64,000 nt of DNA, taken from positions 48,590,302 to 48,654,301 of the forward strand of contig NC_065537.1 in NCBI RefSeq assembly GCF_932294415.1, written 5' to 3'. The position numbers and the translations under genes were made by a program. The DNA is from Quercus robur (Eukaryota; Streptophyta; Magnoliopsida; Fagales; Fagaceae). How positions within the stretch are numbered: the stretch's first letter is position 1; each line of letters opens with the position of its first letter. Under the pieces are notes generated by a model. That model was not told the DNA's origin and did not search any database. It worked only from the letters and a program-made list of their open reading frames with translations. Positions 1 to 64,000 of this stretch are shown one piece after another.

Positions 1-41
1 AAAAAAAATTTTAGAAAAAACCTCATTAAAAGTTAATGATA

Positions 42-76
<35 letters not shown>

Positions 77-600
77 AACAACAATACAATTGTGTAAGAT
101 TCCCCTTTTTGGTTGGTTATTGTCTTACACCTTAGCGAGCATGCTTGCACAACTTTTAGCTGTTGAATATATGTGTGATCTATTGAGACCATTCATGGTT
201 TTTATAGTAAAAAAAAAGTATATAATATTTCGGACTCGTTTAACTTACAATATATGGTCCCTCAAAAGAAAAAAACTTACAATATATGAGCCCCATTCAC
301 ATGTGAGATCCACATATTATAACGGTAATGTTTGATGCATTTGAAACACTCAGGCAGGTTTTTGAGCTAGACAGGTTCCATCCTTAGACCTAAATTATAT
401 ATATATATATATATATTCTTTTTTTAAGGTGGGCTAGGCCTATAATATTTTTGTAAAAACAAGAGGCTTGTAACTTAATTAGTTGGTACTTTCTTATATT
501 TTTAATATAAACTTAAGGTACAAATCCTTATTTCCCTCTTGTAATTATCAAATTATAAAAAAAAAAAATTTAGAAAAAACCTCATTAAAAGTTAATGATA

Positions 601-634
<34 letters not shown>

Positions 635-920
635 AACAACAACAACAACAATACAATTGTGTAAGATTCCCCTTTTTGGTTGGTTATTGTCTTACACCTT
701 AGCGAGCATGCTTGCACAACTTTTAGCTGTTGAATATATGTGTGATCTATTGAGACCATTCATGGTTTTTATAGTAAAAAAAAAAGTAAATAATATTTCG
801 GACTCGTTTAACTTACAATATATGGTCCCTCAAAAGAAAAAAACTTACAATATATGAGCCCCATTCACATGTGAGATCCACATATTATAACGGTAATGTT
901 TGATGCATTTGAAACACTCA
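1..920. repeat. Direct duplication of about 0.35 kb (two copies)
   Basis: Bases 1-352 and 557-920 are nearly identical. Both start with an A-rich stretch, contain a long poly-A run followed by CAA repeats, share the phrase TTCCCCTTTTTGGTTGG, and end at GAAACACTCA. About 200 bp of unrelated sequence with a short (TA)n tract lies between them. The left copy is cut by the window edge. The short open frames in these copies are low-complexity lysine runs and are not credible genes. Confidence 0.85.
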
Positions 921-1193
921 AATCAATAAAGAATGACTATAAGCTTATAGTGGCTAGGCTGTTAGGCATTAACATTGAGTGATGTGTTTTAATGTATGAA
1001 ACTCACCTCTTCTGGACGAGTTTCATATGATAGTAGAACTTGTCTCCTATATCCTCAAATACTTTTATTTTTTAATCAACAAGAAAATGGAAAACCCCAG
1101 TAGTCTCAGCCTGTTTTGACCGATCTGGATATGATCTTCGAACCTCAACAACGTGTGTTTAGCAGCCGATCTGAATCTGAATCTGAATCGAAA

Positions 1194-2360
1194 ATGTCCC
1201 AGACGAGAGAACCACCGACTCTCCGACACAGGAACAACCATCTTCCTTACGACGTCGTACTGAACATCCTGGGACAACTACGGGTGAAATCAGTGATGAG
1301 ATTAAGGTGTGTTTCCAAATCCTTGTACTCCTCAATCGCTAGTCCCGATTTCATCTCCACCCACCTTAACAACATCAACATCAACAACAACAACATAAAT
1401 CATGATAATGCTCATGTCATACACATAGAGTCGGAGAGTACACGTGCCACTAACAGACAAGTCTGTAGGGTCGCTTTGGCCCGCACGTTTGATAGGATTT
1501 CTGAGATTGGAGTTCCTTTTGATTTTCCTACTAAGTGTGTCCAAGTAGTGGGTTCCTGTAATGGCTTATTGTGTCTCGCTGATTATCCACCCGGTAATGT
1601 TGTCTATTTGTGGAACCCCAGTATTAGAAGATTCAAGAAGCTGCCTCATACTTGCTTAGGATTGCTAAAACATGTTACACTCGGATTTGCTTATTGTTCC
1701 GACAATAATGACTATAAGGTTGTAAGGACTTCAGGTAGTTCTTTGTCCACGTCTGAGATTGAGATGTACTCGTTAAGTTCGGATTCGTGGAAAAGGGTTG
1801 AAATTTCGGTGACAACAGATGTAATTTTCTGTAAAAATTTGGTTTCTCCAATCCCATTTGTTAGTGGGGCTTTACACTGGATGGCATCTGTTAAAGAAGA
1901 GAATCGCATGACGGAAACTGATATTATGGCGTTTGATGTCAATAGTGAGAAATTCAGAAAGCTAGCACTGCCTCATGGTTCTATCGATGGACCACTCCTT
2001 CAAAGATGTGTCGCATCATTCAGAGGGAAACTGGCTTTCTTTGAAGAATCTGGCTTCCAGTACTCCATATGGGTGATGGGAGACTATGGTGTGGCTGAGT
2101 CTTGGAATAAGCTTTTTGTTGTACCATTTGAAAGGGTATCTTGTTGGATTTCCTTGACCGATTATGGTTCACTTATGGTTTGGTACAGAAATGATCGAGC
2201 AGAGGGGCAGGGATTTGAGCATGCTTTAATTGACATTGAAACTTTACAAGAGAAGAAGGACCCCGATATCCAACATCCTTCATATGTAGCGACTTTCATG
2301 GAGAGTCTTGTTTTACTTGATGGAACAAATGTGGAATCTTACTACCGGGTCGGTGGTTAG
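1194..2360 (+). CDS. F-box protein with C-terminal FBA-type domain (F-box/kelch-repeat-like)
   Basis: Intronless 388-residue protein. The F-box lies at about residues 16-56 (LPYDVVLNILGQL, then RLRCVSKSLYSSI). A long FBA/kelch-like C-terminal region follows, with VVGSCNGLLCLAD, the WNPSIRRFKKLP motif, LGFAY, DYKVVR, and a VSGALHWMA segment. F-box proteins of this type bind SKP1 and recruit substrates to SCF ubiquitin ligases. An in-frame ATG at 1131 would add 21 residues including a (SE)n run. I chose 1194 because the paralogue at 63817 starts at the equivalent MSQ with a stop codon directly before it. Odd: the usually conserved LPVKS of the F-box reads LRVKS (P30R; CGG where the paralogue has CCG). 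Residues after the F-box are Asn-rich from AAC/ATC repeats. Length and intact frame argue for a functional gene. The substrate is unknown. Confidence 0.9.
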   Translation: MSQTREPPTLRHRNNHLPYDVVLNILGQLRVKSVMRLRCVSKSLYSSIASPDFISTHLNNININNNNINHDNAHVIHIESESTRATNRQVCRVALARTFDRISEIGVPFDFPTKCVQVVGSCNGLLCLADYPPGNVVYLWNPSIRRFKKLPHTCLGLLKHVTLGFAYCSDNNDYKVVRTSGSSLSTSEIEMYSLSSDSWKRVEISVTTDVIFCKNLVSPIPFVSGALHWMASVKEENRMTETDIMAFDVNSEKFRKLALPHGSIDGPLLQRCVASFRGKLAFFEESGFQYSIWVMGDYGVAESWNKLFVVPFERVSCWISLTDYGSLMVWYRNDRAEGQGFEHALIDIETLQEKKDPDIQHPSYVATFMESLVLLDGTNVESYYRVGG

Positions 2361-3419
2361 CATATAAGATTGAAGACATGGTGGTATGGATGAAGTGAAA
2401 CCCTTGTTTATTCCTTTTCCTTTAGTAGTTGGCATCATAGATAGTATTGCTAAAGCTTGACTTTTATTCCATGTTTACATTACATTATTCTTTTGTGGCT
2501 ATTATAAATAAGTATTTGATATTTGTATGTGAATGGTTGTTGTGGAATGGATGATTGTTATTCCTTTAGAGTTACGAAGAGCTAGATTAAAGCTCTCCTG
2601 ACTTCAATTTAAAGAAGAATTGACTAAAAAAAACATAGCAAAATAAAAGAATATCTGAAAGTGAGCACGATGCTATTCCAGGATCATGTTCTTACTTCCT
2701 TAGTTCAAGCTACATGGTCTTTGTTGGTTTGTGTCCTGCATTTAACCTTAATATTGACAATAAGAAGCTACTTTATATGAGAGAGAGTTGGTTCCTAGAT
2801 AAGCAATCAATCTCTCTTGCCTCTAAGAGTTGTATCTTGATAAGGAATGCTATTTTCTCATGCTTAGCTGAGTCCAATCACATGTTTAGGTGCTTAAATA
2901 TTGTATTTCTTTCAATACTATTCTGTTCTTTATGCTAAAGTAACATGCTAAGGTTTATACTACTAAGGGATTTGTTCACTAAACTTGTTTGGTAAATGAG
3001 GTAGAACTTAAAAGGCATGTAGAGCTGTTAGGTTGTGAGTCTTGTGACATATATTTGCTTTTCTCCAGGGCATTGGTGGGATTTTGGTGACCCAATTTGT
3101 TTATGAGAAAATTCAGTTGATGAAACATCCATATACCACTTTACTTTTATGTAATCCCAAGAATATTTTTGGACCATATTGGCTTCTTGCATGGACATCA
3201 ACTAGTCATATCCGAAAACCCTTTGGAAGAGGTTCCATTTACTTTCAACAACTTGATATTGACAAATATTTTAATTCTCAAACTCTCTTTCTATAGCACA
3301 AATCCACTTCTTGTTGATACTAGAGGAACTCATCCTGATTTCTTTTAAAGTTCGTGGTATAAAATTACTTTCTTTGAACAAAGAAAAGAATGCATAAATT
3401 CATTCCTAAACCTCTATCA

Positions 3420-3830
3420 GAGAAATAGCAGTCTCCCTTGTACATTGTCCATTGTCCTTGTAGGCAGCATCACTCAATTAGCCCATGCTCTCTTATGTCA
3501 TTTTGTTATTGGAGCTGTTTGTCCTTATATCTTGGAATCAAAACAGTCATTTTGTCTGTTATGGCACTTCAATTAAATTTGAATTGTGTAAGTACTTGAT
3601 TTCCAATAGAATAAGTTATGAAAAAAATGAAAATCAAGACTTACAAGTAGTTTCTTATTTTGTCGCATTGCTCTTAGCCTACACTTCTTGGATCCTTTTT
3701 TTTTTTTTTTTTTTTTTTTCATCCTAAGTGTATTTGAAGCTTTTCTGTTGAGTTTGTTGCACTGTTGTTGTATGGATGATGACCTAGAGTTCTGCCTTGC
3801 TATGGTCCTAATCATGCTTGTAGCTGTGAG
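3420..3830 (+). repeat. Diverged dispersed module, copy 1 of 3
   Basis: Contains TAGGCAGCATCACTCAATTA, then TTGTTATTGGAGCTGTTTGT, a poly-T run, and TGGATGATGACCTAGAGTTC. The same ordered landmarks recur at about 4588-4930 and 7257-7590, so the three segments derive from one ancestral unit. Function unknown. Confidence 0.75.
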
Positions 3831-4139
3831 AAAAAAATGGCTTCCCTGAAATTTGAAATTTTATTATGAAACTAACCTAGTGGTCAAAAGAGGTGGGTGT
3901 GTCTGTATGGTCAAGCTGGTATTTCTGATTTTTTTTTTTTTTCTTTCTTCTTTTGGAGAAAAAAGCTGGTATTTCTGATGATCATATGGTCTTGTTACTC
4001 CTGTAGCATGATGAAGTGGTTTGTTATATGCATACAAATATTATGATGCCAAATTTCTGTACTCTTCTTGAAGCTATATACTGGTTGTCAATAATGTAAA
4101 ACTTTAATTTGCCACTCAAATTTGTTTGCCAATTGTAGG

Positions 4140-4960
4140 AAATTTCATGTGTTCCTGTGCAATCCTCTTAACTGAAAACACCGTGCTTTAATAACTCCAA
4201 TAGTTTCATCAAAGACACAGTCACTCCACTTAAATTTGTTTGACAATTGAAGGATACAATCTTCTAAACTGAAACACCTGGTTTTCATAACTCCAAAAGT
4301 TTCATCAAAGATACAGGCACTCCACTCCAATAGTTTGATAACTCTACTGTTCACGGAATAAACTAAGCTCCTGAATAGCTGGCAGTTGATGCTCCAGTTT
4401 AATCTCAAGCCACTTCCTCTCCTTGAACCTTTACAAACATTTTTGTTGACATTTTCGCGTGGCAATTTGCTACCATTGAAGCTATAATAATCAGAACTAA
4501 CAAATCTTTAATTCAATGGCTGTGCATGTATGTTTTCTTCCATGTTTGAGCCATGAAGTTACAAGTTATGTCCACTTCATACTTGTAGGCAGTATCACTC
4601 AAAAAGCCCAGTCTCTCTTATGTCAGTTTGTTATTGGAGTTGTTTGTCCGTATATCTTGAAATCAAAATCGTCATTCAGTCCAATATTTTACTCAAGACT
4701 ACATTTGAAATGTGGAAGTGCTTGATTGCCAATAGAATTAGTTATGATAGAAACAAAAATCAAAACATACAAGTGATTGCTTTTTTTGTTACTCTTAACC
4801 TAGTCTTCTTGGAGCTTTTTTTTTTTTTTTTTTTTTGGTTGCCCCAAGTGTATTGATGCTTTTCTGTTGGATGTGTTGCACAGTTTTTTGATGGATGATG
4901 ACCCAGAGTTCTGCCTTGTCATGGAGCTAATCATTTTTGTACCTTTAAGAAAGAATGGCT
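4140..4960 (+). repeat. Diverged dispersed module, copy 2 of 3, with an internal partial duplication
   Basis: Shares landmarks with copies 1 and 3. Near its left end a roughly 90-bp subunit is itself repeated: ACTCCAATAGTTTCATCAAA at about 4195 and a close variant near 4291. The phrase beginning GTAGGAAATTTC and continuing into TGTTCCTGTGCA is shared with copy 3 near 6822. Confidence 0.7.
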
Positions 4961-6817
4961 TCTCAGAAAAATTCTGGATTAAATTTAACTTCTTGCATTG
5001 ACATCAACTAGTCTAGTCTCAACATACAGTCTGTTTGTGGAATAAAAGTTATATATATATATATATATATATCATAAATTCATCTTTCAAAAGTTTAAGT
5101 TGTTAGGAAATGGTGAATTCAATTATTTAATTATTATTCTAACAAGATTGAAGTTGAAACAATCAAATATGATTTTCTAGGCTCAAAGGGCTAAGAAATA
5201 TTCAAAGATAAAACTTCATAAAGTATCTAACAAAAGGCCATCTACAATGTCTCAAAAGAGGCTGTTTAATATAGCCTTTAGTAACCCTAGAATTCTAGTC
5301 CTTTGACTTACATATAGCAATTAAATCTTAACTATAGCTAGTCTCAGTTGTTTTCTTTTTAATTTATGTTGAAGTAATTTGTATTGTTCAATGCCAGGGA
5401 TAACAACCAGATTTCTTTGTGATGGTTTTGGTAAAATTGCCAAATTGGCTTCTTCTTTTTTCTTATTTTGATAAGTAATAATATTTACTCAAAAAAAAAT
5501 CAAGTATACAGGTTGTATACTAGCTAAAGCTATGTATTTGCTTGAGCTTATTAGCTCACCTCTGTTGTAATTCCTTTTTGGGTTGAATATTTGAATGAAT
5601 GACAGTTCCATTTCAAAAAGAAAAAAAAAAAAAAAAAAGGTTATATAGGAGATCTAAAATTACAATGAACAATAAAATCAAATGATATTTGAAAAGAAAA
5701 TTTCCCTGAAGCTACCATCCACTGAAGCAAGGTCTTCAAAACCTTTTCTTTTAATTCTAAAGTTAGCTTCTTAATTGTTTGCATTGGCGAATCTTTATCA
5801 TAGCCAAAGATTTTTTGAAGCAGAGTATTGTTGGAGGAGCAAGGCATGGTGCCTTCCTTTTCTAAATTGTTGGATTTAGTGAAGGTTCATCTTGGAGGAG
5901 AGGATGGCGTGGTTTGGAGTTAAATGGAATATAGAAAGTTTGATGTCCACTCTTATTGTAGGCTTTCAAAAAACCTATTGGAGCTATGTTTTGTGGAATC
6001 CAATGGTGCCCTTTAATGTTTCTTTGTGCAAGACTGCAGCTTTAGTAAAGATTTTAATTAGTAAAGAATATCCAAATGTAGTGGCGAGAAAATGTTGATA
6101 AGTTGTTGCTGTTTAATTATAATTTGGTTATGGCTGCAAATGGTTCCTTGTTTCAGGTTTGAGATATTAGGATGGTAGGAAGGAAGGTGCAGAAGGCACA
6201 ACAATAATGTGATTTGGAATGGTTATATCACTTTGCCTAAATGGTGTATTTTGTTAAAAGAAAAAACTGCACTTTTAAGGCTGTTGAGAATAGCTGAACT
6301 TTTTTTTCTATGGGGTCAAAGGCTCTTTGATAGGATGTCTGTCTTCGACCTTCCAGATGCTGTAATTTTGCTTGAAGGTTCTTCTCAATATCTCCAGGGC
6401 ACTAAAGTTTTACCCAATGTTTTATAACTAAGAACAAAATTTTTTGATGCATCCTCACTCTCTCCTTTTTGCACTGTCACAGTTGATGGATATGGTTTAT
6501 GGGTATTGCTCAAAGCTTCTTGAAAGCTCAAAATTTTACCTCATCAAGCCTCTTTTAAGATTTAAAACAAGCCTACGTCTTATTTGTTGAAGCAGCCCAT
6601 ATAATTTGTGCATTAACTTCTAATTAACCCCCTTAACCACCCTATCTTAAAACTTTTGCTGCTTCCCTGAAAATTGCTGTGACTTGTTTCTGCACAATTT
6701 GTTAGACTTCTTTCTTATAAACCCTGCTATTATGTTCAAAATACAAGCTCTGACTCCTTTTACAATTCCAAGCACTTAACTTATCATTTATCCTATTCTT
6801 AGCAACGAAATAAGAAA

Positions 6818-7690
6818 TTGTAGGAAATTTCTGTGTTCCTGTGCAAAATTCTTTGGCTGAAACACCTGGTTTTGATAACTCCAATAGTTTCATGAAACAT
6901 ATAGCCACTTCACATAAAATTTTGGAAAATAAAAATTCTATTGTTCACAAAATAAACTACGCCCCTAAATTGCCACCTATTCCTACACCATTTTAATCTC
7001 ACACACCCCCCCCCCCCCCCCCCCCCCCCTCTCCCCCTCCCCCTCACAAACACAAAAACTCCCTCAAACTTATACAAACCTTTCTATTGACATTTTTACT
7101 TTGCAATTTGCTACCAATGAAACTATAATAATTAGCCCTAAACAGGGTACTCCCTACAGCCCTAACAAACGTTTAATTCACTGACTGTGCAATGTAACTT
7201 TTCTTTCATGTTAGTGCCATTATGTTAAATGTTATTCAAGTCCCAATGCATACTTGTAGGCAGCATCTCTCAATTAGCCCATGCTCTCCTAATCCTAAGT
7301 CAGTTTGTTATAGGAATTGTTTGTCCTTATTATACGTTGTAATGAGGACAGTCATTGTCCATTAAGGTACTCAAAATTTGAATTGTATATGTACTTGATT
7401 GCCAATTGAATTACTTCTGCCAAAATGAAAATCAAGACTTACAACTGATTGCTTATTGAGTCACTCTTAACCTATGCTATTTGGAGCTTTTTTTTTCTTG
7501 CCCCAAGTGTATTTGATGCTTTTCTGCTGCGTGTGGTGCACTGTTGTTTGATGGATGATGACCTAGAGTCCTGCCTTGTTATGGTCTTGTAGCTGAAACT
7601 AAAAATGACTTCTCTGAATTTTAAAAGTTAATAGTGAAACTAACCTAGTGGTCAAAAGAGGCGGGTGAGTAGTTTGGTCAAGCTGGTAGT
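6818..7690 (+). repeat. Diverged dispersed module, copy 3 of 3, containing a poly-C tract
   Basis: Same order of landmarks as copies 1 and 2: GTAGGAAATTTC, ACTCCAATAGTTTCAT, TAGGCAGCATCTCTCAATTA, GATGGATGATGACCTAGAGT. It contains a pure C run at about 7006-7029 followed by CT-rich sequence, absent from the other copies. Confidence 0.7.
7006..7029. repeat. Poly-C homopolymer (24 bp)
   Basis: Uninterrupted cytosines followed by CTCCCC-type runs. The length is probably inexact in the assembly, as is usual for long homopolymers. The complementary strand is a potential G-quadruplex former. Confidence 0.85.
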
Positions 7691-9631
7691 ACTCATGATC
7701 TATTGGACTTGTAACATGAAAAAGTGGATATGCATACTAACATTAAGATGCCTAACTTCTATTCTCTTGTTGAAGTGATATATAGTTGGTTGTCAATAAT
7801 GAAGAAGATTAATTAGCCACTCAAAATAAATACACTAACCTTTAGAGATCTTTGTTCTTGTATAATAGCCCTAAAAAATTTAGAATATGAGTGCTCTTAT
7901 GGAGTGGCAGGTAACTAACCATGCACAATCAGAGGCAGTCTATGCAAAGAAGATATGAACAGTGTAGATTCTGCAGGAGCAGGACGCATAAAGTAACCAG
8001 GTGGCATTTGCCTTGATTTTAGCATAATGGTCCCCAATTTTTCTTTTTTCTTTTTAGAATCAATGGTGATCAAATTTATGTTGAGTGGTTTTGATGTGTT
8101 TCACCATCCTTTTGCATTATCAAACCCATTCCTTATATTATCTTTATTTAATGTGCTTTGTTGATTCTGAAATTGAAACCAACACTTAACAATAAGATTC
8201 ATGGATAGACTTTAGCATAACTGGTTATTTATGCCCTCTTGGCTTTGTCTCATTGTCTATTTTGTAATCAATCACTTCCATCCAAATTAGCTCCTTATTG
8301 TACTGGCAATGGTGGACCTTAACTGGCTAGTTCCTTTTTAAGTACTTTGATTTTTTTTTTTCTTTTAAAACAACACTTGCATCTTCAGTTAAATTCCCCC
8401 AAGTTTGCATTCTGGTGTGGTTTATTGAAGAATGAGCATAGGAGAAAACAATGAGAGGACTCTGTGATGCAAATTAGCATATTGTTTGGGATTTGCTGTG
8501 GTAAACTGGTAGTTACCTTCACTTGCTAGACTTCTACTTCAAGCTGCATGTGGAGATTAATCCAAAAACACTTAATATAGGTACTTACAAGTGTTTCAGG
8601 CCCTAGTTTGCAATTGTTATTGTTGTTAATTACTACACTCTTTACCTCATTTTACGTTGTACTAATGCATGGCAACAAACAATCAATTTAAGTCATTTGG
8701 ACAGATCATGGAAGCTTAGTCATTGTATTTAGAGGTCTGCCTTTTGGATTTTAATTTTCTTGTTAAGGATCTTGTTCCAGCAGATGCAAAGGTGCTTCTA
8801 TTGTCCTAGTAAAAGTTTTTTCATTTTGAGAGTCGAGCCAATTCGGGTTTGTATGGCAGATCCCCCAGTTATTCATGCTATTCACAGTTAATACTATTCT
8901 CTTTTGCTTGGCATCACTTATCAGTCCTCAATGTACAATCAAGTGACCTAGAATGTTTTTGAAGTATGTCACTTTTTGTCTCATCTTTAAGCAAGTAAGT
9001 TGGCCAAACGCACAATATTATGCAATTTGTTATATCCTATCTTGTTGTGTGGCATTATAGTTGTACACTAATGAATTAGCAAGAGTCTTTAAGAAAAATG
9101 AATGATGGCTTTGTTTTCCTGTGGTACAAATTAAAATGAAACCAAATACTGGTAGAAAAAAAGAATGTCATGTTGTAAGGATACTGTAATACAAAGAAAA
9201 ATTTCTAGCTCCACCACTAAGTAGAGCATCAACCTGTTATGATTCTAGTGTCCTACATGGATTAAGTATAAGTTTAATCATGTATTTATAAGCTCTTGGC
9301 CTTCCTTTGTAAGCTGGTTTTCAATAGTGAGTTCTACCCATAGGTTTGTAACATTTGATATCGAGCCAACCACCACCTTGAGTGATCGGGTGTAGCTCAT
9401 TGAGTATGAGATCAATAAGTTATAGCTTTGTGATTGGATCCTGGAGAGGGTAACTTAGAGGCTAAATTAAAATAACTGATAGGTAAGTGGAACCACCAAA
9501 AGAGAAAATGGCTACTATAAGGTCAATGTCGCTAGAGTGAACCGTCGTAGACATTGTATGACATATTATCTATCTCTCATTTTTGTTACCTTTGATAATA
9601 AATTTCTTCATTATTTTAGTTTAATTATTTT

Positions 9632-10066
9632 TAGGGATGACAATTTTGCCTCACCCTACTTGACCCACCCTTCCCCGCTTCGTCTCGTGCGGGCTTTCCC
9701 CACTTTGCAAAGGTGATGGGACGAGGATGAGGCGAGATTTTAGACCCGCACCACGGGGCGGGGCGGGAATGGTTTTACACTTTTTAGACCCACCCCACCC
9801 CATCCCTGCCCCACCTCGGCCCGCATTATAAGAGTTAAATTGTAATTTTTTCATACCCTAAATCCCTACTATTTAAACAAAAATATCATTAGCTTATTTT
9901 ATTCTACCTAACGTGGTTCTACCTCTTTTTTCTCTCTAGCAAAGTTGGAAATAAGGTACCAATTTTAACTTTTTTGTTCTTTATTAGAAACAAATTTATA
10001 TACTAATGAATTATTGATTTCATTAACGATTCATACGTCTTTCTCAACTTACTTTTCATCATGAAC

Positions 10067-10102
<36 letters not shown>

Positions 10103-10810
10103 TAATGAGGTACTAGTCTGAGGCTTTAAATATTTGTCTATGTCATTGTTTTTGTAATTTTGTATGGGCATTTGGCTGTTATAAAATATAAGGTACGCCA
10201 TCACACACCCCCTTTTCTCTTAACACTTGGAATTCCCATTGGGATTTCACTTTGCTTAACAGCACTGCTTCTTTATGCTTGTCAAAATCCGTATCTATTT
10301 TACGAGCTGGGTTTTTGTTTTTGAATTTTCATGTTAGAAATATGAGGTGGTGAATGGAGAACGAGATGATGAGGAATATGTTTCCCTATTGGTTTGATTG
10401 CCGATATGATGACAACAATCATGTATTAGGAGTTTGGATTATTTTATTGTGTCATACTATGAGATTTTTGTTGTTATATTATCTTGTTAAACATTTAGAT
10501 AATATTATTTAGTTTTTGCTAAAAAATGGTTTGATTTGATAGGATAAATTTATTTATAATTTCAAGTATATTTTTATTAATGAAACATGTCATTTTATTT
10601 GAAAAAATGGTAATAGTTGTAGGGAAAATTAACAAGAAATAAAATTTTACAGTGTAGGGCGGGGCTTCGTGGGACCTTAAGGGGCAAGGATAGGGTAAGA
10701 AATTTTCTCCCGTCATGTGGGGCGGGGCGGGGATGGGGCAAGAAAAATCTATGCGGGGTGGGGGTGAAGATCCCATCCTTCGGCCCCACCTTGCCCCATT
10801 GTCATCCCTA
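9632..10810. mobile_element. Non-autonomous hAT-like DNA transposon
   Basis: Both ends carry the 13-bp inverted repeat TAGGGATGACAAT (start at 9632; its reverse complement ends at 10810). The next bases inside each end are GC-rich CCCCGCCCC-type runs that contrast strongly with the AT-rich interior and surroundings. The TAGGG-type terminus and GC-rich subterminal blocks are typical of plant hAT MITEs. No transposase frame is present in the 1.18 kb. Flanking 8-mers (ATTATTTT and AATTTATA) do not form a clear target duplication, so either the insertion is old or one flank has been altered. Small frames inside are products of the GC-rich blocks. Confidence 0.75.
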
Positions 10811-13208
10811 AATTTATACTACTATTTAAGGGGCTTCCCCTATTTGGACCGGATTTTTTTGGTTCCAAAATACCTTTGTACCTAGACAAAATTAGAGCAT
10901 AGTCCAGTAAAATTACATTTTTAATTTCTGAATAACCCACTACAGAATAACTTCACATCCACTAAACCACTACTAAAATTCAAATTTCTTCTTTTTTTTT
11001 CTTTTTCTTTTTTTAAAAATCTTTTTGCAAGATCTTCTTTTTTTCCCCCCTCCTTCACGATAAGCTGATTTTTAAGTCGATAAACAAGCACATCAACAAC
11101 ACAAACATTCACACAGAGTCAGAGAAACTGAGAAGAAAGTGAATTTGTAATTGTCCTTTGAAACTTTAATAAAGAAAAACAAAAAAAGAAATGGTAGAAA
11201 TTCTTCTTCAGTCATCACCACTACTCCAATGTTGTTCCTCTTCTTCTCCTCCCATTCCTAGGTAATCATCTAACAGTTTTGGCTTTAAAAAATTACAATT
11301 TTCATGCACCAAACTAATCTTCTTCTTGGTTTCTTTGTTATTTTTATCCTTTTCTTTTCTGGGTTGTTTTTATTTTTATGTGTTTTGTTCATGTAAGAGC
11401 GAAGAGATTGTGAAATTGGATATGAGGAAATTAGAGAAACAGAAAGAATTTGTGAAAATAAATCAAATTTAATTAGGAATGGTGCAATGTGAAATGGGTA
11501 GACATATTTTTTGTGAATTTGTTTTAGTAAATGTGGGAAAATGTTTTGGGTATTGATGATCAATGCATATGGACTATGTTTCAATGTTGTTTTGTTTTTT
11601 CTTTTTCCCAATCTCAATTTTAGGAATTTTTGTCTGGAAACAGTTAATGATGGTTGGTGAGTCTTCTGATTTTTATGTAAGTGGAATAGGTTGAAGGAAG
11701 TTTAGAATTTGGTGGACTAGATTTTGATATCTGGGTAGGACTAGGATAGAATCAATGGTGACAAGCCAAGTGTGATTGATATTTGGAGTGCACCATCTAT
11801 GAGGCACTTAAAGGTGTGAAGTTTTCACATAAATTTTGGGTGTACTCTATGCTTTTACTTGGTCTTTGGAGAATTCAAGCCACAAAAAAAAAAAAAAAAA
11901 ACCTATAAAGCAGAGAAAAGGCCACATGAAGAGGTAAAGACTTATTTCTAGAGAGTTCTCTTTTAGTTCAGGTTTGATTATTATTGGTTCTAACTTTCAA
12001 TTTTCATATTTGCTTTGATTGTTATTTGGTTTTAAGTTTCAATTCATAGTTTCAATTTTTTTTTTTTTTTTTAGTTTCAATTAATTTTGGGATATTTCAT
12101 ATTTGCTTTGTGTTTTTTCTTTGCGTTTTTTTATATAATCAAATTATGAAAAAGTCATTCTTTGGCTGCTTCCCAAAAACATTCATAAGCTGCTTTCGGG
12201 ATGTAGTTTTTTGGTTATTAGTTCTTTTGGTTGTATTTCAAGAGTTATTTCTTTTTCTATTTCTCTTAGGCTAGGTGTTTGCTATGCTAGGGGTGATACT
12301 TTCTATACATTTTTCTTTGTTTGATATTCAATATATTCTATCTTTTCTCTATAAAAAAAAAAAGTCCTTATTCGTTTATTTATATATGAGTTAGAAACAT
12401 ACACTTTGCACCAACGTGTTTACATTTATAAAGTTTGCTGTTTTTTTAAAAAAAAAAAAATTAAAATACTTGGTTTATTCAAAGTAATAATAACCTTATA
12501 TTTAACCATTACTCATCTCTCTACATTATTGTAAAAGAGAGATGATTGACCATTATATACAACCATATTACTAATGTATTTGTAATAAATAAAAAAGATA
12601 AAAAAAAAGCCTTTGATTGGATCATTATAGGACTACATTATTGATTTTGTCATATGTATACTTTTAACGTAATAAGTTTTTTGTTATTAGTGATAATTGT
12701 TCCATTTCTCTCAATCTCATCTCTTCCATATGAAATTATCCCTAACAACTGTTGTGCCTTTTTACTACAATTCCTTTTTCTTTTTTTTTTAAAGAAAATG
12801 CATTTTTTAAAATTAAATGATATTATTGGTGATTAATAGCTAATGTTGACGGCATTTCTTATAATATTTTTTTAAAAAAAAAACTTCATAACTCCCATTT
12901 TGAAAAAAAAAAAAAAAAAAAAACAAACAAACAAAAACAAAACAAAACAAAAAAAAATGTGAGGCTAGTTCTGTTAGCCTTTCACAACCCACATCTCCGT
13001 TTGCCGTTAAAAAAACACATTTTTAGGCAAAAACAAATATAAAAAGAATCAAAAAGTGAGGGTTTTAAATTAAGAATTTGGCAACCAAATTTACACAATT
13101 TCAAGTTGAGCCCGGTCCCTTCCCGTCACAGTTGCAGCAATCCACCAATAAATTTGCTCTCTCATTCTTCTCTTCTCATCTCTATCAATTCTTTCTTTCT
13201 TATTTCAT

Positions 13209-13211
<3 letters not shown>

Positions 13212-13242
<31 letters not shown>
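13212..13242. repeat. (TA)n microsatellite
   Basis: Alternating TA dinucleotides. Similar tracts lie at about 10070-10099, 20266-20295, 21672-21706, 28095-28129, 42142-42170, 46269-46295 and 50539-50566. Confidence 0.85.
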
Positions 13243-13246
<4 letters not shown>

Positions 13247-13512
13247 TATATAAAATGTAATGTAATCAATGCGTAAAAGACAAAAGAAACACACTACAAT
13301 ACCAACTTTTAGATGCAATATCTTTTTAAAGTGCCAAGCCTCACTTGAACCATCAGTCCTTCTATACATATGGGTGAATATGTGTAACGGAGAAGTGCAC
13401 TTCATCAAGCTCGCTTTGTGTGATTTTCGTTGGAGAGAAGGACATTGAGGGATGATAGTGGATGGGGAAGAAATCTAGGAGGACATAGCTTACTTGAGGC
13501 AGATATTTGCTT

Positions 13513-13517
<5 letters not shown>

Positions 13518-13558
<41 letters not shown>
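13518..13558. repeat. Poly-T homopolymer (41 bp)
   Basis: Uninterrupted thymines. The poly-Phe frame that spans it is an artefact. Confidence 0.9.
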
Positions 13559-13563
<5 letters not shown>

Positions 13564-15588
13564 TTTAGGTGATAGGTTTGAAGTTGGAAGGTTCCTTTCT
13601 TTCTTTCCTTGGTGGTGTTTGGTTGTGTAGAAAAGACCGAAAATTAGGAAAGGGACAAGTTGAGATCAAGGTCAATCCACAACAGTAAGAAACCAAGCCC
13701 ACTCTCAAAACGTGTTGCTGGATTTCTCTCCCTATCTTACATTCCGATCTAGCACCTACAAGCCACCACCACGACACCAAATCCATGGCTGATCTAGCAT
13801 GATCCAAACCCACGACTAAATTTTTCTATACTTTACACTTCAATTGTTGGCTTATCTCTATCTCACTCTCTCTTTATCGATAATGTTGCTAGTTGTTTTG
13901 AGATGTTGGTCTTCTTGTAAAATTTGGTTCAAAATTTTGAGTTGTTGTGAAATTGTTGATATTTTTATAGATTAAAAATAATTTCATTGAGCCATTTGAT
14001 TGGTGTGTTGTTCCTCCACTTTGTTCTCATTGAAGTTCATGAGTAATGAAAAATCCTAGCTTTTTTATTCTTGTTATATTTGTTTTTGCCTAAAAATGTG
14101 TTTTTCTACGGCAAACAGAGAGGTGGGTTACGGAAGGCTAACAGAACTAACCACAGGTGCGCAAAGTGTAAAGTTTTAAACCACAGGTAGACAAAGTAAG
14201 AACAGGCCATATCACAGGTGAGTTTATTGTAATTATTCCTTACCCAAAACATTTTCCCACATTTACTAAAACAGATTCACAAAAAAGATGTCTACCCATT
14301 TCACATTGCACCATTCCTAATCAAATTTGATTTATTTTCACAAATTCCCTCTGTTTCTCTAATTTCCTCATATCCAATTTCACAATCTCTGCTCTCTTAC
14401 ATGAATAAAACACATAAAAATAAAAACAACCCAGAAAAGAAAAGGATAAAAATAACAAAGAAACCAAGAAGAATATTAGTTTGGTGCATGAAAATTGCAA
14501 TTTTTTAAAGCCAAAACTGTTAGATGATTATCTAGGAATGGGAGGAGAAGAAGAGGAACAACATTGGAGTAGTGGTGATGACTGAAGAAGAACTTCTACC
14601 ATTTCTTTTTTTGTTTTTCTTTTTTAAAGTTTCAGAGAACAATTACAAACTCACTTTCTTCTTAGTTTCTCTTACTCTGTGTGCGTGTATGTGTTGTTGA
14701 TGTGCTTGTTTATCGATTTAAAAACCAACTTATTGTGGAGGGAAAAAAGAAAAAAGATCTTGCAAAAAGATTTTTAAAAAAAGAAAAAGAAAAAAAAAAA
14801 AGAGAGTTGATTGCCATATTTTAATAGAAGTGATTGTAGCAAATTTGAATTTTAGCAGTGGTTTAGTGGATGTGAAGTTATTCAGTAATGGGTTATTTAG
14901 AAGTTAGAAATGTAATTTTACTGGACTATGCTCTAATTTTGTCTAGGTATAGGGGTATTTTGGAATATAAAAAATCCAGTCCAAACAGGAAAAGCCTTTT
15001 AAATAGTAGTATAGATAAGATTTTTCAGTCTACAAACTGAAGGCTGTACATAGAAAAATCACCAAACCTCTCAAACAAATTCATTTCTCTGGGACATGAA
15101 ATTTTCGATTTTGTAATATGTAATACATCACATAACAAAAAACAAAATGTATATACTTGAAATCAAAGCCAGTAACAAAATGAAAGTTCAAACAAAAAAC
15201 ACAAACACACTCACAAAATCTCTAAATTAAAAGTTAAAACCCACACCTCCAAACACTCAACTCACAAATTAACCCTATCGGCTGGAACTCAAATTTTGCT
15301 CCCATAGTTGTGCAATGATGTAATCTCGAAGCAGCCTCCATTAAAGGCATACGACCATATCAAATTACTATGAACGCCCACCAAGACATGTTGTAGATTT
15401 TTTACTTCCGGCACTTTTTATCGTAGTAGTAGTAATCCAAAACTCTTGTTAGAGATGTGGTTTTATTTATTTTTGATAACAATCTCAATTTCAAAATATA
15501 TACATGTGTTACATATTTTTAACTCCCTTCAGTTATTTTAGTCGTAGTTATCCGAAACTCTTATCAAAGATAACATGGTTTTTCTGTA

Positions 15589-15980
15589 CTATTATTTAAG
15601 GGGCTTCTCCTATTTGAATTCCTCATTTTTTAGTTCAAAAATACCCCTACACTCCTATGTTTAAGTAAAGACAAAAGTAAAAGACAATCCGGTAAAAATG
15701 CAACTCTAATTCCCACTAAAACATTGCCTAAAAAATAGTACCACTCTCCTGTTATTTTTCAAATTGATTTATTCACTTAATTTTTAAAATATAAATTATA
15801 TATATATAATTTAAAAAAAAAACACAATTTTTTTTAAATGGCTGAACGTGGGTTGGGTTAGGATGTGGTATTTGAATTTTTATTTTTTTTTTGATAAAGT
15901 ATCTGAAATTTTTTGGATTTGTTTTTAGCTTCAGTTTTTTTAGTAGAGTAGTTAGCCGAAACACTTGTCAAAGATAACTG

Positions 15981-16016
<36 letters not shown>

Positions 16017-16130
16017 GAATCTAACGTGGGTTGGGTTTGGACATGATATTTGAAGTTTTTTGGATTTGTCTCTAACTTTCAATTTTTTTAGCAGAGTAGT
16101 TATCTGAAACTTTTGTTATAGAATTGAAAG

Positions 16131-16161
<31 letters not shown>

Positions 16162-16455
16162 TTGAACGTGATTTTTTTTTTTATTCGAAACTTTTTTTTT
16201 TTTTTAATGGGAGTTATCCAAAACTTTTGTTATAGAATTGAAAGTGGTTTTATTAAAAAAAATAATAATAATAATTGAACCTGGGTTTTTTTTTTTGAGA
16301 AACTTTTGAATGTGGCCAGCTGGATTTGAATGTGGTTTTTTTTTTTACATGTCTAATCTTACCATTTAAGTTTTACAAACTAATAAATTTAAAGGTATTT
16401 TGGGCATCAAAATTGAGAAATCCAAACAAAAAAGTCTCTTAAATAGTAGTATAGA
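15589..16455. mobile_element. Second inverted-repeat element related to the 10.8-15.0 kb element
   Basis: The left end CTATTATTTAAGGGGCTTCT and the right end, whose reverse complement reads CTACTATTTAAGAGACTT, form an imperfect terminal inverted repeat of about 60 bp. The terminal sequence is shared with the long-TIR element ending at 15013. The interior (about 15835-16340) is a degenerate tandem array in which AACGTGGGTTGGGTT and TTATCYGAAACTTTTGT recur, separated by poly-A, poly-T and (ATT)n tracts. No protein is encoded. Confidence 0.6.
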
Positions 16456-17025
16456 TGAGATAAACTAAACTATTTTTTTTAAATAAAAAATAAACAATTT
16501 CTTAATAAGATATAATTTTCAGAAATAAATATTAATACGAACCTGCAGCCCAATTTTAACAACATCTTCAATGGCCTCCACCCAACTGGACTTGACTATG
16601 GCCCTAATATACTGTCATCATGGCCCATCTAACACAACCGTCGGTCCTGGTCTTCTAGCCCTTCTTAGAACCACCGACTAAAAAAAATACAACATTAATA
16701 CGGACACACTGACCTAATTTAACTCCTAAATTAATATTGTGTTGTCAAACATATCCGGGATATAAAAGGAAAAAATTGAGTTGTCAAACCTGTTCTAATA
16801 GCAACATCACACTCAACTTATTCCGTAGCAATTAATTATTAAATTAAAAAACAACGCAACTCACAACTAAATAGATTCCTAATAGGAATTGGATTTCTTG
16901 AGAATCTGTGTTTTAGTTCTTCCATGCACGTTCGGATTGAACAGTAATCGCTATTCCCTTCTACTATTTAAGTCGAACACTGTCTTCTCTTTCTCTTACA
17001 TTAATTCTATTTCTCAACTTAATTC
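16456..17025. other. Upstream region of the B3 gene
   Basis: About 570 bp with no gene. It presumably includes the promoter and 5' leader of the B3 gene, since an AT-rich stretch at 16830-16880 precedes a TC-rich segment at 16960-17020, but I cannot point to a specific TATA box or start site. Confidence 0.4.
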
Positions 17026-17919
17026 ATGGAAGGGTTTCCAAGGTCCTCTAGCCCTAGTTTTTCTGCATGGTCTTCTAAGGCTAAGCAACTACTCGCTGCT
17101 TTATCGCTTTCTTCTACGCCAGAGAAGAGAAACGCAGCCATTGCAGCCATGTTGAAGCGCAAGAGTGCTATGCTTCCATCGGTTTCTTCCAAGGTCGTGA
17201 CAAAGAATATCGCTACTAATGGTCAAATGAGTTTACAAAGAGAACCCGTCTTTTATGATTTTCTCTCTGCGATGGAAAAGAGAGATCGTGAATCTCAACC
17301 AAGACAAGCAAAGCTATCTAAGACCAACAACCAACCTGAATTGGAAGAGGTCTCAACAGATTTGAAGTTGGGTTGCGGTCCATGCATCACCCAGAAGAGA
17401 AAATCACCAGAAAATTTTGCTAGTAATGTCTCTATTTCGTATCAAGCTTCTGGAATCAAAAGAATGAAACTTAAAAGTGATCTTGAAAAAGAAGAAAGGC
17501 ACGGAGGTGTTTCATTGAAGTTGAAGCTTGGCTTTGACGATCCGTGGGTTATGAGGAAGAGGATCAAGGCAGACTATACTAATGAGCAATGGTTTAGTCT
17601 CTTTTTGGAGACAACCTATCTAGGGAAAAGGATTTTGACAGCATGCGAGCAAAAACGCATTGAAGGTGCGATAATTAGGTATGGGCTAAAGATACCAGTG
17701 GTTGTATGGGATTTTGATACCAAATCCGAACATCAACTTCTCATTAAACAGAGAACAAATGGGAGCAATGTCATCCTGGAAGATTGGATCAATGAATTTG
17801 TGTTAAGGAGAGGTATAAAAGAAGGTGATGAGATTGGACTATTTTGGGATGAAAGCAATTTAAGATTCAATTTTAGCATTCTCAAGCGGAATTTCAGCAG
17901 GGAATCCTCCCTCAACTAG
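17026..17919 (+). CDS. B3 domain-containing protein (At1g05920/At3g25182-like)
   Basis: Intronless 297-residue protein starting at an ATG in a plausible context (TTCATGGAAG). The C-terminal third (about residues 190-292) matches the plant-specific divergent B3 family formerly called DUF313: IPVVVWDFDTKSEHQLLIK, then WINEFVLRRGIKEGDEIGLF, then SNLRFNFSILKR. B3 domains bind DNA in the major groove, so the protein is likely a nuclear transcriptional regulator. The N-terminal two thirds is Ser/Lys-rich and likely disordered, with basic clusters (LKRK, QKRK, RKRIK) that could act as nuclear localisation signals. LKLKL at residues 164-168 fits the LxLxL form of the EAR repressor motif; that reading is inference. 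No frameshift or stop; single copy in this window; neighbours are repeats only. Confidence 0.88.
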   Translation: MEGFPRSSSPSFSAWSSKAKQLLAALSLSSTPEKRNAAIAAMLKRKSAMLPSVSSKVVTKNIATNGQMSLQREPVFYDFLSAMEKRDRESQPRQAKLSKTNNQPELEEVSTDLKLGCGPCITQKRKSPENFASNVSISYQASGIKRMKLKSDLEKEERHGGVSLKLKLGFDDPWVMRKRIKADYTNEQWFSLFLETTYLGKRILTACEQKRIEGAIIRYGLKIPVVVWDFDTKSEHQLLIKQRTNGSNVILEDWINEFVLRRGIKEGDEIGLFWDESNLRFNFSILKRNFSRESSLN

Positions 17920-18340
17920 TTTTCTTGGGCAATCCTTTCTATACATAGAAGTTATTTTCGGAGTTATTTTATTGTTTTTTTTTTTTTTAATAAATGGATA
18001 GGATTTCAACCTATGACTTCTATGATTATTGCATTCATTATGAGACAAAGTTCTTATTTAATGGGAAAAAAAAAATTATTAGTTGAGCTAACTAATAGCC
18101 CGATTTTGTATTACTTTATTTATTTATTTATTTTTGTTAAGTAAATGTTATAATATTTCTATTTTGTTGTGATATTGAAGTAGATTGTGAGACTGTTAGT
18201 TTAGCTTCCCCTTTAATTTTAATGTAATAATCAATTGAAAACCCATGCAATACAAAAGAAAAATCAATAAAGGATATTTATATATTAATAGTTGGGTCAT
18301 ATATTAAAGAATCTACGTCACACATCATATGATAAAAGTT

Positions 18341-18842
18341 GGATTTTTAGAAGTCGTGATTGTATCAAGTGATTAAATAAAACTGTAAACATAAAATCAT
18401 AAGTTTGAAAATCAAACAATTGAATATGTTTCACAAATATAAATTTGTATTGATGAACTCATAGGTACAATTCTCTATATTTAGATTCTAATACAATAGA
18501 ATAATCCTCTAATTCGACCTCCTTAGAAAAGTCTTCAATTCAAGTATTGGGTCGATGTAGTCTTGACTCAAACATGAGATGTCCTCCACTTGGATCCTTA
18601 GAAGTCGTGATTATATCAAGTGATTAAATAAGACTGTAAACACAAAATCTCAAGTTTGAAAATCAAACAATTAAATATGTTTCACAAATGTAAATTTGTA
18701 TTGATGAACTTGTAAGTACAATTCTCTATATTTAGATTTTAATACAATAGAATAATCATTTGATTCGATCTCCTTAGAAAAGTCTTCAATTCAAGTATTA
18801 TGTCAATGTAGTCTTGACTCAAACACGAGATGTCCTCCACTT
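18341..18842. repeat. Tandem duplication, unit about 251 bp (two units)
   Basis: GAAGTCGTGATTRTATCAAG begins units at 18350 and 18601. Both run through AAATTTGTATTGATGAACT, CAATTCTCTATATTTAGAT and GATGTCCTCCACTTGGAT. The two units differ by scattered substitutions only. No coding potential. Confidence 0.9.
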
Positions 18843-18949
18843 GGATTGGAAAGTGGATTGAAAGATCTTTGGAATGAAATTGTGTTGGATCTCTATTTGT
18901 GTGCTTGTTAGAGATTTCTTGTTCTTCGTGTTCTTCGTAAATTCTTCTA

Positions 18950-19400
18950 ATGTTCTTGATCTTCGAAAATTAGAATTGAAAGTTTTTTAGGGCTTTAGAG
19001 CTTGAATCTGATGAAGTTTCGATGGATCCAAGTCTTTGAAGTTTCTAGAGGCTTTGAAGCTTAATTCCAATAGAACTTTAAGACTTGTAAAAATGATTTG
19101 GATGAATGTTCTTCGAATGTTCTTTGTCTTTGAAGATTTGTAGTAGAAGTTCTTTGGGGCTTTAGAGGCTTGGAGCCATAGAGCTTCACTAATTTGTAGT
19201 CTCTTGGTGTTAATGGAGGCTTTTAAGCTTGATTCCAATGAACTTTGAGATGTAGAAGGATAACTTAAATGATTTTGTTTCAAATGTTCTTAAGGTTCGA
19301 AAGTTGAAGTTCTTAATGTTCTTGGAGGCTTTGGAGCTTGATTCTAGCTGAGCTTTACGACTTCTGAATGTTCCTGAATGTACTCCATAAGATTGAGGAG
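18950..19400. repeat. Degenerate short-period repeat (GGCTTTRGAGCTT motif)
   Basis: Variants of GGGCTTTAGAGCTTGAAT, AGGCTTTGAAGCTTAATTCC, GGCTTTAGAGGCTTGGAG and GGCTTTGGAGCTTGATTC recur about every 80-140 bp, mixed with repeats of GAATGTTCTTCGAATGTTC. The minus-strand frames of 98 and 83 codons are by-products of this periodicity. Confidence 0.65.
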
Positions 19401-19599
19401 AGTCTCTATTTATAGAGGATTTGAAGACATGCGATTGGCTCTCATTGGTGACACGTGTCATAATTTAAATGAGGGACTTTATGTCATGTTCTCCAAGGGA
19501 CACATGACATTATTTGATTAGCAAAAGTGTTTTAATTTAAAATAATACATGACAGCTTTTAATTAGGCTGCTTATTTCATTTAAATTAACATGCATTGA

Positions 19600-20262
19600 T
19601 GTGTGATTGATCCTTAAGTATTCTTTGTAATTTTTATTAATACAAGAGAAGCTTTTTACTTTGAAAAGCATCCTAAAACTAAAGTTTCTTAGCTAGGACT
19701 TATTTCAATCCAAAGCCTTTTAGTTAAACATACTAACCCTCTGGGTATTTTGTTTTGTAAATTGACCGAGGGGAACAGCAAAAATCAATCTCTAGAAGCT
19801 TTTGTGTGAGGTATTTGTTCTTGCTTTTATCTCACTTTCTTGTTGTTTTTATATTTTTTTTTCTGCTTTAATAATCTTCTTTGTAGTTAACTTTACTGTT
19901 TGATTGATTAGAAAGCATGCTAGGTTGTTTATATTAGGTTTTGATTGGTGTGTGTTTGCTATGTTTCTGGACAAGGATGCATACGCATCTCCATGACACT
20001 ATGTACACATACTTAGGCATACAAATCATGGTCAACTTAGAGACCCAAATTTGTTTGTTCTTACTATTGTTTGTTTGAGATATTGTGTTGCTTATTTAGA
20101 TGGGTATTGGACCATCTCCTAGGATTTGTATGGGAAGTACTCTTAAGGGGAAGAAATCCCATCCCACTTAGGCATCTAGGGTTTTATTTCCCTTTTGATT
20201 TATGTCTTCCATTTTATTTTCAAGCAACCCCTTCCCCTTTTACTTTCTTGCACTTATATATG

Positions 20263-20303
<41 letters not shown>

Positions 20304-21667
20304 TATAGCTAGACACCTAAATAAAAAAGATTTGTTACCCATCTCTCTTAAATGATTCTTAAACCTCAAAGTAGGGCACAAAATGGCTATGTCACCTTAA
20401 GGATGGTTGATGGCTTAGAACTCACATCTCTTTTTGGTGAAGAATCCATAGGGCTTGAAAAGAGATTAAGGTTTATTTTTTATTTATTTATTTATTTTTT
20501 ACTTTTTGAGGATGAACCATACTAATATTATTATTCCAGTGAACCTTTTTCAACACTTTAAATTTCAGCTCTTTACATTAAAGTCATTTATATTTCAACT
20601 CTTTTCATTAAAGTCATTTATTTTTCTGCTCTTTACTTTTATACTGTTTAAATTTCTGCACTTTACTTTCCTTATTATTTATTTTTCTGCACTTTATTAT
20701 TGTTGTTCCCTCCTTGATGATATTGCCATAAAATAAAATTGCTTGGGTAAAATGATTTCTTTACAAACTTTTCTAAGGAAATGCTTAAAAATAAAAAATG
20801 TTTTCTTGTTTTCTTGCAAAATTTCAAAAATATTGTGTCTAAAATGATATTTTTTTCAAAAAATGTTCTTTTACCACGTTGGGATTTCTTTCATAAGAAA
20901 AATGATCTTTTGAACAAGTATTTTAAACTTGCCTTTGTATAAAAATCATGAGATTTTTTCTTGAAGCCCAAAACTTTTTTCCTTTCAGAATAAAAACCCA
21001 TGAACTTTTTTAGAAATCTTATCTCATCAAATCTTTTTTCTATCAAAATCATGTCACTTTTCAAAAAATCTCTTTTTCTAAAGAATAAAAACTTGTTTTG
21101 CCTTTGCAACTTTGCTTGTTCAAAAATGGACTTTCTTTAAAAAGAATGTTGAAAACCATTTTCTTAAAACTTCTCAATAAAATCCGTTCTTTCAAAAAAT
21201 TTTCTTTTTCTAATCTTTCTTTAAAAAAAATAATAAGAAGAAGAAGGATACGATGTAAATTTTGTTTATACTTTGAAATATAAAACTTTTCCTTAGAATA
21301 GATTTGTTAAAAATTTGTGCCTATGGTTCATTCACTTTGAACTCATAGAATTTCAAATAAGCTTACATTGTCCCTTTCAAATTCCTTGGCACTAACCTAT
21401 TATTTTGGTAATCTTTTTTGCCTGATTAAATGAGGAAATGTGGATAACAACAAGGTGCTACTCTTCCAACTCCCTTCTTTATTTTTGTGTTAAAGTTTGT
21501 TGTATATAGTAGATAATTTTCACATGCTACTTGCATATTAAATATTCTCATCACATGTTCTTATAGGTTTTTGTATGCTCCCTCACATGTTATTTACATA
21601 TATAGCTCACATGTTTTGTTTGTAAATATCCTTTGAAGTTAATATTCACATGCTAGTTATAAGTAAA

Positions 21668-21708
<41 letters not shown>

Positions 21709-22147
21709 TTTCAAAAAATAAAAATGCTGAGTATTCAATTTATTCACAGAAAGATAATGTTTGAGATAAATTAAAATGAGATACTATCTTCAGATAGACA
21801 TTGTGGGGTGCCTAACACCTTCCCCACCTGTAACCAAACTTCCGAGTCCAAGATATTTGCTTCGAGACTTTTTTTGGTTTGCCTTAATTAATGAACTTTT
21901 AAAATTTGGTTTAGTTAATTAGGCAACCTAAAATGAATTAGACCCCTAGGTGACCAATCACACCTAATACAAAACCAATGTTTGGTGGCGACTCCTAAAA
22001 TAAAATTAAGAAAAAAGGGACTCACATTCACACACCCCACCCTAGAATCACAAGCACACAAAGTGTCACTTCGACAAGGACCCAATATGCATCCCTAAAA
22101 AAGGAATTCCCAGAAAAGAGGGTGCAAAATTTTTGGCTGTCCACACA
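19600..22147 (+). mobile_element. LTR-like remnant of a Ty3/Gypsy (Tat/Ogre-type) retrotransposon
   Basis: The segment GGGGTGCCTAACACCTTCCC (about 21805), the phrase GTGACCAATCACACCTAA, then TTTGGTGGCGACTCCTAA (about 21980) and GCAAAATTTTTGGCTGTCCA (about 22125) occur in the order I associate with the 3' part of LTRs of large plant Gypsy elements. Upstream, 20540-20700 is a degenerate repeat of TTTCTGCTCTTTACTTT. I could not define the left boundary, and no gag or pol follows. Boundaries are therefore approximate and the clade is an inference. Confidence 0.45.
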
Positions 22148-23502
22148 CACACTCTAACATGCATCTAAAATAATCAACATGGCATACCATCCCTTTGCAT
22201 CACATGGTATAAAATCCTACCATTCATCTAGCACATGTATATCCAAGGGTAACAAGCAAATCACAAGGCGATAGCATCAAAAGTTATGTTATCAAACATA
22301 TTTAATAAAAAATATTTAATCATTCAAGCATAACATCATGGCATCAATCAAGCATACTCATCATGTTCATTGATCATATCATGTTCATCAATCAAATCAA
22401 ATGCATGGTCATGCAATCATGCATGACTTACCTCACTACATCACAGCACCTATACATCAATGTATGTTTTTGTTCTATGCATGTTCATGTTATTCTCAAA
22501 GATGTAAACCCAAATCATCCATCTAACAATTAAACAAAGCTAAGCATGTTATCCCACTGACCTAACAATTTAAGCATGCAAAACTATACCAAACAGAAAC
22601 AGAACAAGAGGAAATTGAATAAAACAAACAGAACTTGAAAGAACCTAAATCTGGGTTTCTAGGCACAAGAATATATGTGCATGCACGGGGCATGTGTGCA
22701 CATCCCATGTTCATGCGTACGCAGGCTACAAGTATGCGTATGCATGCATGAAGCATGCGTACACATACACACCCAGAAAACATAGGATAGGCAAACAAAA
22801 TGGGAAATCTAGCAACCTATCATGCTCATAATACAAAGACTAAACAACCTAAACTAAAGACAGAGATATTAAAGCAGTAAAACGCAAAAGATAACAAACA
22901 AATAAACAAGAAAATGAGAGTGACAAAGTTTGAAACTTTACCCCAAACACTAGAACTCTTTAGAGTTTTGATTTGACTATTCCCTTCAATCAATCTAATT
23001 AAGAACAAAACCAAGAAGGTTAGTAAGCTTAAACCAAGCGTACACATACTTAAAGGCATGCGTGCGCATGCATAGGGTTTTTTGTGCACATTTCTTTACC
23101 AAAATCATCGATCAAGTAATAGTTTTACCAGATTAGGCCCCAAATTAATCTTAGGCTTCCAAATGATGGCGTCATTAGGGAATAGGAACTCGGGTTCTAA
23201 AGGGTAAAAAATGAGATGTCTACAGGCGTGCACTAGTTGCACACCAGGCATTATGTCGGCGCCAGCAATTTTGCCTTTTTTTTCCCATCTTTTTCAGTTT
23301 TAACTTTGGTTGCTCATTTGAAGGCCTTTTCAGACTCCATTCGACCTAATTTCAGTGGCATTGGAAATATATGGATATCTAGTTTCTAGAACACCTAAGA
23401 TTTCAAGGATCAGATGGTTAAAGGGAATTCGATATTATTTGCAATGGCATTGGTTCCAACCTATTCTGATGGTCAAATCAAAATTATATTTTTGGTCGCT
23501 GA
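22148..23502. other. Repeat-derived region with alternating CATGCGTACGCATG-type motifs
   Basis: No supported gene. Between 22680 and 23080 the motif family TGCGTACGC, ATGCGTATGCATGCATG, GCATGCGTACAC and CATGCGTGCGCATGC recurs, giving alternating purine/pyrimidine palindromes. The 78- and 87-codon minus-strand frames follow this pattern and have no recognisable domain. This is likely internal sequence of an old retroelement. Confidence 0.4.
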
Positions 23503-24075
23503 TAGGGATGTGCATAGGTCAGGTTAGGTCGGATTAAGGAGATTTTTTTACCCAACCAACCATGGTGGGTTAAAAAAATTTTAACCCAATCCAACCCATC
23601 ACATAAGTCTAACCCAACCCACATGGATCAGGTTCGACAAATTTATTATTATTATTAAATTGAATAGAAAAAAATATAAATATAAATATATTAAAAAAAC
23701 CCAAAGATTAGTATCAATGTAACTCCTTAAAAGCAAATAACACTAATGACTAAACAATAATAGTAATTTACTAGGGTTTGTGTGAACTAATTGGCTTTTA
23801 TATAAGATAGAAAGAGCTAGTTATTTTAAAAAATTTATTAATTATATAATATATTTTAAATAAATAAATAAATATATATATATATTAAATATATGGGTGG
23901 GTCAGGTTGGGTTTGGTGGGTTTGGAATTTTATGACCCAAACCCAACCCAATCCGCTATTAAAAAAAATTTTGTAACCCAACCCAACCCACCAAGCCTAA
24001 AAGCTGACCCAATCCGACGGGTTGGGTTGAGTCGGGTCAGTTTTGGTGGGTTGGTGGGTTGGCTACACACCCCTA
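23503..24075. mobile_element. hAT MITE with 8-bp target site duplication
   Basis: Termini TAGGGATGTG (23503) and the reverse complement of CACACCCCTA (ending 24075) pair 9/10. Flanks are GTCGCTGA (23495-23502) and GTAGCTGA (24076-24083), a 7/8 match as expected for an 8-bp hAT target duplication. The subterminal regions are rich in GGGTTGGGTT and AACCCAACCC blocks. The AT-rich interior encodes nothing. Sequence on both sides (a run of GGTCAACC/GGTTGAC phrases after it) appears to be one older repeat that the element split. Confidence 0.88.
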
Positions 24076-24519
24076 GTAGCTGACGGTAGTCAACCTTATG
24101 TCAAATTTGGTCAAAGTTGGTAAAAATATCCAATAGCCTTGAGTTTGATGTAAAAACATGGAAAATTCTATTTTAGTGTGGTTTTAACTAATTTTGACCT
24201 TCGGTCAACCTTGGGTTGACTAGGGGCATTTTGGTCATTTTGACCTAAAATAGCATTTTGAGTGCTTTGATGCCCAAATGGGTTTAAGTACGATGATATA
24301 AATATTCCCACGGTCCTTCAATGAGAAAATAATATTTTCGGAATTTCCGAAGTTTGACATGTAAATTGAGTATAAAAAAATACGACATCGATGGTCATTT
24401 GTATTGTTCAAGTTTTGATTTTGTCATTTTCCTCCTTTGAATTAATATTCATTGTCAAAAGGTGGTCCTTTCATAAAAAATGATGTCTAATACATAGATG
24501 GGAAGAGTCCTACCCGTTA

Positions 24520-24543
24520 GGGGAGGGGGGAGGGGGGGGAGGG
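24520..24543 (+). other. Predicted G-quadruplex motif
   Basis: Four G runs of 4, 6, 8 and 3 separated by single A residues (GGGGAGGGGGGAGGGG, continuing in G). It satisfies the G3+N1-7 pattern with one-base loops, which usually gives very stable parallel quadruplexes. It stands alone in AT-rich sequence. Confidence 0.8.
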
Positions 24544-24604
24544 AATTTTGTGGGAAACTTTCATAAAATTGCTCGGGACTTTGCCGAATTTATGGAGTAT
24601 TTAG

Positions 24605-24800
24605 TGCATAGAGAAATGATATGTTCATAACATTTTCACAATATTTTTATAACAAATCCTAAATGGAAGGTTGTTATTGGTTGTTATTGTTAGGACAAAA
24701 AAATAATCTTAGTGTTAGTTTCAAATTTGAACCAATAATAACTAACCACCTATGATTTGTTATAAAAATGTTGTAAATGTAACATCTCTTGCATAGAGAA
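24605..24800. mobile_element. Foldback MITE (about 175 bp) with TGCATAGAG(AA) duplication
   Basis: TGCATAGAGAA occurs at both edges (24605-24615 and 24790-24800). Inside, CATTTTCACAATATTTTTA, then TAACAAATC, is mirrored by GATTTGTTATAAAAATGTTG. The centre contains GGTTGTTATTGGTTGTTATTG and its partner CCAATAATAACTAACCACC. A duplication of about 9 bp with such termini would fit a Mutator-derived MITE. The class is inferred; the inverted repeat and the flanking duplication are directly visible. Confidence 0.75.
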
Positions 24801-25475
24801 TAATGTGGACTTTTGCTATAGAAACCAATTTTTACACAAAGAAATTCACATACTCTCCTACAAATTCAGTAATTTATCTGAGTTAGACTCACCAAAACAT
24901 GAATAATTTTAGGACTACACATCCTTTATCACAACTGTCTTATAACAACTGTTTAATCTGACTGATGTGAATGCTAGGCAAAAAAAAAAAAAAGTTGGTC
25001 CACATGAAATTAATAAATAGCTAATTGCAATTTACCGTAAAGGACAGTTATAACAAAAAGTGTAGGAAAGTATTACCAGAATTATTCCCAAAACGAATCT
25101 AATTGAGTGAAATAATTATTGGCACTTTCAGTGTGACCGGACTTCTTCAATAACGACATAGTTCCTATATTTCGCATTTCCCCTGTTTGTCTTTACCTTG
25201 GAATATTGAAAGGTAAAAGAGTAAGATAGTGGACTATTTGTTAGAAATCATTATCCAAAAGTTGTGATGGGATTTCTACTTTGGACAATGAGTCAATCAA
25301 TATATCTTCCTTTAAAGGCATCAATATTCCATACAAGTTCACTCTCTTCCCTAATTTTTTCTTTACCAGTCGATTTCCTATCATCTCTTGCAATTCTTCT
25401 CTGCCTTATATCAGAACCCATCGGTCCTCGTCTATTTTAAATCTTCGCACCCTTTTCTTCTCTTCATGGCTCACG

Positions 25476-26095
25476 ATGGCTTTGCTGATCCACAAAGGAT
25501 CCTCGATTTCTTCCACTCACCAATGGAATTATGATGTCTTCTTGAGCTTTAGAAGTGAAGATACCTGCTATGGATTTATGAGCCATTTATATCAAGTTTT
25601 GTGTGATAAGGGCTTTAATACCTTCATCAACAATAGTCTTCCAAAAGGGTAAAGAAATTTCAGCAGAAATTCTCAAAACTATTGAATCGTCAATGATTTT
25701 GATTATCGTATTCTCTAAAAACTATGCATCATCTACTTGGTATTTGGATGAATTAGTCAAGATTCTTGAGTGTAAAAATAATTGCAAGTTGGTCTTACCA
25801 ATTTTTTACAAAGTAGATCCATCAGAAGTATGCAAACAAGAGGGAAAATTTGGGATAGCGTTAGCTAAACATGAAGAAAAATTCAACGGTGACGTGGGTA
25901 AAGTGCAAAGGTGGAGGGTAGCTCTGAGTGAAGCTGGATCTTTGTCTGGATTGCATTACAGAGATGGGTATGTATCTCATGAGTCCTCTCAAGCTTCATG
26001 AGGTTAATACTGTAAATGGCTTCTCATTATTCATAACCACTACATGCAAATTATGAAAGTACTTTATTTTGCATAGGTACATATATATTAGTGTG

Positions 26096-26126
<31 letters not shown>

Positions 26127-26429
26127 TATTAGTGTGTGTGCGCATTGTGATGCATGTGTTTGTGTGTGAATCTTCCTTTCCCACTTGTTGTAAGAAAGAA
26201 ATAATTTTAACATGATTCCTTGGTAGTACTAAAATTATATATAATTGATTTTGTATAAAATTTCCATTCAATTTCTCTTTTGTATTTTTTTGGTTTTTAT
26301 ACTTTGATAGCTGAAGGGTGAGGGTTTCAGACCTTGGATATCTCCGTTAAAACCATTAGGAGATGTCAATTGAACTATAATATTGCTGGCAATAACTTTC
26401 TCTAACACTAGGAGGTACCAATCTCTCTA

Positions 26430-26460
<31 letters not shown>

Positions 26461-28092
26461 CTTAATAGACAAAACTGAGAGAAAATCCAATTAGATTTTA
26501 AATTGGAATTCAATTAAAGTCTAATTTTGTGTCACATGTCCCATCTAATCTAAAATTTTAAATTTTTGTGCCAAGTAAGTTAATTCAGTGTAAAAATTAA
26601 ATTTTAATTAGTGTTTAATTGTGCACCACATGTCCTATCTAATCTAGGTTTTTTTAATTTTTGTATAAAATGAATTAATTCAGTATAGAAAACGAGGAGT
26701 CCAATATATGTAAACCATAAAAAATCATAATAATATATATAACTGTATATATAAAATTAGAAGAAAAGAGAGTTTGAATAATTTTATATTTATGAGCCAT
26801 TTTTTTTGTGTAACTAAAAGTAATTCAAATCTATAAGTTATTTATGTAATAACCATGACTATGTACGGTCCATTATTAACTAAGTAATATATTAAACCAA
26901 AACTTAGAGAAAATTCAAATAGAATCAAAATTGGACTTTGCTTGTGTTAACTTTTCATAAAAATTAAATTGTTTAGATTTTTGTTGTTATTTTTTCTCTA
27001 AACTAATAAGCATATATATTTTTTATATTGTTTCTATTCAGATATTTTGTATGCGAAAATCTTGAACCTAAAAAACTATAATTGAGCTAAATGGTCTCAT
27101 GCACCTATCCCCATTCAATTTAGGAGATACTATTGGAACAATCTATTCTTTTTATTTTGTGTTGTATTTAGTATATTTTCACGTACAATGATTGTGAATT
27201 GATATTATATATGTAGTATCCAATAGTAATTTTCAAAATTATATATGTAATAGTAATGTAATGAGAAACTTTGGATAACTAACATCATAAAAATTGTAAG
27301 AAAAAATTATTTTAATACCTTCAAATGTCCTGGTCAAACTAATATTTTATATATTTAATAACCCATACTAACATTAATAGTACCATAAAATTTATCATTT
27401 CCGTGCATAAACACAAGTTACGTACTAGTCGAACCATAATCCTGTTGGCAATAACTCATTCTCTCTCTCAAAAACTTACTTTCCATTCCATAATCCAGCT
27501 AGTATTGTGTTATAAGGAGGCAATATCTATTTTCTTATTTTTAAATCTTTGAGTCATTCTAGGGGTAATTATTATTGAAAACTTTTTTCTCTTAAGTTTT
27601 ACTCTAATGGTGGATGGTTTCCACATAATTTACTTATATCTTGAAACGTAAATATTTCTTTGAAACATAAATATTAAATTTTATGAACTAATTATATAGC
27701 CAAATTAAAAGATTATGAAGCGTAAACTATTCTTAAATCTCATTTATCATAGTTAATGTTTTCAAATATCTCAATCAAGACATTTTGTAAAATAAATAAG
27801 AGAGTTACACAATTGCCAAAGAAAATTGTTGGTCCCGCAGTTAAAAAAAAGAAAAAGAAAATCTTTGAACAATTTACAAAAAAATTAGCTAGCTCACAAA
27901 AAATCAAATAAATATCACTTTATCATTTTAATCACTCAAAAGAACTTACATAAAAGCCCTTTTGAATATATACCACTATAAGTTTCTTTAAAAAACCTTC
28001 TCCTCTCTCCCTATGTGTGTGTATTAAAAATACTTAGTATTCTAAAAAATAAAATAAAAAAACTTACATAAAGAAAAAAAATTATAATAATA

Positions 28093-28131
<39 letters not shown>

Positions 28132-28747
28132 ACTGGTATAGTGTTTTGGCTGTCTTTAGGACATTCACTACAGGAGATCCTGAATATGGCAAAATCTAGG
28201 TATAGTATCTTAAGTGTTGTTCCTTAAGTTTCTCTTTTAAAATTCAGTCATATAGCTATAGAACTAAAAAATACATTTCCATCTTATAAAAAAAAAAAAA
28301 TCCACGTAGCAAAATCTTAAGAGAGGAATCTAAGAAACATCGAGGAATCTAAGAAACACCACCTAAATACTGTATCTAAGTCTTCCCCTCTTAAATATAC
28401 ATCTCAACCGTTGCAACCATTCACTACCCCACAACCCCTAGATACAAAAACCTATCCACATTCGCTGTAAGATTCTTTAGTTTGTTATACACCATAGAGC
28501 AAAAGCTCCACCAAAGAAACACAATTCTTTGTCCAAAAATAATCTCTACAAAAGAAATACCACTCTATACACATATTCTCCTATAATAGTTGTATATCCA
28601 CTAAGTATAGGAAATGGGTCTCCACTAAGCTTTTTCAATGAATTATCTATAAGTATAACCTCAAAAATTTCAAATAAAAACCCAATTTGACTATCAAAAA
28701 ATGTTTTTTTATTAAAAAAAATATTTAAGTTGCACATTATCTCAAAA

Positions 28748-28785
<38 letters not shown>

Positions 28786-31700
28786 AGTCTAATTCATTAC
28801 ATGCTTCTTATGCTTTGTGATTCGCAGCAATCTTGAATCAAAATTTATCCAAGGAATTATGGAAAAGATATCGAGTACTAAGTTAAAAAGCATAAGGTTA
28901 TTTGTTTCTAAATACCCTATTGGAGTAGATACTCACGCAAAGGCCATAGAAATGTTGGTAGATATTGAGTCAACTGATTTTCGAATAGTAGGGATTCATG
29001 GCCTTGGGGGAATAGGTAAGACTACAATTGCCAAGGCTGTTTATAATAGGATTGTTGATCATTTTGAAAGAAGTAGCTTTTTAGAGAATGTTAAAGAAAA
29101 ATCTAGGACAATCGATGGCATAATACAACTACAAAAGACACTTCTTTATGAGATCTTGGAATATAAAGATTTGAAGGTGGACAACATTTCCAAAGGGATC
29201 AATTTGATAAAGGAAAGACTTCGTAGTAAAAGGATTCTTTTAATTCTTGATGACGTGGATAAATTGAAACAAATGGAAAACTTGCTTGGAAAATGTAATC
29301 GGTTTGCTTCAGGAAGTAGAGTCATTATAACAACAAGAGATGAACACTTGTTATCCATTCTTGGAAAAGTTTGTACAACTTATAAGGTCAAGGAATTAGA
29401 CAAAAATGAAGCTCTTCAACTTTTTGAAAAGCATGCTTTCCTGGGAAACAAACTCGAGAAAGATTATTATGAACTTGCAAACCAAGTTATAAATTATACC
29501 AAAGGCCTTCCCCTAGCTCTTGTAATAATAGGTTCTAATTTGTGTGGAAGATCTAAACTTGAATGGAAAAGTGCATTAGATAAGTATGAAAAAAATTCCC
29601 AATGAAGATATTCAAGAAATACTCAAAATTAGTTATGATGGATTGGAAGGAATCGAACAAGATATTTTTCTCGATATTGCATGTTTCTTCAAAGGATGGC
29701 TCAAGGATCTTGTTGTAGATATATTAGATGCCTATGAATCATATCCCAATTCTGGTATTTCAAGACTTGTTAATAAGTCTCTTATAACCGTTGATCAACA
29801 TGACACATTTTCGATGCATGACTTGATACAACAAATGGGTAAGGAAATTTTTTGACGTGAATCGCCACAAATCCTTGAAAAACGTAGCAGGTTATGGCAT
29901 TACAAGGATGCTCATGAAATACTAACTGAAAATAAGGTATAATTTTTTTTTTTCTTCAAATTTGCCTCTCTTTTTGTCATCATTTTTTTAACATTGCATA
30001 AAACTCATGTTTATTAGTATCATTGTTTTGAATAAAATTTCAAAATCATTGTATACTTTTTTCACTCTATTCTTTATCCAATTAGGGGTCAAACAAAATT
30101 CAAGGCATAATGTTGTATTCACCTAAACCAGTAACAGTACGATTGCACAATGAAGCTTCCAAAGGATGGAAAATCTCAAATTTCTTATAGTTTATAATAT
30201 AAATATTTGTGACGCACTTAAATATCTTCCAAATGGGTTAAGGTTTCTTCATTGGGGCAATTATCCTTTTCCCTTGCCATCCAAATATTGTCCTCAAAAA
30301 CTTGTTGCTCTCGAGATGCCAGATAGTCACATCAGATTGGAAAAGCTATTCAAGCAGGTACGATTATTATAATATTTATAATTTCATTAAATTTATATTT
30401 TTAACTTTGTTGAAAATAAAATTTGATTTTTTTCTCCAGGATTTCCAGTTTGAAAATTTGAAATGTATCAATCTCGAATCTTGTGAATTTATTAAGAAAT
30501 TACCAGAATTATGGACCCCAAACTTGGAGATATTGGACCCTTTTGGTTGTGTAAATTTAGTTGAGATTCATGAATTAGTTGGATTTCTTGATAAGCTTAA
30601 AACATGGAGTCTCTCTTGTTGTGAAAGGCTTAAAATTTTTCCAAGCAACCTCATGTTGAAATCTCTTAATTCTTTTGATCTTGTTAGATGTTCAAGACTT
30701 GAGAAGTTCCCTAATATTCATCCTAAAATGAAATGTTTAAGAGATTTAGATTTGCAAGAGAGTGGTATTAGAGAGTTGCCTTCATCAATTGGATATCTAG
30801 GTGGGCTTACAAAATTATGTCTACGTGATTGCCCAAATCTTAGGCTCCGTTTAGGAGTTCATAAGGGAATGGAATGGAATAGAATGATCATAAGGGAATG
30901 GAAAGAAATGGAATAGAATGGAATGTATTTAAGTAAGGGAATGGAATGGAAAAGAATGGAATAGAATGGAATTAAGTAACCTTGATTGGATGTTTTAAAA
31001 TAAAGGAATGAAAATGAATGGAAGATAAGTAATCTTGTTTGGGTGTAATATGGAGGGAATAGAATGAAATCATTTTATGACAATATTACTATTAGACTCC
31101 TATTTTAAAATAAATGGTTGAATATATAGGGGTATTTTGGGAGTTTTAGTAAAAAAATCATTAAATCTAATTTCATTCCCTCCCATTCCTCCCAATTTTG
31201 GGGGAATGAAAATTTGAGGTTTTAAGGGAATAGAGAGGAATGAGTATTCCCTCCTACCCATTTCATTCCCTCCCACTTAAACTCCCAAACAAGGGAATGA
31301 GCTTTTCATTCTCTCCATTAAAACTCCCAAACAAGAAAAAGGAAGAATATTCTAAAATTATTCTTTTTATTTCTTTCCATTCGATTTCATTCCCTCCTCC
31401 CAAACGAGACCTTAGGGATCTTCCAGACACCATTTATAAATTGCAACAACTTCAGGATTTATCAATTCCTACTACCCGTTTGAGATTTACATGCAATTCT
31501 TTTGATAGCATTTCTGGATATGGGTTTTTGATGATGGAACATCTAGATCTCGGACACTGTCTCAATCTAAATAAATTAGACTTTTTGATGCAGCCTGATT
31601 ACTTCCTTGCATTGAAAAGTATATCTCTATCTAGAACCAATATTATTACCATCCCTGAAAGCATAAGTAGATTTCCTAGATTAGGCTCACTTTCTATTCA

Positions 31701-32729
31701 AAATTGCAAGCAACTACGTGAAATTCTAGGCCTTCCAAAATCGATAAAATGTGTAGATGCAATAGATTGCTTCAAATTGGATCTACAATCATTATTGAGC
31801 TAGGTCTATCTCTTAACTTATAAGCAATTTTGTTACTAACCTAAAAAAATATAATATAATTTCTAAACTGAAGTTTCTTAAATTTTCTAATTGTAAGCAG
31901 GTTGGAGTAATTATGGGGATTTTACCAAATACATCATGTGAAGGTGCAAGAACCAACCTATCAATAAATACACAGTTATCTGATGACTTTGCATCTAAAA
32001 TTGAATCAGAAGATGAGGGCGTTACTTGTTTTATTATAGCACCAAGAGCTGAGATTCCAAAGTGGTGTAATCATCAAAGTGTTGGAAATTATATATCATT
32101 CTGGGTTGGTAGCAAATTTCCAAAAATCGCTCTGTATTGCTCTTGGACAGAATGGGCCACATTAGCATGTTACAGTTTACTTTTACATCAATGGTTGTAA
32201 AAATTATGTCTATTTGAGTAGAACTTTTGAAGAAAATTCTAGTCATCTATGGTTAGTTTCTTTGTGTCATTAGTTTTTACAAAATCATTTGGATGACTCA
32301 TATCCATCCAAACAGAATCATGTTGAGTTTGTATATGAAATCAAACCCAAAAGGTATCATCATAGACATTGTCCTTCTTATAAGCCAAGACCACAAAATC
32401 CTATGGTCATAAAAAGGTGGGGAGTTCATGTAGAATGCATTTGTTGTTCTCACAAATCTGGTATTTCTTACTCTCCATTTCAAAGTGCTAAGTCTTCCTC
32501 AGTCCATGATAACTCCAAACCCCTGCCTTTACTAGCTCTTTTCCCCTCTTCTTCTGCCTCAGATATGGATAGGAGGAATTTCAACAATGAAGGAGATTTG
32601 GGGATTTCAATAGAAACAACAAATATTGCGTTTGACACTCCTTGGAGGAGGGACTTTGATCCTAATGAGTTTAAATTGACTTTACCACCAAAAGCGACTT
32701 TCTCCTCACAATTACAGTATGATGACCCC
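25476..32729 (+). pseudogene. TIR-NB-LRR (TNL) resistance gene, copy A, multiply disrupted and 3'-truncated
   Basis: Exons inferred by alignment to copy B: 25476-25967 (TIR: YDVFLSFRSEDT, then STWYLDELVKILE), 28828-29936 (NB-ARC: GLGGIGKTT P-loop at 29000, LILDDVDK, GSRVIITTRDEHLL, GLPLALVIIG, FLDIACFFKGW, MHDL), 30086-30357, 30440-31803 (LRR) and 31901-32729 (C-JID). Lesions seen: an extra C near 25634 shifting the TIR frame; an extra A in the run at 29589-29595; a stop at 29853 after the MHD motif; loss of a T near 30157; a 569-bp MITE in the LRR exon; a stop at 31801-31803; loss of CT near 32128; and replacement of everything beyond 32729 by a Gypsy element. In the TIR, SFRGED is SFRSED and WCLDEL is WYLDEL. 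It cannot encode a full NLR. TNLs are intracellular immune receptors whose TIR is an NADase. Confidence 0.9.
30843..31411. mobile_element. PIF/Harbinger (Tourist-like) MITE inserted in the TNL copy A LRR exon
   Basis: A 569-bp insertion between TTA (30840-30842) and TTA (31412-31414). Copy B at the same place has one TTA and no insertion. Termini GGCTCCGTTTAGGAG and, as reverse complement, GGTCTCGTTTGGGAG form the TIR. Trinucleotide TTA duplication and a GGSYCCGTTTGG-type terminus are diagnostic of PIF/Harbinger elements. The interior is rich in GGAATGGAATG and CATTCCCTCC-type repeats. It adds several hundred bases to the exon and includes stops, so it breaks the LRR. Confidence 0.93.
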
Positions 32730-33260
32730 TTCGCGTCATCTAACCTTTTCTTAAGTCCGTTCACTATGACCTTGTTAATAGCCTCGGCTTGCCCATTCTC
32801 ATGGGGTAGGCTGGGGTAGAATATCTATTAGTGATTCCCAATTCACAACAGTACCTCCTGAAGGCCTTACATCGAATTGAAGACCATTGTTCGAAATGAG
32901 GGAGTGAGGGACCCCGAACCGGGTAACAATGTTTTTCCAGACGAACATTTTGGCGTCCACATCTCTGATGTACGACAAAGTTTCAACTTCAACCCATTTA
33001 GTAAAGTAGTCAGTGCCAACGAGCAGATATTTTTTGTTCCCTACTGCCTTGGGAAAGGGCCCGACGATATCCAAGCCACACTGAGAAAATGGCCAAGGAC
33101 TGGACAGTGGATTGAGGATCCTTCCTGGTTGATGTATGTTTGGCACAAACCTCTGATACTGGTCACACTTCTTCACGTATTCATGTGCTTCTTTCTACAT
33201 GTTTGGCCACTAGTGGCTTTGGATGATGGCCTTATGAGATAAGGACCTGCCTCCTATATG
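32730..33260 (-). pseudogene. Gypsy integrase fragment, truncated
   Basis: Minus-strand reading gives zinc-finger remnant CDQYQRF, then WPFSQCGLDIVGPFP, LVGTDYFTKWVEVE, KNIVTRFGVPHSLISNNG. After a frameshift it continues with PHENGQAEA and VNGLKKRLDDA up to the junction with the TNL at 32729. The first catalytic Asp (GLDIVG) and the Glu (GQAEA) are present, but the second Asp, normally in SDNG, is Asn (SNNG). There is no integrase C-terminus, 3' LTR or polypurine tract on the left, so the element was cut before or during arrival. Confidence 0.85.
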
Positions 33261-33281
33261 GCTTCCACAAATCCTTTCATG

Positions 33282-34140
33282 TCATTCCTCTAGGATTAGT
33301 TTTGAGGCCTTAAGGTGTACACAGAGCAAGTATGGTCCAGAAAAGGAACGTTTATACAGCTTTTGGTCCTTGGATAACCAGAACCGAGGAGCTTTTCTCC
33401 GTATCTTGTCAACCTTGATCTTCTCTTCGAGCAAGATGTCTTCCTTCAAAAATAGTACTAGAGGGTTCATCCAGCTAGGTCCCACTCTAACCTGATGGAC
33501 ATGGATGAATTCTCTTTTTGTCACTGAGGGTTTGTATAGATCTTCCACAAGGATGACCCAGGGTAAACTTTGAGCCAAGGAGATGGCGAGCGTGGCCAAG
33601 GAGTCAGCATGTGTGTTTCCACTTCTAGGGATATGCAGTAAGCTAAAAGAATCGAAACGTGACCGTAGGCGTTTAATTTGGTCTAAGTATCCTTGCATTC
33701 TTTCGTCTCCTGCTTCTAATTCCCCATTCACTTAGCCAACGACCAGTCTTGAGTCTGAGAACATGTTTACTACTTTTCCGCCCAGTTTTTGAACCATGGA
33801 CATCCCTTCCAGTAGGGCCTCATATTCAACCTCATTATTTGTGGCCGAGAAACCCAGTTTTAGTAATTTTTCGATGGTAATCCTTTCAGGGGAAATCAGA
33901 ACTAGCCCCACTACGGAACCCTTTTGGTTCGCTGCACTATCAACATATACTTTCCAGCATGTGGGCCCTTATAGAGAGATTACGCCAACTGATTTTTCAT
34001 CCATGTCTTGCATCGTTGCTTCTTCTTTTAATGAGGATTCAGCGAATTCAGCCACCAAATCTGCGAGGACTTGGCCCTTGACGGAGGTATGAGGCATGTA
34101 CTTGATGTCAAAAGCCCCTAGAATCGTGCCCCACTTAGCA
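33282..34140 (-). pseudogene. Gypsy RNase H region, broken
   Basis: Minus strand encodes MFSDSRLVVG, a stop at 33732-33734 where related elements have Gln, then VNGELEAGDERMQGYLDQI, FSLLHIPRSGNTHADSLATL (RNase H C-terminal Asp in HADSLA) and the start of the integrase linker. Frames are interrupted several times. The 98-codon plus-strand frame over it is a shadow. Confidence 0.8.
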
Positions 34141-34214
34141 ATTCGCCCTGTATAATCAGCACTCCGAAGTATGGACCTGAGCGAAAGCTAGGTTAGAACG
34201 ATAACTGTGTATGC

Positions 34215-35531
34215 CTAGAAGTAATGGGGAAGCTTTCGTGTAGCTTGAACCACTACTAGGATAGCCTTTTCTAGTAGTAAGTAACGGATCTCAACTTTAT
34301 GCAATGATTTGCTCATGTAATGAACTGGTCGTTGTGCGCCGTCGTCCACTCGTATTAGCACTAGGCTTACTACATGAGGGGCCACAGTGATGTAGGCGAA
34401 CAAGACTTCATCGGCCTCGAGATTGGACATGATTGGTGGCCGGGATAGATATTCTTTAAGTTGTTGGAAGGCCAAAGCACACTCCTCGGTCCATTCAAAT
34501 CCCTTCCATTTATTCATCAATAGGAAGAAGGGTTTGCACCTGTTTGCCGACCGAGAAATAAAACGGTTTAAGGCCGCAATCATGCCGGTAAGCCTTTGGA
34601 CCTCTTTGGGATTTCGAGGTGGTTGTAAGCTATTGATAGCCCTGATTTGATTGGGACTGACCTCGATCCCCCTGTGGGTCACCATATAGCTCAAGAATTT
34701 TCCCGATCCTACCCCAAATGAACATTTAGATGCGTTAAGACGTAGCTTGTGTTTCCTCAGAATTTCAAAGATGTCCCCAAGGTCTCTCACGTGCTCAGAC
34801 ACCACCTTACTCTTTACCACCATATCATATATATATGCTTCAATGCTCTTACCCAACTGTGGCTCAAACATTCTGGTCATCATTCTCTGGTAGGTGGACC
34901 CTGCATTTTTCAAACCAAAAGGCATCACCTTGTAATGTTAGTTTCCAATGGGAATGACAAAAGCTGTCTTTTCTTGGTCGTTTGTGGCCAGTGGTATCTG
35001 ATGATATCCTTGAAAGGCATCTAAGAAGCTCATCCGAGAATGGACCGCGGTCGCATCTACCAACTAATCTATCCGAGGCATAGGGAATGAATCTTTCGAG
35101 CAGGCTTTATTCAAATCCGTGAAGTCTACACAGACTCGCCATTTTCCACTCTTCTTCTTTACCACTACAATATTGGCTAACCACTCAGGGTAAAAAACTT
35201 CCTTAATAGCCCCTGCTTTTTTAAGCTTCATCACCTCGTCCCTAACAGCGTCAGCATGCTCCCTCGACGAGCATCGAGGTGCTTGTTTCTTGGGCGTAAC
35301 GGATGGGTTAACATTTAGATGGTGGCAGATGAAGCTCGGATCAACCCCTGGGGCCTCGTAGGTGTCCCACGCAAATATGTCCATGTTTTCTCTGAGAAAC
35401 CTAATTAGCTCTTTTCTCTCTTGGGGAAGTAGTTCCGAACTGACTTGAAAGAATTTTTCTAGATCAATGCCAACAGCAACCTTTTCTAGATCCTCGCATT
35501 TTGCCTCCTTGGTTAATCCATTACCGGGCAA
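34215..35531 (-). pseudogene. Gypsy reverse transcriptase, broken, with a mutated YxDD box
   Basis: Minus strand: LVVKKKSGKWRVCVDFTDLN preceded by WLANIV, then KDSFPMPRID, a stop at 35064-35066, a DATAVHSRMSFLDAFQGYHQ-type region, a stop at 34938-34940, VMPFGLKNAGSTYQRMM, then EAYIYDMVVKSK, and the RNase H-proximal FEWTEECALAFQQLK. The catalytic YIDD motif reads YIYD (34824-34835). An enzyme made from this could not polymerise. The domain order matches Ty3/Gypsy pol. Confidence 0.92.
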
Positions 35532-35549
35532 TGACAGGGTGACTGATTG

Positions 35550-36137
35550 CTATAAACCCCTTCCAGTAGAGGCCAAGGACTCAGCATTGGGTTGGCATAA
35601 GATGGCAGCCACCATGCACTCTCTGGCCATGGTCTGATTCCCCACAATCTCCTTAACCTGGCTCCCCGACAGGTACTTCACCTTCTGGTGCAGGGTAGAA
35701 GAAACAGCTCCTAAGGCATGAAGCCAAAGTCTAGCCACAATAGCTGTGTAGGGTGAATAAGCATCAACTACAATGAAATCCATCTCCACCACGTCCGAAC
35801 TGGTTTGTATAGGCAGTCTAATCTGGCCTTTTGGAGTAACGGTCTTTCCCTCGAAACTTACCAGAGGGGAATCGTATGCCGTTAGGTCCTCGAGTTTTAA
35901 GTTCAGCCCCTTGTACAGATCGAGGTACATTACTTCCATAGCATTGCCCTAATCTACCAATACTCTCTTAACATCATATCCTCCAATCCTGAGTGTGACT
36001 ACCAGAGCATCGTCATAGGATTGGATGGTTCCAATCTTATCTTCGTCCGAGAAGCATAGCACCGACGAGGCTTCCTTCTTGGCCTTTTTGGACTCCCGAT
36101 TGTTGTCCTCGATGGATAGTTGAGCCACAAGCATCAC
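35550..36137 (-). pseudogene. Gypsy aspartic protease region, broken
   Basis: Minus strand: DDALVVTLRIGGYDVKRVLVD, then a stop at 35949-35951 within the active-site triplet neighbourhood where a Gln codon is usual, then GNAMEVMYLDLYKGL and DFIVVDAYSPYTAIVARLWL. This is the retropepsin-like segment between gag and RT in Tat-like Gypsy elements. A separate 62-codon frame upstream (36137-35949) is its N-terminal half. Confidence 0.8.
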
Positions 36138-36290
36138 TCTGGAAGGACAAGAACCGGTCCTTCCCGGAGCAGCAAGAATGACATTTATCGTGCCTATAAG
36201 AGGTCTTAAGGAGGTGTCTCTTCGAGACTCTGGATTCGCCTATCCTTGTTGACCACTGGAATGATACAGGAGGTGCCTTAATTTTCCTTC

Positions 36291-37500
36291 TTAGACCAGT
36301 TGGTCCAAGTGGTTTCTTAAATTCCTATAGTCCTTGGTGGTGTGCCCCGATTCTTGGTGGTATTGGCAATATAGGTTTTGGTTACGCTTCATGGGGTCTC
36401 CTGCCATCTTATATGGCCATTTGAAGAATAGCTCGTTCTTGATCTTTTCCAGAACCTGATGCACTGGATCTCGGAACACAGCATTGACTGTCTGCACGTC
36501 GGCATATTCGAATTGCCCTGCAAAGTCTTTCCTCGGTTGGTTGTTGTTATTAAATTGGTCCGACCTAAAGTCCCTCCTTTCCTGAGGGATAATCTTTGCT
36601 TTACCTTCACCCAATTGCCGGTCCTCTTCAACCCTTTTATACTTGTTGATCTGGTCCATGAGCTGGCGCAAGCTGGTGATAGGCTTTCCTGTTAGGGACT
36701 TTCTTAAACCATGCTCGGTTGGGAGACCGCTCTTAAAGGTGCTGATGGCAACGTCATCAAAGTTACCCTTTATCTCATTGTACATCTCCTAGTATCTGTT
36801 CGAGTATGCTTTCAAGGTCTCCCCTTCTTGCATGGACAAAGACAGTAGAGAATCCAAAGGCCAATGAACCTTGCTATACGTGATAAAGTGAGAGCCAAAG
36901 GCCTGGGTGAGCTGGTTAAAGGAAACTATGGGTTTGGCTTCAGGCCATCAAACCATCTCATCACTACTGGTCCTAGGCTGGACGGAAATACTTTGCACAT
37001 CAAAGTCTTGTCTTTGGAATAGACGGCCATCCTATGGTTAAACTAACTTACATACTCTACGGGGTTCGTTCGACCATTGTACATGGTGAAAGTAGGTTGA
37101 TGGAATCGCCGAGGGAGCTTAGCCCTTTCTATCTTGCATATGAAGGGTGACTTAGAGATCCGATCCAATATCTTGCTCATGGCACCGTTTACTAGGCCTT
37201 TACAAGACGGACTTTGGTGTCTGCGTTTATGGTGGTGCTCTTCCTCATAAGAAATGGTCTCACTTGGTGGGGTTCTTGACCTTTGCCTATATTGTCGTCC
37301 CCTTTATCATTAGAGGACGTATCCGAACTGGAAGGGGACCACTTCCGTTACGCACGACGTAGTTTCTTTTTTAAGTCATCAATCTCTCGCTACAGGGCTT
37401 TGTTATTGTCTTGCCTTTGGGACACGTGACTTCCCACCCTAGAATGGCTTTTGCTTGTATGGGTAGTACGCACACTACCCTCTCGATATCTCTCTCAATC
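36291..37500 (-). pseudogene. Gypsy gag region, broken
   Basis: The clearest block, 36785-36291 minus, has ISTFKSGLPTEHGLRKSL, LRQLMDQINKYKRVEED, and a zinc-knuckle-like CQYHQESGHTTKD in which the last Cys is Tyr. The CxYHxxxGHxTxxC form is typical of Tat/Ogre-type gag. Directly upstream, a stop at 36789-36791 interrupts a YSNRY-EM segment, and the N-terminal gag up to about 37500 is in several frames. Confidence 0.8.
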
Positions 37501-37631
37501 CCTTTCCCGTTCAAGGTTAAGGAAACTGTCCTACCATTGAGAACTTGCAGGCTCCGTTTGGTGTGGACCTGATTGGTGCGTACCTGATCCCACCATGTTT
37601 AACCGTTGCACTGATTGATGCACAAGTTCTT

Positions 37632-37649
37632 CCCATAGACGACGCCAAT
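37632..37649 (-). other. Primer binding site region of the Gypsy element
   Basis: On the minus strand, directly after the LTR end (ACCCTACA), the sequence is ATTGGCGTCGTCTATGGG. This corresponds to the TTGGCGCCGTCTGTGGG-type primer binding region common in plant Gypsy elements, with a C-to-T-like change in GGCGCC. Confidence 0.7.
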
Positions 37650-38435
37650 TGTAGGGTCACAATTTGCAGCCCAAACTCAAAATGTATGAAGTCTTGGTCC
37701 AATGAGCCCAATACAATAAATTTGTAGAGAATAGGTCAAAGAAATGGGTCTTAATGAGTTGGACAACAGCTAGTATTGAATTACATGACGATTAAACACA
37801 AATAAAGGATGTTGATATCAATAGATTTTCAGTCTGAGGAGGTTAAACCTGTATGTAATGATCACTCTTGGATATCAGAGTGATTTAGATTGCTATCATA
37901 TTTTTTTTCTCTCTATTTTCCGATCCTCTTCTCATGGAGGGTCTCTCACATTACATAGCTCCTTTTAGATCATCTTGATCCTACATTTGTTGATCATCTG
38001 AGTCCCTACTTGAGTGCTCGTCCCATCAGACACCCCTTTCAGCATTCTGTGAGTTATGGTAACCAAGACAGCACTGTTTAGAGGTCTTTTCCACATAAAT
38101 GTGGCCAGAAAAGTAGCTGCAATGCATTTAATGCGGTGGTAGCAGCTTTTCCTTAGATATTTTAAGTTTCCTTCTTTCTCGTATGTTCATGGGACATATT
38201 TCTATTGCTAGAACCTTTTGGAGGGTCACTTTAATTGGTAGAGTACACACTTGGGCTACATTTGTCGTATCCAAAGAGGGATTCCTCCTCGGATCACCTT
38301 CCATTCATCCCCCGCTTATGAGACTTTAACTGGGAATCTCTTAATAACTATTTACTCCTCCTCGGATTTGTCAATGTCCCGAATAAAGCCCAAAGCCCAA
38401 AGCCCAATATATGATCTTGGGCCCTTACCCTTACA
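37650..38435 (-). mobile_element. 5' LTR of the Gypsy element (786 bp)
   Basis: Read on the minus strand it begins TGTAAGGGTAAGGGCCCAAG and ends TTGTGACCCTACA, with canonical TG...CA ends, and is followed by the primer binding site. It shares phrases with the plus-strand LTRs at 45070-45892 and 62117-62879: CCGAGGAGGA, AAGGTGATCCGAGGAG, and a CTACAAATTTATTGTATTGG-type 3' part. The partner 3' LTR is missing. Confidence 0.88.
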
Positions 38436-38457
38436 ATTATTATTATTATTATTATTG

Positions 38458-39044
38458 ATAAGGATAAAAGAGATTGGTCAAGAAAGATAAGCCAACGGTT
38501 TATTAGTGATGGTATTTACTGGGCTGTCAGCCCCTGTTTAATGACTGACGGCGGGATAAAGTGTAAGGAGAGGCACCATAGGCCAACGGGATAATAAAGC
38601 TGAAGGTCATCCTGAAACTGACGGTATGAAGACCGAATGCATAATATAAGCTGACGGCACTAGTTAAAGAATGCTTGCTAACCACGTTTGTGTGTATAAG
38701 TAAATGACTTGCTCTCCACGTTTTGTGAAACCTAAGAGGGATTCCTATATGAAAAGGATCCCGCAAAATACGCCCAAGGAGACTCCTATAAGGAAAAGAC
38801 TTCTACTCCAAGGAAAAGGGGTCAAGCTCTACTACTATAAAAACCCAAGCACCCTCACGAACCAAGGTACGCTTAATTTACCCTCTCTAGCACTCTAGAG
38901 CAGTGAGAATAGTTCTGACTTGACTTTCGGAGGGTATTTGACCGATACCACACCGGTGCTTTTTGCTAGGTCCTTTCTTTTTGCTGTGCAGGTACTATTT
39001 GGAGCGCACGAGAACCGTGTGGCTTACTGATAATATTTTCGGCA
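38458..39044 (+). mobile_element. Second LTR fragment, plus orientation, between two (ATT)n tracts
   Basis: Contains a promoter-like CTACTATAAAAACCCAAG (about 38832) and GTATTTGACCGATACCACAC and ends TTCGGCATCATCA at 39044, all features of LTRs of another plant retroelement family. (ATT)n tracts lie immediately outside both ends (38436-38457 and about 39045-39072). No primer binding site or internal domain follows; the next unique sequence is the TNL 3' flank shared with copy B. Confidence 0.65.
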
Positions 39045-39531
39045 TCATCAATTATTATTATTATTATTATTTGGGATTAATAGCAATAGAAACAATTCCA
39101 AGAGAGAATGACAGTTTTATAGTGCAAAAATTTGATTATTCATTGAGATAGCCGTGCGACATAATTAAATTCTGCAGCTTGGAAGGCCTGTAACCAAAAA
39201 CAATATAAATATTAGAGGACTGCATGCCTATAGCAAGGGATTCTATTCAATGCTTGTGGTTGTCTTTTGGTAATTAGCTCGTATAACTTCTTGGCCAGTT
39301 AAAGTCAACTAATAATATTTTAGTGATCTTTGATTAACCTTGTAAATATTTTGAAACTATTTCTTTACTTTTAGATTAAACTAGTAGGATACATGCAAAT
39401 GATATTTTACATGAGGCCAAAATATTGGCCACTCCAACTAGCGAAGTGCCTACATTGGGTTTCTGACAAAGTGACAATAGAAACAGGACCTCAGTGGATT
39501 GATCTGTGAGATGGCTTGATCATGCACTAAG

Positions 39532-39624
39532 TTGAGTCCAGTAAGAGTTGTAAGGTATAAGTTACATAATCTGACAAAGTTGAGTCCAGTAAGAGTTGTA
39601 AGGTATAAGTTACATAATCTGACA
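39532..39624 (+). repeat. 46-47-bp tandem duplication specific to copy A
   Basis: GTTGAGTCCAGTAAGAGTTG followed by TAAGGTATAAGTTACATAAT and CTGACAA occurs twice in a row. Copy B (about 57349-57393) has it once, so copy A gained a unit after the duplication. Confidence 0.9.
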
Positions 39625-40466
39625 ACCATATTTGGACATTATAAGTAACATAATCCCCCTCACCCTCTTTACTGGCCTTGATTTGTTTCATAATCTGACA
39701 ACTATATTTGTCATATATTACCGACAAAAATTGTCACAGATTTAGTGCAAAATTTTTCATGTGGCCTATCTCATAAGCAACCTATTAAAAATGAGAATTT
39801 CAGATTAGGAATTAGAAGAATTGAAGATCCAATGCTTGATCTTTAATATCAAATGTTGACTTGGGTCTGAGGGTGTATAGTTGGTTCCTGACTTTGCTAG
39901 TTGGCGTGCGTTTGTTTTAGCTTCTTATTAGTTGGGTTTTTTTTTTTTTTTTTTTTTTTAGGTCAGTTTATGTAGAAGGTTTTAAATACTCACTTTATTT
40001 ATTGAGTGCAAAGGTTAAAAAAAAAAAAAAAAAAACCTGTTTCACGTGTCTACACATTTCTTGGCCACAATATCACTACTTCTTTCGAGAGTAGTTATGT
40101 TTGAATACAGTTAGATACTTAGATGACCCTAGGTTCACATGTTAACGATACTTGATAGAATTAGGTGTTTCAGGTTTCGAAAATCTACTCTGGCAATGAG
40201 GATGCAGAATTATCATCATTAGCAACAAATGGCTCCTGGCATTATTATTTAATAAAACTATATGATAAATGTTTGTTTTATAAAATTGTTAATTTTCTAC
40301 CTCGATTGTTACACAAATTTTCATTTATATAAGTCATTAAATTGGTATGATTATGCCCCTACAATATCAATCAAAATTACCGTCACTTAGTTATTCCAGT
40401 GAATATTTTTATTTGATTAGCTAACAAAATTCGATTTCGATTCCTAGGTATTCTTTTGAAATTACC

Positions 40467-41470
40467 AATATATATAAAGAAACATAGAATAAATTTAAAA
40501 TCTATTATTATAAAATAGATTAGGTCCCAAAAATTAATAATAGAAATTTTAAACATGTTAAAATAAATATTAAGGGAACCCCTTTTTTTATAAATACAAT
40601 AAATTTTTAACTTTTTTTTTTTTTTATACGAGATAGAAATTCTACTTTGACCTAATTTAAGTGTATATATGTATAAAACTCTCTCCTAGAGACTTGACCC
40701 ACCGTCCTTTGTCCCTTACATTCTACAAAAATTTTTTACTTGTGAAATGACCACCACGCCAATGATATACGGTGGTATAAAATTTTAATTTTTGGCGTCC
40801 ACTCTATTATAATTCTTTTTTATTATTAGATTAAGATATTAATTAGTTTTTGGCATATAACCAAGATTCGAACTCTAGATCCTAATTGGATTTTGGCATG
40901 TAGCCCATATTTGAATTCTAAATCTCTTTATTCAAGGACAAAAAACTTTACACATTAAACTAATTGAAATCCTCTAGGAAACATTAAACATTCGATTATT
41001 ATCAAAATTATTAATTTCTTGCCTTCATGGATATATACGTAAATTTGCATATAAGTCAAAAGACTGGTACCATTAATGCCCCTACAACATGTCAGATAAA
41101 ATTAGAGCCATTCAGCTAATTGTACCAGTCATGAGTCATTTCCGCGTGTTTGGACTAGCACAAAAATCAACTCTTCTATTTCTGTTCTTTTCCTTTGTTT
41201 TTCTTTTTCCTTTCTCCATCAATAACATTTCCCCCTTCGTCTTCTTCGTCCCACTGTCCACGCACATGAACTTCACTTTTTCTCCTCTATGTTCTATTAT
41301 CTAGGTTGGTATGTAAATGTATCATTGTAAAATCTTTCAATTTTCACCTTCCTCCCTTCACGTTCACGTGAATTTTTCTTTTGACAAGTGTTAGATACGC
41401 TGATTGATTAGGGCCACATTTGTTGGTCAACATATTATTGGCCAAGATTCTCATAATAAAAATATATATT
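40467..41470 (+). repeat. Spacer direct repeat, copy 1 (partner at 44459-46272)
   Basis: Starts at AATATATATAAAGAAACATA and runs through GATTAGGTCCCAAAAATTAA, CATGTAGCCMATATTYGAAT-type phrases, GACTGGTA, and TACGCTGATTGATTAGGGCC. The same landmarks in the same order occur from 44459, where a solo LTR splits them. A shorter, more diverged version of the flanking phrase AATTTTCATTTAWATAAGTC plus GATGCCCCTACAA recurs at about 40315, 41040, 41530, 45030 and 45900, so the spacer is a local array. No gene supported; a 71-codon frame at 41089 is Phe/Ser-rich low complexity. Confidence 0.8.
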
Positions 41471-41884
41471 ATTATGACACACATAATCATTATCAAAATT
41501 TTTAATTTCCTACCTCTTGATACACAAATTTTCATTTAAATAAGTCATCAAATTGGTACGATTGATGCCCCTACAATATTTTAAGGGTCCTACCTTAATT
41601 TTATTACTTTTTTAACTGAAATATTATTTTATTTTAATGAGAATCTGTCATATCACCCACTAACTAAATAAAAGATAGATATTAAAATCCACTACTATTT
41701 GCTATTGTATATTTAAAACAAAATGAGATATCCAGTTAAAATAAGTATTGGAGGTAAACCATACTTCAATCAAAATTCCAATCATTTCAATTATTCCAAT
41801 GAATGTTATTATTTGATTGGCTAACAAAATTCGATTCCAAGATATCGTTTTCAAATTACTAATCTATATATATATATATATATA

Positions 41885-42137
41885 TAGCCAAAACTAAGAG
41901 AAAATCCAATTAGATTTCAAATTTGAATTTAATTAGAGTCCAATCTTGCATTATTTGTCTCATCTAATTTAAGTTTTTAAATTTTTGTGTGAAGTAAGTT
42001 AATTTAGTGTAAAAATTGGATTTCAATTAGAGTTTAATTTTGTGCCACGTGTCCCATCTAATCTAAATTTTTTTTTAATTTTTATGCTAAGTGAGTTAAT
42101 TTAGTATAGAAATCAAGAGTCCAATAAATAAACCTAG

Positions 42138-42174
<37 letters not shown>

Positions 42175-42780
42175 ACCAAAACTTAGAGGAAATTTGATTA
42201 TAATCAAATTTAGATTTTGCCTTTATTAGCTTTTCATAAAAATTAAATTGTTTAGATTTTTGTTAAGGTCATGCTAACAAGTGCCTTTAGGACAATGGTT
42301 AACAATCAATTTTAGGAAAGTTTTGACACCACTACATATATATGCTAATGAGTATATATATATATATTATCATGTTTCTATTTAGATATTTTGTATGTGA
42401 AGTTCTTGAACGTAACAAACTATAATTAAGTTAAACAATTCTATGCATCTATCCCCATTCAATTTAAGATATACTATTGAACCAATTTATTCTTTTATTT
42501 TGTATTGTATTTAGTAGAATTTTACGGATAATGATAGTGAATTGATATTGTATATGTAGTGTCTAATAATGATTTTCAAAATTATATACATAACAGTAGT
42601 ATAATGCAAAACTTGACAACCAATATCATTAAAATTGCAAGAAAAAATCATTTTAGTACTTTCAAATGTCCTAATCGATCTAATGTCCTATCTATTTAAT
42701 AACTCAAACTAACATCAATAGTACCACTACAGTTCATCATTCTTGTAAATAAGCATGGGTTACATACTAATATATGAATG
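41885..42780 (+). repeat. Extra copy of TNL intron-1 sequence outside any TNL
   Basis: From GCCAAAACTAAGAGAAAATC onward this segment is collinear with 26462-27440 (intron 1 of copy A) and 50571-51490 (intron 1 of copy B): CATCTAATCTAAATTTTTT, TTTTCATAAAAATTAAATTG, AGATATTTTGTATG, GCATCTATCCCCATTCAATT and TATTTAATAACTCAAACTAA all recur in order. No TIR or NB-ARC exon accompanies it. Confidence 0.82.
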
Positions 42781-44458
42781 TTCAAATAGTGTGTAAAACA
42801 CCTATGAACGTGTAGTTCCCAATTTACAAATTACCAATACAAGCTTATAATCAAACAATATATGTACGGAATATGAAAATAAGCTAAAACAGAATTGGTA
42901 AAACAATCTAAATCGAAATTAATCACAACCCCAGCAGTAATTAAAAGGCAAAGATTAAGGGAAGAGAGATACAAACACAAAGATAACACAGCGATGTGTT
43001 ATCGAAGAGGAAACCGAAGTCCTCGGCAAAAAACCTCTTTGCTGCCCTCGAAACGGTCAATAATCCACTAGAGAATATAGTTGGGATACATGAATCGGGC
43101 CCTAGGGTTGTAAAAGAGCTGAGTTTTGTCGAGTAGTGAATGTTCAAGCTCGGCTCGATAGCAAAAGTGGAATGTTCAAGTTTGGCTTGAGCTTGATACG
43201 AGCCCACAAATAATGTTCAAGCTTGAGCTTGTTATAAAGTATAAAAACTTGAGCTCGGTTTGGCTTGACTTGGTTCATTAGTCAAGCCAAGCTCGAGCTC
43301 CATATCAAGCTCAATATCATGTTTTTGAGTTTGAAATCCAACACAAGTATATTATCAAACCTATATCAAGTTTATTATCTAGCCTATATCAACTTGTAAT
43401 TAATTAAAGTGTTAGAAGGATATGAGTTTATATGTCAAGCTCATATCAATTTTATTACCAGCTTATAAATAAGCCTAGGCTCAACTTGTTTTGTTATTTT
43501 TGTATCGAGTCTTGGTGTTTACGAGCTTGTTCATGAATAATATTTTTTACTCAGACTCGGCTCATTTATTAAACAAGCCTAAAACTAAAGTTTAAACTTG
43601 GCTTGTTTATAAACAAACAAACATGAACGAGCTTTTTATCGAACCAAGCCCAAGCTATTTATGAACGGCTTGGTTTATTTACAACCCTATGAATAGCAAA
43701 AGACCCTCCAAGCCTAATCTACCCAGTACACCTAAGCCCTCCAAGTTTCTTACTCCAACAGGGTTACGCCGAACCTTGTCTTCTCTAGCTTACCGGATCC
43801 CGCAATAGCCCATTGCATCAACCAAAATGAATTGGTCCCTTCTGAACTACTTCTCAAGCACCAAATAACCTCCTCACAGATATGGGTATGATGAGATAAG
43901 GATTTTGGCTAATGTACCTTTCAAGGATGTATCAATGAAGAGGATGAGAGTAGAGGAATTTGGAGAATCAAAGGATGAAAATTGTGGATGAGTCAATCTT
44001 GTTTTTCTCTAGGGTTTCTCTCTCAAAATTCTCTTTGGAAGCTCTCTACATTTCATGGGTATAAGGGTATTTATAGTAGGGTGTGTATGGAATGCGAAGA
44101 GTCAGGTTTCTAACAAATGGGGTGTTTTGACGACTCAGCCTCGCGACTGGAACAAGTTGCGAGTTTGAGTCGTGAGCTAACTGCCTGGCCAGACTGAAAG
44201 TTTTGTCCTATAATACAACAGATGGCATGACCCTTCAGCTCTCCTACATGCTTCACATGTGTGCCACCTTTGGCGACTTGCGAATCGCAAGCCAGTCGTA
44301 AGGCCCTTCTTAAGTGCACACTTTTAAGCTTTTCTTCACACTCTCTCACACACTACCCTTACATGATTCCCACCTAAATACAAGGTTTCTAAATGCTGAA
44401 TTACAAGCAAATTTAGCACGGAATAAAGCCAACTAATGATTGAATAAATTCAACCTTA
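42781..44458 (-). mobile_element. Copia-like LTR (minus orientation) split by a hAT MITE
   Basis: Read on the minus strand: a variable region with CGCAAGTCGCC and CGACTCAAACTCGC phrases, a TATA-type ACTATAAATACCCTTATA (about 44064-44081), GAGAGAAACCCTAGAG, and later AACACATCGCTGTGTTATC and a TTCCGTACATATATTG tail. A related plus-strand sequence lies at about 61130-62110 with CGACTAGCTCACGACTGG, CTATATATACCTTCATTACC, AAACCCTAGAGAGAGG-type leader and AACACATTGCGTGTTAT. Assignment to Ty1/Copia is an inference from architecture; no pol is attached. The exact ends are uncertain. Confidence 0.5.
43103..43689. mobile_element. hAT-like MITE nested in the Copia-like LTR
   Basis: Termini TAGGGTTGTAAA (43103) and TTTACAACCCTA (ending 43689) are perfect 12-bp inverted repeats. 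The interior is full of AAGCTCGAGCTC, GGCTTGGCTTGA and CAAGCTCGGCTCG variants, a composition I know from plant hAT MITEs. The flank TGAAT(C/A)G appears near both ends, but four extra bases (GCCC) precede the left terminus, so the target duplication is unclear. Confidence 0.8.
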
Positions 44459-46263
44459 CAATATATATAAAGAAACATAGAATAAATTTAAAATCTATTA
44501 TTATATGATAGATTAGGTCCCAAAAATTAATACTAGACATTTTATACATGTTAAAATAAATATTTAGGGAACTATTTTTTTTAAAAAAAAAATTTATAAA
44601 TATTGTCAAATTTTAACTTTTTTTTAATACAAAATAGAAATTTTACTTTAGTCTAATTTAAGTGTATATATATATGTGAAACTTCTTCCTAGAAACTTGA
44701 ATATCGACTCTTACCCCCTACACCCTACAAGAATTTTGTACTTGTGGAGTGAACATCACGCCAATGGTGCATTATAGTTTAAAATTTTAACCTTTGATGT
44801 CCTCTCCATTATGATTCTCCTTTATTAACAAGTTAAAATATTAATTGGTTTTTGGCATGTAGCTAGGATTCGAATCCTAGATCCTAATTGGTTTTTAACA
44901 TATAGCCAAAGTTCAAATTCTAAATCTCTTTATTTAATGACAAAAAAACTTTACAAATTAACCTAATTGAAATTTGCCAATAAACATTAAACATACAATC
45001 GTTATCAAAATTGTTAATTTCTTACCTACATGGATACGCAAATTTTCAAGCAAGTCATGAGACTGGTATTGTAGGAATGATAGGCCTAGTTGTGTGTGTG
45101 TGTGTGTGTATATATATATTAGGCCAGAGGCCCGGTCCGAGGACTCCTAATAATCCGAGGACCAGTAAATGCTACCATGGAAGTCCACATTAGTGAATAA
45201 AGAAATGGGTCTGGTTGTGATGGTTCAGAAAGGTGGTCTGAGGAGGAATGCCTCCTCGGCTGAGCAAAGCAGAAGTTAGAAGGTGTGGTCTGCCATCCAG
45301 AGTAACGTTCCAGGAGATTCTATTGATAAGGATATACATCATGAAAGCACAGGACAAAGGGAAACTATGAAATATCTAAGAGAAAGCTGCTATCACCGCA
45401 TTGAATACTCTGCAGCTAATTCTCTTGAAGTATTAATGTGAAAGTGATACCTAAATTGTAATTTTCAGCCTTACAGCTACTCCTGGGACTTCAGGAAGGT
45501 GCTAATGGGACAGAGATCAACCCCAGCAACCTGGTCTACACGTGAAGGGTGGAAATGGAGGAAGGAAGATAGTATAAAAGAGAGAGAGAATACCCTAAGG
45601 AAGGGGGATCAGAGGAGGAATAGAAAAACACTGTAGCCACAAAAATTGGACTTGAAATCAAATAAAAAAGAGATATATACAAGAACACATTTCCTCGGAT
45701 TATGCCGAGGACGATTTGCTTTGGGTAAAACTAGTTTATCTTTACTATCTGGTCATCTGGACTTACTATAATTGTTATCCAACTCATTAGAGCCTAGTTT
45801 TCTTACACACTTTTTACAAATTTATTGTATTAGGTTCTTTAGGCCTAGATCCTACAACCTTTTAGGCTTGAGAACCAAATTGTGCCCTTACAGATATGAT
45901 TAATTCCCCTGCAACACGTCAGATATAATTCCAGCCATTCGGCTAATTGTGCCAGTAATTTTCGCGTGTTAGGACTAGCACAAAAGGTCAACCTTTCTAT
46001 TTCTGTTCTTTTCCTTTGTTTTTCATTTTCTTTACTCCGTCAATCACGTTCTCCCCTTCGCCTTCTTCTTCGTCCCGCTTTCCTTGCACATGAACTTCAC
46101 TTTTTCTCCTCTGTGTCTGTGTCAAATAGTTGATTGGTATGTAAATGTATCATTGTAAGATCTTTCAATTTCCTTCTCCTTCCCTTCACGTCCACATTAA
46201 TTTTACTTTTAAGTGTTGGATACGCTGATTGATTAGGGCCACATTAATTGGCCAAGATACTTA

Positions 46264-46272
<9 letters not shown>
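44459..46272 (+). repeat. Spacer direct repeat, copy 2, split by a solo LTR
   Basis: Collinear with 40467-41470 once the solo LTR and its duplication (45070-45897) are removed: ATATATATAAAGAAACATAG at the start, then GATTAGGTCCCAAAAATTAA, CCATTCGGCTAATTGTGCCA, GTATGTAAATGTATCATTGT, and ACGCTGATTGATTAGGGCCA, ending before a (TA)n tract. No gene. Confidence 0.82.
45070..45892 (+). mobile_element. Solo LTR (823 bp) with 5-bp target duplication
   Basis: Begins TGTAGGAATGATAGGCC and ends GTGCCCTTACA. Flanks GGTAT (45065-45069) and GATAT (45893-45897) match 4/5. The uninterrupted partner around 41070 reads GACTGGTACCATTAATGCCC, supporting insertion into a GACTGGTATGATT site. Contains AGTATAAAAGAGAGAG (TATA-like, about 45572) and a polyadenylation-type 3' half. 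Same family as the LTRs at 37650 (minus) and 62117. It arose by recombination between the two LTRs of a full element. Confidence 0.9.
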
Positions 46273-46295
<23 letters not shown>

Positions 46296-46298
<3 letters not shown>

Positions 46299-47189
46299 TG
46301 AGTAATAACTATTATTGAAATATTTCACTCCTTTAATCAATTTGAAAAGAGGTTGGATATGGTATTCAATATTCATAAATCACAATTTGGTTAATAAAAC
46401 CTTGTAAATTTTCATATTATTAACATCTAACAATTAATATCACTTATATATATCAGTAAAAAAAATAAGGATCAGTCGTGACAGAACCCAAAAGAAATAC
46501 AATTACCCTGTTCAATATTGCTCAAGTTACTTTCATCATTATCCTCACGAATAATACCTTCATCATCACTCTTTTCCAAATTTCAATAATGGCTAATAAA
46601 ACAAAAGATGTAACACGAATTTTGTTGGAGCCCGTGCCAACGAGAATCCGTGCCAAAAAATAAAATAATGATGAATGCTTTACTCGAAACTTACTGAAAC
46701 TAAACAAATATTAGAGAACTTTTAGCAAAAAAAAAACAAATATTAGAGAACTTAAAATGACGTCCATGCCAACGAGAACCGCTGAATCCAATCACACATA
46801 ACCCATGAGATATATATACACACACACTTCCTTCTTAGTATTTGTAAGGAAACAATTAGGTTATGTATAGCACCATCTAACCAATAATTGAATTGAAATC
46901 TCATATTCTCTTTAACAATGTAAAAATAACTTCTTTACACATACCCTCAATATTTTTCTCTCCAAGTTTATTTTTACAAAACGAAATAAAACAAAGGATG
47001 AAATATACAGAACCCTTTATACTTTTTAGTACAAAAAACCGTGAAGTTTTGATTATAACATAACACTTAACCCCTTGCCATGGCTTTTGAGTGGAATTAT
47101 GATGTATTTTTGTGTTAGAACCTCTTTCACTCTCCCTTATATGTGCATGTTTGTTTCTAAAAAAAAAGAATGGATAATTGTCCCACATT
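46296..47189. other. Spacer without a supportable gene
   Basis: About 0.9 kb. The 61-codon frames on both strands near 46478-46707 overlap each other and show no known domain. One possible relic is the TIR-like start at 47080, listed separately. A direct repeat of AAACAAATATTAGAGAACTT occurs near 46704 and 46735. Confidence 0.5.
47080..47118 (+). pseudogene. Possible relic of a TNL first exon (12 codons, then stop)
   Basis: The frame reads MAFEWNYDVFLC followed by a stop. WNYDVFL is the exact start of the TIR domain in both nearby TNL copies (QWNYDVFLSFR), where it also follows a short MA- leader. After the stop the sequence no longer resembles a TIR. Seven residues could match by chance, but the setting between two TNL genes makes a decayed third copy plausible. 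Confidence 0.3.
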
Positions 47190-48184
47190 CATAGGCGGAG
47201 CTACGTTGGTGACTGGGGGGGCCATGGCCCCACCAAAAGTTTTAAAAAAAATTTTAGAGTAGGTAAAATTGCATACTTGAATCATTTTTCTAAGAACTGG
47301 CCCCCACATGAAAAATTATTTGGCCCCCCCATTTGTCCACATTTAATATTTTCCTTCATTTATTATTAATTTTTACTGCTGAAACTCCTTCATATGTCAG
47401 ACCATTGGCTTGATTAGAAGTTCTACTTTTTTAATTCCCAAGCTTCAATATATTTTTCTGATCTAGTGTGAGCTGATATCGCTCTTTATTGTTATTATAT
47501 TGCTCTATGTTGTAAGCTGAGATTGTTGTCCGCATTTGTTGCTACTTGCTAGTAAATGTTGCTCTCTGTTATTGAATATACCTATAGCTATTTTTCCTGC
47601 TTTGTTTTTTTTTTTTTTTTTTCCTGCTCTATTTTGGTGTGGCCATTCTTTTGGCTTTGTATTCTTTCTTTTCTTTGCATAAAATTTATAATTTTGTCTC
47701 AAAAAAGAGTGCTAAGCTTATTTGAAACTAGCAAAAATGACTTTAAGATCTTGAGAAGTACTAGAGTATTCTTCTCCTTCTATTTTTTTTTATTTTTATT
47801 AAACCAATTGATAAGATTTATTCAAAATACCAAAGTCATCTTGTATTTTTATATATAATTTCATATTGGCTTATAAGGATTTTGTTATTTTTAATTCTAA
47901 AATTTTTATATTTTCTTGTAGATGTAATTATTATATTTATATTTAATTTCTTGAATGGTTGAACTTATGGTTGTTAAAAGGACTAAGAGAAACTTAGAAG
48001 GGAAAATGAACTTAAGATACTTAATTGGTCATTTCGGTTTTTTTAAGTACTAATAAGAATTACATTGATTAAACCAATGCACAAAAACATATATGTAGCA
48101 TTTTGAGTTTTTCTTGAATTATGACTCACTACAAGATAGTTTAACCTCGGCCCCCCTAAACCAAAATTTCTAGCTTCGTCCCTG
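47190..48184. mobile_element. hAT-like element (995 bp) with 8-bp target duplication
   Basis: Flanks CCCACATT (47182-47189) and CTCACATT (48185-48192) match 7/8. Termini CATAGGCGGAGCTACG and, as reverse complement, CAGGGACGAAGCTAGA pair 10/16, and both have a GGGGGGGCC/GGCCCCCC block just inside. The CAGGGGCGGAGCTA-like end is a known plant hAT terminus type. No transposase; the 100-codon frame inside is Phe-rich low complexity. Confidence 0.8.
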
Positions 48185-49111
48185 CTCACATTGCTTAAGA
48201 AAGTGTGTTTTGTGTAGTATAACTTGCTCTACCCTCCTTTAAAAGTTACCCTGACTTAAGGGAGTGTGTTTTGTGTAATATAACTTGGCACACCCTCCTT
48301 TAAAAGTTACCCTAGCTTTTGAGTTGTAGTGTACCTTTGTATTAGAACCCTTTTTTTCTCTCCTTTATGTGTGTGTGTTTGTTCTCAAAAAACGTAACAC
48401 TTAACCCCTTTAGTATTACATATGTATAATTTTATATTTATGTTAGATAAAAAGATAGACATACACACTAAAGGGTGAGATGGGAATAGGGTGGGCAAAA
48501 CTTATTTTTGTCCCATCACCTCCTCGTGGTGGAGGAAATTCACACGAGATAGAATGGGATAGGATGGCTTGAGCAGGATGGGAATTTTTTACCATCACTC
48601 TCACTTTTCACCCAAACCAAACATATCATTACTTTATTAGAAGCTGCGATTTTCAAAAATTGATAGGAAACAAATGTCAAGGCAGCAACATTTTCTATGG
48701 GCTTTTTTGGTTTTTCCTATCCGTTGGCCCCATCATCCTACAAATGGAGGGAGGCTAGGAGCTATTTTTTCACTCGAACCGTTCATATCACTAGTTATCA
48801 AATGCAATGATTTTTTTATCAAAAAAAAAAAAAAAAATGCAATGATTTTTCAAAATTTATAGGAGACAAATGTCAAATCACTAATTTATCAGATGTAACG
48901 GATTTTCAAAAATTGATAAGAAACAAATGTCAAAGTAGCTTCATTTTTGTATGGTCTTTTTCCTCATTTGGCCCCATCATCCACAAACGGAGGGAGGGTG
49001 AGAGAATGTCTTTTCCACTTTCCATTGAGTTGGCAAGGAAACTAATTTTCAAAGTGGTCATTAGCAAAGACACTCTCTCACAAATACAAAACCAAGACTT
49101 ACCGCAATGAC
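48185..49111. other. Region upstream of the copy B duplication, repeat-rich, no gene
   Basis: A 65-70 bp unit (CTTAAGRRAGTGTGTTTTGTG, then TTTAAAAGTTACCCT) is tandemly repeated at about 48195-48320. A second short repeat (GATTTTCAAAAATTGATA, GACAAATGTCAAA, ATGGTCTTTTT/ATGGGCTTTTT, then TTGGCCCCATCATCC) occurs at about 48648-48740 and 48898-48985. No coding frame supported. Confidence 0.6.
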
Positions 49112-49532
49112 AAAAGGTGTAGGAAAGTATTACAAGAATTATTCCCAGAACGAATCTAATTGAGTGAAATAATTATTGGCACTTTCGGTGTGACCAGACT
49201 TCTTCAATAACGACATAGGTCCTACATTTCGCAGATTTCCCCTCTGTCTTTACCTTGGAATATTGAAAGGTAAAATAGTAAAATTGTGGACTATTTGTTA
49301 GAAATCATTATCCAAAAGTTGTGGTGGGATTTCTACTTTGGACAATGAGTCAATCAATATATCTTCCTTTAAAGGCATCAATATTCCATACAAGTTCACT
49401 CTCGTCCCTAATTTTTTCTTTCCCAGTCGATTTCCTATCATCTCTTGCAATTCTTCTCTGCCTTATATCAGAACCCATCGGTCCTCTTCTATTTTAAATC
49501 TTCGCAACCTTACCTTCTCTTCATAGCTCACG

Positions 49533-50538
49533 ATGGCTTTGCTGATCCCCAAAGGATCCTCCTTATTTTCTTCCACTCACCAATGGAATTATGATGTCTT
49601 CTTGAGTTTTAGAGGTGAAGATACCCGCTATGGATTTATGAGCCATTTATATCAAGTTTTGTGTGATAAGGGCTTTAATACCTTCATCGATGATAATCTT
49701 CAAAAGGGTGAAGAAATTTCAGCAGAACTTCTCAAAACCATTGAATCATTAATGATTTTGATTATCGTATTCTCTGAAAACTATGCATCATCTACTTGGT
49801 GTTTGGATGAATTAGTCAAGATTCTTGAGTGTAAAAATAACTGCAAGTTGGTCTTACCAATTTTTTACAAAGTGGATCCATCAAAAGTACGCAAACAAGA
49901 GGGAAAGTTTGGAATAGCGTTAGCTAAACATGAAGAAAAATTCAACAATAACATGGGTAAAGTGCAAAGGTGGAGGGCAGCTCTGAATGAAGCTGGTTCT
50001 TTGTCTGGATTGCATTACAGAGATGGGTATGTATCTCATGAGTCCTCTCAAGCTTCATGAGGTTAATACTGTAAATGGCTTCTCATTATTCATAACCACT
50101 ACATGCAAATTATGAAAGTATTTTATTTTGCATAGGTACATATATATTAGTGTGTGCGCGCGTTGTGATGCATGTGTTTGTGTGTGAATCTTCCTTTCCC
50201 ACTTGTTGTAAGAAAGAAATAATTTTAACATGATTCCTTGGTAGAACTAAAATTATATATAATTGATTTTGTATAAGAGTTCCATTCAATTTCTCTTTTG
50301 TATTTTTTTGGTTTTTATACTTAGATAGTTGAAGGAAGAAGGTTTCAAACCTTGGATATCTTCGTTAAAATCATTAGAAGATGTCAATTGAACTATAATA
50401 TTCCTGGCAATAACTTTTGGATATACACCACTGTCAATTTCTTTAAAACCTTCTCCACTCTCCCTTTGTGTGTGTGTTAAAAAACTTAGTATTCTAAAAA
50501 AATAAAAATAAATAAATAAACACTAGGAGGTACCAATC

Positions 50539-50570
<32 letters not shown>

Positions 50571-52070
50571 GCCAAAACTAAGAGAAAAACCAATTAGGTT
50601 TCAAATTGGAATTCAATTAAAGTCTAATTTTGTGTCACATGTCCCATCTAATCTAAAATTTTAAATTTTTGTGCCAAATGAGTTAATTTGGTGTAAAAAT
50701 TAAATTTCAATTAGAGTTTTATTTTGCACCACATGTCTCATCTAATCTAATTTTTTTTTAATTTTTGTATCAAATGAATTAATTCAATATAAAAAACGAG
50801 GAGTCGAATATATGTAAACCGTAAAAAATCATAATCATATATATAACTTTATATATAAAATTAGAAGAAAAGAGAGTTTGAATGATTTTATATTTATGAG
50901 TCATTTTTTTGTGTAACTAAAAGTAATTCAAATCTATAAGTTATTTATGTAATAACCATGACTATGTACGGTCCATTATTAACTAAGTAATATATTAAAC
51001 CAAAACTTAGAGAAAATTCAAATAGAATCAAAATTGGATTTTGCTTGTGCTAACTTTTCATAAAAATTAAATTGTTTAGATTTTTGTTGTTATTTTTTCT
51101 ATAAACTAATGAGCATATTTTTTATATTGTTTGTATTTAGATATTTTGTATGCGAAGATCTTGAACCTAAAAAACTTTAATTGAGTTAAATGATCTCATG
51201 CACCTATCCTCCTTCAATTTAGGAGATACTATTGGACCAATCTATTCTTTTGATTTTGTGTTGTATTTAGTATAATTTCAAGTACAGTGATTGTGAATTG
51301 ATATTGTATATGCAGTATCCAATAGTAATTTTCAAAATTATATACGTAATAGTAATGTAACGAGAAACTTTGGATAATTAACATCATAAAAATTGCAAAG
51401 AAAAACTATTTTAGTACCTCTAAATGTCTTGGTCAAACTAATATTTTATATATTTATTAACTCAAACTAACATTAATAGCACTATAAAATTTATCGTGCA
51501 TAAACACAAGTTTTATACTAGTTGAACTATAATGCTGTTGGCAATAACTCCTCTCTCTCAAAAACTTATTTTCCATTCCATAATTGAGCTAGTATTGTGT
51601 TAGAAGGAGGCAATATCTATTTTCTTATTTTTAAATCTTTGAGTCATTCTAGGGGTAATCATTATTGAAAACTTTTTTCTCTTAAGTTTTACTCTAGTGG
51701 TGGATGGTTTCCACATAATTTACTTATGTCTTGAAACGTAAATATTTTTGAAACATAAATATTAAATTTTATGAACTAATTATATAGCCAAATTAAAAGA
51801 TTATGAAGCGTAAACTATTCTTAAAGCTCATTTATCATAGTTAATGTTTTCAAATATCTCAATCAAGACATTTTGTAAAATAAATAAGAGAGTTACACAA
51901 TTGCCAAAGAAAATTGTTGGTTCCACATTTTTTTAAAAAAAATAATAAAATCTTTGAACAATTTACAAAAAATTAGCTAGCTCACAAAAAATCATATAAT
52001 TTTCACTTTATCATTTTAATCACTAAAAAGAACTTACAAAAAGAAAAAAAAAATTATAATAATAAGATAG

Positions 52071-52102
<32 letters not shown>

Positions 52103-55100
52103 CACTGGTATAGTGGCTTGGCTGTCTTTAAGACATTTTGTGCCACTACAAGAGATCCTAAATATGACAGAATTTAGGTATAGTACCTTAAGTGCTGTTC
52201 CTAAGGTTTTTCTTTTAAAATTCAGTTATGTGGCTATTTAACTAAAAAATACACTTCCATCCTATAAGAAAAAATCCATATGGCAAAATCTTAAGAGATG
52301 AATCTAAGAAACACCAAAGAATCTAAGAAACATCACCTAAGTATTGTACCTAAGTCTTGCCCTCTTGAATATACATCTCAACCGCTGCAACCGTTCACTA
52401 CTCCACAACCCCCAGATACAACAACTTATCCACATTCGTTGTAAGATACTTTAGTTTGTTATACACCATAGAGCAAAAGCTCCACCAAAGAAACACAATT
52501 CTTTGTCCAAAAATTATCTCTACAAAAAATACAACTCTATACACATATTCTCCTATAATAGTTGTATATCCACTAAGTATAGGAAATGGGTCTCCACTAA
52601 GCTTTTTCAATGAATTATCTATAAGTATAACCTCAAAATTTTCAAATAGAAACCCAATTTGACTATCAAAGATGTTATTTAATTAAAAAAAATATTTAAG
52701 TTGCACATTATATCAAAACAAAAAACAACAAGTCTAACTCATTACACCTTCTTATGCTTTGTGATTCGCAGCAACCTTGAATCGAAATTTATCCAAGGAA
52801 TTATGGAAAAGATATCAAGTACTAAGTTAAAATGCACAAGGTTATTTGTTGCTAAACACCCTGTTGGAGTAGATACTCACGCAAAGGCCATAGAAATGTT
52901 GTTAGATATTGAGTCAACTGATTTTTGAATAGTAGGGATTCATGGTCTTGGGGGAATAGGTAAGACTACAATTGCAAAGGCTGTTTATAACAGGATTTTT
53001 GACCGTTTTGAAAGAAGTAGCTTTTTAGAGAATGTTAAAGAAAAATCTAGGACAATCGATGGCATAATACAACTACAAAGGACACTTCTTTATGAGATCT
53101 TGGAAGATAAAGATTTGAAGGTGGACAACATTTCCAAAGGGATCAATGTGATAAAGGAAAGACTTTGTAGTAAAAGGATTTTTTTAATTCTTGATGATGT
53201 GGATAAATTGAAACAAATAGAAAACTTGCTTGGAGAATTTAATTGGTTTGCTTCTGGAAGTAGAGTCATTATAACAACAAGAGATGAACACTTGTTAACC
53301 ATTCTTGGAAAAGTTTGTACAACTTATAAGGTCAAGGAATTAGACAAACATGAAGCTCTTCAACTTTTTGAAGAGCATGCTTTCCTGGGAAACAAACTCG
53401 AGAAAGATTATTATGAACTTGCAAACCAAGTTATAAATTATGCCAAAGGCCTTCCCCTAGCTCTTGTAATAATTGGTTCTGATTTGTGTGGAAGATCTAA
53501 ACTTGAATGGAAAAGTGCATTAGATAAGTATGAAAAAATTCCCAATGAAGATATTCAAGAAATACTCAAAATTAGTTATGATGGATTGGAAGGAACCGAA
53601 CAAGATATTTTTCTTGATATTGCATGTTTCTTCAAAGGATGGCACAAGGATCTTGTTGTAAATATATTAGATGCCTTTGAATCATATCCAAATTCTGGTA
53701 TTTCAAGACTTGTTAATAAGTCTCTTATAATTGTTGATCAACATGACACATTTTCGATGCATGACTTGATACAACAAATGGGTAAGGAAATTGTTCGCCG
53801 TGAATCGCCACAAATCCTCGGAAAGCGTAGCAGGTTATGGCATTATAAGGATGCTCATGAAATACTAACTGAAAATAAGGTAAAATTACTTTTTTCTTCA
53901 AATTTGCCTCTTTTTTTGTCACCATTTTTTTTAACATTGCATAAAACTCATGTTTATTAGTATCATTTTTTTTTAATAAAATTTCAAAACCATTGTATAC
54001 TTATTTCAATCTATTCTTTATCCAATTAGGGGTCAAACAAAATTCGAGGCATAATGTTGTATTCGCCTAAACCAGTTACAGTACAATTACACAACGAAGC
54101 TTTCCAAAGGATGGAAAATCTCAAATTTCTTATAGTTTATAATATAAATATTTGTGAACCACTTAAATATCTTCCAAATGGGTTAAGGTTTCTTCATTGG
54201 GGTAATTATCCTTTTCCCTTGCCATCCAAATATTGTCCTCAAAAACTTGTTGCTCTCGAGATGCCAGGTAGTCAAATCAAATTGGAAAAGCTATTCAAGC
54301 AGGTATGATTATTATAATATTTATAATTTCATTAAATTTATATTTTTAACTTTTTTGAAAATAAAATTTGATTTTTTTTCCAGGATTTCCAATTTGAAAA
54401 TTTGAAACGTATCAATCTCGAATCTTGTGGATTTATTAAGAAATTACCAGAATTATGCACCCCAAACTTGGAGATATTGGATCTTTTTGGTTGTGTAAAT
54501 TTAGTTGAGATTCATGAATCAGTTGGATTTCTTGATAAGCTTAAAACATGGAGACTCTCTTGTTGCGAAGGGCTTAAAATTCTTCCAAGTAACCTCATGT
54601 TGAAATCTCTTAATTCTTTTGATCTTTTTAGATGTTCAAGTCTTGAGAAGTTCCCTAATATTCATCCTGAAATGAAATGTTTAAGAGATTTAGATTTGCA
54701 AGAGAGTGGTATTAGAGAGTTGCCTTCATCAATTGGATATCTAGGTGGGCTTACAAAATTATGCCTACGTGATTGCCCAAATCTTAGGGATCTTCCGGAC
54801 ACCATTTCTGGATATGGATTTTTGATGATGGAACATCTAGATCTCAAACACTGTCTAAATCTAAATAAATTAGACTTTTTGATGCAGCCTAATTACTTCC
54901 CTGCATTGAAAAGTATATCTCTATCTAGAACCAATATTATTACCATTCCTGAAAGCATAAGTAGATTTCCTAGATTAATCTCACTTTCTATTCAAAATTG
55001 CAAGCAACTACGTGAAATTCTAGGCCTTCCAAAATCGATAAAATGTGTAGATGCAACAGATTGCTTCAAATTGGATCTACAATCATTATTGAGTCAGGTC

Positions 55101-56151
55101 TATCTCTTAACTTATTAGCAATTTTGTTACTTCCCTAAAAAAATATAGTATGCTTTCTAAACTGAAGTTTATTAAATTTTCTAATTGCAAGCAGGTTGAA
55201 GTAATTATGGGGATTTTACCAAATACATCATGTGAAGGTGCAGGAACCAACCTATTAATAAATACACAGTTATCTGATGACTTTGCATCTAAAACTGAAT
55301 CAGAAGATGAGGGCATTACTTGTTTTATTATAGCACCAGGAGCTGAGATTCCAGAGTGGTGTAATCATCGAAGTGTTGGAAATTACATTTCATTCTGGGT
55401 TGGTCGCAAATTTCCAAAAATCGCTCTCTGTATTGCTCTTGGACAGAATGAGCCACATCAGCATGTTGCAGTTTACTTTTACATCAATGGTCGTGGAAAA
55501 TATGTCTATTTGAGAAGAACTTTTGAGGAAAATTCTAGTTATCTATGGTTAGTTCCTTCGTGTCGTTCGTTTTTACAAAATCATTTGGACGTCTCATATC
55601 CATCCGAACAGAATCTTGTTGAGTTTGTATATGAAATCAAACCCAAAAGGTGTCATCGTAGACATTGTCCTTCTTATAAGTCAAGACCACAAAATCCTAC
55701 GGTCATCAAAAGGTGGGGAGTTCATGTAGAATGCATTTGTTGTCCTCACAAATCTGGTATTCCTTACCTTCCATTTCAAAGTGCAGAGTCTTCCTCAGTC
55801 CATGATAACTCCAAGCCCCTGCCTTTACTAGCTTTTTTCCCCTCTTCTTCTGCGTCAGATATGGATAGGAGGAATTTCAACAATGAAGGAGATTTGGGGA
55901 TTTCAATAGAAACAACAACTATTGCGTTTGACACTGCTTGGAGGAGGGACTTTGATCCTGATGAGTTTAAATTGACTTTACCACCAAAAGCGATTTTCTC
56001 CTCACAATTACAATATGATGACCCCTGCTGGTGTCAAAAAACCAAATATGAGTCTCCAGGGTGTATTTTAGTGAATGCTGGTGGGTTTTCTTTGGTCGCT
56101 GATGGTGCTGAGCTCCCACTTTTACTACATCGTTCTCCCACTTGGTTTTGA
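49533..56151 (+). pseudogene. TNL resistance gene, copy B: nearly intact, with one premature stop before the P-loop
   Basis: Exons by GT-AG and frame: 49533-50026 (TIR: YDVFLSFRGEDTRYGF, SENYASSTWCLDELVKILE, with the catalytic Glu in CLDEL), 52772-53879 (NB-ARC), 54030-54302 and 54384-55097 (LRR; IPSSIGYLGGL-type repeats) and 55195-56151 (C-JID: PGAEIPEWCNHRSVGNYISF). All four junctions keep the frame (phase 2, then 0, 0, 0). NB-ARC motifs: GLGGIGKTT at 52944, FLENVKEKS, LILDDVDKL, GSRVIITTRDEHLL, GLPLALVIIG, FLDIACFFKGW, SMHDL. The lesion: TGA at 52926-52928 where copy A has CGA, a CpG transition. As it stands the mRNA would encode a TIR plus linker of about 216 residues, a TIR-only form; readthrough or an allele with CGA would give a full NLR. 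The LRR is 26 residues shorter than in copy A. Listed as a pseudogene because of the stop, but it may be functional as a TIR protein. Confidence 0.88.
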
Positions 56152-56896
56152 GGCTTTTGAAGGAATTTCATAATGATTTGAGTTTATCACCAAATGATTC
56201 ATGATGCAGTAGAACGTCAGCCTCCTCTGGTCCCTGATACAACTAATGGATCTGATTTTGGCTTGGGCCAGCATTAGGCTCAACTGTTAGTGGTGCGTGT
56301 GTTGCATTTGGGTTTGTCTTCAATGGCCCCTGACTCTGTAAATGATGACTCTGATTTCAATGTGTACACCGTCGAAGAATATGAGGATACCTTGATCAAA
56401 CTTCAAACAATTTTTGCCTTTCTTCTTTCCTTTGATTCCCATCTCTCCAATTCCAATTTAGCACCCTTCACTTGTAAGTATTACAACTCCAAACCCTTCT
56501 CTTTTTTCTTTTTCTTTTTGGGTATTTGAATGGTGTTGTTTTTAGTGATATTGAGTGATTGCTTTGTTTCTTGGACATTATATGCCTAAAGGAAGTGCTT
56601 TTAGGTCTTGTGAATGGGGATTGTTTTAGCTTCTGTTGTGGAGGTTTTTGTTATGTTGTGTATGCTTTCATATTTTATGAGTAATAGTTATGAGTAATAG
56701 GGTCATGACCTTTGTAGTCATGTGATACTTATTTAGCTTAAAAATGGTTTATAAAGTTTAAAGAAAGTTTTTTTTTTTTTTTTTGGAGTGGAAGATTGTT
56801 ACCCTGTTGAGACGGTAGCCTGATATGTCTTCTTCTTCTTCCTTTTCTTTTTTTTGGGGGGGGGGGGGGGGGGGGGGGGGGCGGTGGTGGGGGGAG
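56152..56896 (+). other. Decayed or out-of-frame TNL C-terminal tail and 3' flank (copy B only)
   Basis: After the stop at 56149-56151 the other frames still read protein-like segments such as QPPLVPDTTNGSDFGLG and LGLSSMAPDSVNDDSDFN (about 56210-56362). This style resembles the acidic C-terminal tails of related TNLs, so the original reading frame probably ran further and was shifted. The rest is T-rich, with a G run. Confidence 0.4.
56856..56881 (+). repeat. Poly-G homopolymer (26 bp)
   Basis: Uninterrupted guanines after TTTTCTTTTTTTT, followed by CGGTGGTGGGGGG. It lies a few bases from the point where homology with copy A resumes (56897), and could form quadruplexes or mark a fragile junction. 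The Pro-rich minus-strand frames over it are artefacts. Confidence 0.85.
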
Positions 56897-58023
56897 TAAT
56901 AGCAATAGAAACAATTCCAAGAGAGAATGACAGTTTTATAGTGCAAAATTTGATTATTCATTGAGATAGCTGTGCGACATAATTAAATTCTGCAGCTTGG
57001 AAGGCCTTTCACCAAAAACTAGATAAATATTAGAGGACTGCATGCCTATAGCAAGGGATTCTATTCAATGCTTGTGGTTGTCTTTTGGTAATTAGCTCGT
57101 AAAACTTCTTGGCCAGTTAAAGTCAACTAATAATATTTAGTGATCTTTGATTAACTTTGTAAATATTTTGAAATTATTTCTTTACTTTTAGATTAAACTA
57201 GTATAATACATGCAAATGATATTTTACATGACGCCAAAATATTGGCCACTCCAACTAGCGAAGTGCCTACATTGGGTTTCTGACAAAGTGACAATAGAAA
57301 CAGGACCTCAGTGGATTGATCTGTGAGATGGCTTGATCATGCACTACGTTGAGTCCAGTAAGAGTTGTAAGGTATAAGTTACATAATCTGACAACCATAT
57401 TTGGACATCATAAGTTACATAATCCCCCTCCTCTTTACTGGCCTTGATTTGTTTCATAATCTGACAACTATATTTGTCATATATCACTGACAAAAAAAAT
57501 TTGTCACAGATTTAGTGCAAAATGTTTCATGTGGCCTATCTCATATGCAACCTATTAAAAATGAGAATTTCAGATTAGGAATTAGAAGAATTGAAGATCC
57601 AATGCTTGATCTTTAATATCAAATGTTGACTTCGGTCTGAGGGTGTATAGTTGGTTCCTGACTTTGCTAGTTGGCGTGCATTTGTTTAAGCTTATTAGTT
57701 GGGATTTTTTATTTTATTTTAAGTCAGTTTATGTAGAAGTTTTTAAACATTCAATTTATTTATTGAATGCGAATGTAAAAAAAAAAAATACCTGTTTCAC
57801 GTGTCTACAAATTTCTTGGCCACAATTTCACTACTTCTTTTGAAAGTAGTTATGTTTGAATTCAGTTAGATGACCTTAGGTTCACATGTTAAGGATGCTT
57901 AATAGGATTAGGTGTTTCAGGTTTCGAAATTCTACTCTGGCAATGAGGATGCAGAATTATCATCATTAGCAACAAATGGCTCCTGACATTATTATTTGAA
58001 AAAATTTATGATAAATGTTTGTT

Positions 58024-58302
58024 GTGGATGTTGATTCTATTTTTTGGTGAACGGGGCTCAACAATTTAAACAAAATTCTTAAAAATAAAAGGAGATAGAA
58101 CATGGAACTTTTAGGTGCAATTGTGAAACTTTAATTTTACCTGATATTTAGGCTGCTCACTGGGAGGAATCAATCACAGAAATACACACATGTAGTTAAA
58201 GTAAAATGTGAGGTTCACCATGCCTGGCATTCTGCTGATGCCATCCCTACTTTAGTAAAGGTGGAGGTCTGAAAGAATTTGGTATTGCCAATAGTTCATG
58301 GA

Positions 58303-58343
<41 letters not shown>

Positions 58344-59390
58344 TGCATAAGAAACAAAACAACTCAGCTAATAATATTGAAACCTAAAAGGGCTATGCTG
58401 GATCCTATGCCTTAAATAGTTTAACTATATTAAGAAGTGAAGAATTTGATTATGCATATATTTATCAGACATGTTAAGCCTAACCAATACATATTACAGC
58501 AGGAATTTGCCAAAAGATTTTCCCTTTTTGATGATTAATCATTTTGTTGAGATGAGGTCCCACTTCAAGAGTGGCCTGGTCAATCATTCTTTTGCTGCAG
58601 CATTAGGGAACTCCTTTTGATAGTTTCGTTTTGTTATAAGTCGTGTTTAATCTACTGTGTATGTCAACTGTTACCATCTGTTTGTTCTCTTTTTAATTAT
58701 TTTATATGTTTGTACAGCCAAGGTTAGCCCACAGTTTATTTATTTATTTTTATCTGTCATATCTTCCAATTCAGAAGCTAACAACATGTACAATACACCA
58801 AAAAAGGGAGGGATAAACGGAGTCCCTTAGTATTTGTGAAAACAGAGAAAACAAAGTAATTTGAGATAGTAATAATAAAAAAAATATATATTTAAAAAAA
58901 TGAAGATGTGTATAACCTTCATTGCACTTACCTGATTTCTACCTATTTAGTAGTTGGGTAATTGGTTTGGGGATCATATTGATGTACATTGCTCAAGCAA
59001 TATTTTTGTTTGAAATCTTCAATTGCGAAATGTCTATCAATCCAATATTGCTATTGCGGTGATTTTGGGATGTTTTGGTGTGTGATATTTTACTAGGTTA
59101 GCTAGTCAATTAGAACATGTTGGCCAAAAATTGAGCTGATGGGCTTCCTAAAATACCTTTGATTGGGATCTCTAGAAGAACATAATACATTTTCAATTGA
59201 TTGTTGGGTTTCTTTTCTTAAATGATATAAAAGAACAAGTTTTTAGTTGTTTGTTTGTTTGTTTGTTTGTTTCTCTGTTAATTGGTACTAGAATTAACAG
59301 GATTGCAAGGCCACAACTTCATCTTTGTGAGAAAAACAACAGGGAAATTTGCTATGTAACATGATTTGTGAAACATATTCATTAGTAAGC
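58024..59390. other. AT-rich intergenic region, no gene
   Basis: Contains a 36-bp poly-T run (58305-58340), short (TTTA)n and a (TTTG)n tract near 59251-59270. No credible coding frame on either strand. Confidence 0.6.
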
Positions 59391-59395
59391 ACATT

Positions 59396-60000
59396 TTCAA
59401 AACTTATTAACAAAGTAGTATCTTGAGCCTCAGAGGCTCAAGTTCAGTGATAAAACTCGAGTATTAGAGACTCAAATTCGCAGATGATGTGGATAAATAA
59501 TTCACGTGGAACTGGAGTCTCTCAAACTCAATTTCTATAGAGAAACCAAGAAAGTGAACCAGACCTCTGTTCTCTAAAAGAAGAAGACGCTGGAGAAAGA
59601 AGAAGATCTAGGGTTCTCTAAATCTGATCTGAGTAGGAGTATTTTCTGATTTTTTGGGTTTGGGTGTTTGAGAAATGAGATTTTTGGATATGAGAATATA
59701 TGAATCCATGGGGGTGGGGGTGTGTTTTGATTTGTGTTGGAGAAAGAAGAAAGAAAGAAGGAAGATTGATTTGGGTCTGGAGAAAGAAGAAGAAAGCAGG
59801 AAGAACAGGAGAATGAGCAAGAAAGAAGAAAGCAAGAACTTGAGTTCCACGTGGATTTTATATCCACCTCAGCTTTGCCACCACTTAGAACTCGAGTCTC
59901 AAGAAACTTAAGTCTCTAAAATTCGAGATACTAGTTTGCAAAATAATTTGCAAAATGTTAACTAGCAAAATTGTTAGCAAAATGGTATTAAAGGGCAAAA
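59396..60000. mobile_element. Foldback element (about 0.6 kb)
   Basis: The left arm (AGTATCTTGAGCCTC, ACTCGAGTATTAGAGACTCA, ATGTGGATAAATAATTCACG, TGGAACTGGAGTCT) is mirrored by the right arm (GAGTTCCACGTGGATTTTAT, ATCCACCTCAG, ACTCGAGTCTCAAG, TCGAGATACTAGTTTGCAAA). Outside these, ATTTGCTATGTAACAT and ATTTGCAAAATGTTAAC extend the symmetry. The centre is purine-rich (GAAGAAAGAAGAA) and yields overlapping Ser-rich minus-strand frames that I do not accept as genes. Confidence 0.75.
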
Positions 60001-60222
60001 AAATCCGGATAACAACTATAGCTGCTGATGAAATTCCTTTATCCCTAAAGCTTTTGTTTTTTTGTCCCTAAGAGATATCTTTGTATGCTTTGAGACCCTC
60101 TGTTTATTACTTTGAATTGATAAACTATATATATTTGGTGCAAACGGGTAAAAATGTAAACTATATATCCCATCTTAGTTTATATATATATTTTATATGA
60201 TAATGCTATTCATAAATTACTA

Positions 60223-60410
60223 TCTGTTCAGTACCACCTCCAAATTTCATATCAAGATTGCCTGGCCATGGTGGAATAGCTTGAGCACCAGTTTCAACAT
60301 GAAAGACTTGCATAAATGGATTGTGGTTTTCTGTTTGGTATGATTCTGCCTTAAATCTGCACAACCGTTCCTTGGAATTTTAGGGGATTTCACCATGTAT
60401 TGCATTGTCC
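60223..60410 (-). pseudogene. Exon-like fragment of an unidentified gene, copy 1
   Basis: On the minus strand one frame reads KERLCRFKAESYQTEN, then HNPFMQVFHVETGAQAIPPW and PGNLDMKFGGGTEQ, preceded by a possible AG acceptor. It is close to a second copy at 60591-60776, and the composition is protein-like (GAQAIPPWPG, FGGGTE). I do not recognise the family. There is no start codon, and neighbouring exons are not found. Confidence 0.45.
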
Positions 60411-60590
60411 ATTGTGACATAGAAGATTTCAAATAATAATTTTGTGGGTTACGTAGTACTTTACCTCTTGCAAGGCCAGGTAAAATCTTATATCCGAGTT
60501 TTTTTTTTGGTTCAAATATTAAAATTGCTCTTTAGATGACTTTTCTTCTATGCAGTAAAATTTTCTTGTTTACCATTAACCCTTTCTTTT

Positions 60591-60776
60591 TGTTCAGTGC
60601 CACCTCCAAATTTCATATCAAGATTACCTGGGCCATGGTGGAATAGCTTGAGCACCAGTTTCAACATGAAAGACTTTGCATAAATGGATTGTGGTTTTCC
60701 TGTTTGGTATGATTCTGCCTTAAATCTGCACAACCGTTCCTTGGATTTTTAGGGGATTTCACTATGTATTGTGTAA
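60591..60776 (-). pseudogene. Exon-like fragment of an unidentified gene, copy 2
   Basis: Direct repeat of 60223-60410 about 368 bp away, with extra single bases (for example CCTGGGCC for CCTGGCC, GACTTTGC for GACTTGC, TTTTCCTG for TTTTCTG). These shift the frame relative to copy 1 at three places, so at most one copy can be in frame. The start TTGTTCAGTGCCACCTCC is matched by CTGTTCAGTACCACCTCC. Confidence 0.6.
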
Positions 60777-61129
60777 AGTTATGTTTTTTTAATGAACAGA
60801 AACTGTTTTTTTTTTTTTTTTCTTTTTTTTTTTTTATCCACAGTACAAAAAATTTTCGCTAAAAAAATGTGTTACTTTTTTGTTTCAATATACACAATTT
60901 TTTTTGCTAAAAAAATATGTTGCTTTTTTGTTTTATTTAATGGGCACATAATTGTAAATTTATACCAACTTCACTTTTTAATTCTCTCATTTTTCTTCTC
61001 AACTAAACAAATAAATTTTTCATTTGTCTACTTTTTTATCCTCACAACAAAACACAAATAGAAGAAAATTAAACTTCTTCTATCCTCCCATTTTTTATCC
61101 CCTCCCAATTTTCTATCCTCTCATTTTTT

Positions 61130-62110
61130 CACTCCAACCGAACAGACCCTTAAAGTGTCGAAAATTGTTCAACACAATGAATTTTGCGACTAGCTCACGA
61201 CTGGCTCGAGACTAGAGCTCCCACAAAAGTCATGTGAGTAGCACATGTGAAAGTTCAAAAGTCAAGATGTCTCGTGAGTTTCTTGCGACTTCGTCAACTC
61301 GCAAAGTGACCCACGAGACACTCTGGACAACTAGATTTTAAGTATGACATTTCCTCTCCTTCACCCACACTATATATACCTTCATTACCCATACAATTGT
61401 AAGGATGCTATCAAAAGAAAAACCCTAGAGAGAGGTTTTCACAAAACCCACCTTTTAGAGAGAGCTACTCATCTTAAATAAGAATTCTTTTGTAATCTCT
61501 TCTATTCTCATCTTCCATTATAATAACTTGAGAACCCAAACACAATTCACCCTCATTCAGAGTGTAGAGAGAGTTTGGAGCTTAGGAAGTATTAGGTCTT
61601 TGCCAAATTAAGCCGGTAAGGTTTAGCAGTGCAATCAAGCAGTATTGCGAGATCAGGTAAGCTAGTAAGGACAAAACTCCAAGAAGTCCATTGGTAACTG
61701 GAACTTTAAGAGCTCGATTACTTTGGGTAAATTAGGTTTGTATTGTCTTTTTGATATCCTTGTACTTCAACTTATTCACTAGTGAATCATTTCGGCTTAG
61801 GGAGCCACGAAGAGGTTTTTATGCTGAGTTCTTCGGTTTTCCTGTTTGATAACACATTGCGTGTTATTTTGGATTTGAGTTCCCTACTGCCCTTTACATT
61901 ATTTTCTTGTACATATTTATTCATCCATGCAATTGTTGAATGTTTTGGTTAATTAATTTGCTAATCACGTATATTCCGCAGTAAGTGTGTTTAGAATAAA
62001 ATAAATCAAGCCACAATTAAAATTTAGGAGTCTAAACTAGCTCTAGTGCTTATACTATCGAGCTTTCATAACTAAATAATAAATCAATGAAAAATCAAAA
62101 CAAAAGTATT
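61130..62110 (+). mobile_element. Copia-like LTR (plus orientation), related to 42781-44458
   Basis: Contains GCGACTAGCTCACGACTGG and CTCGTGAGTTTCTTGCGACT, a TATA-like CACTATATATACCTTCATTA (about 61368-61387), AAAACCCTAGAGAGAGGTTT, AACACATTGCGTGTTAT and a TATTCCGCAGTAAGTG tail, in the same order as the minus-strand relative. The left edge is near a PIF-like end (AACCGAACAGACCCTTA at about 61136-61152). No internal domain adjoins. Confidence 0.45.
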
Positions 62111-62116
62111 GTCTGT

Positions 62117-62879
62117 TGTAGGGATAAAGGCCCAGAATAACATGTTGGGCCTTGGACTTTTGTCCGAGAACGCTGAATTGTCCAAGGAGGAGCAAGTAGT
62201 TATTAGGGGTCCTCAGTGAAAGTCTTATAAGTGAGGAACGAACGGAAGGTGATCCGAGGAGAAGCTCCTCCTCAAATATGATGAATGCAGCTCAAGCATA
62301 TATTCCAGCAACTAAGGTAACCCTCCAAGAAGCTTCAGCGATAGGAACATGTCTCATGAATGTGCAAGAAGGAAGAAAACTCAAAAATATCTAAAGGAAA
62401 ACTGCTACCACCGCATTAAATGCACTACAGCTACTTTTCTGGCCGCATTTTTGTGGAGAAGACCTCTGAACAGTGCTATCTTGGCAAACGCAACTCACAG
62501 AAAGCCAAAGAAGGTGTCTGATGGGACAAGTACTCAAGTAAGGGCTCAGATGATCAACAAGTGTAGAATCAAGATGGTCCAGAGAGGGCTATATAACGTG
62601 AAAGACCCTTCATGGAGGAAAAAAAAATTGTGAACAACTCTATAATAAAGCTTTAAGAGTAAACATTTAAGAATTAGTATCCTCGGACCAATCCGAGAAC
62701 GTTATTCCTTAATAAACTTCTGTTATCTTTCTCTTTTTAGCATCAAAACCTGTTTTTCTGTTATCTGATTCATGAGAGCCTAGTTTTCCAACCCATTCTC
62801 TACAAATTTATTGTTTTGGGCTGTTTTGGGCTAAAGTCCATATACCCATTGGGCTAGAAGTCCAAATCAGGTCCTTACA
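62117..62879 (+). mobile_element. LTR (763 bp), third member of the 37650/45070 family
   Basis: Begins TGTAGGGATAAAGGCCCAG and ends CAGGTCCTTACA. Shares AAGGTGATCCGAGGAG, AGTTATTAGGGGTCCTC-type and CTCTACAAATTTATTGTTTT phrases with the other two. Flanks TCTGT and CACAT do not match, so this LTR is either rearranged or part of a truncated element. A LINE fragment starts about 25 bp downstream. Confidence 0.82.
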
Positions 62880-62905
62880 CACATAATTCAGGTGACTTTG
62901 GGTAC

Positions 62906-63122
62906 ATGGCTCTCAAATTGGATATGAGTAAGACCTATAATAGGGTGAAATAGTCATTTTTGGAAGACCTTATGCGAAATATGGGGTTCAATGAGAGGTG
63001 GATTGGGTTGGTTATGGTCTGCATTAAAATTATTTCTTACTCCATCCTCATCAATGGTGAGCCAAAAGGTTTGATCCATCCTACTAGAGCTATTAGGCAA
63101 GGGGATCCACTATCTCCTCAGA
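62906..63122 (+). pseudogene. LINE (L1-type) reverse transcriptase fragment
   Basis: Reads MALKLDMSKTYNRVK, a stop at about 62951 (TAG where L1 RTs usually have Trp), then FLEDLMRNMGFNERWIGLVM, then YSILINGEPKGLIHPTRAIR and QGDPLSP. These are the conserved RT blocks leading to the catalytic core of plant non-LTR elements. The sequence leaves homology right after QGDPLSPQ, before the YADD box, so it is a short dead fragment. Confidence 0.9.
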
Positions 63123-63221
63123 GCATTCTTATCAAAAATGCTAAATGCTAAATTTTAACAGCAAATTTGTAAAAAGAACACTCCATCAAGAATGCTAAAT
63201 GCTATTACTTTTAACATCTAG

Positions 63222-63264
63222 CTACAATGGATTGTTATTTCTAGTAGCCCACTGTAGCAAGATG

Positions 63265-63308
<44 letters not shown>
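63222..63308. repeat. Imperfect hairpin followed by a 44-bp poly-A tract
   Basis: GCTACAATGG and CCCACTGTAGC form a 9/10 stem around a loop of about 18 bases, followed by GATG and 44 adenines (63265-63308). Upstream, AATGCTAAATGCTA occurs twice (about 63138 and 63191). A SINE- or MITE-like insertion is possible but not shown. Confidence 0.5.
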
Positions 63309-63310
<2 letters not shown>

Positions 63311-63816
63311 ATTTGTTTAATACTTGTAACCCTAGTTGTCTTCCTTATCTACTTCAAGGAAATTAATAGTCTCTCTGTCAGGAGGTTCTAAGTGTAAATT
63401 TGATTGTGCAATGAGGCTCTGTGTTTACTGTCTAGTGACTAATGATTAATTACCATACACCAATTTGTCCCTATTTAGAAAGCAACACATTCAATTCAGC
63501 AAAAATCAAGGGTTTGAAAAAAGAGATTTAATATATATTCGAGATCTGAGAAGTAATCATTGATTCATTACCAAACAGAGAGAAACAGAGAATCGTTTCT
63601 CACACGATCCACACCCCACAACTAACATTTTTTTTTTTTTGATATCACACGGTTCGCACCCCACAACTAACATGGTAGTTAATTCATCAAAAAAACATGG
63701 TAGTTAATTGAAAACATTAATAAATAAATAAAAAAGTATATTTAAATGAAGTGTTCAACGGAGGACGCCAGTAGCCTGAGTCTGTTTTGGGCGATCTGGA
63801 TTTGAATCTAAAGTAA

Positions 63817-64000
63817 ATGTCCCAAATGACAGAACCACCGATTCTCAACCGTCTTCCTTACGACATCGTTCTCAACATCCTGACAAGACTGCCGGTGAAA
63901 TCAGTGATAAGATTAAGGTGCGTTTCAAAATCCTTGTACTCCTCAATCACCACTCCCTATTTCATCTCCACCCACCTTAATCACACCAAAAACAACATAA
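63817..64000 (+). CDS. F-box protein, partial (first 61 codons; cut by window end)
   Basis: The frame opens at ATG 63817 (MSQMTEPPILNRLPYDIVLN) and is open to the last base. It carries the F-box residues ILTRLPVKSVIRLRCVSKSL and PYFISTHLNH. It is a paralogue of the gene at 1194-2360 in the same orientation, and identity extends upstream of the start (CCAGTAGYCTSAGYCTGTTT and CGATCTGGAT). A TAA directly precedes this ATG, so this is the true start. It keeps the canonical LPVKS lost in the first copy, and lacks the SE-repeat leader. The C-terminal FBA region lies outside the window. Confidence 0.9.
   Translation, partial: MSQMTEPPILNRLPYDIVLNILTRLPVKSVIRLRCVSKSLYSSITTPYFISTHLNHTKNNI

Follow-up and report, generated by a model that had tools for sequence, protein, structure and literature searches.

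A TNL gene of Quercus robur, referred to here as copy B, is probably a receptor gene that was kept under constraint at full length until, late in its history, a CGA codon between TIR and NB-ARC became TGA and disabled it, judging from its exons and those of its paralogues. It would then be a young null allele, possibly one that is segregating. The gene lies in a stretch of 64,000 nucleotides (NC_065537.1:48590302-48654301), called the window here, which holds two tandem TNL copies, A and B. They are about 24 kb apart and 90-95% alike over their main aligned blocks.

Anatomy of copy B and origin of its stop codon

The five exons of copy B indeed join in frame with GT-AG borders, as claimed by the first-pass annotation of this DNA, and give a single frame, with the natural stop as the last of its 1182 codons (Table 1). 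Pfam searches exon by exon placed TIR, NB-ARC and LRR in this one GT-AG gene, as expected for a TNL gene, and the best solved match of the NB part is ROQ1 (E = 1.6e-69). The match of exon 5 to C-JID (PF20160) is below threshold (E = 3.2e-4, 21.4 bits against a cut-off of 24.1). What copy B does not have is one open full-length frame. The TGA at codon 217 is its sole internal stop, frameshifts are absent, and the stop is located six codons before the P-loop, which starts at codon 223; this position had been given correctly in the annotation.

Table 1 Features of the two TNL copies (positions in the window)
Feature	Position	Strand	Description
Copy B exon 1	49533..50026	+	TIR domain; residues 1-164 complete, codon 165 with its first two bases; Pfam TIR PF01582, 1.5e-53
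Copy B intron 1	50027..52771	+	2745 bp
Copy B exon 2	52772..53879	+	Linker, TGA, then NB-ARC (4.4e-30) and winged-helix domain WHD_ROQ1 (5.2e-22); Pfam
TGA, codon 217	52926..52928	+	Derived from CGA (state of copy A and paralogues P1 and P2)
Copy B exon 3	54030..54302	+	Between NB-ARC/WHD and LRR; matches ROQ1 547-612
Copy B exon 4	54384..55097	+	LRRs; 78-nt loss at about 54802/54803
Copy B exon 5	55195..56151	+	Post-LRR/C-JID region; natural stop 56149-56151
Copy A codon matching codon 217 of copy B	28982..28984	+	CGA (Arg)
Copy A, decayed tandem copy	25476..32730	+	Carries four indels that shift the frame, four in-frame stops and an insertion of 572 bp; retroelement sequence in place of the 3' end

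The stop is not the only change, and the earlier description of copy B as one transition away from intact was too generous. Copy A has 78 nt (31432-31509) coding for 26 LRR residues that are absent from copy B; a short CATTT repeat adjoins. The six best protein matches outside the window span this stretch, from the first query residue, so the loss belongs to copy B. In addition, a derived S73L is seen in the TIR of copy B; 30 of 31 paralogues have Ser at this residue, as do RPV1, RUN1 and ROQ1. When the replacements in the NB part were polarised with paralogues, 12 were B-derived and 11 A-derived; therefore, copy B has changed there too. At the 45 residues of the TIR and NB parts in which the copies differ, the residue of the solved relatives is present in copy B in 15 cases, in copy A in 3, in both in 5 and in neither in 22.

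The other copy had been said to read CGA at the position of the stop, and it does. A search of the 786-Mb assembly for NB-ARC gave at least 125 matches, 123 of them outside the window, and the best 40 of these 123 were examined. P1, the best match outside the window among the matches listed (C35:46280691, 72% identical), and its C35 neighbour P2 both have CGA; P3, on C41, has CGC. Among the best 40 of the 123, codon 217 is CAT in 12, CGC in 10, CGA, CGG and CAC in 4 each, CGT and TGC in 2 each, and AGA and CCC in one each. Stops are absent from all of these 40, both at codon 217 and in the linker codons that were aligned (mostly 168-222). Since copy A, P1 and P2 have CGA and all 40 paralogues examined are free of a stop here, the change is, on this comparison, one that took place on the branch of copy B. 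Copy B thus carries a disabling change relative to its ancestor, as is typical of a pseudogene. Stops at other places do occur in the family. Within the same best 40 of 123, the NB exon of 3 contains a stop at another codon; 32 have a TIR exon within 3.5 kb upstream of the NB match, and one of these 32 TIR exons is interrupted by a stop. Among the matches listed, 10 of 125 have stops within the matched NB part (counted by eye).

Grouped by type, codon 217 is CGN or AGA in 21, CAT or CAC in 16, TGC in 2 and CCC in one of these best 40 of 123, and the His group is possibly a single clade. The CpG of this codon may be a site of repeated change in the TNL family, with the third base setting whether His, Cys or a stop results.

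The annotation had taken the CpG-to-TpG change as the signature of a methylated cytosine. The class of the change does fit: in the comparison of copies A and B, transitions at CpG outnumber other C/G transitions 3.8-fold per site. However, it is not the class to be expected, as, of the mutational weight summed over every change that creates a stop in the copy B frame, CpG transitions make up only 6.5%. We therefore rejected the CpG as proof of cause; it describes the change and leaves its place unexplained. On the B branch, 5 of the 47 polarised changes in exons 1-4 (stop left out) are CpG transitions. With the same mutational weights, the chance that a stop falls into the linker (codons 167-222) is about 5.4%; the location of the stop is mildly suggestive only.

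Age of the stop and selective constraint

The introns of copies A and B differ by 6.1-6.6%. A simulated unconstrained branch of equal length acquired 5.8 new stops (sd 2.4), with a probability of 0.019 for at most one. From intron indel rates, based on 14 indels counted by eye, 7.3 frameshifts are expected, and the exons of copy A show 4. As copy B shows a single stop and is free of frameshifts, against 5.8 stops and 4 to 7.3 frameshifts expected, it was apparently broken recently. From stops and frameshifts together, the maximum-likelihood estimate of the unconstrained share of the B branch is 0.08-0.10, with a 95% upper limit of 0.36-0.48.

Substitutions lead to the same reading. Differences between the copies were polarised with P1-P3 first and the remaining loci as fallback; 55 of 165 were ambiguous and dropped, 48 of these in exon 5. 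In exons 1-4 the B branch has 27 N and 20 S changes (47 in total, stop left out), the A branch 41 N and 20 S changes plus two stops. The neutral N share was computed in two ways, from site counts and from the intron mutation spectrum with its transition and CpG bias. The N share of the B branch is below neutral (p = 0.0005 by site counts, p = 0.008 by intron spectrum), and for copy A the values are p = 0.016 and p = 0.12, respectively; switching to the intron spectrum weakened the p values and left the reading the same. By parts, copy A gives w of 0.46-0.64, and N:S does not differ between copies A and B (p = 0.32). Part of the constraint signal may thus stem from the period before the first loss, when both copies were constrained.

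The part of copy B after the stop (exons 2-4; 20 N, 16 S) has a w of 0.32 by site counts (p = 0.001) and of 0.42 by intron spectrum (p = 0.0095). The TIR and linker (7 N, 4 S) have a w of 0.44 or 0.62, respectively, and with 11 changes this part alone does not depart from neutrality (p = 0.32, intron spectrum). We considered that the TIR was kept while the rest decayed, and rejected this: N:S does not differ between the two parts, either pairwise (p = 1.0) or on the B branch (p = 0.74), although power is low with only 11 of the 47 changes in TIR and linker. In these comparisons nothing singles out the TIR of copy B as maintained by selection. Exon 5 gives no sign of constraint: it has a pairwise w of 1.11 over 274 codons, and all 48 of its differences are ambiguous when polarised.

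Given the constraint on exons 1-4, copy B most likely was a functional full-length receptor during the greater part of its branch, that is, for most of the time since its split from copy A. The constraint after the stop appears to bear on the age of the stop more than on function; the stop would be too young for decay to show. A similar case is DM10 of Arabidopsis, a stop-truncated TNL with little post-stop decay, which is read as a recent event in PMC7826191; several stop-truncated alleles are reported there to be present in the population. The DM10 risk-allele stop differs in that it removes part of the LRR and the post-LRR region and not the NB-ARC domain, and population data are available for DM10 as opposed to one assembly here (PMC7826191).

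Predicted transcript fate and a possible latent TIR-only product

The last exon junction follows the stop by 1938 nt, with three introns in between, and the spliced mRNA of copy B is therefore predicted to be a substrate of NMD. Premature-stop TNL transcripts are described as NMD targets (PMC9153377, PMC8116057), and NMD is reported to keep TNL transcripts low (PMC9153377). The spliced mRNA of copy B would be degraded, and the gene would give no full-length receptor. A TIR-only protein of 216 or 175 aa could still come from mRNA that NMD leaves intact or that is terminated prematurely in intron 1 or exon 2. The shorter form would be independent of the TGA: with intron 1 retained, translation would reach a stop at 50058-50060 after 175 aa. 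An AATAAA hexamer is absent from the remaining 951 nt of exon 2 downstream of the stop, but this is one hexamer only and exon 2 may still contain a poly(A) site.

This leads to the strongest alternative, which we nevertheless consider rather unlikely: copy B would now be a TIR-only gene whose 216 residues, made from NMD-escaping or early-polyadenylated transcripts, self-associate, hydrolyse NAD+ and signal via EDS1. The predicted product is of the right kind. It contains a complete TIR (residues 19-185) and no NB-ARC, as in TIR-only (TX) proteins, and its best solved matches are the TIRs of RPV1 (E = 1.5e-54), RUN1 (E = 2e-50) and ROQ1. The first-pass annotation had predicted about 216 residues keeping the catalytic Glu of CLDEL; this holds, with the stop at codon 217 and E93 in WCLDEL as the Glu. 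The RPV1 TIR (residues 1-193) alone is reported to cause cell death in tobacco, and this requires R36, D41, H42, W94, C95, P121, R125 and G161 (PMC5143477). The product of copy B extends about 24 residues beyond this autoactive fragment and, by alignment to the list in PMC5143477, keeps seven of the eight residues (R32, H38, W89, C90, P116, R120 and G159); the Trp of RPV1 was matched by motif, as it falls at 93 and not 94 when counted from R36 in the alignment. The eighth, D41 of RPV1, corresponds to S37, a position with Ser in 14 and Gly in 17 of the 31 paralogues. Catalytic Glu and most self-association residues of a TX protein are therefore present at the sequence level. The stop in the linker also fits a TIR-only gene, and there is a precedent in AT5G40060 (PMC8116057).

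On the other side, the part after the stop is constrained at least as much as the TIR part, NMD is predicted, and the TIR has the derived S73L; the lack of AATAAA in exon 2 after the stop also speaks against a TIR-only gene, but weakly. Activity of the 216-aa product is plausible, with S73L as the main doubt. The suggestion that a TIR-only product is made, selectively kept or active is thus unsupported, in view of the predicted NMD, of a constraint after the stop that equals or exceeds that on the TIR, and of S73L.

A more specific proposal is that copy B is a TIR-only gene gated by NMD, silent as long as NMD operates and giving a burst of the 216-residue TIR when pattern-triggered immunity shuts NMD down, the allele persisting for that output and not for the lost receptor. 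In a review (PMC9153377), perception of flg22 is predicted to uncover truncated TIR forms by suppressing NMD. We regard it as improbable for copy B.

Equally doubtful is that the TGA is an assembly or base-calling error, with a methylated CpG read as TpG or haplotypes merged, and that the living plant carries CGA. This would fit a CpG transition in an otherwise open frame, the call rests on a single base in one assembly, and the T of the TGA lengthens a T run (TTTTT), so that the site is not free of a homopolymer. However, the difference is a single substitution and not an indel, and copy A, 24 kb away in the same assembly, reads CGA. That a full-length receptor is still made, by read-through of the stop or by splicing round it, is very improbable in spite of the open downstream exons, since the first in-frame AG acceptor past the stop starts an exon at 52994 and so removes the P-loop, the first in-frame Met downstream is codon 494, and the base after the stop is A, which is not known as a strong context for read-through.

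Several observations count against the preferred reading, a full-length TNL lost late: the stop is in the inter-domain linker, for which the chance is about 5%, and it leaves a complete TIR with E93 and seven of the eight required residues. The values for exon 5 and for copy A given above weigh in the same direction. The latent TIR-only protein of such an allele would carry an NADase-type active-site motif, as has been proposed for AT5G40060. The latter is an Arabidopsis TNL in which a premature stop separates TIR from NB-ARC, and according to PMC8116057 an early-polyadenylated transcript may yield a TIR-only protein. A stop of this kind between TIR and NB-ARC is therefore already in print, and a literature search (titles and abstract starts) brought up no further published case with this anatomy. 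Both genes have a TIR frame upstream of a large NB-ARC/LRR frame; they differ in that a transcript is described in PMC8116057, whereas copy B is described from its sequence and is likened to AT5G40060 by anatomy. The TIRs of grape RPV1 and RUN1 (5ku7, 6o0w), the closest solved sequences, have the FRGEDTR and WCLDEL motifs in common with copy B; they come from TNL resistance genes and have Ser in place of L73, and RPV1 has D41 in place of S37. The Arabidopsis TIR-only proteins RBA1 and TX14, used as residues 1-191 and 1-220 in PMC10972746, are of similar size and likewise have a TIR without NB-ARC, but these are tested proteins, whereas the truncation in copy B is due to one late stop in a TNL that is otherwise under constraint.

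The review mentioned above (PMC9153377) proposes that early-stop TNL transcripts yield cryptic TIR-only proteins under NMD suppression. Copy B, with its single clean linker stop, its full TIR and downstream exons that are otherwise open, would be a tidy natural test of this. Should it be no more than a young null allele, it would be a case of ordinary birth and death within a resistance-gene family.

Copy A and its surroundings

Copy A has 10 lesions, as compared to the one stop of copy B, and its TIR has lost R32, C90 and R120. The insertion in its exon 4 (30840-31411, 572 bp) has TTA flanks and inverted ends, and resembles a MITE of the PIF/Harbinger type. In place of the 3' end there is retroelement sequence (32731-39072) with matches to reverse transcriptase and RNase H on the minus strand. 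A direct repeat of more than 40 nt was not found in 32400-39400. On the copy A side, homology with the region downstream of copy B starts again at 39073 (about 56892). The segments 37933-38341 and 62205-62614 are connected by inverted pairs, one of 231 nt with 84% complementarity and one of 182 nt with 73%; one arm is in the retroelement stretch, and the pairs are perhaps a related long terminal repeat.

The stretch at 41862-42721, between the two copies, matches intron 1 (about 81%) and was considered as a remnant of a third TNL copy. This was rejected, as there is no TNL protein match in it (E up to 0.01). The intron-1 stretch also matches C5:41198655, C39:17344477 and C5:27795411, where the nearest NB-ARC among the matches listed is 0.9 to 27 Mb away. 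Because these matches are so far from the listed NB-ARC matches, 41862-42721 is, by its distribution, a dispersed repeat that is carried in intron 1 of both TNL copies. Near the start of the window, an F-box protein gene with an F-box-associated domain (FBA_3, 2.9e-10) is present at 1197-2357.
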